This document shows, piece after piece, positions 1-64,000 of a stretch of DNA of 64,000 nucleotides. The DNA is taken from NCBI GenBank assembly GCA_017303895.1, contig JAFLBF010000001.1:62001-126000 (forward strand), read 5' to 3'. This DNA is from Bacteroidota bacterium. GTDB lineage: Bacteria; Bacteroidota; Bacteroidia; 2-12-FULL-35-15. Position 1 is the stretch's first letter; the number at the start of each line of letters is the position of its first letter. A program made the position numbers and the translations under genes. The notes below the pieces were generated by a model. It ran no database searches and was not told where the DNA came from. It saw nothing but the letters and a program-made list of their open reading frames with translations.

Positions 1-1377
1 GTTGAGAACAAAAAAGAGGCGGAAGATTATATTTCCCGTTTACAAAAAGTGGATGCACTGTTTGCACAACTATTGGACAACTTAAAACAAAGTGAAGTCA
101 AGAATGTCATTCCACCAAAATTTGTTTTCCCTTATGTGTTGAACGATTGTAAAAATGTGATCAGCGGAGCTCCTTTTGAAAAAGGGAAAGCTGCAGGCAC
201 CATTTTGGAAGACATTACTGCCAAAGTGAACAAACTAAACGATGTGGATGAGGCAGGCAAAAAAGAGTTGATCAAAAAAGCAGAAGATGCATTGTTAAGT
301 TCGGTAAAACCGGCTTACGAAAAACTGATCGCCTATTGGACGGAATTAGAGAAAAAAGCAACAACAGATGATGGTGCATGGAAATTCCCTGAAGGCGATG
401 CATTTTATGATGCTGCTTTAAAACAAACCACAACTACGGATCTTACTGCCGATCAGATCCATGAACTGGGATTAAAAGAAGTAGCACGCATTCATGATGA
501 AATGCGTGTGATCATGAAAAAAGTAAATTTCAAAAGCGATAATTTAAAAGAGTTCTTCGACTTTATGCGTACGGATAAACAATTCTATTATCCAAACACT
601 GCTGAAGGCAAAGAAGCATACCGTGTAAAAGCAGTTCAGATCATTGATAGCATGAAAGGTAAATTGGATGGATTGTTTATCACTAAACCAAAAGCAGATT
701 GTGTGGTAATGCCGGTGGAAGCCTTCCGCGAAAAATCGGCCGGTGGTGCATTCTATGAAGAACCAGCCATTGATGGTTCCCGTCCGGGCCGTTATTACAT
801 TAACTTATACAACATGGCCGATCAGGCGATCTATCAAATGGAAGCATTGGCTTACCATGAAGGTATTCCGGGACATCACATGCAAATTGCCATTGCACAG
901 GAATTGCAAAGTGTTCCTAAGTTCAGAAAATTTGGTGGTAACACAGCCTATGTAGAAGGATGGGCATTGTATTCAGAACTTGTTCCAAAAGAGTTAGGTT
1001 TTTATTCTGATCCGTATTCCGATTTCGGACGATTAGCGATGGAGTTATTCCGTGCAGCACGATTGGTGGTTGACACCGGTATTCACCGTAAAAAATGGAG
1101 CAGAGAAAAAGCGTTGGCTTATTTTAATGAGAACACACCAAATCCTGAAGGAGATAACAAAAAAGAAATTGAACGATATATTGTTTGGCCTTCGCAAGCA
1201 ACAGGCTATAAAATTGGTATGATCAAAATTTTGGAGCTTCGCGAAAATGCCAAAAAGAAATTGGCAGGCAAGTTTGATATCCGTGAGTTTCATGATGTAG
1301 TACTTACATCAGGTCCCGTGCCTATGAATGTATTGGAAGAAATGGTGAATGCTTGGGTGGATAAGAAAATGAAATAA
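1..1377 (+). CDS. DUF885 family metallopeptidase-like protein (5' end outside window)
   Basis: The reading frame is open from base 1, so the start lies upstream; the GTG at base 49 is only an internal codon. About 458 C-terminal residues are present, while DUF885 proteins are usually about 550-600 aa. The family signature is clear: a zinc-peptidase-like HEGIPGHH helix (bases 859-882) followed by EGWALYSE (955-978), which would supply the third metal ligand in gluzincin-type enzymes. Members are thought to be exported or cytoplasmic peptidases, but few have been tested. The signal region is missing here, so location cannot be judged. The M42 peptidase gene follows 28 bp downstream on the same strand, and the two are probably co-transcribed. 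The family assignment is firm; the substrate is unknown. Confidence 0.88.
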   Translation, partial: VENKKEAEDYISRLQKVDALFAQLLDNLKQSEVKNVIPPKFVFPYVLNDCKNVISGAPFEKGKAAGTILEDITAKVNKLNDVDEAGKKELIKKAEDALLSSVKPAYEKLIAYWTELEKKATTDDGAWKFPEGDAFYDAALKQTTTTDLTADQIHELGLKEVARIHDEMRVIMKKVNFKSDNLKEFFDFMRTDKQFYYPNTAEGKEAYRVKAVQIIDSMKGKLDGLFITKPKADCVVMPVEAFREKSAGGAFYEEPAIDGSRPGRYYINLYNMADQAIYQMEALAYHEGIPGHHMQIAIAQELQSVPKFRKFGGNTAYVEGWALYSELVPKELGFYSDPYSDFGRLAMELFRAARLVVDTGIHRKKWSREKALAYFNENTPNPEGDNKKEIERYIVWPSQATGYKIGMIKILELRENAKKKLAGKFDIREFHDVVLTSGPVPMNVLEEMVNAWVDKKMK

Positions 1378-1405
1378 GAAAATGTTTTTAATGAATTAAA
1401 ATAAC

Positions 1406-2518
1406 ATGGCAAAAAAGACAGCAACAAAAAAGAAAACAGAGAAATCGATCTTAACAAAAAACTCGATCGACTTTTTACATAAATACCTGAACAACCCCTC
1501 TCCTACCGGATTTGAAACAGAAGGACAAAAGCTTTGGTTAAATTATATCAAACCTTATGTAGATGATCATTTTTGTGATAACTACGGAACAGCAGTGGCT
1601 GTGATCAACCCGAAAGCAGAATTTAAAGTGGTGATCGAAGCACATGCCGATGAGATCTCCTGGTTTGTTCATTACATTACCAATGACGGATTCATCTATT
1701 TAAGAAGAAACGGTGGTAGTGATCACATGATCGCTCCTTCTAAGCGTGTGAACATTCATACCGAAAAAGGAATTGTAAAAGCGGTATTCGGCTGGCCGGC
1801 TATTCACGTTCGTGATGCAGCCCGTGAAGAAGCGCCTTCTCTAAAGAATATTTTTCTTGACTGTGGATGCTCTTCCAAAAAAGAGGTAGAAGAATTGGGC
1901 ATCCATGTTGGATGTGTGGTAACCTATGAAGATGAATTCATGGTATTGAATGATCGTTATTATGTAGGACGTGCATTAGACAACCGCATTGGCGGTTTTA
2001 TGATCGCTGAAGTTGCCCGTTTATTAAAAGAAAGCAAAACCAAATTACCTTTTGGATTATACATCACTAACTCTGTTCAGGAAGAAGTAGGTTTACGTGG
2101 TGCAGAAATGATCACGCATACCATCAAACCGAATGTAGCGATCATCACAGATGTTTGCCATGATACACAATCGCCCATGATGAATAAAATATCAAGCGGT
2201 GATCTTGCCTGTGGCAAAGGACCAGTATTAACGTACGGACCGGCTGTACAAAACAATCTTTTAAAATTGATCATCGAAGCTGCCAATAAAAACAAGATCC
2301 CTTTCCAACGTGCAGCTGCTTCAAGAGCAACAGGAACTGACACGGATGCATTTGCTTATTCTATTGGTGGTGTTCCATCGGCATTGATCTCGTTGCCATT
2401 GCGTTATATGCATACAACAGTAGAAAGCGTGCACAAGCATGATGTGGAAAATGTAATTAAGTTGATCTTTGAATCATTAAAAGGAATAAAGAACAACCAT
2501 AACTTTAAATACTTTTAA
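1406..2518 (+). CDS. M42 family metallopeptidase (glutamyl/leucyl aminopeptidase type)
   Basis: A 370-aa cytoplasmic protein with no signal peptide. It carries the M42/TET co-catalytic zinc pattern in order: EAHADE near residue 80 (His ligand), ALDNRIGG near 193 (bridging Asp), VQEEVGLRGA near 228 (catalytic Glu and ligand), ITDVCHD near 248, and MHTTVES near 337 (last His ligand). M42 enzymes form large dodecameric aminopeptidases that trim peptides released by the proteasome or other proteases. The N-terminus is Lys/Thr-rich (MAKKTATKKKTEK), a short basic extension ahead of the fold. The ATG lies 28 bp after the DUF885 stop, so the two peptidases probably share a transcript. A strong palindromic terminator follows. 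Exact substrate preference cannot be read from sequence. Confidence 0.93.
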   Translation: MAKKTATKKKTEKSILTKNSIDFLHKYLNNPSPTGFETEGQKLWLNYIKPYVDDHFCDNYGTAVAVINPKAEFKVVIEAHADEISWFVHYITNDGFIYLRRNGGSDHMIAPSKRVNIHTEKGIVKAVFGWPAIHVRDAAREEAPSLKNIFLDCGCSSKKEVEELGIHVGCVVTYEDEFMVLNDRYYVGRALDNRIGGFMIAEVARLLKESKTKLPFGLYITNSVQEEVGLRGAEMITHTIKPNVAIITDVCHDTQSPMMNKISSGDLACGKGPVLTYGPAVQNNLLKLIIEAANKNKIPFQRAAASRATGTDTDAFAYSIGGVPSALISLPLRYMHTTVESVHKHDVENVIKLIFESLKGIKNNHNFKYF

Positions 2519-2535
2519 TTCGCATACATATCTTA

Positions 2536-2576
2536 AAAACGAAAGCCCTGCTGAAATTCAGCAGGGCTTTCGTTTT
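2536..2576. terminator. Bidirectional rho-independent terminator
   Basis: Perfect inverted repeat with 20-base arms (AAAACGAAAGCCCTGCTGAA and its complement) and T-runs on both strands. It sits between the convergent M42 peptidase gene and the 1601-aa adhesin gene and can stop both. Confidence 0.93.
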
Positions 2577-2591
2577 CACAAACAATCTGTT

Positions 2592-5500
2592 TTATTTTAC
2601 GATCGTAACAGTACCGATGTATTGATGCTTTTTATCGAATACGTCTTTCAATCTAACTTTCCAAACATACACATCCTGCTGAGCTACTTCTGCTCCGTGG
2701 TTAGCTCTTCCATCCCAATTCTTATAAATGCTATCGGTAAAGAAGATCATATTTCCCCAGCGATCGAAGATCATCATTTCGTATTCAACAATTCCAATTC
2801 CTTTTCCATTGAAATCATCATTGATCCCATCACCATTTGGTGTGAAGGCATTTGGAATAAAGAAAGTGAATTCAGGAAGAACAATGATCGTATTGGAAAC
2901 AGAATCCACACAACCATTTGCATTTGTTACAACCAATGTAGCTAAATAAGAACCTTCAATTGCAGCGTATGGATGAACAGGATTCTGAACTCCTGACACG
3001 CCACCATCTCCAAATGTCCAATTCCAGGTAGTTACATCCGATGATGATTGATCATAAAAGCTCACAATGGTATCCAATACAGATGCAGGATCCGGATTCC
3101 AGCTAAATGCAGCGGTTGGATTTGCAAACACATCGATCATATTGGTAATGGTTGTGTCGTTTGTACAACCTCCATTTGATGTTACTGTAAGTGAAATAGA
3201 ATATTGTCCAGGTGTCACAAAGCAATGCGAAGGATTTTGTGTTGTTGATGTTCCATCACCACCAAAGTTCCAATTCCATTGTGTAACATTTCCTCCGTTT
3301 GCTACAGTTGAAAGATCTGTAAAGTTTACGCATAATGGTGCACAGCCCGAAGTAATATCGGCTGCTAAGTTCACCACCGGCACAGGAAGTACTGTAACTG
3401 TTACCGTTGCAGTTACACTAGGCGAACAACCATCGTTAGCAGTTACAGTGTATGTGGTTGTAACTGTTGGAGAAGCGGTCGGATTTTGAGCGGTCGGATT
3501 GCTCAAGCCTGTTGTTGGACTCCAGGAATACGTATATGGACCTCCATTCCCTGCGGATGCAGTTGCAGAGATCGGTGTTCCAGATCCAGGACAAACAGAA
3601 GCTGTTCCCGCTGTAACAACAGCCAAAGGAGGAGTAACGGTAACCGTAACTGTAACAGCTGTTGCAGGACAACCATTTCCATCCACTGCATTTATTGTAT
3701 AAACTGTAGTTGTTGCCGGATTAGCCGTAACAGAAGTACCTGTAGTAGCACTTAAACCTGTAGCAGGACTCCAGGTGAATGTGTAGTTTCCATCACCACC
3801 TGTAGCAGAAGTTGTTAATGTTGTATTTCCACCTGTACAAATAGTAGCATTGGTAGTAGGGTTGATCACCACAGGCGTTGGCTGTGTGATCGTAGCAGTT
3901 GTTGTACTCGTACAGCTATTCGCATCTGTTATTGTACAAGTGTATGTTCCTGCACATAATCCAGTTGCGGTTGCTGTATTTTGAACAGGTATGGTATTCC
4001 ATGAATAAGTATAAGCTGCTGTACCTCCTGTTGCATTCGCAGTAGCTGTTCCATCGCAAGCACCATTACATGTAGTAGGTGTTGTTCCTGTAATAGATGC
4101 AAGTAATTGTGTTGGCTGCGTAATCGAAGTATCTGCAGTGGCAATACAACCTTCCGCATCCGTTACGGTAACGGTGTATGAACCAGGAGCTAAGTTCGAG
4201 CAGGAAGCAGAAGTACATCCACCTGTCCAGCTGTAATTATAAGGAGCAGTTCCACCATTCGGAATTACGATCGTTTGACCATTGTTAGCACCAAAACAAG
4301 TAACATCAATTCCTGCAATGGCAAGCGTTGGCATTGGATGAATGGTCAACACAAAAGATGAATCTCTTGGACAAACAGTACCCGGAGTTGTATAGGTAAT
4401 CGTATATGTAGCAGGTGTAGAAGCTTGAATATTAATTGCACCTGTGGTTGCGTTTATACTTAATCCCGCAGGAGTTGCAGTGAACGTTCCTCCCGGTGTG
4501 CCTGTAACAGTAGCATTGATTGAAGCTGCATCATTACAGAATTCATTACCCGGATACGAGAAAGCCGGATTCTCTGCACCAGTGAACGTGCCCGAAACAG
4601 TTGTAGGACAACCATTAGCATCTTCTACCTGGAATGAGAATGGACCATTTACTAAACCTTGAATGGTGATGGTTCCGCCATTGTTTGCTGTTGTATTGGC
4701 AAACGAAGCTGTTGCAGGACTTAATGAACCTGGCACAGCAGTAAACTGAGAACCATTCAAGGCAGGCAATCCTCCATTGATGGTAGTAGTAACAGTTCCT
4801 GCATTACAATCCTGTGTTTCCGTATGAGTAATATTTGTTAAATACGTTACAGCAATTGGAGTTCCCATGTCATAACATGGCATAGTGGTATTCACATAAC
4901 TATACACCCCATCTACAACAGAATACATGGTCAATGGCACGAAATAAATAGTACTGTTCGTAAATGTTCCCGGAGGAAAACTATTTAACAAACTTAGATC
5001 ATTTGCATCTGTAAAATTATTAAAGTCGATAATGCCTAAAAAACAAGGGTCAGATGGAACAGTATTTACCGGATCTGGATTAACAGCCACCGTTGGAGGG
5101 CAGCTATACACCAACCATGCAATTCCCGGATCATACGTTGGCCCCGGAGGGTTGTTCGCAATTTCAGGTGGTGTATAATCGCCATTTGCAGTAACAGTGA
5201 TCTGATCTCCGAAACACAATACATAATTCACATTACTATTTCCTGTCATGTTAATTGTGAATGTTCCGATATCGGCAGCACAAGCACAAGCTGCAGGAGC
5301 AGTAGAAGTGATAGTACTTGTACAAGCCGGATTAGCTGAGAATGTTGCTGTGATCGTAATATTGGATCCATCAGCTGGAATATTTGAGATGCTCCAATTA
5401 TCCGGTGATGTAAAAGGTGGATTGATAATAGTATCGTAAGATGTTGTTCCATTGTTTACACTGATCGTTAACACACCGGTAGAAGGAGGTGATGTGTATT

Positions 5501-7397
5501 GAATAGTACCGTTCACCGTGTATGTGTTATTCCCTAAACAAGCAGAAATGTTTGCCGTAAAGTTGTCGATGTTACAAGGACAGAAAGGAGCGGTATAATT
5601 CAATATAGCAGAACAAGTTGGATCGGCACTAAAAAAGGCTTGAATACTACATGGTTGTCCATCGGCCACTTGTCCGTTCAAGGTATAGTTAAATGGACTT
5701 GTAACAGAAGCAACAGGATACGTTTGTTGAACACCATCACAATCAACGATCACCAAATTACCGGTAGCAGGACGGTTTACAAATGTAACGGTTCCAGTTG
5801 TGCTGTATTGGTTCGTAGCCGGATTACAAGCACCGATATTAGCCGTATAGTTAGTGATCAAACAGGCGCAATTATTAATGGTGACATTCACCGTTGAAGA
5901 ACTGGTACATCCTCCCGCTGTTGCGACTACAGTATAAGTTCCTGAAGCAGCTAAAGGGACATTTGTAATACTTGGATTTTGTACATTCGAAGTAAAACCA
6001 TTTGGACCTGTCCAGCTATAACCTGTAGCACCTGCTACAGTTGCAGCTGTTAAATTTAATGTAGTTCCTGAACATATGGGTGCGTTACTGCCTGCAGTTG
6101 GTGTTGCTAATAGAGCAGCACCCGTAACAGTAACCGTATTTGTTACAGCACATAAAATATTTGTATAGTTAACAGTAACAGTATAAGTTCCTGCTGCCAA
6201 ACCTGTTGCTGTTTGAGTAGTTTGACCTCCAGGCGCCCAGGAATAAGTAAATGGACCACCTCCAACCGGAGTAGCTGTAGCTGTTCCATCATTCCCTGCA
6301 CAAGTAGCAGGAGTTGATGCCATGGTTGGTGGACAGCATGAACCTACTGCAGTTAATACAGTACTAGGGTCATCTAAACAACCGGTACTGGTCCAGGATC
6401 CTGATTCACCATCACCACTCGTGTTAACAGAAACATTCAAATTTGCACCCGGATTACAAGCGGCAGCAACGGTAATACTGAAACAGAAATTCCAACTGCC
6501 GGCAGCAATGCTTCCACTGCAATTATCACCAAAATTATTTCCCGGATTATTTTGTCCGGCAACGGTCTCAAAATAAAAACCGGCCGGCCATGCTGTCCCT
6601 TGAGCATCCGTGATCCCTGCAGGATAATATGCCCAATAACCTCCTGTAGCCTGACAAGTAGGAGAAGGTGTTGTTGTCAAAGATGCTAAATTCCAACCGG
6701 AACCAAACGCCAGCTGAACACCGTGTAACCAGTTAGTATTAACTTGTGAGTATTGAGAAACGTGATAACAAAAATTGACTGTCTGCCCCGGCTGATACAT
6801 CCCATTTACTGGCAATGGAGTTGCTGTTAAAGTAGATCCATTCAAACAATCCTGACAATCACGGTTGTTCTGAATGGTCATATTAAATGTACCCGACTGA
6901 CCCGTATTCCCACTTACTTGAATATAGTAGGTTTGTCCGATGACCATCTGCTCGACAGTCAATGTTACAGTTCCACCTGTTCCAACAGCGCATCCACCCA
7001 CACCGGTACCAAACGCCCCACAAGTTCCTGACCACATGGCCACATTTGGATTTGCAAAAGTACTATTGATCGTGATTACTGCCTGAAATCCACTTGCAAC
7101 GAATGTGTACCATACATCATTAGCAGGCACACCCATATTCGGGCCACCCGCACCACTACATCCCGGCTGATATAAATAGGGATTTGCAGGTGTCGCACCT
7201 ACAAGTGTTCCGGCCACATTTACTTGGGCTCCTGTACCAGCTCCCGGACAAGCAGGTGCTGCAGGCAAAGTACCAATAGGTGTAGCAGTTGAGCAATCAT
7301 CATTTGCCGGTTGAGCAATTGCTAATGTCCCTATTAAACTGAAAAAGAGGATCGAAATGTATTTTTGAATTTTCATTTTGAAAATAATATTGCGCAT
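2592..7397 (-). CDS. T9SS type B secreted multidomain protein (1601 aa; PPC-like, Ig-like, SprB and PKD domains)
   Basis: A large cell-surface or secreted protein. A signal peptide ends near residue 28 (TLAIAQ). Then come a PPC-like domain (about 29-175, starting NDDCSTATPIG), a cysteine-rich module (about 176-350), and Ig-like and CNIDNFTANISAC-type modules (about 350-1000). Next are SprB-type repeats (about 1026-1180, ending SYTVTVTDAEGC), Ig-like repeats (to about 1335) and two PKD domains (about 1336-1500, with WNWNFGGDG and WNWTFGDGG). The last 95 residues are a gliding-motility-associated (type B, CHU_C) sorting domain: IPNAFTPNGDGINDDF, IFDRWGNMIF, DVYVWK, GTVTIVK. The start ATG overlaps the upstream stop as TAATG; an internal ATG at 7376 (MKIQKYIS) gives a more ordinary signal peptide. 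The role is probably adhesion or matrix formation, by inference from the domains. Confidence 0.9.
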   Translation of the reverse strand: MRNIIFKMKIQKYISILFFSLIGTLAIAQPANDDCSTATPIGTLPAAPACPGAGTGAQVNVAGTLVGATPANPYLYQPGCSGAGGPNMGVPANDVWYTFVASGFQAVITINSTFANPNVAMWSGTCGAFGTGVGGCAVGTGGTVTLTVEQMVIGQTYYIQVSGNTGQSGTFNMTIQNNRDCQDCLNGSTLTATPLPVNGMYQPGQTVNFCYHVSQYSQVNTNWLHGVQLAFGSGWNLASLTTTPSPTCQATGGYWAYYPAGITDAQGTAWPAGFYFETVAGQNNPGNNFGDNCSGSIAAGSWNFCFSITVAAACNPGANLNVSVNTSGDGESGSWTSTGCLDDPSTVLTAVGSCCPPTMASTPATCAGNDGTATATPVGGGPFTYSWAPGGQTTQTATGLAAGTYTVTVNYTNILCAVTNTVTVTGAALLATPTAGSNAPICSGTTLNLTAATVAGATGYSWTGPNGFTSNVQNPSITNVPLAASGTYTVVATAGGCTSSSTVNVTINNCACLITNYTANIGACNPATNQYSTTGTVTFVNRPATGNLVIVDCDGVQQTYPVASVTSPFNYTLNGQVADGQPCSIQAFFSADPTCSAILNYTAPFCPCNIDNFTANISACLGNNTYTVNGTIQYTSPPSTGVLTISVNNGTTSYDTIINPPFTSPDNWSISNIPADGSNITITATFSANPACTSTITSTAPAACACAADIGTFTINMTGNSNVNYVLCFGDQITVTANGDYTPPEIANNPPGPTYDPGIAWLVYSCPPTVAVNPDPVNTVPSDPCFLGIIDFNNFTDANDLSLLNSFPPGTFTNSTIYFVPLTMYSVVDGVYSYVNTTMPCYDMGTPIAVTYLTNITHTETQDCNAGTVTTTINGGLPALNGSQFTAVPGSLSPATASFANTTANNGGTITIQGLVNGPFSFQVEDANGCPTTVSGTFTGAENPAFSYPGNEFCNDAASINATVTGTPGGTFTATPAGLSINATTGAINIQASTPATYTITYTTPGTVCPRDSSFVLTIHPMPTLAIAGIDVTCFGANNGQTIVIPNGGTAPYNYSWTGGCTSASCSNLAPGSYTVTVTDAEGCIATADTSITQPTQLLASITGTTPTTCNGACDGTATANATGGTAAYTYSWNTIPVQNTATATGLCAGTYTCTITDANSCTSTTTATITQPTPVVINPTTNATICTGGNTTLTTSATGGDGNYTFTWSPATGLSATTGTSVTANPATTTVYTINAVDGNGCPATAVTVTVTVTPPLAVVTAGTASVCPGSGTPISATASAGNGGPYTYSWSPTTGLSNPTAQNPTASPTVTTTYTVTANDGCSPSVTATVTVTVLPVPVVNLAADITSGCAPLCVNFTDLSTVANGGNVTQWNWNFGGDGTSTTQNPSHCFVTPGQYSISLTVTSNGGCTNDTTITNMIDVFANPTAAFSWNPDPASVLDTIVSFYDQSSSDVTTWNWTFGDGGVSGVQNPVHPYAAIEGSYLATLVVTNANGCVDSVSNTIIVLPEFTFFIPNAFTPNGDGINDDFNGKGIGIVEYEMMIFDRWGNMIFFTDSIYKNWDGRANHGAEVAQQDVYVWKVRLKDVFDKKHQYIGTVTIVK

Positions 7398-7780
7398 TAG
7401 TGATGTTTACCTTGAACTGTATGTTTTTCAAGAATAAAGTTATTAGCTCCTAATTGAAACAGAGGCTCCACTCTGGAAGCTGGGAAACTATCCGGATAAT
7501 CATTTGGATTGATGTTTAATCCTGCTGTTTGCAGTTCTGTTGCAGAAAATAATTCAACCTTCAAACCTGATTCAAATACAATGGTAGTACGTGTATTTTT
7601 CAAGCGGTGATATTTCATATTGCATGCATTTAGTGCATCCAGATAAGGTTGCACGTTCAATACACTGCCATTATCAATGATACGATACGTTTGATTGTTT
7701 TGCTCTTGAGCAGATAGACCAATAAAAGCCATAAAGAAGATCAAGACGAAAAAATTTCGAATGGTTGCCTGTTTTTTCAT
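7397..7780 (-). CDS. Small secreted protein preceding T9SS adhesin (127 aa, unknown)
   Basis: I do not recognise a named family. It starts with a good signal peptide (IRNFFVLIFFMAFIGLSAQ, cleavage after AQ near residue 25), then a mature part of about 100 residues with no membrane segment and one Cys. It ends in a basic, His-containing tail (VQGKHH). The mature part has alternating hydrophobic stretches, such as TTIVFESGLKVELFSA, suggesting a small beta-rich fold. Its stop overlaps the start of the 1601-aa adhesin by one base (TAATG), a classic translational-coupling arrangement, so it is probably made together with the adhesin and may help its secretion or sit beside it. A second adhesin downstream also has a small secreted neighbour (19069-19485), though the two small proteins do not look alike. 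Confidence 0.78.
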   Translation of the reverse strand: MKKQATIRNFFVLIFFMAFIGLSAQEQNNQTYRIIDNGSVLNVQPYLDALNACNMKYHRLKNTRTTIVFESGLKVELFSATELQTAGLNINPNDYPDSFPASRVEPLFQLGANNFILEKHTVQGKHH

Positions 7781-7804
7781 TTAATTTTATTCCAATTTTT
7801 TTAA

Positions 7805-7835
7805 CGAATATAACCTAAAAAACACGAAAATCAAT
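7805..7835 (-). promoter_or_regulatory. Putative Bacteroidetes-type promoter
   Basis: On the minus strand, ATTG (7835-7832), 19 nt, then TATATTCG (7812-7805), close to the TTTG / TAnnTTTG consensus. It lies about 25 bp upstream of the 127-aa gene. Two bases differ from consensus, so this is tentative. Confidence 0.35.
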
Positions 7836-7902
7836 ACCAAAATATTGAAAAATTTAGGTTTTGGGGGAAATATTTCCATCCGATTTTCAAAAAATCAGAC
7901 AT

Positions 7903-7931
7903 AAAAAAGGGATGCAAAGTTGCATCCCTTT
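7903..7931 (-). terminator. Rho-independent terminator of the 3702-aa adhesin gene
   Basis: A 12-bp perfect stem (AAAGGGATGCAA / TTGCATCCCTTT) with a 2-nt loop, followed on the minus strand by six T. It lies 22 bp after the stop and separates this unit from the next adhesin operon. Confidence 0.9.
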
Positions 7932-7953
7932 CGTATTTTTTTGCTTTTTTGAC

Positions 7954-10900
7954 CTATTTTATTATAGTCACATGACCAATATACTCGTGTGAATCGCCTC
8001 TAAAGTCTTTAGTGACGATCTTCCAGACATATACATCAATTTGGGCTACTTTATTCCCTCCATTTGCTCTACCGTCCCAACCCTTGTTGATATCTGTAGT
8101 TTTGAAGATCGCATTCCCCCAACGGTCGAAAATGGTCATTTCAAAGTTATCCGGATCGATACCAATACCTTTTGGCATGAACGTATCATTTATTCCATCA
8201 TTGTTTGTTGGAGTAAATGCATTTGGAGCATAGATCACAAACTCAGGAATGATCTCAACCGGTCCATAAGCTGTATCTGTACAGCCAAATGAATTGGTAA
8301 TGATCAACTGCACCGTATATGCTCCTGTATCTGCATACACATAAACAGGGTTTTGTGATGAAGAAGTGTCATTTGTATTGAATGGCACTCCAAAATCCCA
8401 TGTCCAGGAAGTAGCACCTGTCGATTGGTCAAAGAAATTCACCAATGGAGCCGTACTTGTTGTTGGATTCGGTGATGATGTAAATGCTGCATCCGGTGCA
8501 GGGAATACATCGATATACTGTGAATTTGACACCGTTGAAACACAACCTTGAGCCGTTGTTACTGTTAATGTCACATCATATGTTCCCGGTGTTACATAGG
8601 TATGTGTAATCGGAGAACCACTTTGTGCTGCCGATCCATCTCCAAATGTCCATTGATAAGAAACACCTATATTACTTAAAGCTGTGAATGTTGGACTGAA
8701 ATCCTCACAACCTGCTGTATCGTTAGCAGAAATAAATGATACCGCTTGCGGATGAATGATCACGGTAGAAGTATCCGTATCTGTAGGCGAACAGTTGTCG
8801 CTTGCAGTAACGATGTAGTTCATAGGTGATTGAGCGGCAGTAGGCGATACTGTTTGTGATGCTCCATTAAATCCATTACTCCAGGAATAAGTGTATGGTC
8901 CACCATTACCACCCGTAGCAGATGCAGATATTGTAGTCGATAATCCATCGCAAATTACAGCATCGGTTGCTGTTACTACAATTGGAGGATTAACAACAAC
9001 AGTGATCACTTGAGGCGGAGAGATACAATTGTTGGCATCGGTTGCAAATACTGTATATGAAGTAGTAGTAACCGGGTTTACAGTAAACGGACCAGCTGTT
9101 GTACCAAAACTTGAAGGATTCCAAGTGTAGGTATATCCAGGAGTTCCACCAAAGCCGGCACCATAGATCTGGGTTAACTGACCAATACAAATTGTATCTT
9201 GAGGGCTTACAATGATCTGCGTTGGAGCAGGTTCTGTAATGGTAACAGCACCAGTTACAGTACATGAATTAGCATCTCTCACTGTAACGCTATACGTTCC
9301 CGTACCCAAGGCAGTAGCCGTTTGAGTAGTTTGTGAACCAACACCTGTCCATTGGTAGGTATAAGCGGGTGTTCCACCTATTGGGATCACAGTAGCAGTA
9401 GCATTATTCTGTCCACTACACAATGGAGGAGTGAACGTGATCTGACTGATCGTTGGTCCTGCAATATCAGGCACGGTAGATGTGGCATTAAACACACAAC
9501 CATTTGCATCGGTTACCACAACAGTGTATGTTCCCGCAGCAACACCCGTAATAATGGCTGTTGTTTGACCATTTGATGGTGTCCATACGTAAGAATATGG
9601 AGCTACGCCACCGGTCATTGAAATCCCGGCACTTCCATTCGAATTTCCACATGTTGTTGGATTTGCGTTCGGATTACCTGCCAACGCAGCCGGCTCGGTA
9701 ATATCGATAGTCGTAGTTCTAGAACAGCCATTCACATCTGTCACTACCACTTGATAAGAACCTGCAACCAAATTCGTAATTTGAGGAGACGAACCTACAT
9801 TTGGTGTCCACTGATAAGTATATCCCGGAGTTCCACCTGATACAGAAATGGAGATTGCTCCATTATTCCCTGCATTACAAGAAACATTTGTTGAAGATAA
9901 TAATGTAATCGATAAAGGTGTAGGCTCATCAATAATGGCTACTGTATTTATCGCACAACCATTTGCATCTGTTGTAGTAACAGTGTAAGATCCCGCACAT
10001 AAACCTATTGCAGTTATTGTTGTTTGAGTATTTACATCATTCCATAAATAAGTGTATGGAGCTGTACCGCCTCCGGAAAGTACAGTAGCAGTTCCGTTAC
10101 ATCCTAAATTACAAGAAACATCACTTACAGCAGTAATTGCACTCACAACAGGTGTTGGTTCATTGATCATTACCGATGCAGATCCGGTACAACCTACAGC
10201 ATCCGTTACAATAAATGAATATGTTCCACCTGATAAATTATTGGCAAAAGTATTCGTTTGATTTCCTGGTGTCCAGGATGTTGTATATGGTAAGATACCA
10301 CCTGTAATACTCGCTTGTGCACTACCATTAGCAGCACCTCCACATGTTACATCAGTACTAGATACAATTGTAACAACCGGTGCTGTGTTATCATTCACAT
10401 TGGCAACACCTGTTACACTACAACCATTATTATCTGTTACTGAGATCGTATAAACACCGGCATTTAAGCCCGTTGCACAGGCGATGGTTTGTGAAGATGG
10501 ATCATTCCATGAATAAACGAATGGTGGCACACCTCCTGTTATCTGAGCACATGCACTTCCATCTGCGCTACCACAATTCGAATTGGTAGTAACTGCAGTT
10601 ACAGCAAGTACAGTTGGTTCCGTAACCACCGCTGATGTTAGAACAGAGCAACCATTCGCATCGGTAACTGTTAAGTTCTGAACACCTGCACAAACATTTA
10701 ATATAGTTGGAGTAGTATCTAAAGTTGGAGTCCATAAGAATGTATATGGTCCTGTACCACCTGTATACACTGCAGTTGCTTCTGCATCACATGCCCCAAA
10801 ACAAGTAACATTGGTATTCGTAATGGTTGCTACCAATGGATTTGGCTGAGTAATATTTACTGTTGTTGAAGCAGTACAACCATTCGCATCGGTTACAGTT

Positions 10901-13900
10901 ACTGTGTAGTTAGCCGCGCATAAGTTATTTACATTCGAACCGGCAGTTCCTGTTGGTTGCCACATATAGCTGAATGGAGCGGTTCCACCATTTACTGCTG
11001 CTTGAGCAAAGCCATCACATGCACCAAAACAGGATACATTTCCTGAATTTACAATTGAAACAGCTAAAGAATTTGGAACTCCAACATTTGCTGTAGCCGT
11101 TGTTGTACATCCTGTTACGTCTGTTACTGTAACTGTATACGAACCACCACATAAACCTGAAGCTACTTGTGTCGCCTGATTATTAGGATCAGACCAACTA
11201 AATGTAAATGGAGCATTTCCTGCATTTGTTGTAACTGCAGCCGTTCCATTACACAAACCGCTACAAGTTACATTTGTAACATATGTTGAAGCTGTCACCG
11301 GTACCGGATCCGTTAAAACCAGATTTTTAGAACTTGTACATCCATTCGCATCTGTAGCTAATAAAGTATATGTTCCTGCACATAGATTACTAACATTTTG
11401 AGTAGTTAAACCACCCGGTGACCATAAATAAGAGTAAGGTGCTGTTCCACCGCTAGCAACAGAAATGATCGATCCATCACATGATCCGGCACACGATGGA
11501 TCAGTGCCCAAAATATTAACATTAAACAACAACGGTTCAGTAACTGTTCCTGAAATACTAGCCACACAGCCATTCATATCTGTTGCATTCACCGTATATG
11601 AACCTGCAGTCAAATTAGTTGCAGTTGGTAATGTTTGTCCGTTATTCCAAGAATAAGTATAAGGAGCTGTACCACCATTTACTGTAACAGTGATCGAACC
11701 ATCATTTCCTGCATTACAAGAAACATTATTTGTACTAAATACAGTTGCAACAGGGCCCGCAAGATTGGAAATTGTAGAGGTGATCACTTGAGAACATCCG
11801 TTTGCATCCGTCACAGTACAAGCGTAAGTATTAGCAGCTAATCCGCTTACTGTAGCAGTTGTCTGAACCGGAACTGTATTCCATGAATAACTGTATGGAC
11901 CGGTTCCACCGGATACGGTAACTGTTGCAGAACCATTGGACTGATTACAATTGGCATCTACATGTGTTTCAGCCAAAGTCATCCCTGTAGGTTCAGTAAC
12001 TGTAGTTGAAGCCGTTTTAGTACAACCATTTGCATCGGTTATTGTAACTGTGTAGGTTCCTGCAGCCAAAGCTGTTGCTGTTTGAGATGTTTGTCCCACC
12101 GGAAGCCATAAGTAAGAATATCCCGGTGTACCACCACTAGGAGTAACGGTGATTGTACCATCTGTACCCGTAAAACAAGACACCGGTGTCATTGCAAATG
12201 TTTGTGAAATAACTGAAGGCTGCGTGATCACGGCATTTGCTGTAGCGATACAACCATTACCATCCGTTACTGTTACTGTATAACTTCCCGGAGCAAGATT
12301 ACTTGCTGTTTGAGTTGTTTGTGAACTTGGGTTCCATGCATACGTAAATGGAGGAGTAGAACCTGCACCCATAGAAACAGTGATCTCACCGTCATTCGCA
12401 TTTGCACATGAAACATTAGTGATTGAAGCAATGCTTGCTGTTCCGCCCGGATTAGAAGCTACATTCACCAATGCTGTCTGTTGACAGCCATTTGCATCAA
12501 TTACTTGAACCGTATAATTACCAGCAGGGATATTAGTAGCAGTAGCAGTTTGCTGTCCGCCACCAGACCATAAGTAACCATAATTTGGTGTTCCACCTGT
12601 AACAGCTACCGATGCTGAACCATTAGATGCTGAACAAATAGCAGGGACAGAAGAAGTTGTAAGCGTTAAAGCTAAAGGCTGAGTGATCGTTACAGGAACT
12701 GTTGTAGTACAACTATTCGCATCCGTGATCGTTACTGTATATGTTGCAGCAGATAAAGAACCAAATGTTGCACTCGATCCGGAAGCACCACCATTTAATG
12801 AATAGGTATATGGTGAAGTTCCACCTGTTGGTGCTACTGTTACACTTCCGTTTGAAGACCCAAAACAGTTAACATTGGTTTGAGCAGAAATAGCACCTGT
12901 AAGAGCTAAAGGTTGAGTGATGGTAACCGGTACTGTAATGGTACAGCCATTCGCATCTTGAGCTGTTACAGTGTAAGAACCTACAGTCAATGAACCAAAT
13001 GTTCCACTACTTTGAAATGCACCACCATTCAATGAATATGTATAAGGTGAGGTTGAACCGGAAGCTGTTATAGTAACAGATCCATTTAATCCTCCATTAC
13101 AGCTTACGTTTGTTTGAGCAGTGATAGAGGCTGTTAAACCGGATAGGTCAACAATAGAAATTGTTGTGGTATTTGTACAACCGTTGGCATCTTTCACTGT
13201 AACAGTATATGAACCGGCAGCCAAACCATTAAATGTAGCACCAGCTTGGAAAGTAACACCGTTTATTGAATATGTATAAGTTGGTGTACCATTAGCACCT
13301 GTAGCTGTTAATGTTCCATTTGGAGCACCACAGGTTGCATCTGTTTTTGTAGCTGAAACCGTTACAAGAGTTGGTTCAGTAATAGTAACAGGAATTGTAC
13401 TTGTACAAGAATTAGCATCTGTTACGGTTACAGTATAAGTGGCCGCTGCTAATGAATTGAATGTTCCACTTGCCTGTGGTGTACCACCATTTAAAGAATA
13501 CGTATAAGCAGAAGTTCCGCCCGATGCTGTTACAGTAACAGCTCCTGCACTACCTCCAAAACAAACATTATTTGTTTGAGAAGTGATAGCCGCTGTAAGT
13601 GCTGTAGGCTGAGTGATCACCACAGGAACCGTAACTGTACATAAATTAGCATCTCTTACGGTTACAGTATATGATCCTGCTGTTAAAGGAGAAAATGTTC
13701 CACTTGCACCAAAGGTAACACCATCAATAGCGTATGTATAAGGAGATGTACCGTTATTACCTGCAACAGTAACACTTCCTGTATTGGCACCATTACACAA
13801 TACATTTACCTGTGCAGTGATCGCTCCTGTTAAAGCTGATGGTTGAGTAATTGTAACAGTAACAGGGAATGTACATCCATTTGCATCGCGTGCAATAACG

Positions 13901-16900
13901 GTATAAGAACCTGCTGTTAATGTTCCAAATGTACCAGAGGCCTGGAATGTTGTTCCACCATTGATGGAATAGGTATATGGTCCGGTTGATCCTGATGCGG
14001 TAACAGTTACAGAACCATTGGAACCACCATTACAACTCACATTCGTTTGAGCGGTAATAGAAGCTGTTAAACCGGAAAGGTCGTTTACCGTAGATGTAGA
14101 TGTGGCAGTACAACCGTTTGCATCGGTAACAGTAACAGTATAGTCTGCGGCTGCTAAACCTGTTGCCGCTGCTGCTGATCCACCACTTGGTGTCCAAGCA
14201 TAAGAATAGGCAGTAGTTCCACCCGATGCTGTTGCTGTTGCAGAACCATTAGCCAATCCACATGTGGAATTTGTACTAACAGTTGATACAGTCAGCTGAG
14301 TTGGCTGAGTAACGGTTGTTGTTGCTGTACGCGTACAACCATTCGCATCTGTAATAGTTACAGTATATGTTCCTTGTGTTAAGCCTGTTGCGGTTGCATT
14401 AGTACCACCACTTGGAGCCCAAGAGTAAGTATATCCTGGAGTTCCACCTGAAGCAACAACAGTTGCAGTACCATTACTTCCACCAAAACAAGATACAGGA
14501 GTATTCGACATGGCACCAGCTATAACTGTCGGCTGCGCAATAATGGCAGTTGCGGTGGAAGTACATCCTACGTTATCGGTAACAGTAACGGTATAAGTAC
14601 CGGCTACCAAACTATTAGCAGTAGCTCCGGTTCCACCTGTCGGATTCCACAAATAAGTATATGGAGATGTTCCACCCGCTGCGGTTACAGTAGCTGTACC
14701 CGTTGATCCACCAAAGCAAGCTACATCTGTTTTAACAGTTGATGAAGAAAGTGCTGTTGGTTGTGTGATCACAGCATTCGCTGTAACAACACAACCCACG
14801 TTGTCTGTTACTGTAACTGTATATGTACCGGCTGTTAATCCTGTTGCTGTTGTACCTGTACCGCCACTAGGTGACCAAGCTTGTGTATAAGGAGCAATAC
14901 CTCCAGAAATGCTTACTGAAGCGGATCCATTATTACCACCAAAACAAGAGACGTTGGATATAACAGTAGTTGAAGCTGTTGGAGACCCACTATTATTAAC
15001 TGCAACAGAGTTCGTTGCTGTACAACCATTATTATCTGTTACTGTTACTGAATATGAACCTGCAGCTAATCCCCCTGCAACAGCACCTGTTCCACCGGAA
15101 GGTGACCATGCATAGGTATAAGGAGAAGTACCACCTGTTACGGTAACTGAACCTTGACCATTGGATGCACCACACGTTGCATTCACAGAAGCCATGGTAA
15201 GCGTCATCCCAGCAGGTTGTGTGATTGTTGTTGTTGCTGATGAAGTACAACCACTGTTTGTTGTCACTACAACAGTATATGCTCCTGCTATCAAACCACT
15301 TGCTGTTGCTGCAGTTCCACCAGATGGAGTCCATGAATAAGTATAAGGTGTTGCCCCACCAACCGGATTGACTGTAGCGGCACCATTACTTCCCCCAAAA
15401 CAAGAAACGTTTGTAGGAGTAATTGATAATGTTGCTGATGGTGTTACAGTTACGACAACAGTTGTTGTTGCAGTACAACCCAAGGCAGAAGTACCTGTTA
15501 CAGTATAAGTTGTGGTTGTTCCGGGATTTGCTGTAACCGTGGCACCTGTTGTTGCACTTAGACCGGTAGCAGGTGACCAAGAATAGGTGTTAGCACCGGA
15601 TGCTGTTAATGTTCCGGCAATACCTTGACAAATTGTAATAGGTGTTACGGATATAGTTGGCGTTGGATTTACGGTAACGATTACCGATGTTGTATTGGTA
15701 CAACCGGCAGCAGTCGTTCCAGTTACTGTATAGGTTGATGTACTGGCAGGATTTGCAGAAACAGTTGCTCCTGTAGTTGCACTCAAACCTGTAGCAGGCG
15801 ACCAAACATAAGTTGATGCACCTGATGCCGTTAATGCACCTGCAATACCCGGACATGTACTAATTGGAGCGACAGCAATAGTAGGCAATGCATTTACGGT
15901 TACAGTAACAGTAGCTGTATTCGTACAACCTGCTGCAGAAGTTCCTGTAACGGTATAAGTTGTTGTACTTCCCGGATTGGCTGTAACAGACGATCCTGTT
16001 GTTGCACTTAACCCTGTTCCCGGTGACCATGAATAAGATGCCGCACCGGAAGCTGTTAATGTACCGGGAGTTCCTGCACAGATCGAAATTGGTGCAACTG
16101 CTATCGTAGGTAAAGGATTAACCGTAATTGTTGCTACTGCAGTTCCTGTACATCCACCGGCAGTCCCTGTAACAGTATAGCTTGTTGTTGTTGCAGGAGA
16201 ACCAGTAACACTGGAACCAGTGGTTGAACTTAAACCAGCTGACCAAGTATATGTTGTTGCATTTGTTGCATTCAATGTTGCTGTTTGTCCAACACAAATT
16301 GTAGGAGAATTAACCGTAGGAACAATGCTTGATCCAATTGTAATTGTTGCAACAGCCGTACTTGTACATCCTAAACTTGTTCCTGTAACGGTATAACTTG
16401 TTGTTGATGCAGGTGAACCAGTAACAGTAGAACCTGTCGTTGCACTTAATCCTGCGGTCCAACTATAGGTTGTTGCACCACCGGCTGTTAAAGTAGCTGT
16501 TTGTCCAGGACAAATTGTAGGAGAATTAACTGTTGTAACGGGAAGTGGATTTACGGTTACAACTACCGTAGTTGTTCCGGTACAACCTAAAGCTGTTGTT
16601 CCGGTAACCGTATATGTTGTAGTTGTTGGAGGATTTGCTGTAACAGATGTTCCTGTTGTTGCACTTAAACCTGTTGCCGGTGACCATGAATAAGTAGAAG
16701 CACCGCTAGCAGTTAATGTCCCTGATGCTCCCGCACAAATTGTAATAGGGGCAGCAGCAACTGCAGGTAAAGGATTCACTGTTACCGTAACGGAAGCAGT
16801 GTTTGTACATCCATTCGCATTTGTTCCTGTTACCGTATAAGTTGTTGTTGTTGTTGGATTGGCTGTTACGGTGGTTCCTGTCGTTGCACTCAATCCGGTT

Positions 16901-19062
16901 GCAGGAGCCCAGGTATAGGTACTCGCACCACCAGCAGTTAAGCTGGTAGAAGCACCATTACAAATCGCAACAGGCGCACTTACAGTGACTGTTGGTAAAG
17001 GGAAAACTGTAACGGTACTCGTAGTTGTTGAAGTACAGCCCGAAGCTGTTACAGTATGTGTAACGGTATAAGGACCACCGGCAGGAAATGAAACCCCTGT
17101 CGGATTGTTTGCTGTTGAAGAAGCCGGTGTACCACTAGCAAATGTCCAGGCATAGGTTCCTGTAGCACCTGTATTGGTAAAATTGAAAGTGGCAGTTCCA
17201 CCTGCTGTTGCACAAATATTGGCGGTTTGATTAAAAGTAGAGCTTGGTATTGGAGTTACTGTTACCGTTACCGTACCTGTATTTGTACAACCGGCTGCTG
17301 ATGTCCCGGTAATTGTATAAGTTGTTGTTGTTGTCGGATTAGCCGTTACTGTCGTTCCGGTCGTAGCACTTAAACCTGTCCCGGGAGCCCATGTGTATGT
17401 TGATGCACCGCTGGCCGTTAAGGAACCGGAAGCACCATTACAGATGGTAATTGGAGTGGCTGTAACTGTTGGTCGTGGGTTTACAGTCACAGTAACTGTC
17501 CCTGTATTTGTACAACCATTAGCAGCAGTTCCTGTAACTGTATATGTAGTTGTGGTAGTTGGATTTGCTGTTACAGTTGTTCCTGTTGTAGCACTCAACC
17601 CTGTTGCCGGGCTCCATGCATATGTATTAGCGCCACTTGCAGTTAAGGTTCCGGACGAACCGTTACATATAGTCAAAGCAGGTATTGTAACCGTTGGGCG
17701 AGCGTTAACAGTAACTGTGGTTGTACTTGAACATGTTCCACCGGCAGTAGTTGCAACTACAGTATAAGTATATGTACCAGCCGCTAGAGCAGCACCTACA
17801 CCTGTTGGATTTTGAGTAGTAGAACTATAACCACTTGGTCCGGACCATGAATAACCGGTAGCTCCTGCTACATTCGTTGCGGTTAAGCCAAAAGTATTTC
17901 CCTGACAAACAGGGCCTGTATTTCCGGCAGTAAGTGTACAACCATTGCAGGGAGCTGGTGACGTATAAGCCTGTGTAAGCGTACATGTCGGGTCTGCAGT
18001 ATAAGTAGCCGTAATACTACATGCACCACCATTGGCAGTAATACCTGGTAATGTATAATTATAGCTTGTAGAAAAAGGAGGATTAATGGTTTGACTACCT
18101 CCACAAGAACTAGTAATTGTAAGCGTACCTGTGCTAGGAGGATTGGTTGAGGTAATAGTACCAGAAACAGAATAAGTATTTGTAGCAGGCGCACAAGCAC
18201 TTGGAGTAGCAGTTAATCCTGTCATGTTACATAAGATTGCACAATTGGTTGTTCCGTCTGTACCCGTAGCATTCCCTGCAACGGCTGATATGTTCGTAGG
18301 TAAATTTGAATAATTCGTAATCAACAATACATACCATTGACCAACAACAGCACTAGGGATATCGACTTGCTCATTTGCAGCAATAGAAAAACTACAATCT
18401 AATGGAGCACTTCCCAATCCTGAGCACATAACCGATTGAGATGCAAATGGCCCCCACAAAGCAAAGTCAATATCAACATTTGCAGAGTTGGACAGATTAA
18501 TCATAATATTCCCTGCAGTTGCAATATTCAGATAGTACCACACAGGATTCGGCTGTGATCCTAAACATCCATAGTTCGGCCCTGCTGGGGCAGAAGTATT
18601 CGTTCCTGCAGGGTAGCTAACCCCGGTGGAGGTACAAAAAGGTTGTGCTGCAATACAATCTGGCAATGGTGGAGGTGGCGGACAAGAAGTACAAGTGATG
18701 GTCGTTGTACAACAATTTGTTGCCGTTCCACAGGCTGCATTCGTATTGTAGTGAATATAATAAGTCCCACTGGAAGTAGCTGTGAAAGTATGCGGAGCAG
18801 CCCCGTTAGAAACCACTGGACCATTGTAGGTCCCCGAATGAACAGTTACATAGCCCCCACACGAACTTGTTATTTGATAGGTATTACCGCTAACAATACC
18901 AGAAATTGTATTGTATTCTGTTTGGTAATTACAACTACTGATGGTTACTGTCTGCCCTCCGGAAGTTGGAGCAGTTGCAGAACCAAATGAACTGGTATTT
19001 GTACACTGGGCATATGAAAAATAGCTCAGTAAAAATAAAAAAATGGAGTAAAAATATTTCAT
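7954..19062 (-). CDS. Giant T9SS type B adhesin-like protein (3702 aa; Ig-like and SprB repeats)
   Basis: One uninterrupted frame of 11.1 kb. The signal peptide is residues 1-19 (ending YFSYAQ). An N-terminal Cys-rich region ends in a proline run (CPPPPPLPDC, near 127). A second domain (about 135-290, containing NVDIDFALWGPF) is shared with the frameshifted protein at 19626-22252. After one CNMTGLTATPSAC-type module, about nine Ig-like repeats of roughly 80 aa (ICNGSSGTLTASG, GLSATTG) span about 454-1217. About 27 SprB-type repeats of roughly 76 aa (NVSCFGGSNG, SYTVTVTDANGC) span about 1217-3277. Ig-like and PKD domains follow (WTFGDGS, WTWDFG). The last 100 residues are a type B sorting domain (APNAFTPTNNDGIND, IFDRWGNAIF, DVYVWK). 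SprB of Flavobacterium is a mobile gliding adhesin with similar repeats; gliding here is not shown. A small secreted protein gene ends 6 bp upstream. Confidence 0.92.
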   Translation of the reverse strand: MKYFYSIFLFLLSYFSYAQCTNTSSFGSATAPTSGGQTVTISSCNYQTEYNTISGIVSGNTYQITSSCGGYVTVHSGTYNGPVVSNGAAPHTFTATSSGTYYIHYNTNAACGTATNCCTTTITCTSCPPPPPLPDCIAAQPFCTSTGVSYPAGTNTSAPAGPNYGCLGSQPNPVWYYLNIATAGNIMINLSNSANVDIDFALWGPFASQSVMCSGLGSAPLDCSFSIAANEQVDIPSAVVGQWYVLLITNYSNLPTNISAVAGNATGTDGTTNCAILCNMTGLTATPSACAPATNTYSVSGTITSTNPPSTGTLTITSSCGGSQTINPPFSTSYNYTLPGITANGGACSITATYTADPTCTLTQAYTSPAPCNGCTLTAGNTGPVCQGNTFGLTATNVAGATGYSWSGPSGYSSTTQNPTGVGAALAAGTYTYTVVATTAGGTCSSTTTVTVNARPTVTIPALTICNGSSGTLTASGANTYAWSPATGLSATTGTTVTANPTTTTTYTVTGTAANGCTNTGTVTVTVNPRPTVTATPITICNGASGSLTASGASTYTWAPGTGLSATTGTTVTANPTTTTTYTITGTSAAGCTNTGTVTVTVTPIPSSTFNQTANICATAGGTATFNFTNTGATGTYAWTFASGTPASSTANNPTGVSFPAGGPYTVTHTVTASGCTSTTTSTVTVFPLPTVTVSAPVAICNGASTSLTAGGASTYTWAPATGLSATTGTTVTANPTTTTTYTVTGTNANGCTNTASVTVTVNPLPAVAAAPITICAGASGTLTASGASTYSWSPATGLSATTGTSVTANPPTTTTYTVTGTTALGCTGTTTVVVTVNPLPVTTVNSPTICPGQTATLTAGGATTYSWTAGLSATTGSTVTGSPASTTSYTVTGTSLGCTSTAVATITIGSSIVPTVNSPTICVGQTATLNATNATTYTWSAGLSSTTGSSVTGSPATTTSYTVTGTAGGCTGTAVATITVNPLPTIAVAPISICAGTPGTLTASGAASYSWSPGTGLSATTGSSVTANPGSTTTYTVTGTSAAGCTNTATVTVTVNALPTIAVAPISTCPGIAGALTASGASTYVWSPATGLSATTGATVSANPASTSTYTVTGTTAAGCTNTTSVIVTVNPTPTISVTPITICQGIAGTLTASGANTYSWSPATGLSATTGATVTANPGTTTTYTVTGTSALGCTATTTVVVTVTPSATLSITPTNVSCFGGSNGAATVNPVGGATPYTYSWTPSGGTAATASGLIAGAYTVVVTTNSGCTSSATTTITQPAGMTLTMASVNATCGASNGQGSVTVTGGTSPYTYAWSPSGGTGAVAGGLAAGSYSVTVTDNNGCTATNSVAVNNSGSPTASTTVISNVSCFGGNNGSASVSISGGIAPYTQAWSPSGGTGTTATGLTAGTYTVTVTDNVGCVVTANAVITQPTALSSSTVKTDVACFGGSTGTATVTAAGGTSPYTYLWNPTGGTGATANSLVAGTYTVTVTDNVGCTSTATAIIAQPTVIAGAMSNTPVSCFGGSNGTATVVASGGTPGYTYSWAPSGGTNATATGLTQGTYTVTITDANGCTRTATTTVTQPTQLTVSTVSTNSTCGLANGSATATASGGTTAYSYAWTPSGGSAAAATGLAAADYTVTVTDANGCTATSTSTVNDLSGLTASITAQTNVSCNGGSNGSVTVTASGSTGPYTYSINGGTTFQASGTFGTLTAGSYTVIARDANGCTFPVTVTITQPSALTGAITAQVNVLCNGANTGSVTVAGNNGTSPYTYAIDGVTFGASGTFSPLTAGSYTVTVRDANLCTVTVPVVITQPTALTAAITSQTNNVCFGGSAGAVTVTASGGTSAYTYSLNGGTPQASGTFNSLAAATYTVTVTDANSCTSTIPVTITEPTLVTVSATKTDATCGAPNGTLTATGANGTPTYTYSINGVTFQAGATFNGLAAGSYTVTVKDANGCTNTTTISIVDLSGLTASITAQTNVSCNGGLNGSVTITASGSTSPYTYSLNGGAFQSSGTFGSLTVGSYTVTAQDANGCTITVPVTITQPLALTGAISAQTNVNCFGSSNGSVTVAPTGGTSPYTYSLNGGASGSSATFGSLSAATYTVTITDANSCTTTVPVTITQPLALTLTTSSVPAICSASNGSASVAVTGGTPNYGYLWSGGGQQTATATNIPAGNYTVQVIDANGCQQTALVNVASNPGGTASIASITNVSCANANDGEITVSMGAGSTPPFTYAWNPSSQTTQTASNLAPGSYTVTVTDGNGCIATANAVITQPSVISQTFAMTPVSCFTGTDGTITVTPSGGTPGYSYLWLPVGQTSQTATALAAGTYTVTITDANGCTKTASTTVTEPTGMTLAETHVDANCNQSNGSATVTVSGGTGPYSYSWNTVPVQTTATVSGLAANTYACTVTDANGCSQVITSTISNLAGPVATVFSTNNVSCNAGNDGSITVTVNGGTAPYTYSWNNGQTLPTATNLTAGSYTVNATDMNGCVASISGTVTEPLLFNVNILGTDPSCAGSCDGSIISVASGGTAPYSYLWSPGGLTTQNVSNLCAGTYTLLATDANGCTSSKNLVLTDPVPVTASTYVTNVTCSGLCNGTAAVTTNAGNAPFTFSWSDPNNQATQVASGLCGGSYTVTVTDVTGCTTTATANVGVPNSLAVSIVNSGNVSCFGACDGFAQAAVNGGTAPFSYMWQPTGTAGSNVNNLCAANYTVTVTDANGCTASTTVNITQPNPLVATITNTNVTCFGACDAEATAVYTGGTGPYTFLWTPTLDTTPTILNVCAGVQNLTVTDANGCSVLTSAVVTEPTVLAVTAVTTNSNCGSADGSACAQITGGVPPFVYSWNDPSSQTIACATGLNAGVYTISVTDNNGCSVTGVANVNDNTAPVVTIVSSTDVTCGGAANGSAQASITGGILPYTTSWTPGNQTNTFANNLSGGTYSFIVTDAVGCTGSASVMINEPTPVVSAITAVSDVSCNLGCNGTATVLSGGGTAPYTYLWNDVNTQTTITAIGLCAGSYTVTTTDANGCAINTVAIIDEPTPLSITLLSSTNVSCNAGNNGAISISVSGGTPGYTYQWTPNVGSSPQITNLVAGSYQVVVTDVNGCSRTTTIDITEPAALAGNPNANPTTCGNSNGSAGISMTGGVAPYSYVWTPSNGQTTAIITGVAAGTYTVVVTDANGCVFNATSTVPDIAGPTISQITFTPPLCSGQNNATATVIPIGGTPAYTYQWTGVGSQTTQTATALGTGTYSVTVRDANSCTVTGAVTITEPAPTQIIVSPQDTICIGQLTQIYGAGFGGTPGYTYTWNPSSFGTTAGPFTVNPVTTTSYTVFATDANNCISPPQVITVVVNPPIVVTATDAVICDGLSTTISASATGGNGGPYTYSWSNGFNGASQTVSPTAAQSPMNYIVTASDNCSPTDTDTSTVIIHPQAVSFISANDTAGCEDFSPTFTALSNIGVSYQWTFGDGSAAQSGSPITHTYVTPGTYDVTLTVTTAQGCVSTVSNSQYIDVFPAPDAAFTSSPNPTTSTAPLVNFFDQSTGATSWTWDFGVPFNTNDTSSSQNPVYVYADTGAYTVQLIITNSFGCTDTAYGPVEIIPEFVIYAPNAFTPTNNDGINDTFMPKGIGIDPDNFEMTIFDRWGNAIFKTTDINKGWDGRANGGNKVAQIDVYVWKIVTKDFRGDSHEYIGHVTIIK
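9231..15411 (-). repeat. SprB-type repeat array inside the 3702-aa gene
   Basis: About 27 consecutive in-frame units of roughly 230 bp. Each encodes a Cys-containing start (VSCFGG or ATCGxxNG), GGTxPYTYSW in the middle and GSYTVTVTDANGC followed by ITQP or ITEP at the end. Counted by eye; boundaries are approximate. Confidence 0.75.
15411..17703 (-). repeat. Tandem Ig-like repeat array inside the 3702-aa gene
   Basis: About nine in-frame copies of a roughly 240-bp unit. Each encodes TICxG-x-LTASGAxTYxW-SPATGLSATTG and ends in TYTVTGT, with near-identical stretches between copies. One unit (near 17000-17200) is a divergent PKD-like insert. Boundaries are approximate. Confidence 0.75.
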
Positions 19063-19068
19063 GTCAAC

Positions 19069-19485
19069 TTATTTTAGCGAAACAGTAAGATTAATTGAGG
19101 TAAGATATAATCTCAATTCTGTGAGTTTTATTTTGATCTCATCAAAAGACAAATTATTTTCCAATTGAAAATTAATTAATAATTGTCCATTAGAAGAATA
19201 AGAGTAAGTATAAGATTGTAAAGCAAAAAAATTTTTTAAGTCTGAAAGGACATGTTCAACATCCGAATCTGTTGGATAAGTATCTTTGAAATTTTCACTG
19301 ATTGAGATCGCATACTTAAAATCAACTCCATTAAATATTGGCAAGCCACTTGCCTTATTACTATTTACTTTTTGCTGAACCTCTGGAGATAGATCGGAAA
19401 ATGATTTTATTTCTTGAGCTGTGCATAAATGTGAAAGGATCAACAAAAATCCAAACAGAAACAATAATTTAGAATTGAACTTCAT
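19069..19485 (-). CDS. Small secreted protein preceding the giant adhesin (138 aa, unknown)
   Basis: No recognised family. I chose the ATG at 19485 (MKFNSKLLFLFGF) because it gives a standard signal peptide ending CTAQ near residue 24; an upstream in-frame ATG at 19509 would add eight residues. The mature part is about 114 residues. A region near residue 70 (DVEHVLSDLKNFFALQSYTY) and a later one (FDEIKIKLTELRLYL) look helical, separated by a strand (GQLLINFQLE). The layout resembles a small alpha/beta fold, such as those seen in proteins that measure differences between sequence steps; this is only an impression. It ends 6 bp before the giant adhesin's start, so the two are surely co-transcribed. 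Confidence 0.75.
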   Translation of the reverse strand: MKFNSKLLFLFGFLLILSHLCTAQEIKSFSDLSPEVQQKVNSNKASGLPIFNGVDFKYAISISENFKDTYPTDSDVEHVLSDLKNFFALQSYTYSYSSNGQLLINFQLENNLSFDEIKIKLTELRLYLTSINLTVSLK

Positions 19486-19625
19486 AGGCTTTAATAAATT
19501 AATCAGCAAACAAAGATCTACGTTAAAAATATCGTAATCTTTGATTAGCTGATATTAAATTTTATCTAATTTTTATATAAATATGGTGCAAAAAAACGAC
19601 TTTGAGTTGCACCTGTTAATAAATT

Positions 19626-22252
19626 TTACTTAACAATGGTTACGTGCCCGATGATCTTTTTCTTTTTACCCTTAACATCTTTATAATTAAGGCGATAGAC
19701 ATATACATCCTGCTGACAAATATCGCCAACGTTATTTACAGCACCATTCCAGCCCTCTTTTTGATCAGTAGAAGTAAATATCCTCATTCCCCAACGGTCA
19801 AATATCATTAACTCATAATTTTTAGGATCAATGCCGTGCGCATAGACATAAAAAATATCATTCAAATTATCCCCATTAGGAGTAAACGAGTTTGGAATGT
19901 AGATCGTGATCACATCATTGATCACTACATATTGCGTAATTGAATCAATACAGCCACTTGGGCTATTAATTGCGTACAAGGTAACCGGATAAGTTCCGAT
20001 ATCAGGATAGGTATGAGATGGATCCTCTAAGGCGGATCCTGAACCATCACCAAAATTCCAGATCCATGTATTCGTGAATGAAGATGTATTTGTAAAGTAA
20101 ATGGTTGGATTTACAATATCTGCATCTAAAGGTGTCATTGTAAAATTGGCATCCGGCTGAGAATTAACTGTGATCATACAAGCAATGGTTGAATCACTCG
20201 AACATCCTGCTCCGAAACTAACTGTAAGCGTTACATTTTGGCAGCCATCGGTCAAATAGGTATGCGAAGGATTAGAGCCTGTTCCGGCAGTGCCATCACC
20301 AAAATCCCATGTATAGGTAGCACCCGAATTACCGGTTGTATCGGCAGTAAAATTAACAGTTACCGGATTACAGCCTGACGTTACATCGGAAGTAAAATCA
20401 ACCACAGGTGGTGCCGATGTAGTAACTGTTGCAACAGCTGTCCCCGTACAACCATTTGTTGTTCCTGTTACTGTATAAGACGTTGATGTTCCCGGAACTG
20501 AAATACTAGCAGTTACTTGACCGGTTGACCACACATAAGAAGCCGCACCATTCGCATTCAATGTTGTTGGAACACCAACGCATGTTGTAGGCGAATTAAC
20601 TGTAACAACAGGCAACGGATTTATTGTAACCGTAGTGGTGGAAGTACTTGTACAAGCAGATGGAGTGGTAATAGATATTGTTACTGTATAAGTCCCGGAA
20701 GCAGCTACAGTTGCTGCAGGGATGCTTGGATTTTGAAGCGCGGAAACAAATCCATTCGGCCCTACCCACGAATAAGTTGCTCCTGCTAAATTGGTTGCTG
20801 TTAAATTTAATGTGGCACCTTCACAATGCGGACCATCATTGCCTGCTGTTACAGGACATGGTACACAAGCTGCGGGAGCTGTATAGTTTTGAGTTAATGT
20901 ACATGCCGGATCAGCCGAAAAAACAGCAGTTACAACACAAGCCGATCCATCCGAAGTAAGACCATTCAAAGCATAAGCCATCGGACTAATAAATGGGGCA
21001 TTAAATACTTGTGGCGTTCCACCACAAGAACTGGAAACTGTTAATGTTCCTGTTGCAGGAGCATTGGTGAAACCAACTGAACCAGTTACAGAATAGTTGT
21101 TCGTAGCCGGATCACAAGCCGATGCATTAGCTGAAAGTGATGTGATCGAACAAGTATTCGGGCATGGAGCTGGAGCAGTATAATTTTGAGTTAAAGTACA
21201 AGCTGCATTGGCAGAAAAACTGGCAGTGATCGTACAAGCCGCACTATTAGCTGCCAATCCTGTAAAGCTATATGCAGCAGGACTTGTGAAGGGAGCATTT
21301 AAAACTACAGGTGTTCCACCGCAAGAATTAGAAATGGTCAACGTTCCCGTAGCAGGAGCATTTACAAATGTTACATTGCCGCTAACATCATATTGTTGAG
21401 TGGCACTATTGCAAGCTGTAGGCGTAGCTGAAATTGCAGATATGGCGCAGTTCACCACACATGATGGAGGTGCTGTAAATGCCTGAGTGAGTGTACAAGT
21501 AGGATCGGCTGAAAATGTAGCTGTAACCGAACAACCGGCTCCGTTGGCTGGCAAACCACCCAAAGAATAACTAACCGTAGTAGGATTAAAAGGAGCATTG
21601 AATGTTTGAGTCGCCCCGCTACAAGTATTTGTAACCGTGAGTGTCCCCGAAGTCGGAGGTGTTGTATAAGTAATATTACCTGTTACTGTATAAGTGTTTG
21701 TTGCCGGATCACAAGCACCTGGAGTAGCTGTTAAGCCGGTCATATTACAAAGGATATTGCAATTAGTTGTCCCTGTTCCACCTGTCTGAGAAAACTCAAT
21801 CGTCCCCGGATCATCGGCAAAATTGGTCAGAAGTAGCATATACCATTCTCCTGCTACAGCATTGGGAATAACACATGTTTCTTGAGCTGCGGTAGAATAA
21901 CTGCAATCCACGGCACTGGTAGCTTGCAAATTGGCCGCACAAGCAGCAGCTGTACTTGTAAATGGGCCCCAACAAGCAAAATCAACATCAATACCATTAC
22001 CCCCCCCAGATCGGTTTGTTCTATGTTGATAGTAATTGGTCCTGTAGTTGCAATTTGCAAATAATACCAGGCTGGATTGGGTGTTGTAAACAAGCAGTCA
22101 AAAGTCCCTGCATCAGCAATCCCTGTATTATTTGGAAAATTATAGGTCGTCCCGGTACAAAACGGATCGGCTGTAGGACATGAAATCCCTTGAGAATAAG
22201 CAAGGTTCCCTGCTAAAAATAAGATCAAACTTGTAAGGAGTATTTTTTTCAT
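19626..22252 (-). CDS. T9SS type B secreted protein, frameshifted at a G8 tract (about 875 aa if restored)
   Basis: Two frames together encode one protein. Residues 1-82 (signal peptide ending NLAYSQ, then CPTADPFCTGTTYNFPNN) are read from 22252. The rest is read in another frame from about 22007 down to 19626. Adding one G to the run of eight (22000-22007) joins them as TDLGGGNGIDVDFACWGPF, matching the NVDIDFALWGPF of the 3702-aa protein. Three Cys-rich modules follow (CNMTGLTATPGAC type), then Ig-like domains, two PKD domains (WDFGDGT, WNFGDGS) and a type B sorting domain (IPNSFTPNGDNLND, IFDRWGMRIF, DVYVYR). As written, translation from 22252 ends near 21854 after 132 aa. The cause may be a homopolymer sequencing error, a phase-variable OFF state or a true pseudogene. 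Confidence 0.82.
22000..22007 (-). repeat. Homopolymer G8 tract at the frameshift point
   Basis: Eight C on the plus strand (G8 on the coding strand) exactly where the two frames of the adhesin gene must join. Nine (or six) G would restore the full reading frame. Confidence 0.85.
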
Positions 22253-22268
22253 AAATCTATATTATCTT

Positions 22269-22283
22269 CAGACCAAAGGTCTG
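22269..22283. repeat. Short palindrome in the adhesin/mdh intergenic region
   Basis: CAGACC AAA GGTCTG, perfect 6-bp arms with a 3-nt spacer, 16 bp upstream of the frameshifted adhesin start and 147 bp upstream of mdh. It may be an operator or leader hairpin; no partner copy was noticed. Confidence 0.4.
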
Positions 22284-22430
22284 ATGCAATTATCAATATA
22301 TAAGTTGCACCAACAACCGGTTAAATTGTTAAAAAGTCGAAAAAGTGTTCAAAATTTAGCATATAAATATACATTTCTTTTCTAATTTAGCACTCTCAAA
22401 ATCACAAAAACTAACTTAAATCACAATAAA

Positions 22431-23366
22431 ATGAAAGTAACCGTAGTAGGAGCTGGAAATGTAGGGGCTACAACAGCTGACGTATTAGCATTCCGTAGAA
22501 TTGCATCAGAAGTAGTATTACTTGATATCCGTGAAAATTTTGCGGAAGGGAAAGCATTGGACATGATGCAAACTGCAACCTTGAACGGCTTCGAAACCCG
22601 TATCAAAGGAAGCACAAACGACTATTCTAAAACAGCGAACAGCGATGTTGTTGTTATTACAAGCGGTATTCCCCGCAAACCGGGAATGACCCGCGAAGAA
22701 TTGATCGGCATCAATGCAGGTATTGTAAAAACGGTTACTGAAAACCTATTAAAACATTCTCCAAATGCGATCGTTGTGGTTGTTTCCAACCCAATGGATA
22801 CAATGACTTATTTAGCATTAAAAGAAAGCAAATTGCCTAAGAACAGAGTGATTGGAATGGGTGGCATCCTTGACAGCGCCCGTTTTAAATGCTATTTATC
22901 ACTAGCATTGGATGCTTCTGCAAACGACATCGAAGGAATGGTAATTGGTGGACATGGCGATACGACCATGATCCCATTAACCCGTTTAGCTTCTTACAAA
23001 GGTGCTCCTGTTTCTCAATTCATGGATGCTGACAGCTTGAAAAAAGTGGCTGCTGATACAATGGTTGGTGGTGCTACATTAACAGGTATGTTAGGCACAT
23101 CTGCTTGGTATGCTCCGGGTGCCGCAGTTGCCGCATTGGTTGATAGCATCTTAAACGACCAGAAAAAATTATTCCCATGCTGCGTATACTTAGATGGTGA
23201 ATACGGACAAAAAGATATTTGCTTAGGTGTTCCTGTGATCATCGGCAAAAATGGTTGGGAGAAAATCGTTGATGTTAAATTAAACGATGAAGAAAAAGCT
23301 GCATTTGCAAAATCAGCTGACGCAGTTCGTAACATGAACAATGTATTAAGCACTATCAGCGCTTAA
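22431..23366 (+). CDS. mdh: Malate dehydrogenase
   Basis: A 311-aa cytoplasmic enzyme of the LDH-like MDH type that interconverts malate and oxaloacetate with NAD(H) in the TCA cycle. The N-terminal dinucleotide fold shows VVGAGNVGATTA (residues 5-16) and the acidic residue of LLDI after the second strand, which favours NAD. The substrate arginines lie in the SGIPRKPGMTREEL loop, the VSNPMD strand follows, and the catalytic His is in GGHGDTTMIPL. The length is normal for the family. The gene stands alone, with divergent adhesin and convergent-side neighbours, and has its own strong terminator directly after the stop. Confidence 0.96.
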   Translation: MKVTVVGAGNVGATTADVLAFRRIASEVVLLDIRENFAEGKALDMMQTATLNGFETRIKGSTNDYSKTANSDVVVITSGIPRKPGMTREELIGINAGIVKTVTENLLKHSPNAIVVVVSNPMDTMTYLALKESKLPKNRVIGMGGILDSARFKCYLSLALDASANDIEGMVIGGHGDTTMIPLTRLASYKGAPVSQFMDADSLKKVAADTMVGGATLTGMLGTSAWYAPGAAVAALVDSILNDQKKLFPCCVYLDGEYGQKDICLGVPVIIGKNGWEKIVDVKLNDEEKAAFAKSADAVRNMNNVLSTISA

Positions 23367-23384
23367 TCGTTTTATAAAAAATTT

Positions 23385-23412
23385 AAAAGGCGACCATTTG
23401 GTCGCCTTTTTT
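23385..23412 (+). terminator. Rho-independent terminator of mdh
   Basis: An 11-bp perfect stem (AAAAGGCGACC / GGTCGCCTTTT) with a 4-nt loop and a T6 run, 18 bp after the mdh stop. Confidence 0.92.
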
Positions 23413-23424
23413 AATATCTCAAGC

Positions 23425-23856
23425 ATGATCACAACTATTCCATTTAAGATCTTGAATATTGATGGTGAAGGGTTTCACTTAATGATAAAATTAAAGATCA
23501 ACAATCGCTCATCCTCCATGATCATTGATACCGGTGCATCAAAAACAGTTTTTGACACAACACGCATCAAGAAATTTGTTGATCAAAAAACATTTGATAC
23601 ACATGACCGCCTTTCAAGCGGATTGGGTACAAATACAATGAAAAGTCAATTGGCAACCATCAAAAAGATTAAGATCGGTGATCTAGAAATGAAGGAATAT
23701 AAAACCATTTTACTCGACCTCTCGCACGTCAATCAATCCTACGAACAGATCGGATTAAAGCCGGTAGATGGTGTTTTAGGAAGTGATATTTTATTGAAAT
23801 ACAATGCGGTGATCGATTATGAAAAGAAGGTGCTAAAACTTAAGTTCAAAAAATAA
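23425..23856 (+). CDS. Retropepsin-like (clan AA) aspartic protease
   Basis: A 143-aa protein. The start chosen is the ATG at 23425; an upstream TTG frame extension lies inside the mdh terminator and is unlikely. The aspartic protease motif IIDTGASKTVFD (near residues 33-44) and the second hydrophobic glycine motif GVLGSDIL (near 121) are the hallmarks of single-domain retropepsin-like enzymes, which work as dimers with one Asp from each chain. No signal peptide is visible. Related small proteins are common in Bacteroidota, but their substrates are unknown. It converges on the DCC-family gene, with an 11-bp overlap of the 3' ends. Confidence 0.85.
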   Translation: MITTIPFKILNIDGEGFHLMIKLKINNRSSSMIIDTGASKTVFDTTRIKKFVDQKTFDTHDRLSSGLGTNTMKSQLATIKKIKIGDLEMKEYKTILLDLSHVNQSYEQIGLKPVDGVLGSDILLKYNAVIDYEKKVLKLKFKK

Positions 23857-24265
23857 ATCGCTCTTTTACATCTGGTGTAGGGATCATACAACTTTCTTTC
23901 TTTCCAAACCATTTATACCTGTTACGCGCTATCAGATCATACACGGCATCTCTCACAAACCGGGGAATTATTATAAATCCGGATAACAGCGGATATGCTC
24001 CATTTAATTTTTTTGTAATTCGCAGGATCGCGGAAGATTTAACAGCAAATTGATCATTCTCTATCAGAATGATGCTATCTATTTTTTGCACATCGATAGC
24101 CAACTTTTCACATATTGCTTTCCCAACATCTGATTGGATAGGGGCAAATTTGAAGTGTGCTTTTTTATCGTGACGGATTATGAAGTTAACGGAGGAGTTG
24201 CAAAAATTGCAAACACCATCAAATAAAACGATTGCAGTATGATCATGAGTCTTTGGATCCATCAA
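23846..24265 (-). CDS. DCC-family thiol-disulfide oxidoreductase-like protein (DUF393)
   Basis: A 139-aa protein with the family motif DGVCNFCN near residue 15, where a CxxC redox pair follows an Asp on the first thioredoxin-like strand. Downstream positions also fit the family: FKFAPIQSD, a SIILIEN strand and the C-terminal RNRYKWFG. It probably works in the cytoplasm; the true reaction of the family is not settled. Its ATG overlaps the stop of the beta-propeller lipoprotein gene upstream by 4 bp, so it is the last gene of that transcript. It may or may not belong functionally to the metal island. Confidence 0.88.
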   Translation of the reverse strand: MMDPKTHDHTAIVLFDGVCNFCNSSVNFIIRHDKKAHFKFAPIQSDVGKAICEKLAIDVQKIDSIILIENDQFAVKSSAILRITKKLNGAYPLLSGFIIIPRFVRDAVYDLIARNRYKWFGKKESCMIPTPDVKERFIF

Positions 24266-25719
24266 TTCCTCACACCAATTGCATATGGGTCTACCGATAC
24301 TTCCACTTTTTTGATCGAACCATTTTCATTACTCAACATGTCCAATGTATTCAATTTGATAAAAGATACATTTCCATTTCTACCACCGCATTCACCTAAA
24401 TGATGTGGTGCCGGTCCATCGCTCGAAGCATTTCTATTAGCAACAAATACCAGACCTTTGTCTTCATCAATTCCAATTCCATGTGGCTGATGTCCTGTGT
24501 ATATATATTTTACAAATGAATTGGTACTATAATCGATCACCGCAACAGAACCTCGCTTCCCTGGAAAATTTACTGTATCTTCAGGACATGTTACAAATAA
24601 ATAATTATACGCACTAGACACCACCATCTCCGAAGGCAAACCTCCAACCGGAATTGTAGCCAATAATTGATCATTAGCTGTATTAAATATTCTCAATTCC
24701 TTTGTTCCCTGACAAGTCACAAAATATTTATTGCCATCAGGAGAAAAAATAACTTCATGCGGCAATAATGATACAGGTGGAGGCGTAGAAAATAAATTCA
24801 CTATTTGATCTATACTAAAATCATTTACAAAAATCTTCAGGATCTCACTTGAGTTTTGCAGAGTAACATACAAAGTATCTGCTGAAGAATTCAAAGTAGA
24901 ACCATGCGGATTGTTATATCCAAGATTATGCGTTACCGATAATGTTTGCAAATTCACTTCAGCAATATCCCCATTAAAACTCCAATCGATCACAAATGCT
25001 TTCTGACCATCCGGAGTGATCGTCATTGTATTCCAATTCCTCAAACCAAGCATGGCTTCGCCCACATACGAATCATCTGAAGTGCGAAATTTTTGAATGG
25101 AATTTCCTCCGGTACTTATCACATACCAATATTGTCCATCAGGCGAAACTTTTATATTGTGCGGTGATTCAATTCCAGCACTATTCCCTACATTAACATA
25201 ACGCATAGGCAACAAGGTTTCCTGATCAAAAACAGTAACTACATCACATCCTTGATTCGTCACATAAAACTTTTTACGATTGGGTTTGTCTGAAAATTTC
25301 ACAAAACCCTCCCTATTGGGAGCCCCTGCATCGATCCAATTTTTCAACAATAGAACTTCTTCTCTGCTTAAACTCGGACGATTATACGGCATCGTAGGAT
25401 TCAATGTAACTCCCAAATCGGAAAATGTATTTACATAATACATCATGGTGCTATAATCACTCCGGTAAGGAATTACCGACAAAGCATTCCTACCTCCTTC
25501 GAATAACTTATCCCAACTCTCCAACGACAGATCACCTGCTGCACCTTTACTCAAATTATTATGACAACCACTTACCGCACATTTCGTAAACATGATCTTC
25601 CCGACCTCCTCCGGAAACTGATTATAATCGGGAGTCGCCTTTTCATTTGTACATGAACTTAATGTAATAAGCACAATCAATATAGAAAAAACAAATATGT
25701 ATGCAGGCGATATTTTCAT
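24262..25719 (-). CDS. Lipoprotein with haem-c motif and YVTN/cytochrome-D1-like beta-propeller
   Basis: 485 aa from the ATG at 25719, chosen because it gives an SPII signal peptide with lipobox LSSC (Cys23); a start 30 bp further upstream puts unneeded residues ahead of it. Residues 37-130 look like the cytochrome-c-like domain found ahead of such propellers. The haem motif has the spacing C47-x4-C52-H53 instead of the usual CxxCH, and PTMPYNRPSLSREEVLLL supplies a possible axial Met. Residues 140-480 form a seven-bladed-type propeller (SPHNIKVSPDGQYWYV, PHGIGIDEDKGLVFVAN). It would be periplasmic or outer-membrane anchored. It follows the MbnP/MbnH genes, suggesting electron transfer or substrate binding with them; that is inference. 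Confidence 0.8.
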   Translation of the reverse strand: MKISPAYIFVFSILIVLITLSSCTNEKATPDYNQFPEEVGKIMFTKCAVSGCHNNLSKGAAGDLSLESWDKLFEGGRNALSVIPYRSDYSTMMYYVNTFSDLGVTLNPTMPYNRPSLSREEVLLLKNWIDAGAPNREGFVKFSDKPNRKKFYVTNQGCDVVTVFDQETLLPMRYVNVGNSAGIESPHNIKVSPDGQYWYVISTGGNSIQKFRTSDDSYVGEAMLGLRNWNTMTITPDGQKAFVIDWSFNGDIAEVNLQTLSVTHNLGYNNPHGSTLNSSADTLYVTLQNSSEILKIFVNDFSIDQIVNLFSTPPPVSLLPHEVIFSPDGNKYFVTCQGTKELRIFNTANDQLLATIPVGGLPSEMVVSSAYNYLFVTCPEDTVNFPGKRGSVAVIDYSTNSFVKYIYTGHQPHGIGIDEDKGLVFVANRNASSDGPAPHHLGECGGRNGNVSFIKLNTLDMLSNENGSIKKVEVSVDPYAIGVRN

Positions 25720-25738
25720 ACTCGTAAAGTTAAAAAAT

Positions 25739-25772
25739 AAAACCCGCAAATAAAATTATTTGCGGGTTTTAA
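25739..25772 (-). terminator. Stem-loop between 25790 and 25719 genes (terminator or attenuator)
   Basis: AAAACCCGCAAATAA pairs with its complement around a 2-nt centre, followed on the minus strand by a T-rich stretch. It is a good intrinsic terminator, but only about 20 bp remain before the next start codon, so the downstream gene may rely on readthrough. Confidence 0.8.
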
Positions 25773-25789
25773 AAGTATTAGAAATTTTT

Positions 25790-26167
25790 CTATTCGGTTA
25801 CCGGAACATCAATATTCACATCTTCATTTGTTCTTAATCGGACTCCAACGCCACCTGTAACAGGGGCAACAACGGCATTATCGTAACCTACGCCATACAA
25901 ATAATAATCGCCTTTACGCAAGCCTTCAAATTTATAATTTCCGCTGGCATCAGCTGTTACTTGTGCATCATAAGCCGACACAGCTGCTCCCGGAAAATCA
26001 GTTGCACCATATTTTATGTACACAACACTGTTGGGGATAGCAGCACCATGATGTTCAACTACTCCCGAAATGGATGATTTTCCACCAGGTCCTTCTTTTT
26101 TACAGGACACTGCAGAGAAACTTATCACCGCTAAAAGTAAAATGTATATTGTATTTTTAATTTTCAT
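25790..26167 (-). CDS. Lipoprotein with carboxypeptidase-regulatory-like domain
   Basis: A 125-aa protein with an SPII signal (lipobox AVSC, Cys22), then a single beta-sandwich domain of the carboxypeptidase regulatory / SdrD-B type (about 32-120). This shows the usual order SGVVEHHGAAIPNSVVYIKY, DAQVTADASGNYKFEGLRKGDYYLYG. A His pair (EHHGAA) lies early in the domain. Such domains act as binding or structural modules; here it is a stand-alone periplasm-facing or surface lipoprotein. It lies 33 bp after the outer-membrane protein gene in the MbnP/MbnH transcript and is followed by a stem-loop. Confidence 0.82.
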   Translation of the reverse strand: MKIKNTIYILLLAVISFSAVSCKKEGPGGKSSISGVVEHHGAAIPNSVVYIKYGATDFPGAAVSAYDAQVTADASGNYKFEGLRKGDYYLYGVGYDNAVVAPVTGGVGVRLRTNEDVNIDVPVTE

Positions 26168-26200
26168 GATCTATTAATTTCTTATAAAGTTAACCAATAA

Positions 26201-27232
26201 TTACTCAGTTTGTTTTCTCCGGAGCAAATATTTTTTCTGATTAAAATTATAGGTCAGACCGACCATAAATTTAGCCGAGTGTTTTAAATTCTTGTCAAAC
26301 CCCTGCTCGTAGGCAGGCAAATGAAAGGATGTGTTCAGCGTCATATTCTTATAAAAAACATCCAACCCCACCCCTGCTGTTAAAACATTCATAGTTGTTC
26401 CATTCTGAAATGTTTCGTGAATGTAAACGCCTTTGGTATATTCATAAAATCCTTGAATAGATGGAAAAAACTTCAGATCCTTCTCCTGCCTGAATTTGTA
26501 AAAAACATTCAAATAGGTTGCAGTACTATTATCCACCCGTTCGTGATAATAATTTTCGCCATTATACTTAAACATGGTATTGAAGTTCAATCCGAATTTT
26601 TTTACCCCAAATACATAATTGAGGTAAGCCAGATAATCTACACTCCCTGTCCCCGGTTGAAGCATATAATCGATGCGATTATTGGAAGCATCCTTTTGAT
26701 AATAATCACCTACCGGCAACTTTAGTCCTGCTCCAAGGATCAAACGATGCTGATATTTTTCAGTCATAATTTTACTTACCACATGGTATGCTGCAAAAAA
26801 GGTCATATCACCTAGTCCTTGTATGGTCTGCTTTTGCTCATTTACACGATTTTGATTCATTACAAATGGTATAACTGCATTCAACTCAATACGCGGATGA
26901 ATAAAAAATTTCCCCCTCAACTCAGCTGAAGTAAACAATTCATAATCACGTGGACTCAATGCAGAATCCGAAATTACGGTATGTGAACCATGCTTTAGCT
27001 GTTTATCTGAGAAATCTTGACCTCTGTTAGGATGATAGGATCGATGGGTATTCGGGAACAACAAACTTCCTTGTCCGGCCCCATAGTATCCACTATAGCT
27101 TTTATATCGATATAAAACGGATATGCTACTTTGATTATCATAAGGTGTGATTCCCATAAAACACCCGCAAAAATCACAGGCAAAAATGCTGTATTGCACA
27201 AGAAACCCTAAAAGGGTTAATATATATTTCAT
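26201..27232 (-). CDS. Outer-membrane beta-barrel-type protein with N-terminal CxxCxC motif
   Basis: A 343-aa protein. After a signal peptide (residues 1-18) the mature N-terminus begins CDFCGCFMGITPYDN, giving Cys19, Cys22 and Cys24, a possible metal-binding cluster. The rest is rich in alternating amphipathic strands with aromatic ends (SVLYRYKSYSGYYGAG, LNYVFGVKKFGLNFNTMFKY, KFMVGLTYNFNQKKY), as in transporter-like outer-membrane proteins. Similar proteins beginning with a CxxCGC motif sit next to di-heme peroxidases and MbnP-like proteins in other Bacteroidota, as far as I recall. It is probably the outer-membrane channel or receptor of this operon. Neighbours lie 23-33 bp away on the same strand. 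Confidence 0.72.
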   Translation of the reverse strand: MKYILTLLGFLVQYSIFACDFCGCFMGITPYDNQSSISVLYRYKSYSGYYGAGQGSLLFPNTHRSYHPNRGQDFSDKQLKHGSHTVISDSALSPRDYELFTSAELRGKFFIHPRIELNAVIPFVMNQNRVNEQKQTIQGLGDMTFFAAYHVVSKIMTEKYQHRLILGAGLKLPVGDYYQKDASNNRIDYMLQPGTGSVDYLAYLNYVFGVKKFGLNFNTMFKYNGENYYHERVDNSTATYLNVFYKFRQEKDLKFFPSIQGFYEYTKGVYIHETFQNGTTMNVLTAGVGLDVFYKNMTLNTSFHLPAYEQGFDKNLKHSAKFMVGLTYNFNQKKYLLRRKQTE

Positions 27233-27255
27233 GAAGATCTGATTATATAAAATTG

Positions 27256-28302
27256 CTAAGGTGCGAATGGATCCGCAAACCTTCTGTCATTAATAAATGA
27301 ATAATCAGAGAGTGTTTTTAAGAAGGCAATAATATCCTGTTTTTCCTGAGTTGTCATTGGAATACCGCCTACAACTCCTGCACTTATAGTGCTTGAATTA
27401 ACAACACCTGAAGAATAGTGATCCAGCACTTGCTCTAAAGTAATAAATCGACCATCATGCATATACTGTCTGGTAAGGCCTACATTACGAAGAGATGGAA
27501 CTTTAAAAGTACCGGAATCGGCCGCTAATAAAGTTATCCGGGCACGACCCGCATCCGCAAATACAGAGTCCAGACCATTATTCATGTATTGAAAATTAGT
27601 AAACAATGGTGCTGTATGACAAGAATTACATTTCTGCTGAAATAAATTTAAGCCATTCAATTCGGATGTGGAAAGCGAAGTCTCCCCTCTCAGATAACGA
27701 TCATATTTAGAATTGGCAGAAACCAGCATACCCTGAAATTGAGCCATTGCTTTTAAGATCAAAGGTGTGGTGATCGTTTCTGTTCCAAAAGCCTCACGGA
27801 ACAATCGTCTGTAATCAGCATCGTTCTGCAGCTTAACAACCACATTATTAATATCCTCATCCATCTCAACCGGATTGTCGACTGGAGCTAACGGCTGAAC
27901 TTCCAGATGGTTTACTCCACCATCCCACATAAAACTTGGATGCCAATTTAAATTGTACAAACCCGGAGCATTACGGGTTCCTAATAACCCATCTATTCCA
28001 TGACTTACAGCATGATCTAAATGTGAAAAAGCGGCAAACTGCTGATGACAACTTCCGCACGAGATCGTATTATTTCGGGATAAACGGGTATCATAAAATA
28101 ATTTTCTACCTAAAATAAAACCTTCTGTTGTTAATGGATTGGTTGAGAAATCATACACCGGTTGTGGCCAACCTTGCGGAACCGAAAAACGAATATCGTT
28201 TACCGGTAATTCTTCTTTTATAACAGGATCTACTTCACAAGCATTCATAGCAACCATAATGATTGCTATGAATGTTATGAAATATTTCTTTTTTATTCTC
28301 AC
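27256..28302 (-). CDS. Di-heme cytochrome-c peroxidase / MauG family lipoprotein (MbnH-like)
   Basis: A 348-aa protein with an SPII signal (Cys22 after VAMNA). Two haem-c sites are visible: C82GSCH86 and C225NSCH229. The family motifs FILGRKLFYDTRLS, HPSFMWDGG, VPSLRNVGLTRQYMHDGRF and the C-terminal DIIAFLKTLSD are in place. MauG-like enzymes either remove peroxide or modify a partner protein. MbnH, next to MbnP in methanotrophs, converts a Trp of MbnP to kynurenine, which helps form a copper site. Here the gene lies 17 bp after an MbnP-family gene, so a protein-modifying role is likelier than peroxide removal. This is inference from the pairing. Location: periplasmic side, lipid-anchored. 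Confidence 0.87.
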   Translation of the reverse strand: MRIKKKYFITFIAIIMVAMNACEVDPVIKEELPVNDIRFSVPQGWPQPVYDFSTNPLTTEGFILGRKLFYDTRLSRNNTISCGSCHQQFAAFSHLDHAVSHGIDGLLGTRNAPGLYNLNWHPSFMWDGGVNHLEVQPLAPVDNPVEMDEDINNVVVKLQNDADYRRLFREAFGTETITTPLILKAMAQFQGMLVSANSKYDRYLRGETSLSTSELNGLNLFQQKCNSCHTAPLFTNFQYMNNGLDSVFADAGRARITLLAADSGTFKVPSLRNVGLTRQYMHDGRFITLEQVLDHYSSGVVNSSTISAGVVGGIPMTTQEKQDIIAFLKTLSDYSFINDRRFADPFAP

Positions 28303-28319
28303 TCTCCTAAATTACAAAA

Positions 28320-29105
28320 TTAGTTATGAATATGCTCTACTGAGAACATATCAGCATAGTTATCTGCAATTGTTTTTGCAGCAGCACCAGGCATGTGGAT
28401 CATGTTTGTTGTCGCAAAATTAGTTGTAGTTGGATTTTTGAACATCTCGCTTAGATCAACCGCAAAGTGAATCTCTGGAGTAATAGAAGAGCTTACAATA
28501 GCTGTTTCAGCATTAAATGCAGGAGACACAGTTTTTAAAGTATTGTTAGCCCCTGAAAAACCACCCACATGGAATGTTAATGCACCACCCATAGAAGGAG
28601 ATTGAGGAGAAGTACCTTCCATTTTAACCATGATATAACCACTGCTCCAGCTCCAGAACATACCATTTGCAGGATCTAAAGCTCCCGTTTGTGCTCCTGA
28701 TACATTGCGCGCGCTATCCACACCGATCATAAATTCAATACCATCATACGTGTCAAATGGAACGCTAGATAATGCTATTTCTAATGAAGAAAGATCACTT
28801 GCTTGTAATAAGTGGTAACTATTAGATTCCGTATATTTTACAACACCTGATTTCAACAATTTAATATTAGAAATATAATAGTTGAATTTTGTTACATTGA
28901 ATGTATCACCATTCGCATTGGTATAAAATTGAGAATTTAAGACCAAAGCATTGGTATCGACCATGTTTTCGAAATGCAAATTCAAACTACCTGTAGTCGC
29001 AGCAGGAGTTGTTGGAGCCGGTTCTTCATCCGGATCTTTTTTACAAGAAGTGAATACTAATGATGCTGTTAATGCTAATAACGAAAAATATTTAATTGTT
29101 TTCAT
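28320..29105 (-). CDS. MbnP family lipoprotein (putative copper-binding partner of the di-heme enzyme)
   Basis: A 261-aa protein with lipobox VFTSC (Cys21) and a Pro/Thr linker (about 28-38). The MbnP-type domain follows: LNLHFENMV, KFNYYISNIKLL, SYHLLQASD, FMIGVDSARNVSGAQTGALD, then NGMFWSWSSGYIMVKMEG with Trp151 and Trp153, and LTFHVGGFSG. In methanotroph MbnP a Trp becomes kynurenine through MbnH and the protein binds copper; Trp151 and Trp153 are the obvious candidates here. It is the first full-size gene of the haem/metal transcript, and a CRP/FNR-like palindrome lies 46-61 bp upstream of its start. The family is firm; copper binding is inferred. Confidence 0.87.
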   Translation of the reverse strand: MKTIKYFSLLALTASLVFTSCKKDPDEEPAPTTPAATTGSLNLHFENMVDTNALVLNSQFYTNANGDTFNVTKFNYYISNIKLLKSGVVKYTESNSYHLLQASDLSSLEIALSSVPFDTYDGIEFMIGVDSARNVSGAQTGALDPANGMFWSWSSGYIMVKMEGTSPQSPSMGGALTFHVGGFSGANNTLKTVSPAFNAETAIVSSSITPEIHFAVDLSEMFKNPTTTNFATTNMIHMPGAAAKTIADNYADMFSVEHIHN

Positions 29106-29150
29106 TTGTTTAAATTTTTAATAAAGTTAATAAAGATAAAAGCCAAAATC

Positions 29151-29166
29151 TGTGACAAAGGTCACT
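29151..29166. promoter_or_regulatory. CRP/FNR-family-like operator upstream of the MbnP gene
   Basis: TGTGA-CAAAGG-TCACT, nine of ten bases of the CRP half-sites, inside the perfect palindrome GTGACAAAGGTCAC (29152-29165). A possible -7 box TAACTTTA (29129-29122) would place the site centre near -42, as for class II activation. Binding is untested. Confidence 0.5.
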
Positions 29167-29260
29167 TTGACCATTTTTTTAGCAATTTTTTGATTGCGAA
29201 CAACTCTATGCAAGCATAGGCAAACAAAACAACTGCTAGCGTTAACAAAAGTTTTGTCAT
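29162..29260 (-). CDS. Candidate 32-aa single-pass membrane protein
   Basis: An ATG at 29260 opens a 32-codon frame ending at the TGA at 29162. It begins MTKLLLTLAVVLFAYACIEL, a clean hydrophobic helix with one Cys, and ends in a strongly basic tail (KKLLKKWSK). The shape, a short transmembrane segment with a positive cytoplasmic tail, is typical of real small membrane proteins. It lies between the Cys-rich 123-aa gene (44 bp upstream) and the MbnP gene (56 bp downstream) on the same strand, and its 3' end overlaps the palindromic operator. It could also be a chance frame in a 200-bp gap; conservation in relatives would decide. Confidence 0.45.
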   Translation of the reverse strand: MTKLLLTLAVVLFAYACIELFAIKKLLKKWSK

Positions 29261-29304
29261 TACAATAAAAATTAAATTAATACTTAAGAAAAGAGGAATG
29301 AACC

Positions 29305-29676
29305 CTAAACGGTTCGAGGAGGCTGAAATATCGAATCCAGATACCTTGAATAAGGTATAATTGAATAAGAGAAATAGTTTCTATTTTCTAAGAATGTAAT
29401 AAATGATGTTTGATCAACTAATACTTCTGAAAAATATTGGACTTCAAACTTTTCTTTTTGAGAAACCGGAACAGAGTTTTCCTTTTTATCCTGCTTTTTC
29501 AACTCTTTCGCCAAATGGCATTTACCATTACAAGTTGATTTTGGCTTTTCTTTATTCTCGCAAAGATTTTTGGAAATATATTCTTTATTTATCTCATAAT
29601 CGGCTAAAATAATAAGCTTTGAGGCCGACTGAAATAAAAAAACACTAGATAACAATATGGCAATTACTGATTTCAA
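29305..29676 (-). CDS. Small cysteine-motif protein of the metal island (123 aa)
   Basis: An uncharacterised protein starting at a TTG (29676); a stop lies six codons upstream in frame and no in-frame ATG exists. The N-terminus (VIAILLSSVFLFQSASKLIIL) is a signal or anchor helix. The core has C39-x9-C49-x3-C53-H54 (LCENKEKPKSTCNGKCHLAK), a likely metal- or haem-related motif, followed by a Lys/Gln-rich stretch. The tail ends in IFQPPRTV. Similar small proteins with C-NGKC-L and a Pro-rich end are, to my recollection, common beside metal genes in Bacteroidota. A perfect TAnnTTTG promoter element sits just upstream. It is probably the first gene of the MbnP/MbnH transcript. Function unknown. 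Confidence 0.72.
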   Translation of the reverse strand: MKSVIAILLSSVFLFQSASKLIILADYEINKEYISKNLCENKEKPKSTCNGKCHLAKELKKQDKKENSVPVSQKEKFEVQYFSEVLVDQTSFITFLENRNYFSYSIIPYSRYLDSIFQPPRTV

Positions 29677-29694
29677 GCACCGATAATTATGTTA

Positions 29695-29702
29695 CAAATG
29701 TA
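29695..29702 (-). promoter_or_regulatory. Promoter -7 element of the MbnP/MbnH operon
   Basis: TACATTTG on the minus strand, an exact TAnnTTTG match, 19 bp upstream of the TTG start of the 123-aa gene. No clear TTTG was found at -33, which may mean activator dependence. Confidence 0.5.
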
Positions 29703-29712
29703 CAACAAAAAA

Positions 29713-29742
29713 TTTCGAAAAGCGTATTTATACATATATTTA
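29713..29742 (+). promoter_or_regulatory. Putative promoter of the HMA-domain gene
   Basis: TTTC (29713-29716), an 18-nt spacer, then TATATTTA (29735-29742), one mismatch in each element. The expected start site falls at the gene's ATG codons and at the palindrome 29751-29764, so binding there could block transcription. Confidence 0.35.
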
Positions 29743-30284
29743 TGTTAATTATGACTAAAGTCATCAAATACAATCTAACCATAACAATCATTCTGATAAG
29801 TTTATTCATATCAAAAGCCCAATTTATTTCTGCGGTCGTTGGAATTGATGGTCTTACCTGTTCTGCTTGCTCATTTTCTACCGAAAAATCAATACGAAAA
29901 TTAATATTTGTGGATAGTGTATACATGGAACTTGAGAAAAACATTGCCACCGTCTATTTCAAAAAAAACAGCTCCGTTTCCATTCATTCGCTTGCTCAAA
30001 AAGTAATAGATGCCGGATTCGCAGTAAGGAGCATTCATGCTATATACGATTTTCAAGATCTTAAAATTACTCCTGATCAATGCTGGGACTATGAGAACAA
30101 TATCTATCATTTCATAAAAATTGAGAAAGAGCAAACGCTATCGGGACCAACTACGATAAAATTCATTGGAGAAAAGTACATGCAAAAAGCTGAATACAAA
30201 AAATGGAAATTACTGTGTACAAATACATGTAATAATTTAACCACTTCACTCACAAAGAACGTTTATCAAATTACTCTTTTTTGA
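29742..30284 (+). CDS. Exported HMA-domain (heavy-metal-binding) protein
   Basis: A 180-aa protein. An N-terminal signal or anchor segment (ITIILISLFISKAQ) is followed by a heavy-metal-associated domain with GLTCSACSFSTEKSI (Cys40 and Cys43) and the expected beta-alpha-beta spacing (DSVYMELEKNIATVYFK, LAQKVIDAGFAVRSIHAIYDF). HMA domains hold Cu(I), Zn or Cd between two Cys; most are cytoplasmic chaperones or parts of P-type ATPases, so an exported one is unusual. The C-terminal 80 residues hold further Cys (DQCWDY, LLCTNTCNN) and match nothing I know. A second ATG at 29751 could be the start. The stop overlaps the next gene (TTGA), so they are coupled. It is divergent from the MbnP/MbnH operon. 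Confidence 0.75.
   Translation: MLIMTKVIKYNLTITIILISLFISKAQFISAVVGIDGLTCSACSFSTEKSIRKLIFVDSVYMELEKNIATVYFKKNSSVSIHSLAQKVIDAGFAVRSIHAIYDFQDLKITPDQCWDYENNIYHFIKIEKEQTLSGPTTIKFIGEKYMQKAEYKKWKLLCTNTCNNLTTSLTKNVYQITLF
29751..29764. promoter_or_regulatory. TGAC-N4-GTCA palindrome at the divergent promoter
   Basis: ATGAC TAAA GTCAT, perfect 5-bp arms with the same 4-nt A-rich spacer as GTGAC AAAG GTCAC at 29152-29165. It overlaps the start codons of the HMA gene and lies about 70 bp upstream of the expected start site of the opposite operon. Confidence 0.45.
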
Positions 30285-31225
30285 TCCGGTCTGTTTTAAA
30301 TATAATCCTCACTTTTTCCCTGGCTAATTCTATATATGCTCAGGAGCTATTCCCTCATGTTGACCCTGCAAGCAATATTCCAAAGGGTGTATTAGGAATT
30401 CGATTAGCGAATGAGGGATTCAATGAAGTAAATGAGTTCCGCTTTTCTCAAAGTTATCGTTTTATGTTTGGCATTACATCCAAATTAATGATCACCCCGG
30501 CTTTTAACTTTAGCAATCATCATGGACGGAAATTTCCTAGTGATTTTATTGCCAACGATGGAAACATTGGCATTCACACACACGGTGTCAGCAAAGGCAA
30601 TAAATACCCCTATCAATTGGATAACTTTAATGTGAATATTAGATACCGTTTCTTAAGTTTAGATAAAACAAAAGATCATTTTCGGATGACTGCCTACTTA
30701 GAAATGGCTGCCGGAAGAGAAGCGCACGATGAGGCAGAGCCAAATTTAATGGGCGACAATGGAGGAATTGGCGCAGGAATAACAGCAACAAAATTAAAAC
30801 AACGCTTTGCGATCTCTGCAACAGTGGGTGGTATTGTCCCACAAGATTATTATTATCAACGTAAAGACTCCTCCTTAACGGTTAAATATGGAAAAGCAAT
30901 TAACTACAGCTTATCCATGGGATTACTTTGTTTGCCTTTCAAATACAAAAGCTACAAACAAACAAACGTTAATGTCTATTGCGAATTTATTGGCAAAGCT
31001 TATGAAAAAGCAAGAGTGATCAGTAATTCCAGAGAAGTACTCATTGCCGATGTGCCAGGCCTGGAAGGCGGAATGTATGTTGAATTCCGGCCATCCATTC
31101 AATTTATTTTCAATTCTAACCTTCGAATTGATCTCTCTTATGGCCGACCACTCTATAAACGATCCTATACACATTTTTATCCATTGTATTTTTTTACGAT
31201 ACAACGTTATTTCTATTTCAAATAA
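30281..31225 (+). CDS. Outer-membrane beta-barrel-type protein paired with the HMA protein
   Basis: A 314-aa protein starting at a TTG that overlaps the preceding stop (TTGA), with a signal peptide ending SIYAQ near residue 21. The mature part is made of amphipathic strands (GVLGIRLANEGFNEV, SYRFMFGITSKLMITPAFNF, NVNIRYRFLSL, SIQFIFNSNLRIDLSYGRPL) and ends in YFYFK, as expected for a barrel. A His-containing loop is present (FSNHHGRKF, NIGIHTHGVSKG) and could touch metal. No named family is recognised. Coupled translation with an HMA-domain protein suggests metal export or sensing at the envelope, by inference. A bidirectional terminator follows directly. Confidence 0.7.
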   Translation: MIRSVLNIILTFSLANSIYAQELFPHVDPASNIPKGVLGIRLANEGFNEVNEFRFSQSYRFMFGITSKLMITPAFNFSNHHGRKFPSDFIANDGNIGIHTHGVSKGNKYPYQLDNFNVNIRYRFLSLDKTKDHFRMTAYLEMAAGREAHDEAEPNLMGDNGGIGAGITATKLKQRFAISATVGGIVPQDYYYQRKDSSLTVKYGKAINYSLSMGLLCLPFKYKSYKQTNVNVYCEFIGKAYEKARVISNSREVLIADVPGLEGGMYVEFRPSIQFIFNSNLRIDLSYGRPLYKRSYTHFYPLYFFTIQRYFYFK

Positions 31226-31255
31226 AAAAGCTCAAGAATTTATCTTGAGCTTTTT
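31225..31255. terminator. Bidirectional rho-independent terminator
   Basis: AAAAAGCTCAAGA / TCTTGAGCTTTTT, a 13-bp stem with a 5-nt loop and T-runs on both strands, between the convergent barrel gene and the 191-aa lipoprotein gene. Confidence 0.92.
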
Positions 31256-31260
31256 ATTTC

Positions 31261-31836
31261 TTACTGAATCTTTGTGTGAAACGTCAGATCAATATCTGTT
31301 GTTCCTGGAGCAAATGTACCATCCTTAACACCTGGCTGATGCTTTAAAATAATTTGTGTGGAACCCATACTTGCTGCACCTGTTCTCCATTTGGTTTGCA
31401 AACCTAATGGCAATGGTGTAGGAGTATTGGTATCAAAATCAGTTATAGAAACGTTTGCATTTGCACCCGTTACAGTATAAAAGAACAAATGATCATTTGC
31501 TTCCTCTAATATTTCATTGGAAATCGAATCTGCTGGTGAAGCAGTTTCATTCAAAATGACAACCTGTGCATAATACGTTTTATTGGCTTGCAAATGAATA
31601 CTATCAAATTGCGTAAATGGATTTCCTCCATCTCCATCCGGATCACGAAAAGTAGCACTTGCCACATTGGCCGAATTGGCCGAATCCGTAAAATACAAAG
31701 TAAAAGTTGTAAGTACCTCTCCTTCGTTTGTAGGAGCAGGAGGCGTAGGAACAGTATCCTCATCTTTTTTACATCCTGTAAAAATTGATCCGGCAATGAT
31801 CATTGTCAGAATAAAATGTTTGATTTGATTTTTCAT
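31261..31836 (-). CDS. Lipoprotein associated with the TonB receptor (191 aa)
   Basis: SPII signal with lipobox IFTGC (Cys22), a Pro-rich linker, then a beta-rich domain: GEVLTTFTLYFTDS, SATFRDPDGDGGNPFTQFDSIHL, AQVVILNETASPADSISNEILEEANDHLFFY, STQIILKHQPGVKDG. The acidic EILEEANDHLFFY helix and the DPDGDGG loop are features I recall from lipoproteins placed next to TonB receptors in Bacteroidota, sometimes labelled type 1 periplasmic-binding-fold-like, with no proven function. The acidic and His residues could bind a metal. It is 20 bp downstream of the receptor gene, so they form one transcript. It may be the surface partner or lid of the receptor. Confidence 0.72.
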   Translation of the reverse strand: MKNQIKHFILTMIIAGSIFTGCKKDEDTVPTPPAPTNEGEVLTTFTLYFTDSANSANVASATFRDPDGDGGNPFTQFDSIHLQANKTYYAQVVILNETASPADSISNEILEEANDHLFFYTVTGANANVSITDFDTNTPTPLPLGLQTKWRTGAASMGSTQIILKHQPGVKDGTFAPGTTDIDLTFHTKIQ

Positions 31837-31855
31837 ATTTTTTTAAGTTTTAAAA

Positions 31856-34180
31856 TTATTTTTTAATTGAATGGTTAATTGGTATTTTAATTCGAACCGA
31901 AATATTTCTACCTAATTCATCCGAATAATAACGGAAGCGGTTCATGTAATTTCTGTAAACAGTATTCAGTAAATTATTCCCGGAAATTGAAATTGCTAAA
32001 CGTTGTTTTTTAAATTGCAAGGTGGTTCCAAGCTCCGCATTGAGCAAGAAATAGGCAGCAGGCGGTACAGCATAATCCGCATTTACCGGTACGCGCCATT
32101 GTTTATTCTCATATACACCATTGATGGAAATAAATGATTCATTTAAAATCTTCCATGATTCAAAGTCATAAGAAAGTTTTGTAATGGAGCGATCGGCAGG
32201 CATCTGAATCAAATAATCCTTTGCAGTATTATTATAAGCACGTAGGATCGACAACTTCTCTGAAACAGTTAAATGAGGAATAAGCTCATAACTGATCTGC
32301 CCATCCACTCCCATCAAAGTAACATTGGCTTGTGTATATACAAATGTTGGAAATGCACCACTAATGGTAACTGTAGCAGGAAATTTTGGTTGCAGATAAA
32401 TAAAATCATTGATCACATTATAATAAGGACTGATCTCTATTTTTAATTTATCATTGTTATTATATTCTAAACTCGCTACAAAATTAACTGCCTTTTCCGG
32501 TTTCAAATATTCATCACCGATTTCATATGTAGCTGAACCATGATGAATACCTTTACTATGGAGCTCATTTACATTAGGAGCACGCCATGCCGTACCTGTA
32601 TTCAAACTAAATTGCAATTTTTTATTGATGGAATAAATTAACCCAAGCGTCCCGGACATATTTTGATAAATATATTCAGGAGAAGTGATCACATTATTGA
32701 CATACTTATACACCTGTAAATGACGATAATCATAACGGATACCTGCTTCTAACTGCAATTTATTTTTTGTATAGCGCTCGATCCAGTATGCTCCACCTGT
32801 GTAATTGCTGAAATTTGGAATAAAATAACGTCCTTCGTAGGTGTTACCTTGTTTCATTCCACTTATTCCAACTGTCCCTGTAAAACCATTGAATGAATTA
32901 TGTTCCCAAAGCACCTCCAGCGTATGACTGGTTATTTCAAACTGCAACTCCGGTTTGTTAAGATCTGCCAATGCGTTATTACGAGGCTTTTCTTTATCAA
33001 ACTCATTTCTCAAATTATACTGGCGGGCATATACCAAGCTTAGCTTACCAACATTTCCTGTTAACACAAAAGCCTTTGCTTTGAAAAGCTCATGTTCAAC
33101 ATGCTGATAAGGACGACCGATAGAATAAGTGAAATCAGCTTTTTCTAAAGGTTCCGGTCGATCAATAGCAGCCATCAGATCGGTAACATTTCCAATATGT
33201 GCTCCGGAGAATATTCCGATCGTTGTGTTAAACTGACTGTAAAACAATTCTACTCCGTACTTCGACTTATTCCATCCGATACCGCCTGAAAAATTATACT
33301 CTTCAACACCGGTGTTCTTTAGAATATAATTAGGGGTATTCAAATTGCCGGCTTTCTTTAATGTCCCTTGTAATCGCCAGCTCAAAGCAGAGATGCGTTT
33401 GAAATTCTGATTGATAATACCTGAAACAATACCGGATCGTCCGTTGCTCATTCCCACTAAATTTAATTCTGCATCAATACCGGCAGAATCTCTAAGCTTA
33501 TCCGGCTCCACCAAAATAACACCTGCAATGGCATCCGAACCATAACGCACTCCATTCGCCCCCTTTATGACCGTTAATTTTGTCGCAACAAAAGGATCGA
33601 TCTCGGGTGCATGTTCACTCCCCCACTGCTGTCCTTCTTGCCGGATCCCATTATTTAAAATGAGAATGCGACTACTATGTAAACCGTGAATAACAGGTTT
33701 TGAAATACTCGACCCTGTTTGAATCGTATTTACTCCTGTCACATTTCTAAGCGTTTGACCGAATGTTTCTCCCCTCAGCTTGTCTAGTTCTTTCTGCTTA
33801 ATTTCGACTGAGTTAACGATCAGCTTCTGTGGTTCACGATCAGTGACTATATTAATTAAGCCAAGTTCATGCAAGTGGTGCTCTGGATAAAAATTCTGGG
33901 TCGTATTTCCATTAACTTCTATATGCATCACCAAGCTGTCGCATCCAATGTGATGACAAGTAATGGTATAATTTCCCGGACATAAATTCAGGATCTTATA
34001 ATTTCCCAAAGAGTCGGTTAACGCACCTCTTTTGAGCTCTTTGATAAACACCTCCGCAAATTCCAATGGCTTCCGGTCATGGTGATCGATGACCTTTCCG
34101 CTTAAGGTGTGATCACATTGAGCAGATGCCGGGAGAATGAATAGGATGAATACAAATAATAGATAAACGCTTTTCTTCAT
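31856..34180 (-). CDS. TonB-dependent receptor with carboxypeptidase-like N-terminal domain
   Basis: 774 aa from the ATG at 34180, chosen because MKKSVYLLFVF begins a normal signal peptide ending LPASAQ; a start 48 bp further upstream is possible but needless. A carboxypeptidase-regulatory-like domain (about 24-105) comes first. The plug domain follows with LRGETFGQTLRNVTGVNTI, SKPVIHGLHSSRILILNNG, then GQQWGSEHAPEIDPF and KLTVIKGANGVRYGSDAIAG. A 22-strand barrel runs to the C-terminus. The plug line RQEGQQWGSEHAPEID and His-rich stretches (CHHIGC, YPEHHLHEL) resemble receptors for zinc or other metals, such as the ZnuD type. With a His-rich small protein upstream and a lipoprotein downstream, metal uptake is the best guess; the ion is not determined. 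Confidence 0.9.
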   Translation of the reverse strand: MKKSVYLLFVFILFILPASAQCDHTLSGKVIDHHDRKPLEFAEVFIKELKRGALTDSLGNYKILNLCPGNYTITCHHIGCDSLVMHIEVNGNTTQNFYPEHHLHELGLINIVTDREPQKLIVNSVEIKQKELDKLRGETFGQTLRNVTGVNTIQTGSSISKPVIHGLHSSRILILNNGIRQEGQQWGSEHAPEIDPFVATKLTVIKGANGVRYGSDAIAGVILVEPDKLRDSAGIDAELNLVGMSNGRSGIVSGIINQNFKRISALSWRLQGTLKKAGNLNTPNYILKNTGVEEYNFSGGIGWNKSKYGVELFYSQFNTTIGIFSGAHIGNVTDLMAAIDRPEPLEKADFTYSIGRPYQHVEHELFKAKAFVLTGNVGKLSLVYARQYNLRNEFDKEKPRNNALADLNKPELQFEITSHTLEVLWEHNSFNGFTGTVGISGMKQGNTYEGRYFIPNFSNYTGGAYWIERYTKNKLQLEAGIRYDYRHLQVYKYVNNVITSPEYIYQNMSGTLGLIYSINKKLQFSLNTGTAWRAPNVNELHSKGIHHGSATYEIGDEYLKPEKAVNFVASLEYNNNDKLKIEISPYYNVINDFIYLQPKFPATVTISGAFPTFVYTQANVTLMGVDGQISYELIPHLTVSEKLSILRAYNNTAKDYLIQMPADRSITKLSYDFESWKILNESFISINGVYENKQWRVPVNADYAVPPAAYFLLNAELGTTLQFKKQRLAISISGNNLLNTVYRNYMNRFRYYSDELGRNISVRIKIPINHSIKK

Positions 34181-34291
34181 TTGATCATTTAATGAGCCAA
34201 CTGCGAAAGACAAATAGATTGTCTCCATAACAGTAGCTATGAAACAAGTAAACCATAGGATCTTAGATCATATAGTTATTACAATCATACA

Positions 34292-34606
34292 TTAAACAAC
34301 CGGAGGCGCTCTGGATGGGATATCCTGATAGGACGAAGGTGAATGAACACTGCTTGTAAAAAGATCGAAAGAAATGATCTTCCCAAAAGATCTAAACTGA
34401 TAATACGCTATTTCTAATTCATTGGAATCAGGGACAGAATAGTCGCAAAGTGAACAAGAGTGCTCCTGCTCATGAAAATGCTTATCGGAAGATGTACAAT
34501 GAAAATCGTCCATATGCTCCAATGTGTGCATCTCCTTTTCCACCAATGGAAAAAGAAATAAGAACAATAAAGCGATGGAACAATATCTATTTAGAATTTC
34601 TTTCAT
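34292..34606 (-). CDS. Small His/Cys-rich protein upstream of the TonB receptor (104 aa)
   Basis: An uncharacterised protein. An N-terminal hydrophobic segment (SIALLFLFLFPLVEK) is followed by a short His/Cys-rich stretch. This holds His27, His31, His36, Cys37, His43, His45, His49, Cys51 and Cys54 (HTLEHMDDFHC, HFHEQEHSCSLC). The end is DIPSRAPPVV. The pattern suggests binding of zinc or copper at the periplasmic side. Small proteins with HxC-x-C clusters and a Pro-rich tail beside metal receptors are familiar in Bacteroidota, but none has a role I know. It lies 111 bp upstream of the receptor gene on the same strand and 34 bp from the divergent Nudix gene. Confidence 0.68.
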   Translation of the reverse strand: MKEILNRYCSIALLFLFLFPLVEKEMHTLEHMDDFHCTSSDKHFHEQEHSCSLCDYSVPDSNELEIAYYQFRSFGKIISFDLFTSSVHSPSSYQDIPSRAPPVV

Positions 34607-34640
34607 TTAACTTTGCAAATATATAACAAATTACCCCGAA

Positions 34641-35111
34641 ATGGAAATTACCCGATTCAACATCCGTGTTTATGGCCTGTTGATCAATGAGCAAGATCAA
34701 ATCCTGGTGAGTGACGAACTGATAAAGGGACATTATATTACCAAATTCCCTGGAGGAGGTTTGGAATTTGGTGAAGGTATCATTGATTGTCTGAAGAGAG
34801 AATTCATGGAAGAAACAAATAATGAAATAGAAGTAGTCGATCATTTTTATACAACGGATTTCTTTCAGCAGTCGGCATACAATCCGAGTCATCAGATCAT
34901 CAGTATTTATTATCTGGTAAAGCCTGGGCATAACTTTCAACTCAACACACAAACAACTCTATTCGAATTTGTTCATCATCAAGATGAAGCTCAATCATTC
35001 AGATGGATCGATCTAAAAAATATAACTATTGAAGATTTTAGTTTACCCATTGATAAGATCGTGGCTGAACTATTAATTAAAAAGCACAAAAAAACGGACA
35101 TTCAAATATGA
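34641..35111 (+). CDS. Nudix hydrolase
   Basis: A 156-aa cytoplasmic protein with a full Nudix box beginning at GGGLEFGEG near residue 38 and running to REFMEETN, in which the REF-EE core holds the metal-binding glutamates. Nudix enzymes split a nucleoside diphosphate linked to another group; the exact substrate cannot be told from the box. The start ATG lies 34 bp from the divergent His/Cys-rich gene. The stop codon lies inside the following terminator hairpin. There is no evident link with the neighbouring metal genes. Confidence 0.88.
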   Translation: MEITRFNIRVYGLLINEQDQILVSDELIKGHYITKFPGGGLEFGEGIIDCLKREFMEETNNEIEVVDHFYTTDFFQQSAYNPSHQIISIYYLVKPGHNFQLNTQTTLFEFVHHQDEAQSFRWIDLKNITIEDFSLPIDKIVAELLIKKHKKTDIQI

Positions 35112-35125
35112 ACGTCCGTTTCGTA
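35091..35125. terminator. Terminator hairpin overlapping the Nudix stop codon
   Basis: AAAACGGAC pairs with GTCCGTTT around an inner TTCA / TGAA pair, with A/T runs on both sides. The Nudix stop (35109-35111) lies inside it, and the RsbW-like gene converges from the other side. Confidence 0.7.
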
Positions 35126-35159
35126 GTTTTCTGTTGAGAGTAGTTATAACAGTGATCTA

Positions 35160-35576
35160 TTAATTCGATGATATATTAAAATCTAAAATTACTTTGCTGC
35201 CATTGTCTTCGAAGGTAACTTTATCGGCTAAATTCTTCATTAAGAAAACGCCTCTACCATTTGGTTTTTCGATATTCTCCGGGTTAGTTGGATCCGGTAG
35301 TGAATCATAGTTAAAACCTTTTCCTTCATCCTTTACAATAAAGGATACATAGGTTGGATGTGACTTAAAATAGATCTCAATATTTTTATTCGGGTTGGCT
35401 TGATTTCCATGGTAGATAGCATTATTAACCGCTTCGGTTAATGCTACTAATATATTTCCATAGTAATCTTCGCTAATATTGAAAACGTCACACACGTCTT
35501 CTATCATCTTCTCTACCAAAATAATGTTCTCGGCTTTGGAGCTGATCTTGATTTTTTGATTCTCAGCAAGTACCAT
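35160..35576 (-). CDS. RsbW-like ATP-binding anti-sigma factor (GHKL kinase fold)
   Basis: A 138-aa protein with the ATPase boxes of the RsbW/SpoIIAB class: N box EAVNNAIYHGN (near residue 55), G1 box DEGKGF (near 92), G2 box GRGVFLMKNLADKV (near 114). Such proteins bind a sigma factor or phosphorylate an anti-sigma antagonist. In Bacteroidota, single-domain copies are often found without an obvious sigma partner. No anti-anti-sigma gene is visible nearby. It starts 1 bp after the stop of the DUF4175 gene, so the two are translated from one transcript. Confidence 0.9.
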   Translation of the reverse strand: MVLAENQKIKISSKAENIILVEKMIEDVCDVFNISEDYYGNILVALTEAVNNAIYHGNQANPNKNIEIYFKSHPTYVSFIVKDEGKGFNYDSLPDPTNPENIEKPNGRGVFLMKNLADKVTFEDNGSKVILDFNISSN

Positions 35577-35577
35577 T

Positions 35578-38500
35578 TTAGTTTTCTATCGTGTTAAAAT
35601 ATTGGTTAACTTTTGACTTATAAAACGGATTTAAAGAAGGTGGAACAGTTTTTAAAAGCTCCGTTTCTTTCTGTTTTAGTCTGTTATACTCAAAAAATTG
35701 ATTAGGGTTACTAAAATTTTCATTTTTTGCTTCATTTGACTGCCTTTGTTCATCCATTTCCCTTTCTTTTTCTGCCTTTTCGTGCTCCAGAAGGCGGGTT
35801 AAAATTTCTTGCTGACGCTTCATGGTCTCCGGACTTATCAGTTTATTAACTAACTCTGTCTCGGTTTCCTCCATTTGTTTTGCTAATTTGCTCAAATTCC
35901 CCGCTCCCTTCCCATCTTTATTGATCTGATCGGCCATTTTTTGTAATTCCTGACGGATAGCTTCCTGCTGTGCAGCCATTTTTGCTATTTCCTGACTCAT
36001 CCCTCCCATACCCATTCCCGGCTTTTGTCCGGGTTTATTTCCACCTTTCTCCATCCCTTCTTTCAATTTTTGGATCTGTTTATTCAATTGCTCCTGCATT
36101 TGTCGCAAATTTGCCATCGATGGTTTTTTGCCATTTCCTCCCGGCTTGCTGCAACTTCCACTTCCTGCCTTCTGACTTTTGGCTTGTGCTTGCATCTGAC
36201 TTAATGCCTCATTGAGCATCAAGGCTAAATTATTAATGGATGTCATTGCAAATTGCTGCCTGCTCTGTGCCTCTTGCTTATGATTCTTCCCATCATACGA
36301 AGCCGTTTGCGACTCTGTGATCTCAGCCACCGCTTTTTCCATATTCATATTGATCGCACTGACCTCTTTGTTTACAGCAGCTTTAATTTTCGGCACACGT
36401 TTGCTTAATGCCAACAAACTATCCTCGATCATTTTGCTATCATCCTGCAATTTTTTCTGTTTCTGATTGATCTTAAAATATTGCGGATCACTCGGCTTTG
36501 CTTTTTTAAGGTCGCCCATCAACGCTTCTTGATCGAATGATAGTTGTATCAAATTTTCTAACAGTGCTCTTAATTTATTGATATCCTCTTCCGACTGTTC
36601 CTGCTCAGCTTGCTGTTGCATTGCTGACATTTGCTGACTCATCTGTTCCATTTTTTGAGCAGCATTTTTCTGCGATTTGGACGCATTCTTCTTTTGATTG
36701 TTTTGTAATTGATCACTACTATTCTGCATCTCCTTCTGAATATCCTGCTGCTGTTGTTCGGTATTCTCCATGGGCATAGGCTCTTCCAATTCATTATTCT
36801 TTTTCTGCATCTCCTTCATGTCCTTTTGCAGCTCCTCAAACTTTTTATTCAGGTCATCTTGCTTTGCTTTCAATTCTTTTGAATCAGCATTTTTTTCTTC
36901 TGCCTTTTTCGATAATTCTTCCTGCTTTTTAGAAAGTTCATTTAGCTTATCTATGTTCTCTTGAAGTTTCTGCTCCACTTCCAACTGTTTGAAAATTTCT
37001 AAATTTCGATCCAGCTCCTTCATCAGATCTTTATTGTCTAATTTCATTTTTTCCAAAGCTTCCTGGATCTTTTCTTTATCCATTTTCTCCATTAACTTTT
37101 GCAGCTCATTATATTTCTCCTTCAATTCAGGAGTCATTACCTTTTCAAATAGTTCTTCCAATTGCTTTTGTTTCTCCAACATTTCTTCATTCGGCTGTTT
37201 GTATTCGTTCTGCTCTTGAATATTTTGATTATTCTCATTCTTAATATTCTCCACCTTATTTTGAAGCTCTTTTTGTTTATTCAACAATTCTTCTAATTTT
37301 TTCTTCTCTTCCCATGTAAGTGTTTTCTTTTCAGCTAACTTCCGTTGAAGATCGCTCAATGCCTTTTGTACATCTTTTGCCTGATCAATACTTTTTTGCA
37401 GATCATCTTTAATTTTATCATTATTCTTTTCGGTCTTTTCTTCCAATTCACTTAAGGTTGGTGCTTTAAACACCATTTTCTGTGAGCGGGTTGATTTGCT
37501 CCCAACAACACCATCATTATCCCATACTTCAAAATAATATTCGATCTGGTCGCCAGGAGAAACGTCCAATCTATTCAGATCCCAATAATGAAAAAACTGA
37601 TCCTGAGTTGATTGCTTATTAATGTCGATCAAAGCTGAATTAGTGGTCAGCTGTTTATACTTATCTCCAATAGCCGAATCATTATTTACTATAAATCGAT
37701 AATTAAAGGTTAATTTAGAGAAGCCGTAATCATCCTTAATGTTTCCTTTAAAATAAATCCGCTTGGTTGACATGCTATCTTTCTGCTCCTCAAAAGAAAC
37801 TTGCGGGTAGGCATCCGGAATTACATTAATCGAATAAGTAACAGAATCGTGGTTCTTTAGGAATTTGTTGGCCGTAATAACTGAATATGTTTTGTCCTTA
37901 AAAAGTCTTTGTGAATAACTAAATTTATTCTCATCAGAAGGTGCTAGTGCAAAAGATGTATCATTAAAATTCAAGCGAACTGCATCTGTATTCTGAGTAT
38001 TAAATCCCCAGCTTACTTTTGTTCCAGCCGGAATGATCAGATCCCCCGTATTTTTTACAATCTCATTTTTCTTATTCAAATAAGCCGGATAAACAAGTGC
38101 TATATCAAAATTCAACAATATTGGATTGGGTAAAGCAACCAGCTCATATTGTTTTGACTTAAAACCATCTGCACTTAAAAAGAAAAGAATATTTTTTTGA
38201 ATATTTTTGAAGGTGTATTTAAAATTAATAATGTCTTCCTTCTCTAATTTAAATTCATTTCCTTCTATTTCAATGAATACCTGATCCGGAATTTCCTCTC
38301 CTTTCATTTTCAAACGGAGTTCATAATCTTCCTGAGTTACGGCTGTTAATCCTTTATTTTGAATAACAAATTCAAAAGGAGCTTCTTTTTCAAAATATTC
38401 CGAATGTTTTACCAGGCGTTTTGTGCCATCTGTAATGATACTTGGAGCAGAGAACAAAATAACAACGATCAATAATAACGGGATCAAAGCATATTTCAAA

Positions 38501-38970
38501 TACTTTTTATTATCGGAGAAGTCTATTGCAGATGTAAATGGAACCGGCTTTAATTCCACGATCTTCTGATCAATACTGGCATTTAACAGATCCGAATTCC
38601 CTGCATATTGCTCTTTGTCCCTTTGTAATTGGAGTACATTTAAAAGTTTGTCTTGGATATTCGTAAAATGTTTCCCTACAATTTGAGCCGCTTCTTCATA
38701 AGAAATGATCGGCCCCAAACGATATAGTTTTGAAAGCGGAAAGAAAATATAGTTGACAAGAATGGTAGCACTGAACCCAACGAATAGATAGAATAATACT
38801 GTCCGTACTAACGAATTAAAATGAGCATAAAATTCTAAAACTGTTACTGAGATAAAACTAAGCAACAACAATCCTATACTATAGATCAATCCTTTTAATA
38901 ATTGATTTTTATAGTATTTCCGGATAAACTCATCCAGCTTTGCGATTAAACTTGTATAACCTGTACTCAC
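35578..38970 (-). CDS. DUF4175 family membrane protein with long coiled coil (1130 aa)
   Basis: Two N-terminal membrane segments (about 24-45 and 56-80) and a third (about 158-178). Beta-rich extracytoplasmic domains then run to about 500 (YPQVSFEEQKDSMS, DQIEYYFEVWDNDGVVG). A very long Lys/Glu/Gln coiled coil follows from about 510 to 760, then Met/Gln/Gly-rich low-complexity segments (MGMGGMSQEIAKM near 985). It matches the DUF4175 proteins common in Bacteroidota and Alphaproteobacteria; no function is known to me. The coiled coil suggests a periplasm-spanning or structural role. It begins a two-gene transcript with the RsbW-like gene. Confidence 0.87.
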   Translation of the reverse strand: MSTGYTSLIAKLDEFIRKYYKNQLLKGLIYSIGLLLLSFISVTVLEFYAHFNSLVRTVLFYLFVGFSATILVNYIFFPLSKLYRLGPIISYEEAAQIVGKHFTNIQDKLLNVLQLQRDKEQYAGNSDLLNASIDQKIVELKPVPFTSAIDFSDNKKYLKYALIPLLLIVVILFSAPSIITDGTKRLVKHSEYFEKEAPFEFVIQNKGLTAVTQEDYELRLKMKGEEIPDQVFIEIEGNEFKLEKEDIINFKYTFKNIQKNILFFLSADGFKSKQYELVALPNPILLNFDIALVYPAYLNKKNEIVKNTGDLIIPAGTKVSWGFNTQNTDAVRLNFNDTSFALAPSDENKFSYSQRLFKDKTYSVITANKFLKNHDSVTYSINVIPDAYPQVSFEEQKDSMSTKRIYFKGNIKDDYGFSKLTFNYRFIVNNDSAIGDKYKQLTTNSALIDINKQSTQDQFFHYWDLNRLDVSPGDQIEYYFEVWDNDGVVGSKSTRSQKMVFKAPTLSELEEKTEKNNDKIKDDLQKSIDQAKDVQKALSDLQRKLAEKKTLTWEEKKKLEELLNKQKELQNKVENIKNENNQNIQEQNEYKQPNEEMLEKQKQLEELFEKVMTPELKEKYNELQKLMEKMDKEKIQEALEKMKLDNKDLMKELDRNLEIFKQLEVEQKLQENIDKLNELSKKQEELSKKAEEKNADSKELKAKQDDLNKKFEELQKDMKEMQKKNNELEEPMPMENTEQQQQDIQKEMQNSSDQLQNNQKKNASKSQKNAAQKMEQMSQQMSAMQQQAEQEQSEEDINKLRALLENLIQLSFDQEALMGDLKKAKPSDPQYFKINQKQKKLQDDSKMIEDSLLALSKRVPKIKAAVNKEVSAINMNMEKAVAEITESQTASYDGKNHKQEAQSRQQFAMTSINNLALMLNEALSQMQAQAKSQKAGSGSCSKPGGNGKKPSMANLRQMQEQLNKQIQKLKEGMEKGGNKPGQKPGMGMGGMSQEIAKMAAQQEAIRQELQKMADQINKDGKGAGNLSKLAKQMEETETELVNKLISPETMKRQQEILTRLLEHEKAEKEREMDEQRQSNEAKNENFSNPNQFFEYNRLKQKETELLKTVPPSLNPFYKSKVNQYFNTIEN

Positions 38971-39071
38971 CTGTTCTGTAACGCAACTTTTTAGTCAAAG
39001 TTACTCTCAAAGATACTTAATTTTGAGGGTATCTGCGCGCTTTTTTACTTCCACAACAACAAAAAATGCCT

Positions 39072-39079
39072 TAACTTTG
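39072..39079 (+). promoter_or_regulatory. Putative -7 element of the ferritin promoter
   Basis: TAACTTTG, an exact TAnnTTTG match, 28 bp upstream of the ferritin ATG. No clear -33 TTTG was found at the usual spacing. Confidence 0.45.
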
Positions 39080-39107
39080 TTGAAGTGAAATATTAAAAAC
39101 AAGCAAA

Positions 39108-39629
39108 ATGGTAACGAAAAAAGTAGAAACCGCATTGAATGAGCAGATTGCCTTAGAGGCTGCTTCATCTCAGTATTATTTAGCAATGGCATCATGGGCC
39201 GAAACACAAGGTTTAGAAGGCGTTGCTTCTTTCCTATATACACATGCAGACGAAGAAAGAATGCATATGTTAAAGTTAATTAAGTATGTAAACGAAAGAG
39301 GTGGGCAAGCACTAATTCCTGCTCTAAAAGCTCAGCCACAAAAATTCAAATCCGTTCAATTTGTGTTCGAGGAAGTTCTGAAGCACGAAATATTGGTATC
39401 AAATGAGATCAATGCTTTAGTAGAAGTATGTTTAAAAGAAAAAGACTATACGACACATAACTTCCTTCAATGGTATGTATCTGAGCAAATTGAAGAGGAA
39501 GCATTAGCTCGTAAGGTTCTTGATAAGTTAAAGCTGATCGGTAATGATGCAAGCGGATTATACTTCTTTGATAGAGACATGGGAAGCTTAACAGGTGCTG
39601 AAGCGAATGCCGGAAATGAAAAAGCTTAA
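39108..39629 (+). CDS. ftnA: Ferritin (non-haem iron storage)
   Basis: A 173-aa cytoplasmic four-helix protein of normal length. Ferroxidase-centre residues are in place: Glu in IALEAASSQYYLAM (near 17), Glu-x-x-His in ADEERMHML (near 50), Glu near 94 (KHEILVSNEIN) and Gln/Glu in WYVSEQIEEEAL (near 127). It oxidises Fe(II) and stores ferric iron in a 24-mer shell. It has its own promoter-like element and a strong bidirectional terminator, so it is monocistronic. The DUF4175 gene diverges from it. Confidence 0.95.
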   Translation: MVTKKVETALNEQIALEAASSQYYLAMASWAETQGLEGVASFLYTHADEERMHMLKLIKYVNERGGQALIPALKAQPQKFKSVQFVFEEVLKHEILVSNEINALVEVCLKEKDYTTHNFLQWYVSEQIEEEALARKVLDKLKLIGNDASGLYFFDRDMGSLTGAEANAGNEKA

Positions 39630-39651
39630 TTCTAAAGTTGTGCTATAAAAC

Positions 39652-39685
39652 AAAAATCCCCAACCGTTTCGGTTGGGGATTTTTT
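39652..39685. terminator. Bidirectional rho-independent terminator
   Basis: AAAAATCCCCAACCG / CGGTTGGGGATTTTT, a 15-bp stem with a 3-nt loop, between ferritin and the convergent T9SS type A protein gene. Confidence 0.93.
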
Positions 39686-39713
39686 ATGATCGAATTTCTG
39701 TTGTGCTAAAAAA

Positions 39714-40817
39714 TTATTTAGCTACAGAGAATTTTGAAGTTACAACTCCTGAATCTGATCTTAATTGGTAGAAATAAACACCAGAAGCTAAGCTGATTGT
39801 CTCAATTTTAACTTTGTATGTACCAGCAGCTTGATCGTTGTATTTATTATCAACAACAACACGACCAGCTTGATCAATGATCAACAAACGAACAGCATTA
39901 GAATTTTTCTCTAATGTATATTCAATTGTAGTTTTGTCAGCAGCTGGATTTGGATAAGCATTCATCTTCATTCCATAAACGAACTCATCGATTCCTGTAC
40001 CAGGACCAGAGCAAATAACAGGGAACATTGCAATGTTGTTATCTACTTCACCAGTTCCTGCACTTGAGAATACATTGTCAGTAACCATCCATTTGTTGAA
40101 TGTACCACCAATATAGTTAAATGCAAAATCAAGATCTGCAGCAGAATTGATATCATCACACAATAAACCTACAGTATCACCTGCAGCTAAACCAGCAGTT
40201 TCCATAGCAATTGCAAAATCACCAGTAAACGTTGGCTCAGAAGGGAAAGCAACAACATTAAAAGTTAAGAAAGTAGTATCAATGTTATCGTACAACAAAT
40301 CACCTGAAGCAGAAGCTGTTGTACCAGGTCCTGGCCAGTTTAATGTTGTAACATTCACCGCACCTGCATTCACGTTACAAGAACGGTTTGCTGCCATTGG
40401 GTATAATTTAAAAGTAACTTTAGATGTTAATGATCCTGCAGCATCGCGCTCTTTTGCAGCAAATAATGAAAGAACATCAGTTACGTGTAAGGTAGCACCA
40501 TTTAAGTTGCTATATCCTTGAGCACAAGTTTTTAAACGAGAATCAACGGTGTTACCATATACATAACCACCACCAAGGTATCCAAATTGTAAAACTTGAC
40601 CGGTTGGTGCAAATTCAGGTAAAAATTCAGGAGAACCAGAAGTTAAGCTGATCAATCCTGCTCCAGCTGTATCTGGACAAGCCAAACGCTGTGCGTTTGT
40701 TGATTTCAAAGGCATTGCTCTTTTTGACAAAATTACGCCTTGACCCAAAGGTGCATTTTGTGCATTTGCAGCGAAGGAAATTAACGCAGCAGAAGCTAAT
40801 AAGTAGATTTTTTTCAT
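39714..40817 (-). CDS. T9SS type A sorting-domain secreted protein (367 aa)
   Basis: Signal peptide residues 1-19 (ending FAANAQ), then about 260 residues with no recognised domain, rich in Ala, Gly and Thr (TGDFAIAMETAGLAAGDTVG). The C-terminal 75 residues are a type A sorting domain: AYPNPAADKTTIEYTLE, VRLLIIDQAGRVV, LASGVYFYQL and KFSVAK. It is therefore exported by Sec and then released or anchored at the surface by T9SS. The body may be a jelly-roll binding domain, but I cannot name it. It is flanked by terminators on both sides and is probably monocistronic. Confidence 0.9.
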   Translation of the reverse strand: MKKIYLLASAALISFAANAQNAPLGQGVILSKRAMPLKSTNAQRLACPDTAGAGLISLTSGSPEFLPEFAPTGQVLQFGYLGGGYVYGNTVDSRLKTCAQGYSNLNGATLHVTDVLSLFAAKERDAAGSLTSKVTFKLYPMAANRSCNVNAGAVNVTTLNWPGPGTTASASGDLLYDNIDTTFLTFNVVAFPSEPTFTGDFAIAMETAGLAAGDTVGLLCDDINSAADLDFAFNYIGGTFNKWMVTDNVFSSAGTGEVDNNIAMFPVICSGPGTGIDEFVYGMKMNAYPNPAADKTTIEYTLEKNSNAVRLLIIDQAGRVVVDNKYNDQAAGTYKVKIETISLASGVYFYQLRSDSGVVTSKFSVAK

Positions 40818-40910
40818 TTTGTTGATAGATTAGAGTTTAGGTTAATTTTTATTATTTATCAAAGCTAAATGAAATCTTTTAAAAAAACAATAGCTCATAG
40901 CCCACTTAAA

Positions 40911-40953
40911 ATCAGAAATCCGCTTTCCCCAATAGGAAAAGCGGATTTCTGAG
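40911..40953 (-). terminator. Stem-loop terminator after the 355-aa T9SS protein gene
   Basis: CAGAAATCCGCTTT pairs over 14 bp with AAAGCGGATTTCTG around a short loop, followed on the minus strand by a short T-run. Confidence 0.8.
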
Positions 40954-40970
40954 AATAATTTTTATAAAAA

Positions 40971-42038
40971 TTATTTTACAACAACCATCTTCATTGAAGA
41001 AGTTGTGTTTTCATTCACTTTTAATGAATAGTAGTAAACTCCTGCTGCTAAATTCTCAGCATTTACTTTCACTGAATGTTTTCCAGCAGCTAATTCACCT
41101 TGATTTTGCTCGATCACTTTTTTACCAGTAACATCGTATACGTTTAATGTTACTTTAGAAGCTGATTGCAATTCATAGTTGATTGTCGTTACCGTTCCAA
41201 AAGGATTTGGAGAGTTTTGAGAGAATTTTGCTCCGTTTACAAACTCGTTCACTCCTACTGCATTTTCAGTAATAAAGAAATTATCAAAGTACAATACGTC
41301 CATATCGTTTGCAGTTTGATTGAATGCAATGTGAACTTGTTGACCATTTACTGAAGCAGGTAAAGAAACTGTTCTCAACACCCAAGTAGTATCAGTTGCA
41401 TAAGTTGGAGAAGGATAAGCATCTGTTTTAGTGTAGATAGCTGTACCGGTAAAGTCAGCAAATGTTACAGGAGAAGAAACAGTAGCAGTTGATTGAACAT
41501 AAACTTTGTATCCATCTCTGTAAGCAGGATTTGTTCTATCATACCAATTTAATGTTGCGCCACCTGCAGGGATTGTGATTGGACCCATCATTAACCAGTT
41601 GTTAGCCTGCCCTGCCGGAGCAAACCAAGAAGTACCATACCAGAAAAATGCAGAATCAGTTCCTCCTGCATTTACAGGATTTTCCCATGGGAAATAGAAA
41701 TTATCAGCAGTTGGAGCGCCTAAACCGTTAACATCATTGTTATCAGAGAAAACTAATTCAATTGCAGTTGGAACACCAGCATTATTGGTAGTTAAACCAT
41801 CGATATCTTCGAAAACAACGTCAAAAGAAGCTTGATCAGCTGCATCAGCCAAGAATACACCTGGAGCAGGTAACCACATTAATGTATCACCAGCAGCTCT
41901 GTCAGCTGACATTGGCATAACTCTGATTTGTTTGTTTGCTTTATGAACATTGTTTGATGATGTTCCAGCAACTCTGTTTTGTGCATTAGCTGTAAGCACT
42001 ACTGCAACAGCGGCAACTAAAGTGTAGATTTTTTTCAT
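40971..42038 (-). CDS. T9SS type A sorting-domain secreted protein with adhesin-like domain (355 aa)
   Basis: Signal peptide 1-19 (ending LTANAQ). The middle (about 50-250) resembles the choice-of-anchor J / cleaved-adhesin fold: DNFYFPWENPVNAGGTDSAF, TWVLRTVSLPASVNGQQVHI, DMDVLYFDNFFI. The C-terminus (about 275-355) is a type A sorting domain: FSQNSPNPFGTVTTINYEL, VTLNVYDVTGKKV, LAAGVYYYSLKV, KMVVVK. It is a secreted, possibly carbohydrate-binding surface protein. Its signal peptide resembles that of the 367-aa neighbour, but the bodies differ, so they may be unrelated products sharing a secretion route. Confidence 0.9.
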   Translation of the reverse strand: MKKIYTLVAAVAVVLTANAQNRVAGTSSNNVHKANKQIRVMPMSADRAAGDTLMWLPAPGVFLADAADQASFDVVFEDIDGLTTNNAGVPTAIELVFSDNNDVNGLGAPTADNFYFPWENPVNAGGTDSAFFWYGTSWFAPAGQANNWLMMGPITIPAGGATLNWYDRTNPAYRDGYKVYVQSTATVSSPVTFADFTGTAIYTKTDAYPSPTYATDTTWVLRTVSLPASVNGQQVHIAFNQTANDMDVLYFDNFFITENAVGVNEFVNGAKFSQNSPNPFGTVTTINYELQSASKVTLNVYDVTGKKVIEQNQGELAAGKHSVKVNAENLAAGVYYYSLKVNENTTSSMKMVVVK

Positions 42039-42129
42039 TTTTTATTATTTAGGTTATTATTACTTTATTATTAAAATATCTTTACAAATATAATAATTCT
42101 GTCTGATTTTTACAAACCATCTGGAATAA

Positions 42130-45003
42130 TTACACCAATTCCATATCCGCATAGGATTCTATTGGAGGACAAGCACAAATTAGGTTCCTGTCCCCGTGGG
42201 CATTATCCACTCTGGCAACGCTTGGCCAAAATTTAGACTCTTTTACCCATTTCAATGGATAAACGGCCTTCTCTCTTGAATAAGCATGCTTCCAATCATC
42301 CGTAATAACCGATTTAGCTGTGTGTGGAGCATTTTTGATCACATTGTCTTCTTTATCTGATTTTCCTGCAATAATTTCATCGATCTCTTTTTTTATAGAG
42401 ATCATTGCAGAACAAAAACGATCCAATTCTTCCTTGCTCTCACTTTCTGTAGGCTCTACCATCAACGTGTCATGAACAGGGAACGCCACCGTTGGAGCAT
42501 GGAATCCATAATCCATTAAACGTTTTGCAATATCTCCTACCTCAACACCTGCCTCACGTTTAAAGGATACGCAATCCAAGATCATCTCGTGAGCACAACG
42601 GCCATTCTTACCACTATAAAGTGTCTGATAATGACCGGCCAATGATTCCTTAATATAATTTGCATTCAAGATCGCCATTTTGGTTGCATCAGCTAAACCT
42701 TCTCCTCCCAACATCTTGATATAACCATAAGAGATCAACAAAATTAGCGCACTTCCGAATGGAGCTGCTGAAACGGCATGAATGCCTTTCTCTCCACCTG
42801 TTTTAACTAAAGAGTGAGACGGTAAAAATGGCACCAATTGCTTTGCTACACCAATCGGCCCCATACCAGGTCCACCTCCACCATGTGGAATAGCAAATGT
42901 TTTATGCAAATTCAAGTGACAAACATCGGCTCCAATATTTCCCGGACTGGTTAAACCAACCTGAGCATTCATATTCGCACCATCCATATACACTTGTCCA
43001 CCATTTTCATGAATAATATTGGTGATCTCAATAATACTTTCTTCATAAACACCATGCGTACTTGGATAAGTCACCATTAAACAAGATAAATTATCCTTGT
43101 GTAATGTCGCTTTCTCACGCATATCGTTCACATCAATATTCCCTTTTTCATCACATTTCACCAAAACGATCTTCATACCACACATGGCCGCACTTGCAGG
43201 ATTAGTACCATGAGCTGAAGTTGGGATCAAGGCAATATTTCTATGCCCTTCACCACGTGACTGATGATATGCTTGAATAACCAACAAACCGGCATATTCT
43301 CCTTGAGCCCCTGAATTTGGTTGAAAACTCATTTTAGCAAAGCCGGTGATCTCGCTTAAAGATCTATCCAACTCATTGATCATCTCTATAAATCCTGCTG
43401 CTTGTTCAACCGGAACAAATGGGTGAATATTGGCGAATTCAGGCCATGTAATTGGCATTAATTCTGACGCTGCATTTAATTTCATTGTACATGAACCCAA
43501 TGAGATCATGGAATGTGTTAATGAAAGATCCTTATTCTCCAAACGCTTGATATAACGCATCATCTCCGACTCGGAATGATATATATTAAATATCGGGTGA
43601 GATAAGATAGCAGACTTACGCTTCACCAAAGAAGACTTTTGGGCTAAGATTGTTTCTTCCGAAACGCTAACATCCGTTTTTCCTGATGCAGATGCAAATA
43701 CTGACAATACTGCATTTACGTCATCTGCATCGGTTGTTTGATCCACAGAAATAGTAATAGCTCCTTCTGTATATCTAAAATTGATCTGTGCCTTTTCAGC
43801 AAGTTCTTTGATCTTGGCATTATCCGTTCCAACTACTTTGATCGTATCAAAGAAAGAACCTTCTTCTACATTGTAGCCTAATTTTTTCAACTCAGTGGCC
43901 AAAGTAACCGCTGTCAAGTGAACCTGCTCCGCAATTCCTCTTAATCCTTCAGGACCATGATAAACAGCATACATACTCGCCATAATGGCTAACAATGCTT
44001 GAGCGGTACAAATATTAGAAGTAGCTTTATCTCTACGGATATGTTGCTCACGTGTTTGTAATGCCATACGTAACGCAGGATTTCCTTGCGCATCAACAGA
44101 AACACCAATGATCCTTCCCGGAATAATACGTTTGTATTCTTCTCTACAAGCAAAAAATGCAGCATGAGGACCGCCATATCCCATAGGAACACCAAAGCGT
44201 TGTGTATTTCCCACCACTACATCTGCGCCCCACTCACCCGGAGGTGTTAGTAAAACCAAACTTAACACATCGGCTGCTACTGCTACTGCAACACCGTTTG
44301 ACTTTATATTTTTCACATATTCTGTATAATCATTTACTTTTCCATCAACAGTTGGATATTGCAATAACACACCGTAAACGGTAGCATCTAAAGCTTGTGT
44401 CTTCCAATCACCGATCACCAATTCAATTCCCAAAGGTGTTGAACGTGTTTTTAAAAGATCGATCGTTTGAGGAAAACATTCGTTTGATACAAAAAATTTA
44501 TTGGCGCCATTCTTTATTTGATCACGGGAACGGTTACTGAATAACATGGTCATGGCTTCTGCTGCTGCTGTTGCTTCATCTAACAGAGAGGCATTCGCGA
44601 TCTCCATTCCGGTAAGATCCATGATCATGGTCTGAAAATTCAACAAAGCCTCTAAACGACCTTGTGCGATCTCAGCCTGATAAGGAGTGTAAGCAGTATA
44701 CCAACCCGGATTTTCTAAAATATTACGCTGCACAACCGGTGGCACGATCGTATTGTTATAGCCTAATCCAATATACGTTTTAAATACTTTATTCTTTGAT
44801 GCAAGTGTTCTTAAATGCTTATGGTAAGCGTACTCCGACATCCCCTTCGGCAAATTCAAAGGAGCCTTCAAACGTATTGCAGAAGGTATTGTTTGGTCAA
44901 TTAATTCATCAACAGAACCTGCTCCGATTTTTGCAAGCATGGCTGTTACATCATTTGCACGTGGACCGTTATGACGATTCACAAATTTGTCAGTAGTAAT
45001 CAT
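42130..45003 (-). CDS. gcvP: Glycine dehydrogenase (decarboxylating), glycine cleavage P-protein
   Basis: A 957-aa cytoplasmic PLP enzyme fused as one chain (the P1 and P2 halves are separate in some bacteria). The PLP lysine is in [18 protein letters not shown] (near residue 695), followed by [15 protein letters not shown]. The N-terminal half shows [19 protein letters not shown] and [15 protein letters not shown]. It decarboxylates glycine and passes the aminomethyl group to the lipoyl arm of GcvH. No gcvH or gcvT lies nearby, so the system is split in this genome. A TAnnTTTG element (45028-45035) lies upstream. Confidence 0.97.
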
Positions 45004-45027
45004 TTTTTGATTTTTTATTTAGGGACA

Positions 45028-45035
45028 CAAATATA
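45028..45035 (-). promoter_or_regulatory. Putative -7 element of the gcvP promoter
   Basis: TATATTTG on the minus strand, an exact TAnnTTTG match, 24 bp upstream of the gcvP start. The -33 region is imperfect. Confidence 0.45.
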
Positions 45036-45108
45036 ATCATTAAAAAGCTCCAATTTTCTCATTTTATTAACAAAGAAACAAATAAATCAGGCTTATGTTT
45101 TAAATGGT

Positions 45109-45116
45109 TATATTTG
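45109..45116 (+). promoter_or_regulatory. Putative -7 element of the 209-aa protein promoter
   Basis: TATATTTG, an exact TAnnTTTG match, 21 bp upstream of the ATG at 45138; no good -33 element was seen. Confidence 0.35.
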
Positions 45117-45137
45117 ATAAATTTTAGTATAATACGT

Positions 45138-45767
45138 ATGCTCAAACACCTGTTTTTAAGTTTCATTTTGACCTGTTTTTGTTTTTTTGGATTCAGTCAG
45201 GATAAAAAAGACACGATCTTATTGATGAACGGATCTATTATCATTTCCGAAGTGGTTGATACAACCAATGGTGTCACCACCATTCGTGACATAAAAAAGC
45301 CGGGAAGAAATATAGTAATTGAAAACGACCGGATTTTCTCCATTACCAATGCAACAGGTGAACATGTTATGTATGTGTACGATACGAACATCGGCAACGA
45401 ATTTACAGAAGAGGAGATGAGATACTATATAAAAGGTGAACAGGATGCAGAAATAGGGTTCAAAGCTCGTGGTGCGCTTTATGGAAACCTTGCCTTGGGT
45501 TTGGCTTCAGGGGTAACAGGCAGCTTCTTTTGTCCGATACCACCCTTTGCCTTCATCGCTATGTCAGGCTTACCCAAAGTGAGGATAAAACACTCAACAG
45601 TTTCTAACATGGAATATTTAAAACAAGAAGCCTATATTATGGGATATGAACGTGTGGCAAGAAAGAAAAGAAAATTTCAATCAATGATCGGTGGAGGTGC
45701 CGGTCTGGTTGTTGGCCTGGGCACATTCGGAATATTAAAAGCTACGGGGAACGAGTTAATAAAATAA
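45138..45767 (+). CDS. Conserved secreted or envelope protein (209 aa, unknown)
   Basis: The start is the ATG at 45138 (MLKHLFLSFILTCFCFFGFSQ gives a signal peptide); the TTG frame start at 45114 overlaps the promoter element. The mature N-terminal half is a small beta domain (DTILLMNGSIIISEVVD, TTIRDIKKPGRNIVIENDRI). This kind of domain is seen in Bacteroidota proteins that respond to an oxidised or damaged state; I cannot name it. The C-terminal half has two hydrophobic glycine-rich stretches (ALYGNLALGLASGVTGSFF and GGGAGLVVGLGTFGIL) that may be membrane-associated. It lies 16 bp from the UbiA-like gene, probably one transcript. Confidence 0.7.
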   Translation: MLKHLFLSFILTCFCFFGFSQDKKDTILLMNGSIIISEVVDTTNGVTTIRDIKKPGRNIVIENDRIFSITNATGEHVMYVYDTNIGNEFTEEEMRYYIKGEQDAEIGFKARGALYGNLALGLASGVTGSFFCPIPPFAFIAMSGLPKVRIKHSTVSNMEYLKQEAYIMGYERVARKKRKFQSMIGGGAGLVVGLGTFGILKATGNELIK

Positions 45768-45783
45768 ACTCTAGCCCATCAAT

Positions 45784-46635
45784 ATGTTTTACTTAAAACG
45801 TATTATTTATTTTCTTCTTTACAGCAATATCTATATTGCTATGGGGGCATTCGCCTTAAGCATTTCAACGTTCATAGAACTGGCTGTCCCCATCCAATTA
45901 AACTATTCAATTCTCGTTTTCTTTTCAACACTTTTTATCTACAACTTTCAACGCATATTTTATAAAGCACAAAATGACCCAATTGTCATTTCAGACCGCA
46001 GAAACTGGATCGGAAGGAACCAGAATACAATACGAATAATTTCGCTTATTGGCCTTTTAGGAACAATCGCTTTTTCATTTTTTATCCCCTTTCGCATCAT
46101 CCTCCTACTTTCACCACTTTGTATTTTATCTCTGGCATATTTCTTCCCATCATTGGCATTAAGAAGATTTATTGGCACCAAAACATTCGTTCTTGTTCTT
46201 GTATGGACATTGACCGCCTATCTTATTCCAGCTTTATTAACTGGATCATTTGAGTTTTCAATAAAAGAAATCATACATATAGCAGCCGGATTTAGTTTTA
46301 TGGCAGCCATTTGCATCCCATTCGACAATAGAGATATTGAGATCGACTCAAAGGAAAACATCAAAACATTTGCCGTTATGTTTGGGAGAAAAAAAAACAG
46401 CAAGATCGCCCTGCTGTTTTCGTTCATATATATTATAATGATCTCTATTCTTTATTTTTCTGAAGATCTAAAATTATCGTTTTACTTCTGCCATATTGTT
46501 CTATTCCTTTTAACTCTTACTTTTATTGTAACAGACAGAGAAAAAAGGAGCGAATACTTTTATATTGCAGGAATAGACGGCTTGCTTATAATGAAAGGAA
46601 TTCTGTTTTTTCTATTAGAAACGTACACCCATTGA
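45784..46635 (+). CDS. UbiA-like polytopic membrane protein with altered first Asp motif
   Basis: A 283-aa membrane protein with about eight hydrophobic segments. UbiA prenyltransferases carry two Asp-rich motifs that bind prenyl diphosphate. The second is recognisable as PFDNRDIEIDSKENIKTFAV (near residue 178). The first, expected as NDxxDxxxD, reads IYNFQRIFYKAQND (near 57) with its early Asp missing. It may have a changed substrate, a changed mechanism or no transferase activity. Its 3' end overlaps the convergent FadL-like gene by 21 bp. No quinone or haem genes sit nearby to suggest a pathway. Confidence 0.72.
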   Translation: MFYLKRIIYFLLYSNIYIAMGAFALSISTFIELAVPIQLNYSILVFFSTLFIYNFQRIFYKAQNDPIVISDRRNWIGRNQNTIRIISLIGLLGTIAFSFFIPFRIILLLSPLCILSLAYFFPSLALRRFIGTKTFVLVLVWTLTAYLIPALLTGSFEFSIKEIIHIAAGFSFMAAICIPFDNRDIEIDSKENIKTFAVMFGRKKNSKIALLFSFIYIIMISILYFSEDLKLSFYFCHIVLFLLTLTFIVTDREKRSEYFYIAGIDGLLIMKGILFFLLETYTH

Positions 46636-48054
46636 AAGCATAAAACTTGAGTTAGTATACTTACTCTTAACCGGCTCACTGATATCCGGATCATACAAGT
46701 AGCTATTTTGCTGATAAGCGGTGTAAACATAAGCAAAGTCGATAAAATAATGATCACTTCTATACCCTATTCCACCTGTATAGCTGGAGCGTGAAGCGGT
46801 TTTGTTATCGCCATTTTTAAAGGGACTTCCATAAAGTGCATACCCTAAACGAAGTGCAAAAGGATCGAAACGAAACTCTCCGCCAAAACGTAAATTATTT
46901 GTTGAAGTATAATTGCTTCTAATCATGCTATTCACCTCTGCAAATACATTTGGACGTGAACTTAGCTGTGCATAACTGTAATCTACATATTCATATTCTG
47001 CATTCAAAACAGCTATTTTATTGATCACAAATCCTGAACTCAGGATCGCTCTAAAAGGTGTTGTAACGGTGTAATCAAATTTTCCTGACTCCGATTGCTC
47101 TTCATATCGAACACTTTCCAGATCCGATTTCATAGAACTACTATAATCATCACTTAATGTAATAGAAGTTGGTGTATGAACCGCAGCACCTATCCTCAAC
47201 CAATCTGTTGGTTTAAATATGACACCTAGTTTCATATTAACACCACTTCCCTGTGTGTTTAAATTTTGAGTGTAGGCGAAGGATTTAAATCCTGAAATGG
47301 TATCCTCTGTGTCTATTTCTTCAAAAATTGCTTCTTCATTGAATCGAACCCTTACAACACCTATTGTACCTCCTAAAAAAAGTTTATTATCGTAATTAGC
47401 ACCGAAACTAATAGCCGTTTCGCCCATCGAACCTCTTGATTCTACTGATTTACGTTGCAATTGTCCATAATTTTTGATCACATGATCGTAATGTATAGAA
47501 TCACCCGCTAAAGGATTTATAAGCCATGTACTCCAAGCCAAACCTGTAGAGAATTGATCAAACTCTGAATCGGAATAACCATTCGCATCGGCTACATACG
47601 TATCTAACAAGGAGCTGTTTTTGTTATACCCTTCCACTAAAATACGGTTATGAAAATTATTCGTACGGTTATAACCTACTCCAATATTGATGGTTTGCCA
47701 ACCTTTACTTTTTTCTTCATTCAATTTAAATGTCGCAACAAAACCAATATTTCCTAAATTGAAATTCAATTTCCGGTCAGATGCACTTCTTCCATTGTAA
47801 TCGGAAATGGTTGTTTGAGAAAAAACAGATGGTGTAATGGATAATTCTGTTTTCCTGAAAACAGCAATTCCTGCCGGATTAAAACTGAGCGTAGAGATAT
47901 CTCCTCCTAAGGCACCCATAGAGCCTGCCATTGAAGCGAAACGGGCTGTACCACCAAATGTGATCTGTGAATAACGCATGGCGTCAATATCGTTCTGCGA
48001 CCAAAGCGGAAGCACAACAATTCCAAGTATATATACTAAAATATGCTTTTTCAT
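46615..48054 (-). CDS. FadL/OmpP1-family outer-membrane protein
   Basis: A 479-aa protein. A signal peptide (ending LPLWSQ) precedes a FadL-like mature N-terminus (RFASMAGSMGALGGDISTLSFNPAGIAVF), the hatch segment of FadL. The rest is beta-barrel strands (LRIGAAVHTPTSITLSDDY is a typical FadL strand), ending in MLSMGVRF with a terminal Phe as in outer-membrane barrels. FadL proteins let hydrophobic molecules such as long-chain fatty acids cross the outer membrane. It lies 62 bp after the Tyr-rich lipoprotein gene, with a stem-loop between. Confidence 0.88.
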   Translation of the reverse strand: MKKHILVYILGIVVLPLWSQNDIDAMRYSQITFGGTARFASMAGSMGALGGDISTLSFNPAGIAVFRKTELSITPSVFSQTTISDYNGRSASDRKLNFNLGNIGFVATFKLNEEKSKGWQTINIGVGYNRTNNFHNRILVEGYNKNSSLLDTYVADANGYSDSEFDQFSTGLAWSTWLINPLAGDSIHYDHVIKNYGQLQRKSVESRGSMGETAISFGANYDNKLFLGGTIGVVRVRFNEEAIFEEIDTEDTISGFKSFAYTQNLNTQGSGVNMKLGVIFKPTDWLRIGAAVHTPTSITLSDDYSSSMKSDLESVRYEEQSESGKFDYTVTTPFRAILSSGFVINKIAVLNAEYEYVDYSYAQLSSRPNVFAEVNSMIRSNYTSTNNLRFGGEFRFDPFALRLGYALYGSPFKNGDNKTASRSSYTGGIGYRSDHYFIDFAYVYTAYQQNSYLYDPDISEPVKSKYTNSSFMLSMGVRF

Positions 48055-48073
48055 GGTGTATGTGTTTTAGTAA

Positions 48074-48101
48074 GGGTATGCGATACAATGATCACATACC
48101 C
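48074..48101. repeat. Inverted repeat between the lipoprotein and FadL-like genes
   Basis: GGGTATG / CATACCC, 7-bp arms with a 14-nt loop, without a clear T-run. It could be a weak terminator or a processing hairpin. Confidence 0.4.
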
Positions 48102-48116
48102 ATAAGAAAATAATGT

Positions 48117-49352
48117 TTAGCGTTTTCTTGGTTGAGGAGAAGAAGAATTATTACTTCCACCCGAACGAGGCGCAGGAGAAGAGCTGTTGTTATAATTTGG
48201 TGTTTCAAATTTTGGCTGCTCTACCCTTGGTTTCGGCTGATCATACTTCGGCTGATCGTATTGCGGTTTCTGAGGCTTCGACTGGTTATCATCGTTCCTT
48301 GGTTTGTCATAATTGTTTTGGAAAACCGGCTTCTGGTCTTTTGTATTCTGATCCGGCTTGGTGTATGTATCCGGTTTAGAATAATAATCATCTTTCGCAG
48401 TATTACTTTGCGGACGTTCTTTTGCATCTGTATTTGCTGGTTTATAATTCGGATTGACAGGTCGGTAACCCGGATTAGGAGTTTCTTTTACCGCTTGCGG
48501 TTTCGACATGTAATCATTTACGGTTGTTTGCAAAGCATATGGATTATCATTTCTGCCTTTTGTTTCTTCAAAAGGTTTTGCTGTTTCTTTTTCCACCGCA
48601 TTCATATATCTGCTTGCTAAACTCGGCTGAGAGGTTGCTCTTGTATTGGAGCCGGTAGTTTTTCTCGGACCATAGTAATAACTGTTGTTGTCATAACTAT
48701 TGAAATAATAATTATTGAAATAACCATTGTTATAGCCATTATAATAACCTGCCCAATAACCATTGTTGTAGCCATTCCAATATGGATTATAACCATAATA
48801 ACCGTATGGGTCGTAGCCCCAATAAGGATTATAACCATAAGGATTATACCATGGATCGTATCCCCAACCATAACTTGAATACCAGTAATAACTTGGGTTG
48901 TAATTATAAGTCATGTAGGTTGGTCCCCACCAACTGTATCCCATATAAACACTGGTTCCATAGTTATACGGATTGCCGGAATACCAATAAGAATTGGTAT
49001 AATAATTATCATAATAACCATAACTACCACAGTTATTATGAAATCTTCTTATACGGGTAGCATACTCATAATCGTAATAATCATCCGGATCGAATGGCTC
49101 TTCTTCAACTACTACAGTCTGTTTTTTTGAATTGTAGTAATCTTCGTCTGCTTTGGCTTGTTCAGCGGCCTTTCTATCCGCTTCCTGCTTCGCCATTTCG
49201 GCAGCAATACGAGCCTTTTCTTTATCGGCAGCAGCATCTTTTGAAGAGTAATAAATATCATCATCATACGTTTTTGTTGCCAATCCATTAGGAGTATTAC
49301 AAGCACTTAATACAAGCACAAACAAGATCAATACTGCTAAATACTTTTTCAT
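48117..49352 (-). CDS. Tyr/Gly/Asn-rich low-complexity lipoprotein (411 aa)
   Basis: The start is the ATG at 49352 (MKKYLAVLILFVLVLSAC gives an SPII lipobox at Cys18); an in-frame ATG 36 bp upstream adds unneeded residues. After a short charged helix (about 40-75, Ala/Lys/Glu/Asp-rich) comes a stretch of about 140 residues, mostly Tyr, Asn, Gly, Pro and Trp (NPYGYNPYWGYDPYGYYGYN). The last 150 residues are rich in Pro, Lys, Asp, Gln and Asn (KPQYDQPKYDQPKPRVEQPK). No fold is predicted. It could act as an extended, sticky or cross-linkable surface layer. It is of real coding quality in one frame, but not a named family. Confidence 0.8.
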   Translation of the reverse strand: MKKYLAVLILFVLVLSACNTPNGLATKTYDDDIYYSSKDAAADKEKARIAAEMAKQEADRKAAEQAKADEDYYNSKKQTVVVEEEPFDPDDYYDYEYATRIRRFHNNCGSYGYYDNYYTNSYWYSGNPYNYGTSVYMGYSWWGPTYMTYNYNPSYYWYSSYGWGYDPWYNPYGYNPYWGYDPYGYYGYNPYWNGYNNGYWAGYYNGYNNGYFNNYYFNSYDNNSYYYGPRKTTGSNTRATSQPSLASRYMNAVEKETAKPFEETKGRNDNPYALQTTVNDYMSKPQAVKETPNPGYRPVNPNYKPANTDAKERPQSNTAKDDYYSKPDTYTKPDQNTKDQKPVFQNNYDKPRNDDNQSKPQKPQYDQPKYDQPKPRVEQPKFETPNYNNSSSPAPRSGGSNNSSSPQPRKR

Positions 49353-49433
49353 TTTGAAATATTTTAATTTAATGGGGATGCTGTACAAATCAATTTATAT
49401 TTTGACAAACGAACAGAACAAAGGTTTATTTCC

Positions 49434-49441
49434 TATTTTTG
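49434..49441 (+). promoter_or_regulatory. Putative -7 element of the proS promoter
   Basis: TATTTTTG, an exact TAnnTTTG match, 57 bp upstream of the proS ATG at 49499. A TTTG at 49401-49404 is too far for the usual spacing. Confidence 0.35.
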
Positions 49442-49498
49442 CCGGACGTTTTTACATACGATAAAGTTACAAATACTATACCACAATACAATAAATTT

Positions 49499-50977
49499 AT
49501 GAGTAAAGAATTACCAACACGCGAGGCCAATTATTCGGAATGGTACAATGAACTGGTAGGCAAAGCCGATCTGGCAGAACATTCTGCCGTGAAAGGCTGT
49601 ATGGTTATCAAACCTTACGGATATGCCATTTGGGAGAAGATGCAACAGGCATTAGACAAAATGTTCAAGGAAACAGGACATGTGAATGCTTATTTCCCGC
49701 TTTTTGTGCCTAAAAGTTTGTTTGAAGCCGAAGAAAAGAATGCCGAAGGCTTTGCCAAAGAATGCGCTGTGGTTACCCATTATCGCTTAAAGACAGATGA
49801 AAATAATAAGGGAAAGTTGATCGTTGATCCGGAAGCAAAACTTTCCGAAGAATTGGTTGTTCGTCCTACAAGTGAAGCTATCATTTGGAATACCTACAAA
49901 GGCTGGATCCAATCATACCGCGACCTTCCTATTCTGATCAACCAATGGGCAAATGTTGTTCGTTGGGAAATGCGTACCCGCTTGTTCTTACGTACTGCCG
50001 AGTTCTTATGGCAGGAAGGACATACGGCACATGCTACAAAAGAAGAAGCAATTGAAGAGACAGAGAAGATGTTGAATGTGTATGCTCATTTTGCTGAAAC
50101 ATTTATGGCTATGCCGGTTATCAAGGGACTAAAAACTCCGAATGAACGATTTGCCGGAGCCGATGAAACCTATTGTATTGAAGCAATGATGCAAGATGGG
50201 AAAGCATTGCAGGCAGGAACCTCTCACTTTTTAGGACAAAATTTCGCAAAAGCATTTGATGTAAAATTTGCCAACAAAGAAGGGAAACAGGATTTTGTTT
50301 GGGCGACCTCCTGGGGTGTTTCTACCCGTTTGATGGGCGCCTTGATCATGTCGCATTCAGACGACAAAGGTTTGGTATTACCCCCTAAATTAGCTCCTTT
50401 CCAAGTGGTGATCGTTCCTATTTACAAAGGAGAAGAACAATTGACACAAATTGATGAGGTGGCCAATAAAATGAAAAAAGCAATGGAAGCCAAAGGTATT
50501 TCGGTAAAATACGATAACCGTGACACCCAACGTCCGGGCTGGAAATTTGCCGAATACGAATTAAAGGGTGTACCTGTTCGAATTGCTATTGGAGCAAGGG
50601 ATCTGGAAAATGGAACAGTAGAAGTTGCGCGTAGAGATACCATGGAAAAGGAAACACTTCAACAGGCTGACATCGAAAACAAAGTAGAGCATTTATTGGC
50701 ACAAATTCAGGATAATTTGTATCAAAAAGCATTGAACATGCGTGAAACCAGAACTTATGTAGCCGATACCTACGATGAGTTCAAACGTATTTTGGAAGAA
50801 ACGCCCGGATTCGTAATGGCACATTGGGATGGCACCAGCGAAACGGAACAAAGAATAAAAGAAGAAACCAAAGCTACGATCCGCTGTATTCCTTTAAATA
50901 ATAAGCAAGAAGCAGGTAAATGTATCTTAACAGGTAAGCCTTCTGCACAAAGAGTTGTTTTTGCAAAAGCATATTAA
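49499..50977 (+). CDS. proS: Prolyl-tRNA synthetase (eukaryote/archaea-like type)
   Basis: 492 aa from the ATG at 49499 ([20 protein letters not shown]); the upstream TTG frame extension contains no family sequence. Class II aaRS motifs are present: motif 2 region [15 protein letters not shown] and [20 protein letters not shown], and [15 protein letters not shown] with [15 protein letters not shown] near motif 3. It lacks the editing insertion of the bacterial type and has the C-terminal Cys-containing domain ([19 protein letters not shown]), which marks the eukaryote/archaea-like form usual in Bacteroidota. It charges tRNA-Pro with proline. It is followed 12 bp later by a conserved protein gene. 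Confidence 0.95.
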
Positions 50978-50989
50978 TACATTCGTTGA

Positions 50990-51682
50990 ATGGAAAACCT
51001 AACGCCTCGTGAACTGATCCTAAAAACACTTAAGGAAAAATCAAGCCTTAAGCAGGATGTGTATTACAACACATTTGAGGCATTCAACACTTTAAAATCA
51101 ATTGCCAAGAACCTTTCAGCCGATCTGCAGAAAGAGGCAAAGGCCATTGACAAAAGATTGATTATCGAGTTTAAAGATAAAGGGGAATTTGAGTTCGAAT
51201 TAAGAGTGGCTGGTGATCTTTTGATCTTTGTAATGCATACAAATGTGTTTGAATTTGACAAGAACCATTCTATTTGGAAAAATTCATACGTAAAACAGGA
51301 TGGAACACGTTCCTACTGCGGATTGATCAATATTTACAACTTTTTGAATGATTCCTTCAAATATAACCGGGTAAACGACCTTGGTTATGTAATCGGCCGG
51401 ATCTTTATCAATAAAGAAAATCACTTTTTTGCCGAAGGCAAGCGCCAAATGGCCTTTTTGTACAACGATATTGTAAATTCGGTGATCGATGAGGAAAAAA
51501 TCAGATCCATTTTGGAGTCTGCTATTTTATATTGCCTTGATTTTGACCTATTTACACCTCCATTTGATTCTATCAAAGAGATCAGTGTATTGGATATGCA
51601 AACGGCCAGTGAGAGCATGCAAATTAAAACAGGAAAACGTTTAGGCTTTCGTTTTCAAGCAGATAGCGATGAGATCGACTAA
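50990..51682 (+). CDS. Conserved protein of unknown function (230 aa)
   Basis: No signal peptide or membrane segment. A helical N-terminus (LTPRELILKTLKEKSSLKQD) precedes a beta-rich core (KGEFEFELRVAGDLLIFVMH, TRSYCGLINIYNFLNDSF) and ends in a helical part (DEEKIRSILESAILYCLDFD). Proteins of this length and pattern are common in Bacteroidota next to proS, to my recollection, but no role is known. It lies 12 bp after proS, so it is probably on the same transcript. A promoter for the tRNA follows. Confidence 0.72.
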   Translation: MENLTPRELILKTLKEKSSLKQDVYYNTFEAFNTLKSIAKNLSADLQKEAKAIDKRLIIEFKDKGEFEFELRVAGDLLIFVMHTNVFEFDKNHSIWKNSYVKQDGTRSYCGLINIYNFLNDSFKYNRVNDLGYVIGRIFINKENHFFAEGKRQMAFLYNDIVNSVIDEEKIRSILESAILYCLDFDLFTPPFDSIKEISVLDMQTASESMQIKTGKRLGFRFQADSDEID

Positions 51683-51706
51683 TTTTTTGTTTTTTTCATA
51701 GAAAAT

Positions 51707-51737
51707 TTTGCAGAAATAAAATTTTAATATACATTTG
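51707..51737 (+). promoter_or_regulatory. Consensus Bacteroidetes promoter for tRNA-Glu and rpsT
   Basis: TTTG (51707-51710), a 19-nt spacer, TACATTTG (51730-51737), an exact match to TTTG-N19-TAnnTTTG. The expected start site is a few bases before the tRNA. Confidence 0.85.
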
Positions 51738-51754
51738 CACTCCCAAAAATAATT

Positions 51755-51826
51755 GGCCCGTTCGTCTAGGGGTTAGGACGCCAGGTTTTCATCCTGGAAA
51801 CAGGGGTTCGATTCCCCTACGGGCTA
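51755..51826 (+). tRNA. tRNA-Glu (anticodon TTC)
   Basis: 72 nt with a full cloverleaf. The acceptor arms are GGCCCGT / ACGGGCT (one G-T pair at the first position, as in other Bacteroidota tRNA-Glu). The anticodon stem CCAGG / CCTGG holds the loop TTTTCAT with TTC at 51788-51790, and the T-arm GGGG / CCCC holds TTCGATT. Position 73 is A. CCA is not encoded. It precedes rpsT by 46 bp. Confidence 0.97.
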
Positions 51827-51872
51827 CGAAAATTAAACTTTACTGCGAAAGCAGGTATTAATAAATAAAAAG

Positions 51873-52130
51873 ATGGCAAATCACAAATCAAGTATCAAAA
51901 GAATTCGTTCTAACGATGCTAAACGCTTAAGAAACCGTTACCAAGCTAAAACTATGCGTAATGCTATTAAGGATCTAAGAACTGATGAATCTAAAAAATC
52001 AGCTTCTGAGAAACTTCCTAAAGTTATCGCTATGGTTGATAAATTAGCGAAGAAAAACGTGATTCACAAAAACAAAGCGTCAAACTTGAAATCAAAGTTG
52101 ACTAAAAAAGTTAACGCTCTTAAAAAATAA
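51873..52130 (+). CDS. rpsT: 30S ribosomal protein S20
   Basis: An 85-aa protein with the usual start [20 protein letters not shown] and basic C-terminal helix ([19 protein letters not shown]). It is a primary 16S rRNA-binding protein. Transcribed with the upstream tRNA-Glu from a consensus promoter and ended by a strong terminator. Confidence 0.96.
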
Positions 52131-52159
52131 TTTTTTAATTATTTTACTTGAAATAAATT

Positions 52160-52190
52160 AAGGCTCTGCTTCATTGCGGAGCCTTTTTTT
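52160..52190 (+). terminator. Rho-independent terminator of rpsT
   Basis: AAGGCTCTGC / GCGGAGCCTT (one G-T pair) with a 4-nt loop region and a T7 run, 29 bp after the rpsT stop. Confidence 0.88.
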
Positions 52191-52213
52191 ATATCTTTAA
52201 CCGAACAAAATGT

Positions 52214-52912
52214 ATGGAAAATACACGACAAACCTTAAATATTAAATCCTGGGCAGAAGATGACCGTCCGAGAGAAAAACTCTTTCTAAAAGGACGTCAA
52301 GCATTAAGTGATGCAGAACTCATCGCGATCCTGATCGGATCGGGAAACAGAGAGGAAAGTGCCGTAGAACTATCCAAACGCATTTTAAATTCAGCTTCCA
52401 ACAATTTAAGTGAGCTGGGCAAGTTATCTGTTAGCGACTTAATGAACTTTAAGGGAATCGGAGATGCCAAAGCCATTAGCATTATTGCTGCACTGGAGTT
52501 AGGCAGAAGAAGAAAGGAGACAGAAACAGTAAAACGTGATAAGATCAGCTGCAGTAAAGATGTATTTGAGATCATGCAGCCCTTTATGCTCGATCTTCCA
52601 CACGAAGAATTTTGGCTTTTGAACCTGAGCAGATCAAATTCGGTCATCAAAAAAGAATTGATCAGCAGAGGTGGTGTTTCAGGAACAGTGGTAGATACAA
52701 AAATGATCTTCAAAAGTGCGGTTGAGAATTTAGCCAGCTCCATCATCATTTGTCATAATCATCCTTCAGGTAATTTAAAACCAAGCGATGCAGATATCAG
52801 AATAACAAAGAACATCAAAGAAGCAGGAAGAGTAATGGATATACAATTGTTTGATCATGTTATTATCACTGAAAGCGGTTATTACAGTTTTAATGACGAA
52901 GGAATGTTATAG
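52214..52912 (+). CDS. radC: RadC family JAB-domain protein
   Basis: A 232-aa protein. An N-terminal helix-hairpin-helix region (LMNFKGIGDAKAISIIAALE, near residue 77) precedes a JAB/MPN domain with the metal motif CHNHPSGNLKPSDADI (near 178-193), the H-x-H-x-Asp zinc site. Long called a DNA repair protein, its real role is unclear; many JAB-domain proteins are metalloproteases. Here it opens the plus-strand run and is only 8 bp from wecB. Confidence 0.94.
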   Translation: MENTRQTLNIKSWAEDDRPREKLFLKGRQALSDAELIAILIGSGNREESAVELSKRILNSASNNLSELGKLSVSDLMNFKGIGDAKAISIIAALELGRRRKETETVKRDKISCSKDVFEIMQPFMLDLPHEEFWLLNLSRSNSVIKKELISRGGVSGTVVDTKMIFKSAVENLASSIIICHNHPSGNLKPSDADIRITKNIKEAGRVMDIQLFDHVIITESGYYSFNDEGML

Positions 52913-52920
52913 AAATACAT

Positions 52921-54069
52921 ATGCTTAAACTACTCACCATCATAGGCGCACGCCCACAGATCATTAAAGCAGCTGCATTGAGCAGAGCAATTAAAAATGA
53001 TTTTCAGGGACAGATCACAGAAGTGATCGTTCATACCGGGCAACATTATGATGAGAATATGTCGCAAGTTTTTTTTGATGAACTCGATATTCCACAACCT
53101 AATTATAATTTAAATGTTGGATCGGGCACCCATGGAAAACAGACGGCTGCCATGATCGATGGGATAGAGGAAATATTACTAAAAGAAAAACCTTCCGCCA
53201 TAGTTCTTTATGGCGACACGAATTCAACATTAGCGGGTGCTATTGCAGCATCCAAGATACATGTCCCTGTTGTTCATATAGAAGCAGGTTTACGCTCCTT
53301 CAATAAATCCATGCCGGAAGAGATCAATCGTATCATGTGCGATCATGTTTCCACATTGCTTTTTTCTCCAACAAAAGCGGGATATCAAAACTTGATAAAA
53401 GAAGGATTCAAAGAAAACAACACAGCACCCTACTCTATTGACAATCCTAAGATCTATCACTGCGGAGATGTAATGTTTGATAATAGCTTACACTTTTCAG
53501 AAATAGCAGAAAAAAAGAGTGGGATCATAGATCAACTGAAGTTGACAAAAAATGATTTTGTATTAGCCACTATTCATCGCAACAACAATACAGATGAACC
53601 GGAACGTTTACATGCAATTTTTTCAGCATTAGACAAGATCACCAAACAACACCAGATAAAGATCGTTTTGCCTTTGCATCCAAGAACAGCTAAACTGTTA
53701 AGTCAAAATTTGAATGCAGAACTGTATAGTTCTATCAAAACCAATAAACAGATCGTGATCACTGAGCCTGTTTCATTTTTGGGAATGATCGCATTGGAAA
53801 AAAATGCACAACTAATACTAACGGATAGTGGAGGTGTTCAAAAAGAAGCATTCTTTTTTGAAAAGCCATGTATCATTTTACGTACCGAAACTGAATGGAC
53901 AGAATTAGTTGACTGCAATGCTGCAATCGTTACGGATGCCAATGAAAATAAAATAATCGATACGTTCAACTATTTTATTAAGAACAGACCCGCATCATTC
54001 CCCAAATTATTTGGTGATGGTAAGGCTGCACAATTTATTTGCTCTGAAATCGTAAAACACATTTCTTAA
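52921..54069 (+). CDS. wecB: UDP-N-acetylglucosamine 2-epimerase (non-hydrolysing)
   Basis: A 382-aa enzyme making UDP-ManNAc from UDP-GlcNAc. Family motifs are present: GARPQIIKAAALSRAI, VHTGQHYDENMSQVFFDEL, LYGDTNSTLAGAIA, HIEAGLRSFNKSMPEEINR and the catalytic region LTDSGGVQKEAFFFEKPCI. It supplies a sugar nucleotide for surface glycans. The gene lies 8 bp after radC, and its stop directly abuts the start of the deacetylase-like gene, tying it to the glycan cluster downstream. Confidence 0.95.
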   Translation: MLKLLTIIGARPQIIKAAALSRAIKNDFQGQITEVIVHTGQHYDENMSQVFFDELDIPQPNYNLNVGSGTHGKQTAAMIDGIEEILLKEKPSAIVLYGDTNSTLAGAIAASKIHVPVVHIEAGLRSFNKSMPEEINRIMCDHVSTLLFSPTKAGYQNLIKEGFKENNTAPYSIDNPKIYHCGDVMFDNSLHFSEIAEKKSGIIDQLKLTKNDFVLATIHRNNNTDEPERLHAIFSALDKITKQHQIKIVLPLHPRTAKLLSQNLNAELYSSIKTNKQIVITEPVSFLGMIALEKNAQLILTDSGGVQKEAFFFEKPCIILRTETEWTELVDCNAAIVTDANENKIIDTFNYFIKNRPASFPKLFGDGKAAQFICSEIVKHIS

Positions 54070-55377
54070 TTGCTACTGATCTACACACATAAAATCACTC
54101 ACAGGAACAAGTATATATTTAACTTGATCTTTAAGGACTATTTAAGTATAGACTTTGCACTGACGGATAATGTGGAGGAATTTAAAAATTCTACTGCTCC
54201 AAAACTTTCCTATACGATCAATCCGGTTGCTGATGAACTGTTTTTTACGTCAAGGAATTTATTATTTGAGAGTGGGATCACAGAACAGAACATTTCTATT
54301 TTTGAATACAACAATGAAAAAGTATTTTTTGCTACCGGCAAAGCATCAACATTGCCGTTTGATGTTTTTGCAGCCAGCTTTTTCCTTGTTAGCCGTTACG
54401 AAGAGTATCTTCCTCACATTAGAGATGAGCACGACAGATTTGATGCAAAAGACAGCTTAGCTTTTCAAAACAACTTTCTACAAAAGCCTTTGGTGAATAT
54501 TTGGGCCTTGTGGATCAAAAATGCATTAAAGAACAAATATTCTCAATTACAATTTCCGGAGCGGAAATATCAATTCGTTTCAACCATTGATATCGACAAT
54601 GCCTATGCATTCAGAGAAAAAGGATTTACAAGAAGTATTGGTGGTTATTTGAAAGCATTGTCAAAGTTTGATGTTAATGAAATAAAACAAAGGACAAAAG
54701 TTCTTTTGGGCTTGGAGGTAGATCCATACGACACTTATGATTTTCAGTTGGAGATCTTGAGAAAACATAAATTTAAAAGCATTTATTTTTTCTTACTGGG
54801 TGATTATGGTGTAAATGACAAAAATCTCCCAATTGAAAGTAAAAAATTTCAATCCTTGATAAAAATGCTTGGTGATTATGCTGATGTGGGCATCCATCCT
54901 TCTTATGGCTCTAATAAAAGCAAAGAACAATTAAAAAAGGAAGTCGGGCGATTATCGAAAGTATTGCACCGCGATGTTACAAAAAGCAGACAGCATTTTT
55001 TAAAATTAACCTTACCTGAAACATATCGCAATCTGATCGATCTGGATATTAAAGATGATTACACCATGGGCTTTGCTTCGCAAGTAGGTTTCAGAGCAAG
55101 CATTTGTACTCCATTCAATTTTTACGATCTGGATATGGAGCTGGAAACAAAATTGAAAATACATCCATTTGCCATCATGGAAGGCACATTAAAATATTAC
55201 ATGAAAGTGAAGCCGGAAGATGCGATGAAGAAAATAAAACCCTTGATCGATGAGGTGAAAGCAGTAAATGGCGACTTTATGAGCTTATGGCATAATGACA
55301 CACTCAACAATCAGAATTTATGGATAGGCTGGCAAAAGGTATATCAAGAAATGGTAGAATACGCTAGTTCAAAATAG
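54070..55377 (+). CDS. Polysaccharide deacetylase-family protein (435 aa)
   Basis: Starts at a TTG directly after the wecB stop. The N-terminal part (about 1-165) has the DUF7033-like look I recall in such proteins (LPFDVFAASFFLVSRYEEYL). The catalytic domain (about 170-430) follows, with the catalytic and metal-binding Asp pair in FVSTIDIDNAYAFREKG and the metal-binding His in ADVGIHPSYGS. A later conserved His lies in SLWHNDTLNN. Family members remove N-acetyl groups from sugars. The precise glycan is unknown; the neighbours point to a surface or lipid-linked glycan. Second deacetylase-like gene downstream at 56276. Confidence 0.85.
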   Translation: MLLIYTHKITHRNKYIFNLIFKDYLSIDFALTDNVEEFKNSTAPKLSYTINPVADELFFTSRNLLFESGITEQNISIFEYNNEKVFFATGKASTLPFDVFAASFFLVSRYEEYLPHIRDEHDRFDAKDSLAFQNNFLQKPLVNIWALWIKNALKNKYSQLQFPERKYQFVSTIDIDNAYAFREKGFTRSIGGYLKALSKFDVNEIKQRTKVLLGLEVDPYDTYDFQLEILRKHKFKSIYFFLLGDYGVNDKNLPIESKKFQSLIKMLGDYADVGIHPSYGSNKSKEQLKKEVGRLSKVLHRDVTKSRQHFLKLTLPETYRNLIDLDIKDDYTMGFASQVGFRASICTPFNFYDLDMELETKLKIHPFAIMEGTLKYYMKVKPEDAMKKIKPLIDEVKAVNGDFMSLWHNDTLNNQNLWIGWQKVYQEMVEYASSK

Positions 55378-56271
55378 ATGCTCAAACAGATCATTTTAAA
55401 ATATGCTCCTGAGTTTGTTCTTGAATGGGCAAAAGCGTTGAAAAAAAATCAACGGAGAAAACAATTGCATATACAAGAGAAAACGAAAACAGGAATTACA
55501 CAACAAAAACTGGTTGATGATCTAAAAAAAATAGGACTACAAAAAGGGGATTCCGTTTTAGTGCATAGTAGCTTGAGTAAGATCGGATTTGTAGAGGGTG
55601 GCCCGGCAACTGTTGTAAATGCATTGTTTGAGGTGATCGGTGAGGAAGGCACACTTCTATTTCCAAGTTTCCCTGCAAAAGGCAGAAACAAAACACATCT
55701 GGAAGAGCATCCATTTTTTGATATAAAGAATACACCTTCACAAATGGGAAGTATTACAGAATATTTCCGGAAATTAGAAAAGGTGCATAGAAGCTTTCAT
55801 CCAACCGATCCTATTTGTGCAAAAGGCCCATTGGCGGAATACTATACCAACTCTCATTTTGGCCAGCTAACTCCTTACAACGAACATTCTCCATTCAGAA
55901 AATTGTGTGATAAAAAGGGGAAGATATTGATGCTTGGAACAACACTCAACGGAGCTTGCACAAATTTGCACACATTGGAAGATGCTGTAAATTTTAAATA
56001 TCCTGTTTATGATGCAGTTGAATACGAAGTAAAAATGATCGATGAATCGGGCAAGGAACATCAAATGAAAACAAAAGTTCACAATCCCGATTATTCTGCC
56101 AAACGAAATTGCGATGCACTAAAACCAATGTTTGAAAATGAAGGGGTGTTGGTGAACGGAATGGTAGGAGAAGCGAAAACGATGCTGATAGATGCACAAA
56201 AGATGCTGGACGTAATGATCAAAAATTATAATGACAAAGGAGTAACGATGTACACTCCGTTCGGAAATTAA
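55378..56271 (+). CDS. AAC(3)-like N-acetyltransferase (297 aa)
   Basis: Resembles aminoglycoside 3-N-acetyltransferases: VLVHSSLSKIGFVEGGPATV (near residue 58), GTLLFPSF, HRSFHPTDPICAKGPLAEYY (catalytic His region, near 140), HSPFRKLCDKKGKILMLGTT. Inside glycan clusters such proteins acetylate amino sugars rather than antibiotics, so the enzyme probably transfers an acyl group to a deacetylated sugar made by the neighbours. Acyl donor and sugar are unknown. It starts immediately after the deacetylase stop (55377/55378). Confidence 0.87.
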   Translation: MLKQIILKYAPEFVLEWAKALKKNQRRKQLHIQEKTKTGITQQKLVDDLKKIGLQKGDSVLVHSSLSKIGFVEGGPATVVNALFEVIGEEGTLLFPSFPAKGRNKTHLEEHPFFDIKNTPSQMGSITEYFRKLEKVHRSFHPTDPICAKGPLAEYYTNSHFGQLTPYNEHSPFRKLCDKKGKILMLGTTLNGACTNLHTLEDAVNFKYPVYDAVEYEVKMIDESGKEHQMKTKVHNPDYSAKRNCDALKPMFENEGVLVNGMVGEAKTMLIDAQKMLDVMIKNYNDKGVTMYTPFGN

Positions 56272-56275
56272 AAAA

Positions 56276-57265
56276 ATGAATATCTACATTACATTAGATT
56301 ATGAAATTTACTTTGGTGAAAACCACGGTACGGTAGAGGAGTGTATCCTTTATCCTACTTCCGAATTGATTCGCATATCTGAAAAGCACGGGGCTAAATT
56401 TGTATTCTTTGTTGATTGTGGTTTTTTACTGAAATTACAACAGTATAAAGATCAGTTTCCTGAACTAAAAAAGGATCACCAACAGATCACAGAACAGATA
56501 AAGTATTTATCCGATACCGGACATGATATTCAGCTCCACATTCATCCTCACTGGGAAGATAGTTATTACGATGGAAAGAAATGGATCATTAATGTGAAGC
56601 GATACAAGTTAAATGATTTTAGTGACTCCGAGATCGAGGATATTGTTTATCGCTATCAAAAAGTTTTAAAGGACATAACAGGTAAAGCTATTTTTGCCTA
56701 TCGTGCCGGAGGCTGGTGTATTCAGCCATTTAGCAGAATTAAAAAGGCTTTTAAAACAAATGGAGTCTATTTAGATAGTAGTGTTTTCAGAAATGGAAAA
56801 TTTTCATCCGATGCCTACGCTTATGATTTTACAAATGCTCCCGATAAGGACATTTACTCATTCGATGACAATGTTATTGCAGAGCAAAAAGACGGGTATT
56901 TCACCGAATTACCGATTAGTCCGATCCGCAATTCCCCTTTGTTTTTCTGGAAGCTATTCTTGTTGGGCCGGAAAGATCCATATTTGCATAAGCCATTGGG
57001 TGATGGAAAAGCAATGCCTGCACCCGGATACAGAAAAAAGCTATTGACCCGATTTACCAATAATCCGGTATCGGTAGATGGATATAATTCACATTTACTT
57101 CAAAAGGCATTGAATATATTGCTCAAAAAGCAATGCAAGCACATGGTGATCATTGGTCATCCAAAAGCATTATCCAGATATTCGATCCAAAAGATCGAAG
57201 AGTTTATTATAAAAAATAAAGAACAACACCGTTTTACAACATTCAGTAAAGAATTTTCAAAGTGA
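56276..57265 (+). CDS. Polysaccharide deacetylase-like protein (329 aa)
   Basis: The first strand carries the Asp motif ITLDYEIYFGENHG (near residue 5), and a histidine pair follows in DIQLHIHPHWEDSY (near 82), the metal site of the NodB-like fold. Middle motifs AYRAGGWCIQPF and VYLDSSVFRNGKF match the sugar-deacetylase region, and VIIGHPKALSRYS (near 300) ends the domain. It is a second, distinct deacetylase in the cluster. Its stop overlaps the next start by 4 bp (GTGA). Confidence 0.82.
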   Translation: MNIYITLDYEIYFGENHGTVEECILYPTSELIRISEKHGAKFVFFVDCGFLLKLQQYKDQFPELKKDHQQITEQIKYLSDTGHDIQLHIHPHWEDSYYDGKKWIINVKRYKLNDFSDSEIEDIVYRYQKVLKDITGKAIFAYRAGGWCIQPFSRIKKAFKTNGVYLDSSVFRNGKFSSDAYAYDFTNAPDKDIYSFDDNVIAEQKDGYFTELPISPIRNSPLFFWKLFLLGRKDPYLHKPLGDGKAMPAPGYRKKLLTRFTNNPVSVDGYNSHLLQKALNILLKKQCKHMVIIGHPKALSRYSIQKIEEFIIKNKEQHRFTTFSKEFSK

Positions 57266-58182
57266 TCAATTATACAGCGCATAACCATATCGATTTTAAA
57301 AGGTGGGACTCCTGCATAGCCAAAAGCAGCAACTCAAGTGTGTTTGTTACTTCCTGGTATCTGAATGCTATATGTCCAAATTGGTCGGCACTAATATTAA
57401 ACGATTATGAGGCTGTTTTTCCATTGGCAGGAAATTCAAAATTAGGATTACCCTACCTCTACCAACCGCTTTTTACGAGATATTTAGGTGTATATAGCAG
57501 CGGAGAAATTTCTGAAAAATTAGTAACTAATTTTTTTGAGACCATTCCGCCTTCATTTAAATATATTGAGTTTAGTCTTCACGAGAATAATCCTTTCAAT
57601 AAAGCTGATTTCGAAAAAAAAGAACGTCTATTTCAAACTTTAGAACTAGGCCGTTCTTACGAAGATTTGCACAACGAATTTAAAGGAGATGCAAAAAGAA
57701 ATATTAAAAAGGCAGAAAAAAATCAGCTAACTATAACGAATGATCTGACACCTCAACAAGTAGTTGATCTTTTCAAAAACAACAAGGGAAAAGAATTAAA
57801 AGGATTGAATGATGCGGATTACCTATCATTAGCCAATTTAATGACGGCTGCATTAGATCATAATTCGGGATTTTTAGTGGGTGTGAAAAATCAAGATGAA
57901 ATTCTGGTAGCTGCAGGATTTTTCATTACTCATAACAATAGAATATTATTTTTAAAGGGAAGTGCTAATGCGGAAGGCAAAAGCACCGGTGCTATGTACT
58001 TAGTGTTGAATCATGTCTTTAAAATTTATTCCAATAGCTTCAAATTATTTGATTTTGGTGGATCATCAGTGGAAACTGTTGCTAGTTTTAATCATAACTT
58101 TGGAGCAAAAGATTGCGTATATTTACAGGTGAAAAGGAATCGACTTCCTTTCATTATCAAATTAATTAGTGGTAAAAAATAA
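57262..58182 (+). CDS. GNAT/FemAB-like acyl or aminoacyl transferase (306 aa)
   Basis: The start is a GTG overlapping the previous stop. A FemAB/BioF2-like GNAT layout is visible: N-terminal WDSCIAKSSNSSVFVTSWYL, core FKGDAKRNIKKAEKNQLTI (near 137), and C-terminal LVAAGFFITHNNRILFLKGS with STGAMYLVLNHVFKIY and FDFGGSSVETVASFNHNFGA (near 270). Such proteins transfer an acyl or amino-acid group to an amine on a sugar or lipid-linked precursor. It is the last gene of the glycan part of the run. Confidence 0.8.
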   Translation: MINYTAHNHIDFKRWDSCIAKSSNSSVFVTSWYLNAICPNWSALILNDYEAVFPLAGNSKLGLPYLYQPLFTRYLGVYSSGEISEKLVTNFFETIPPSFKYIEFSLHENNPFNKADFEKKERLFQTLELGRSYEDLHNEFKGDAKRNIKKAEKNQLTITNDLTPQQVVDLFKNNKGKELKGLNDADYLSLANLMTAALDHNSGFLVGVKNQDEILVAAGFFITHNNRILFLKGSANAEGKSTGAMYLVLNHVFKIYSNSFKLFDFGGSSVETVASFNHNFGAKDCVYLQVKRNRLPFIIKLISGKK

Positions 58183-58186
58183 AGAT

Positions 58187-58834
58187 ATGGTACATATTAT
58201 AGGCAATGGCAATTCAATATTCAATGAATATATTGCAGAGATCAGAGACGAAAAAATTCAAAAAGACAGTATGCGTTTCAGAAGAAATATGGAGCGTATG
58301 GGTGAGATCATGGCTTATGAAGTAAGTAAAACACTTGCTTATGAAAATCGCGAAACGACCACTCCTCTTGGAATTGCTACCTTATCCAGAATAAAAGAAC
58401 AACCCGTAATTGCAACGATTCTTCGTGCCGGATTAGCGGTTCATCAAGGATTTTTAAATTACTTTGACAAAGCAGAAAACGCTTTTATATCTGCTTACAG
58501 AAAACACCACAAAGATGGCAGCTTTGATGTGCAGGTAGAATATTTAGCTTGCCCCGACATCAATGACAAAGTCTTGATCTTATGTGATCCAATGTTAGCA
58601 ACAGGATCATCAATGGTGTTAACCTATAAGGCAATGCTTCAACGTGGCAAGCCCCGTCATACACATATTGTATCGATTATTGCAAGTGCAGAAGGAGTAG
58701 AATATGCAAAAAAACATTTGCCGGAAAATGTAACGATCTGGTGTGGGGCTATTGATGATGAATTAACTGCACAAGCTTATATTGTTCCCGGCTTGGGTGA
58801 TGCCGGTGATCTTGCATACGGAAATAAGATCTAA
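58187..58834 (+). CDS. upp: Uracil phosphoribosyltransferase
   Basis: 215 aa from the ATG at 58187 (MVHIIGNGNSIF); a start six codons earlier overlaps the preceding gene. The PRPP-binding loop is LILCDPMLATGSSMVL, and uracil specificity is given by PGLGDAGDLAYG at the C-terminus. It salvages uracil to UMP with PRPP in the cytoplasm. It lies 4 bp after the GNAT gene, part of the long plus-strand run. Confidence 0.95.
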   Translation: MVHIIGNGNSIFNEYIAEIRDEKIQKDSMRFRRNMERMGEIMAYEVSKTLAYENRETTTPLGIATLSRIKEQPVIATILRAGLAVHQGFLNYFDKAENAFISAYRKHHKDGSFDVQVEYLACPDINDKVLILCDPMLATGSSMVLTYKAMLQRGKPRHTHIVSIIASAEGVEYAKKHLPENVTIWCGAIDDELTAQAYIVPGLGDAGDLAYGNKI

Positions 58835-58839
58835 AAACT

Positions 58840-59295
58840 ATGGAGCAGGAGATCTGGGAAATAGTATCTGTATTCCTTATGAGTACAGTAAAATTTGTCT
58901 TTGGTGCCGTTCCAATGGCACTTGCAATGGGATTCTCCTTTTTTGAAACCGTTGTTGTTACTTCTTTAGGCGGCTTTACAGGTGTTCTGTTTTTTGTTTT
59001 TTTAAGCGACACATTGGTTAAAAAATTCAAAGCACAAAAAGAGAAAAAGAAAAATGATCAGACAAAACAAATAGACAAGAAGAAGTTCACTAGAAAAAAC
59101 AAGATCATTGTTTTCATAAAACGAAAATTTGGCATTGCAGGGATTTCCTTGATCACTCCCCTTTTGCTTTCTATTCCTTTAGGCTGTTTTTTAGCCGTTC
59201 GTTATTTTAAAAACAAGCAACAGATCATTGCTTATATGTTTGGAGCAATTTTATTTTGGTCTGTTTCTATTGCCTCTTTTAAATTATTCTTTTAA
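58840..59295 (+). CDS. Small polytopic membrane protein (151 aa, unknown)
   Basis: About four hydrophobic segments: VSVFLMSTVKFVFGAVPMAL (10-29), FFETVVVTSLGGFTGVLFFV (34-53), then a Lys-rich cytoplasmic stretch (about 60-90), then GIAGISLITPLLLSIPLG and IIAYMFGAILFWSVSIASF. This resembles small membrane proteins sometimes labelled small multidrug export, but the motif support is weak. It lies between upp and the HAD gene with 5-bp and 1-bp spacing. Confidence 0.72.
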   Translation: MEQEIWEIVSVFLMSTVKFVFGAVPMALAMGFSFFETVVVTSLGGFTGVLFFVFLSDTLVKKFKAQKEKKKNDQTKQIDKKKFTRKNKIIVFIKRKFGIAGISLITPLLLSIPLGCFLAVRYFKNKQQIIAYMFGAILFWSVSIASFKLFF

Positions 59296-59984
59296 TGTAT
59301 CAGCATATCTTTTTTGATCTGGATAGAACCTTATGGGATTTTGAAACCAATTCGCATGAAACGTTGATCGAATTGATCGATAAGTATAAATTGGTTGAAA
59401 AAGGTATTTCTTCTCCTACAACATTCATAAAAGAGTATTACGCCATAAATGATGTGTTATGGGAAGAATACAGGCAAGGGAAAATCGACAAAGAACTTCT
59501 GCGTTTTGAACGCTTCAAACGTGCACTCGATAAATATGAAATAGTTGATAGAAAGCTGGTTGAAGATTTCGGAAATGATTACGTGTATTTATCACCTCTA
59601 AAAACAAACCTACTTCCTCATACAGAAGAGATACTCGATTACTTAAGATCAAAGTATATCCTTCATATTATAACGAATGGATTTGAAGAAGTGCAGCATA
59701 TCAAACTAAAAAACTCCGGTATCGATCACTACTTTTCAGAGATCATCACATCAGAAAGAGCCGGATACAAAAAGCCTGACAAACGAATTTTTGATTTTTC
59801 TGTTTCACTGGCCGACACTCAAGTAGAAAAAAGCATAATGATTGGCGATAGTCTGGATGCAGATATTCTTGGAGCAAAAAATGCAGGAATGCATCAGATC
59901 TTTTTTAATCCAAATGAAGAGGACCATTCCGAAGAAATTACGCATGAGATCAGCTCATTGAAAGAATTGAGAGATCTATTATAG
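59295..59984 (+). CDS. YjjG-family HAD nucleotidase (noncanonical pyrimidine nucleotidase)
   Basis: A 229-aa HAD phosphatase: motif I FFDLDRTLWDF (near residue 6), motif II IITNGFEEV (near 119), motif III lysine in GYKKPDKRIFDF (near 155) and motif IV MIGDSLDADILGAKNAGM (near 177). YjjG enzymes hydrolyse noncanonical pyrimidine nucleotides, which protects against mutation. It overlaps the membrane protein gene by one base. It converges on the 162-aa lipoprotein gene with only one base between the stops, and no terminator is visible. Confidence 0.88.
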   Translation: MYQHIFFDLDRTLWDFETNSHETLIELIDKYKLVEKGISSPTTFIKEYYAINDVLWEEYRQGKIDKELLRFERFKRALDKYEIVDRKLVEDFGNDYVYLSPLKTNLLPHTEEILDYLRSKYILHIITNGFEEVQHIKLKNSGIDHYFSEIITSERAGYKKPDKRIFDFSVSLADTQVEKSIMIGDSLDADILGAKNAGMHQIFFNPNEEDHSEEITHEISSLKELRDLL

Positions 59985-59985
59985 A

Positions 59986-60474
59986 TCAAGGGATCGTTAT
60001 TTCATTTGATGTCACCACATTACTACGGTGTCCTGCCCTGTCGGTAAGTGTAATTTCAAACTTAACAACCGTGTGCCCGGGGGCATACAATGGAGGAACT
60101 CTCAACTTTGCTACAATATCACCGGTTAAGGCTTTGTATTGACCATCGGGAGTTAAATATGGAACTCTATAGCTGTAAAATAAAGTATCCATTGCTGCAG
60201 TAGAATCGATCGCATCAAATGGATGAAACAAATTATCGGTTCCCTTATAAAGATATTTCATTTTAAAATCATCGGGAGTAGTGGCATCGCCTTCAGCAAT
60301 ACCGATATCGCCATCTCCATCCGTGAAGGATATAATACAATCAGCAGAATCAAGACCATACTTCACATACTGAACAAACTCGATCTTTGGTTCAGGTGGA
60401 AAATCTTTTTCCTTTACACATGAAATAAGTATGGTAAGTGAAAAAAGAATGAATATGTACTTTACTAGCTTCAT
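59986..60474 (-). CDS. Lipoprotein of unknown function (162 aa)
   Basis: SPII lipobox TILISC (Cys19), then a beta-rich domain: PKIEFVQYVKYGLDSADCII, FTDGDGDIGIAEGDA (acidic loop), YRVPYLTPDGQYKALTGDIV, VVKFEITLTDRAGHRSNVV. It resembles the small lipoproteins common in Bacteroidota with a DGDGDIG calcium-like loop; I cannot name the family. It is the last gene of the minus-strand envelope run, 60 bp after the CNNM gene. Confidence 0.78.
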   Translation of the reverse strand: MKLVKYIFILFSLTILISCVKEKDFPPEPKIEFVQYVKYGLDSADCIISFTDGDGDIGIAEGDATTPDDFKMKYLYKGTDNLFHPFDAIDSTAAMDTLFYSYRVPYLTPDGQYKALTGDIVAKLRVPPLYAPGHTVVKFEITLTDRAGHRSNVVTSNEITIP

Positions 60475-60534
60475 TTGTTCTATAAAGTTACGACATTTTC
60501 AATAAATAACCTGAAACAGTAAAAAATATTGTTT

Positions 60535-61800
60535 TTAAATTTCAGGGTTAATTTTCTGAACAATAACGGTTTCTATCCTTGTTTTAGATACAAGTTTTAT
60601 CTTGAACAGGAAATGATCGATCTTGATCTCCTCGTTAATTTCCGGGATACTTTCATGATAATGCATGATCAAACCTCCAATGGTCTCAAAATTTTCCAAA
60701 ATAGGAAGATCAAGATTGTACTTCTGATTGATATAATCAGTTTCCAGACGTGCAGAGAATACAAAAGAACCATCAGCCAATTCCCGTTCAATTAACTCTT
60801 CCTTGTCGTGCTCATCTTCAATTTCGCCAAAGATCTCTTCCATGACATCTTCCATGGTGATCATGCCGGAAGTGCCACCAAACTCATCAACAACAACAGC
60901 TATACTTTTATGTTGCTGAATAAAAATGGTCAATACTTCATTAGCCGGCATCGATTCGGGAACGATACTAACCGGAAGAAGGATGCTTTTGATGCTTTGC
61001 GGTTTTTTGAACAGCTCTTTCGAATAAACATATCCAATGATGTTATCAATGGATTCGGAGTAGACCAAAATTTTGGATAAGCGAGTCTGAACAAATTTAT
61101 CTTTCAATTCATCGATAGATGATCGAACATCCATAGCAACGATCTCTGTCCGGGGGATCATACACTCTCTCGCCTTTACACTCGAAAAATCCAAAGCATT
61201 TTGAAAGATCTGGATCTCATGATCCATTTCTGCTTTTTTCTCAACAGCAGCAGTTCCTTCACGGACATAATTATCGAGATCGATGATGGTAAAAGCCGAA
61301 TTCTCTTTCTCGATCTTCACTCTAAATATTTTCTTCAAAATAAATTCAGAAAGACCGATCGTTACCATTACAAAAGGGTACAACAAACCATAAACAATAG
61401 TGAGAGGAAAAGAGAATAAACTAAGTGTTCTATTCGGATTGATGCGAAATAAATTCTTTGGTAAATATTCTGCTGTTACCAATATAAAAATCGTAGATAG
61501 GAATGTGGAGATCAACAACACTGCTATTTTAGAAGAAACAAATCCACCAATTATGGGCTTTAGCTCTTCGTCCATATAAATACCAAATACAACCAAAGCA
61601 ATGTTATTCCCCAGCAACATCGTTCCTAAATAACGGGAAGGATATTTATTGAAATAAGAAAGGATCTTAGCTGAAAAATTCCCTTGTTTATTCTCCAGCT
61701 CAATCCGCAGTTTGTTGGAGGTAATGAAAGCGATCTCTAATCCGGAAAAAAATGCCGAAGCTACTAAGGTTAATAATATGATTAAGACAGAAGTTTCCAA
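60535..61800 (-). CDS. CNNM/CBS-domain membrane protein (hemolysin/CorC family)
   Basis: A 421-aa protein. An N-terminal CNNM (DUF21) domain with three to four membrane segments (about 4-150) contains the family motif ASAFFSGLEIAFIT (near residue 13) and EYLPKNLFRINP (near 111). A CBS pair follows (about 205-320, MIPRTEIVAMDV, IIGYVYSKELF, VVVDEFGGTSGMITMEDV). The C-terminus is a CorC-HlyC domain (about 335-415). The family is linked to divalent-cation transport and, in flavobacteria, to gliding (GldE). Here it belongs to an operon with lptC. It lies 2 bp after the small membrane protein gene. Confidence 0.92.
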   Translation of the reverse strand: METSVLIILLTLVASAFFSGLEIAFITSNKLRIELENKQGNFSAKILSYFNKYPSRYLGTMLLGNNIALVVFGIYMDEELKPIIGGFVSSKIAVLLISTFLSTIFILVTAEYLPKNLFRINPNRTLSLFSFPLTIVYGLLYPFVMVTIGLSEFILKKIFRVKIEKENSAFTIIDLDNYVREGTAAVEKKAEMDHEIQIFQNALDFSSVKARECMIPRTEIVAMDVRSSIDELKDKFVQTRLSKILVYSESIDNIIGYVYSKELFKKPQSIKSILLPVSIVPESMPANEVLTIFIQQHKSIAVVVDEFGGTSGMITMEDVMEEIFGEIEDEHDKEELIERELADGSFVFSARLETDYINQKYNLDLPILENFETIGGLIMHYHESIPEINEEIKIDHFLFKIKLVSKTRIETVIVQKINPEI

Positions 61801-61802
61801 TG

Positions 61803-62021
61803 TTATTTTTTATCAGTAGTGGACTTCGGTTGTTGTGAAGCCTCAAATCTTTTTCGTTGACGTTTTCGGATCGAATACATTAAGCCGCAAGCCAATGTAA
61901 AAATAAGAAAATAAATGGCGCCTTCATTGTCTTTTACAGTTATAAAGTAAGCGCACATAACGATCCCTACAATACCCATGATCAACCACAGGATCTCTAA
62001 AACTCTAAATGTTTTATTCAT
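61803..62021 (-). CDS. Small two-segment membrane protein (72 aa)
   Basis: Two hydrophobic segments (VLEILWLIMGIVGIVMCAYF, IYFLIFTLACGLMYSI), then a basic Arg/Lys-rich tail. No family is recognised. It overlaps lptC by 8 bp, which points to coupled translation, and sits 2 bp before the CNNM gene. Confidence 0.7.
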   Translation of the reverse strand: MNKTFRVLEILWLIMGIVGIVMCAYFITVKDNEGAIYFLIFTLACGLMYSIRKRQRKRFEASQQPKSTTDKK

Positions 62022-62607
62022 CTTTTTTTGTATTAAATTCTTCGTCTTTTACTGATAATTGTCCTTTTACATTCGTGATCTCATATTCAGAGAAATCTTG
62101 ATTGGCTTTCAACCCATCGCCCCAGATCACCTCATCTTTTGTAGAGATCTTTACGAATTTATCGGTATAGATCTCTCTTGTTGATGCATCCCATATTAAA
62201 TGCTCTGTTTCGAGTTTATCACCTTTCTCGTTAATTACAACCACTTTGTTCTTTACCTCCATTTTGCTCATCTGATTTCCATTGTCGAAACCTATTCCAT
62301 AATTGGCAGTAAGTTTTGTCTGCTGTTTTCTCTGTTCATTGTAAAACAACACTTCGACACCTTTTGGAAGTTCCATATAGGATTTTTTACCCATATATCT
62401 ATTAAGTTCCGGTGCGCTTAATTTTGCTCTAACTCTTGCCGAATCGCTATATATGATCTCTACATTTTTTCCCGACTCCACCGGTAATAAATGCTGAACC
62501 GAAGAGGTAATGGAGTTCACTTTTGCAATATCATTTTCACATGATATGAATAACACAGAAAAAAAGATACAAAAAGAAAAAAAAGAATATTTATGTCCGT
62601 TATTCAT
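62014..62607 (-). CDS. lptC: LPS export periplasmic protein LptC (lipoprotein form)
   Basis: A 197-aa protein with a signal peptide ending in a lipobox (FISC, Cys23) instead of the usual membrane anchor; lipoprotein LptC is typical of Bacteroidota. The LptC/LptA-like beta-jelly-roll follows: SARVRAKLSAPELNRYM, LPKGVEVLFYNEQRKQQTKL, ANYGIGFDN, KMEVKNKVVVINEKGDKL, AEHLIWDASTREIYT-type strand (ETEHLIWDAS). It passes lipopolysaccharide from the inner-membrane complex to LptA. It lies 6 bp after the outer-membrane protein gene. Confidence 0.9.
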   Translation of the reverse strand: MNNGHKYSFFSFCIFFSVLFISCENDIAKVNSITSSVQHLLPVESGKNVEIIYSDSARVRAKLSAPELNRYMGKKSYMELPKGVEVLFYNEQRKQQTKLTANYGIGFDNGNQMSKMEVKNKVVVINEKGDKLETEHLIWDASTREIYTDKFVKISTKDEVIWGDGLKANQDFSEYEITNVKGQLSVKDEEFNTKKDE

Positions 62608-62613
62608 GCGGAA

Positions 62614-64000
62614 TTAATCGAATTTCGGTTTAACAAACCAACGGTCGTTAATAGTAAATCCTACAGTTGCTTTTAAGAATTGCTCCTGAATAAGTCCATT
62701 AGAAGTAGTACCCCTCTGTCCTATCTCTACACCAATATTTACCATTGAGAAATTTTGAAGAATATAGTTTCTTCCGACAGGGAAACCAACACCAACACTC
62801 AGTGCATATTCAACAAGTTGAGTATTCTTTAATTCGATAGCACTTTGTGTGTATCTAACACCTGCACGATAGTGCATCCGCTTATGATAATTATTCAAGC
62901 CAAGTGCCTTAGCATTGGGAACAAATTGAGCACCTACTGAAACTCTCATGCTATTTTTCAAGCCTTGTGTTTGATTGAAGGCTTTAAAAGAGCTCCAGTT
63001 CTGCATGGCATAATCAGCAGACACCAACCATCTATCTCCTTTTTTGAAAGCAAAACCAACACCAAATGACAAAGGAAATGTAACCGTTCCTTTTACATCT
63101 TGTACATTTACGACAGTATCTTTTACAACCTCAAAACCTGTAGAGCTATTAAAATAGTTGTAAGAAAGACTATCTACACTTGCTTTCACATCTGTTTTGG
63201 CAGCAAACGTTGCACCCCACATGATCTTTACTTTTTCTTTTAAAACTCTTCCTTTAACCGAATCAATTAGGAATGCTTGTTGAACTCCATAATCTAAATA
63301 CAGATCACCAACACGTCTGATCGTTGCGCTTTTTGTATTGAAACTAAAAGAACTACCAGGGAAGATCGTTCTACCTGAATTCTCAATACTACCAAACAAA
63401 TAGGATGCATTCACACCCAAAGAAAGCGATTGTAATGCTTTTTTTCTTCTGAGTATCCCATTCGCTTTTCTCAGATCGTCAGCATATTCCTGAGGTGTTT
63501 TTAACGATTGATCTGCTTTCTTTTTTGAGACAAGTTGTTTATACTTATTTGATCGTGTAAACTTAGAAGGCAATCCATACAATGGTTTTACACCATTTCC
63601 AAAATACACCTGATTGATCCCACCTGAACCTTCATAAAGAAAATCAACGGTACCAACATTGGTAATACTTTGTTGATCAGAAACTTTATACCCTACGGCA
63701 CTATACGGGATTAGGCCTACGCTTCCACCCCACCATTTTTTGAATGGGAATGCAAGGGCAACATAACCCAATGACGCACTATTGGTCACCGATTTAGTGG
63801 AAGCATTACTTAATTGGATACGGGAATAACTGACCCCTAATTCAGCGGTAGTTAATCTGTTCGTTGAATAAGAAGCAGGATTACCGGTATTAATAAAGAA
63901 CATAGGTAAAGAATCGTTCTGCAAAGCAATATGCGAACCGGCCATTGCATAACCCTGAGCAAAGCCCTTCCCATTCAGATCACCGATACCATAACGGGAA
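62614..64000 (-). CDS. FadL-like outer-membrane protein (5' end outside window)
   Basis: The frame is open to the window edge (SRYGIGDLNGKGFAQGYAMA), so the start and signal peptide lie beyond base 64000; the Met at 63945 is internal. The visible part is about 462 residues. The N-terminal segment SRYGIGDL and MAGSHIALQNDSLPMFFINTGNPASY are characteristic of a Bacteroidota FadL-like barrel family found upstream of lptC. Strands such as FGVGFAFKKGDRWLVSADYA and the C-terminus ATVGFTINDRWFVKPKFD fit a beta-barrel. It is co-transcribed with lptC. Confidence 0.85.
   Translation of the reverse strand, partial: SRYGIGDLNGKGFAQGYAMAGSHIALQNDSLPMFFINTGNPASYSTNRLTTAELGVSYSRIQLSNASTKSVTNSASLGYVALAFPFKKWWGGSVGLIPYSAVGYKVSDQQSITNVGTVDFLYEGSGGINQVYFGNGVKPLYGLPSKFTRSNKYKQLVSKKKADQSLKTPQEYADDLRKANGILRRKKALQSLSLGVNASYLFGSIENSGRTIFPGSSFSFNTKSATIRRVGDLYLDYGVQQAFLIDSVKGRVLKEKVKIMWGATFAAKTDVKASVDSLSYNYFNSSTGFEVVKDTVVNVQDVKGTVTFPLSFGVGFAFKKGDRWLVSADYAMQNWSSFKAFNQTQGLKNSMRVSVGAQFVPNAKALGLNNYHKRMHYRAGVRYTQSAIELKNTQLVEYALSVGVGFPVGRNYILQNFSMVNIGVEIGQRGTTSNGLIQEQFLKATVGFTINDRWFVKPKFD

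Follow-up and report, generated by a model that had tools for sequence, protein, structure and literature searches.

A conserved, divergent Bacteroidota branch of the MbnP–MbnH pair in a modular, little-described gene context

Introduction

The locus considered here raises the question of whether an MbnP–MbnH-type gene pair and the envelope genes that accompany it in a Bacteroidota genome make up one separate system for binding copper, or another metal, at the outer membrane. This had been proposed in the initial annotation of the window, i.e., of the whole 64,000-nucleotide stretch of DNA analyzed. The occurrence of the pair outside a methanobactin context, which that annotation remarked on for the genes in view, has been in the literature since 2013, when MbnP–MbnH was described far beyond methanobactin producers (PMC3621798); it is the modularity of the surrounding set that is new. 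The NCBIfam family names also have this occurrence outside methanobactin producers already built in. A parallel case of a copper protein with kynurenine is that of CorA and MopE (PMC3912023).

Results

Gene content of the locus

The source genome is a near-complete assembly of 3.6 Mb, and the relatives of the genus matched by name are uncultured MAGs. The genes of the locus are summarized in Table 1. All seven from SMEM to DCC (23846-29676) are co-directional on the minus strand, as initially annotated, and MbnH starts 17 bases behind the end of MbnP. The annotated interval took in SMEM, but the accompanying description left it out. The other assignments were largely borne out: MbnP matches PF20243 and contains both Trp151 and Trp153, the lipoprotein directly behind it has two haem motifs, and the outer-membrane protein has the expected CxxCxC. 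The supposed haem-motif propeller lipoprotein is indeed a propeller with a lipobox, but its motif is CX4CH and not CxxCH. Concerning methanobactin genes, a profile search for MbnB (TIGR04159, methanobactin synthesis) gave no match anywhere in the genome, in agreement with the absence noted initially.

Table 1. Genes of the locus, with positions in the window.
Gene	Position	Strand	Features
DCC	23846-24265	-	DCC1-like thiol-disulfide oxidoreductase; PF04134, 115 bits; CNFC
PROP	24262-25749	-	CX4CH (CAVSGCH) domain + YVTN-type beta-propeller; lipobox
REG	25790-26167	-	small transthyretin-like lipoprotein; CarboxypepD_reg-like, under Pfam cut-off; lipobox; HH
OMP	26201-27232	-	outer-membrane beta-barrel; no family in Pfam/NCBIfam; CDFCGC right after signal peptide
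MbnH	27256-28302	-	MbnH-like di-haem MauG-superfamily lipoprotein; PF03150 (CCP_MauG); CGSCH + CNSCH
MbnP	28320-29105	-	MbnP-like lipoprotein; PF20243, 187.6 bits (cut-off 27)
SMEM	29305-29676	-	small, one N-terminal hydrophobic segment; no family in Pfam/NCBIfam; LCENKEKPKSTCNGKCHLAKEL
HMA	29742-30284	+	HMA-domain protein, divergently oriented; PF00403, 28.2 bits; TCSACS soft-metal motif
OUT2	30281-31225	+	outer-membrane-like protein after HMA gene; recurring HMA-OUT2 pair
TBDR	31856-34228	-	TonB-dependent receptor; extended operon in relatives
SM2	34292-34606	-	small His/Cys protein, CxxC (SCSLCDY); before TonB receptor in relatives

Lipobox cysteines are found in MbnP, MbnH, REG and PROP. 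In MbnP the lipobox often continues as CKKD, which recalls the Bacteroidota lipoprotein export signal (PMC5080379), and the lipoproteins may be exposed at the cell surface. A further lipoprotein (31261-31836) was considered as another MbnP and rejected, since iteration had made the profile drift, probably via the shared lipoprotein signal region; in a non-iterated search the window was the only match.

MbnP: conserved motif and relation to the classical protein

The MbnP of the window displays the motif M149-x-W151-x-W153 (GMFWSW), His179 and a C-terminal HIHN tail. When 102 MbnPs, some from relatives and others from across the phylum, were compared, a check proposed with the initial annotation, W151 was kept in 100, W153 in 91, and M149 and H179 in 94 each. 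Conservation across so many proteins means that this pattern is not due to chance. Exceptions occur among the compared loci, which are labeled with L-numbers: H179 is Ala in L016, L027 and L031 despite the presence of MbnH, and in L034 and L035, whose operon lacks MbnH, both Trp are replaced by Met (MYMGM) and H179 has become Gln (H179Q). The latter change and loss constitute a single event in one lineage.

The AlphaFold2 model of MbnP (pLDDT 92) was compared with known structures using Foldseek, and the sole PDB match at E<=0.001 was 7l6g, the MbnP of M. trichosporium. A sequence-profile search of the PDB with Bacteroidota MbnPs returned nothing relevant, and the D. radiodurans protein acted as a bridge: its GMYWAW aligns both with GMAWNW of 7l6g and with GMFWSW of the window.

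Against TIGR04052 (equivalog, MbnP family copper-binding protein), the window MbnP scored 48.6 bits, under the cut-off of 140. It is devoid of the four-Cys motif of classical MbnP, the lipobox Cys being its only Cys, and of the ‘NH’ histidine, a His after N134 being found in 12/183 MbnPs; the motif and this His are both present in plasmid-borne MbnP homologues. These absences, together with the low NCBIfam scores of both members of the pair, place it in a divergent Bacteroidota branch. As the ‘NH’ His and the four-Cys motif are missing, the copper site of this MbnP may differ from the classical one.

The HxH C-terminal tail was rejected as a signature of linkage to OMP. It is found in 49 of 77 OMP-linked MbnPs versus 7 of 75 others, but the association is no more than suggestive because the independent pairs are few (3.7 versus 0.1, p 0.125).

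MbnH and its link to the Trp pair

The nearest PDB sequence to the window MbnH is 6e1c, ‘Di-heme enzyme’ (E 1.5e-52). Tyr296 occupies the axial-ligand position of MauG, which corresponds to the Met of classical CcP in an alignment with 1iqc; Trp126 is also present. Both haem motifs are found in 166/166 homologues. Its two CxxCH haems, and a Tyr in place of Met as the distal axial residue, put the protein in the MauG/MbnH branch of the CcP superfamily. Its match to TIGR04039 (MbnH family di-heme enzyme) is full-length, although the score (233.7 bits) is under the cut-off of 362.85, and that with the NCBIfam MauG model (176.7 bits) is under 443.85. The presence of TIGR04039 per genome was discarded as a discriminator of MbnH; it is uninformative because the profile also matches other CcP/MauG genes.

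One could think of MbnH as a plain di-haem peroxidase that protects the envelope, with MbnP as its electron donor or docking lipoprotein and the Trp unmodified. MbnH does fall within the broad CCP/MauG family and has homologues away from MbnP in the genome. However, Tyr replaces the axial Met of CcP in 159/166 homologues and the partner MbnP has a nearly invariant WxW, and we consider this explanation very improbable.

MbnH adjoins 158 of 186 distinct MbnPs. There are 19 MbnPs with WxW but without adjacent MbnH, and the genomes checked of MbnPs lacking the adjacent gene have MauG-like genes elsewhere. A link between MbnH adjacency and WxW, apparent in the raw counts (Fisher p 3.8e-4), was dismissed, as the association disappeared on the tree. 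Retention of the Trp pair for the sake of MbnH would agree with the MYMGM MbnP, which has no MbnH beside it, but this is one event.

SMEM and OMP as partners of MbnP

SMEM shows the motif LCxNKxxPxxxCNGKCHLxKxL, with an F-x-P-P-like end, and is present in 71 sampled loci. In OMP, the CDxCGC at the mature N-terminus is well kept (C19 and C22 in 70/71, C24 in 57/71), and its AF2 model (pLDDT 83) matched 4rl8 (COG4313) and FapF in Foldseek. Of the 152 MbnPs whose flanks were long enough, 125 have MbnH as the adjoining downstream gene and 56 have SMEM as the adjoining upstream gene, and in 44 OMP comes after MbnH. Pedobacter (L137), for example, has the order SMEM-MbnP-MbnH-OMP. The neighborhood comparison across Bacteroidota suggested initially was made with loci selected around MbnP, and in these OMP lies within 2.5 kb of MbnP in 69/70 and SMEM in 70/76, always on the MbnP strand. 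Because of this selection, an unbiased check was run with the OMP profile over 59 related genomes. It gave 11 strong matches, nine of them beside MbnP, and about a dozen weak ones, also beside divergent MbnPs. On the MbnP tree, OMP and SMEM were gained or lost jointly (8.0 versus 1.0 pairs, median p 0.039). So, OMP and SMEM are genuine partners of MbnP across families. For the core of the locus, the Trp, the haem sites and the neighborhood are all conserved in relatives.

REG, PROP and DCC

REG keeps its lipobox Cys in 28/28 sequences, H39 in 27/28 and H40 in 25/28, and in the loci selected around MbnP it is within 2.5 kb of MbnP, on the same strand, in 30/32. The adjacency REG>PROP extends across the genus, and DCC follows PROP in relatives. 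It might be that only MbnP, MbnH, OMP and SMEM belong together, REG-PROP-DCC being chance neighbors through local synteny in one genus. REG-PROP(-DCC) is indeed found without MbnP, beside ASP and MDH, in L201, L202, L207 and L210, and DCC lies no more than 2.5 kb from MbnP in just 3 of 11 cases. This possibility is made improbable by other families, where REG comes after MbnH or OMP (L105, L119, L121, L123, L124, L132 and L143), and by L217 and L218, two islands with metal pumps where REG and PROP come behind SMEM-OMP.

Modularity of the set

The gene order at the genus level is SM2>TBDR>SMEM>[cassette]>OMP>REG>PROP>DCC, with ASP and MDH flanking; this order is a composite, as no one locus carries every gene. 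The cassette varies. The window, L007 and L009 have MbnP-MbnH there; L034 and L035 have the MYMGM MbnP with H179Q and without MbnH; L196-L198, L200 and L205 have an MWF-type MbnP without MbnH and usually, behind it, a small CX4CH lipoprotein; and in L191 and L192 the cassette is absent. Where MbnP/MbnH is lost or replaced, REG-PROP-DCC retains its position, and REG-PROP is also found without either MbnP or OMP. Upstream, SM2>TBDR pairs are seen in L005, L007, L191, L192 and L208-L210, and the TonB receptor immediately precedes MbnP in L005 and L007, and SMEM-OMP in L191. The HMA-OUT2 pair recurs in L196, L200, L205 and L217.

The set thus consists of three modules, SM2-TBDR, SMEM-MbnP-MbnH-OMP and REG-PROP-DCC, which combine independently. 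The initial idea of a separate Bacteroidota set holds in that SMEM, OMP and, in some groups, REG are conserved, but not in that six to eight genes form one fixed system. Modularity is the novel aspect, since MbnP-MbnH outside methanobactin operons was known.

Which metal

The genome of the window contains two more SMEM-OMP-REG...PROP clusters, L217 and L218. Both are preceded by RND pumps, which have CzcB-type adaptors, and by Cd/Zn-type P-ATPases (TIGR01512). The surroundings also include a cupredoxin, an HMA protein (in L217, a homologue of the window HMA gene) and MntR/DtxR-like regulators. From this location, the companions look like general heavy-metal envelope parts. They do not imply copper, as had been supposed at first; in the locus, the MbnP-MbnH pair alone points to Cu(I).

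The same clusters favor an alternative in which the set serves efflux or sequestration of divalent metals (Zn/Cd/Co/Ni), MbnP and MbnH attending to such a metal or its redox stress with no copper site. Also in its favor, the second MbnP copy of the genome lies in an ECF sigma / anti-sigma / Metal_resist-like cluster, and the window MbnP has lost the classical ‘NH’ His and Cys motif. Nevertheless, neither L217 nor L218 contains MbnP or MbnH of the window type, most MbnPs retain WxW, Met and His, and the predicted fold is that of a copper protein. Moreover, copper-related genes adjoin MbnPs elsewhere: the order is MbnP-MbnH-hyp-CopC-CopD in D. radiodurans, and PCu(A)C and SCO are near MbnP in Paracoccus. 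Altogether, we regard the alternative as unlikely. The Pfam tally of mixed neighbors was too diffuse, except for SCO1, a family present in 22/68 OMP loci; this co-occurrence is not independent, as the loci are mostly from Pedobacter. In L034, an HMBD domain is fused to OMP. In our view, a Cu(I) role is most likely for MbnP-MbnH.

Discussion

Proposed function

The locus holds a real, conserved and divergent branch of a known pair, in a notable modular context that is little described. We incline, with some reserve, to interpret it as a modular heavy-metal envelope kit into which a Bacteroidota MbnP-MbnH-like pair is plugged, with MbnP likely binding Cu(I) via kynurenine, and not as one dedicated copper machine. 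The analysis shows the gene content, motifs, predicted fold, conservation and modularity, whereas Trp oxidation, metal identity and direction of transport are inferred. In the work on OB3b, kynurenine is reported to arise from the first Trp of WxW through the action of MbnH, and to be needed for Cu(I) binding. By analogy with OB3b and CorA, MbnH would most likely oxidize W151 of the MxWxW motif to kynurenine, which would create a Cu(I) site with M149 and H179. MbnP, whose lipid anchor probably lies in the outer membrane, could then hold or relay copper with SMEM and with OMP, whose mature N-terminus offers CDxCGC as a putative soft-metal motif. A TonB receptor often shares the operon in this genus, and REG (the HH lipoprotein), PROP and DCC make up a second, separable unit.

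A broader idea, possible although we would not call it probable, is that Bacteroidota have, in SMEM-OMP-REG-PROP, a modular envelope system for heavy metals that has so far gone undescribed and whose metal-capture lipoprotein is interchangeable. This would be MbnP plus MbnH with a kynurenine site, MYMGM MbnP without MbnH, or MWF-type MbnP plus the small CX4CH lipoprotein; beside Czc pumps and a Cd/Zn-type ATPase, the system would have no such lipoprotein.

If the kynurenine copper site works here, the use of MauG-type enzymes to make metal ligands out of protein residues extends to a large phylum, in a form without two classical features. The exchangeable cassette, including the Trp-to-Met lineage without operon MbnH, provides natural variants for asking why kynurenine is used. 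SMEM, OMP, REG and PROP, mostly without a Pfam name, are linked here with metal pumps, which makes them testable as metal proteins.

Comparison with known systems

The closest system is MbnP/MbnH of M. trichosporium OB3b (7l6g, 6e1c), with which the window shares the adjacent pair, the MbnP fold, the sequence G-M-x-W-x-W and, as partner, a MauG-type protein with two haems and an axial Tyr. Unlike the OB3b pair, that of the window has no methanobactin genes, consists of two lipoproteins, lacks the four-Cys motif and the ‘NH’ His, falls under the TIGR04052 and TIGR04039 cut-offs, and has SMEM and the CDxCGC barrel as partners.

OMP resembles the COG4313 channel (4rl8) and FapF (5o65) in barrel fold, but differs in its Cys-rich mature N-terminus and its place in metal loci, the identity being 12-14%. 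MbnH is like MauG of tryptophan tryptophylquinone biosynthesis in being a di-haem enzyme with a Tyr ligand position and a Trp of a partner protein as putative target; unlike MauG, it has no adjoining methylamine dehydrogenase genes and misses the MauG cut-off.

CorA/CorB and MopE/SACCP of gammaproteobacterial methanotrophs (PMC3912023) also combine a surface copper protein containing a Trp-derived kynurenine, which in the window MbnP is predicted, with an adjoining gene of the MauG/CcP family. CorA differs from the window MbnP in using two His (H64 and H114) with Kyn62 and in having a calcium site, and the Foldseek matches listed for this MbnP did not include the CorA fold. These systems have in common the idea that copper is captured at the surface of the cell.

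MbnP and MbnH genes at other loci

The window's own genome contains a second pair of genes for MbnP and its di-haem partner MbnH (L024). The pair is preceded by genes for an ECF sigma factor, a small anti-sigma-like protein and a Metal_resist-like protein and followed by one for a YHYH protein (PF14240), a setting that was found again in many relatives.

Concerning four plasmid records, the gene 3′ of MbnP is labelled 'methanobactin export MATE transporter MbnM'. Judged by sequence, this label is an annotation error, because all four genes exceed the cut-off of the MbnH family TIGR04039 (406–559 bits versus 362.85).

As for MbnP itself, four loci (L085, L115, L173 and L181) have a single cluster with tandem copies, whose motif classes differ. 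An MWF-type subfamily occurs without MbnH (L196–L198, L200 and L205); it carries Lys or Arg in place of H179 and, in most cases, a small CX4CH lipoprotein as partner. A record titled Glaciecola amylolytica (L180, CP034120.1) has MbnP, 43% identical to that of the window, in the gene order SMEM-MbnP-MbnH, where SMEM is the small CNGKCHL protein; the record may be mislabelled or reflect transfer.

Other genes of the window

The two overlapping ORFs look like one frameshift-split gene for a secreted protein. No homologue of the orphan lipoprotein was found among the fetched loci.

Coordinates of the features considered
Feature	Location	Remarks
Overlapping ORFs	window 19626-22252	minus strand; 132 and 767 aa
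Orphan lipoprotein	window 31261-31836	flanked by TonB receptor and divergent HMA pair
Locus with the second MbnP-MbnH pair	L024 = C1:494595-513152	window's own genome
'MbnM'-labelled gene	L186:5847-6998	TIGR04039 match
'MbnM'-labelled gene	L187:5750-6919	TIGR04039 match
'MbnM'-labelled gene	L188:5752-7023	TIGR04039 match
'MbnM'-labelled gene	L190:5786-6946	TIGR04039 match
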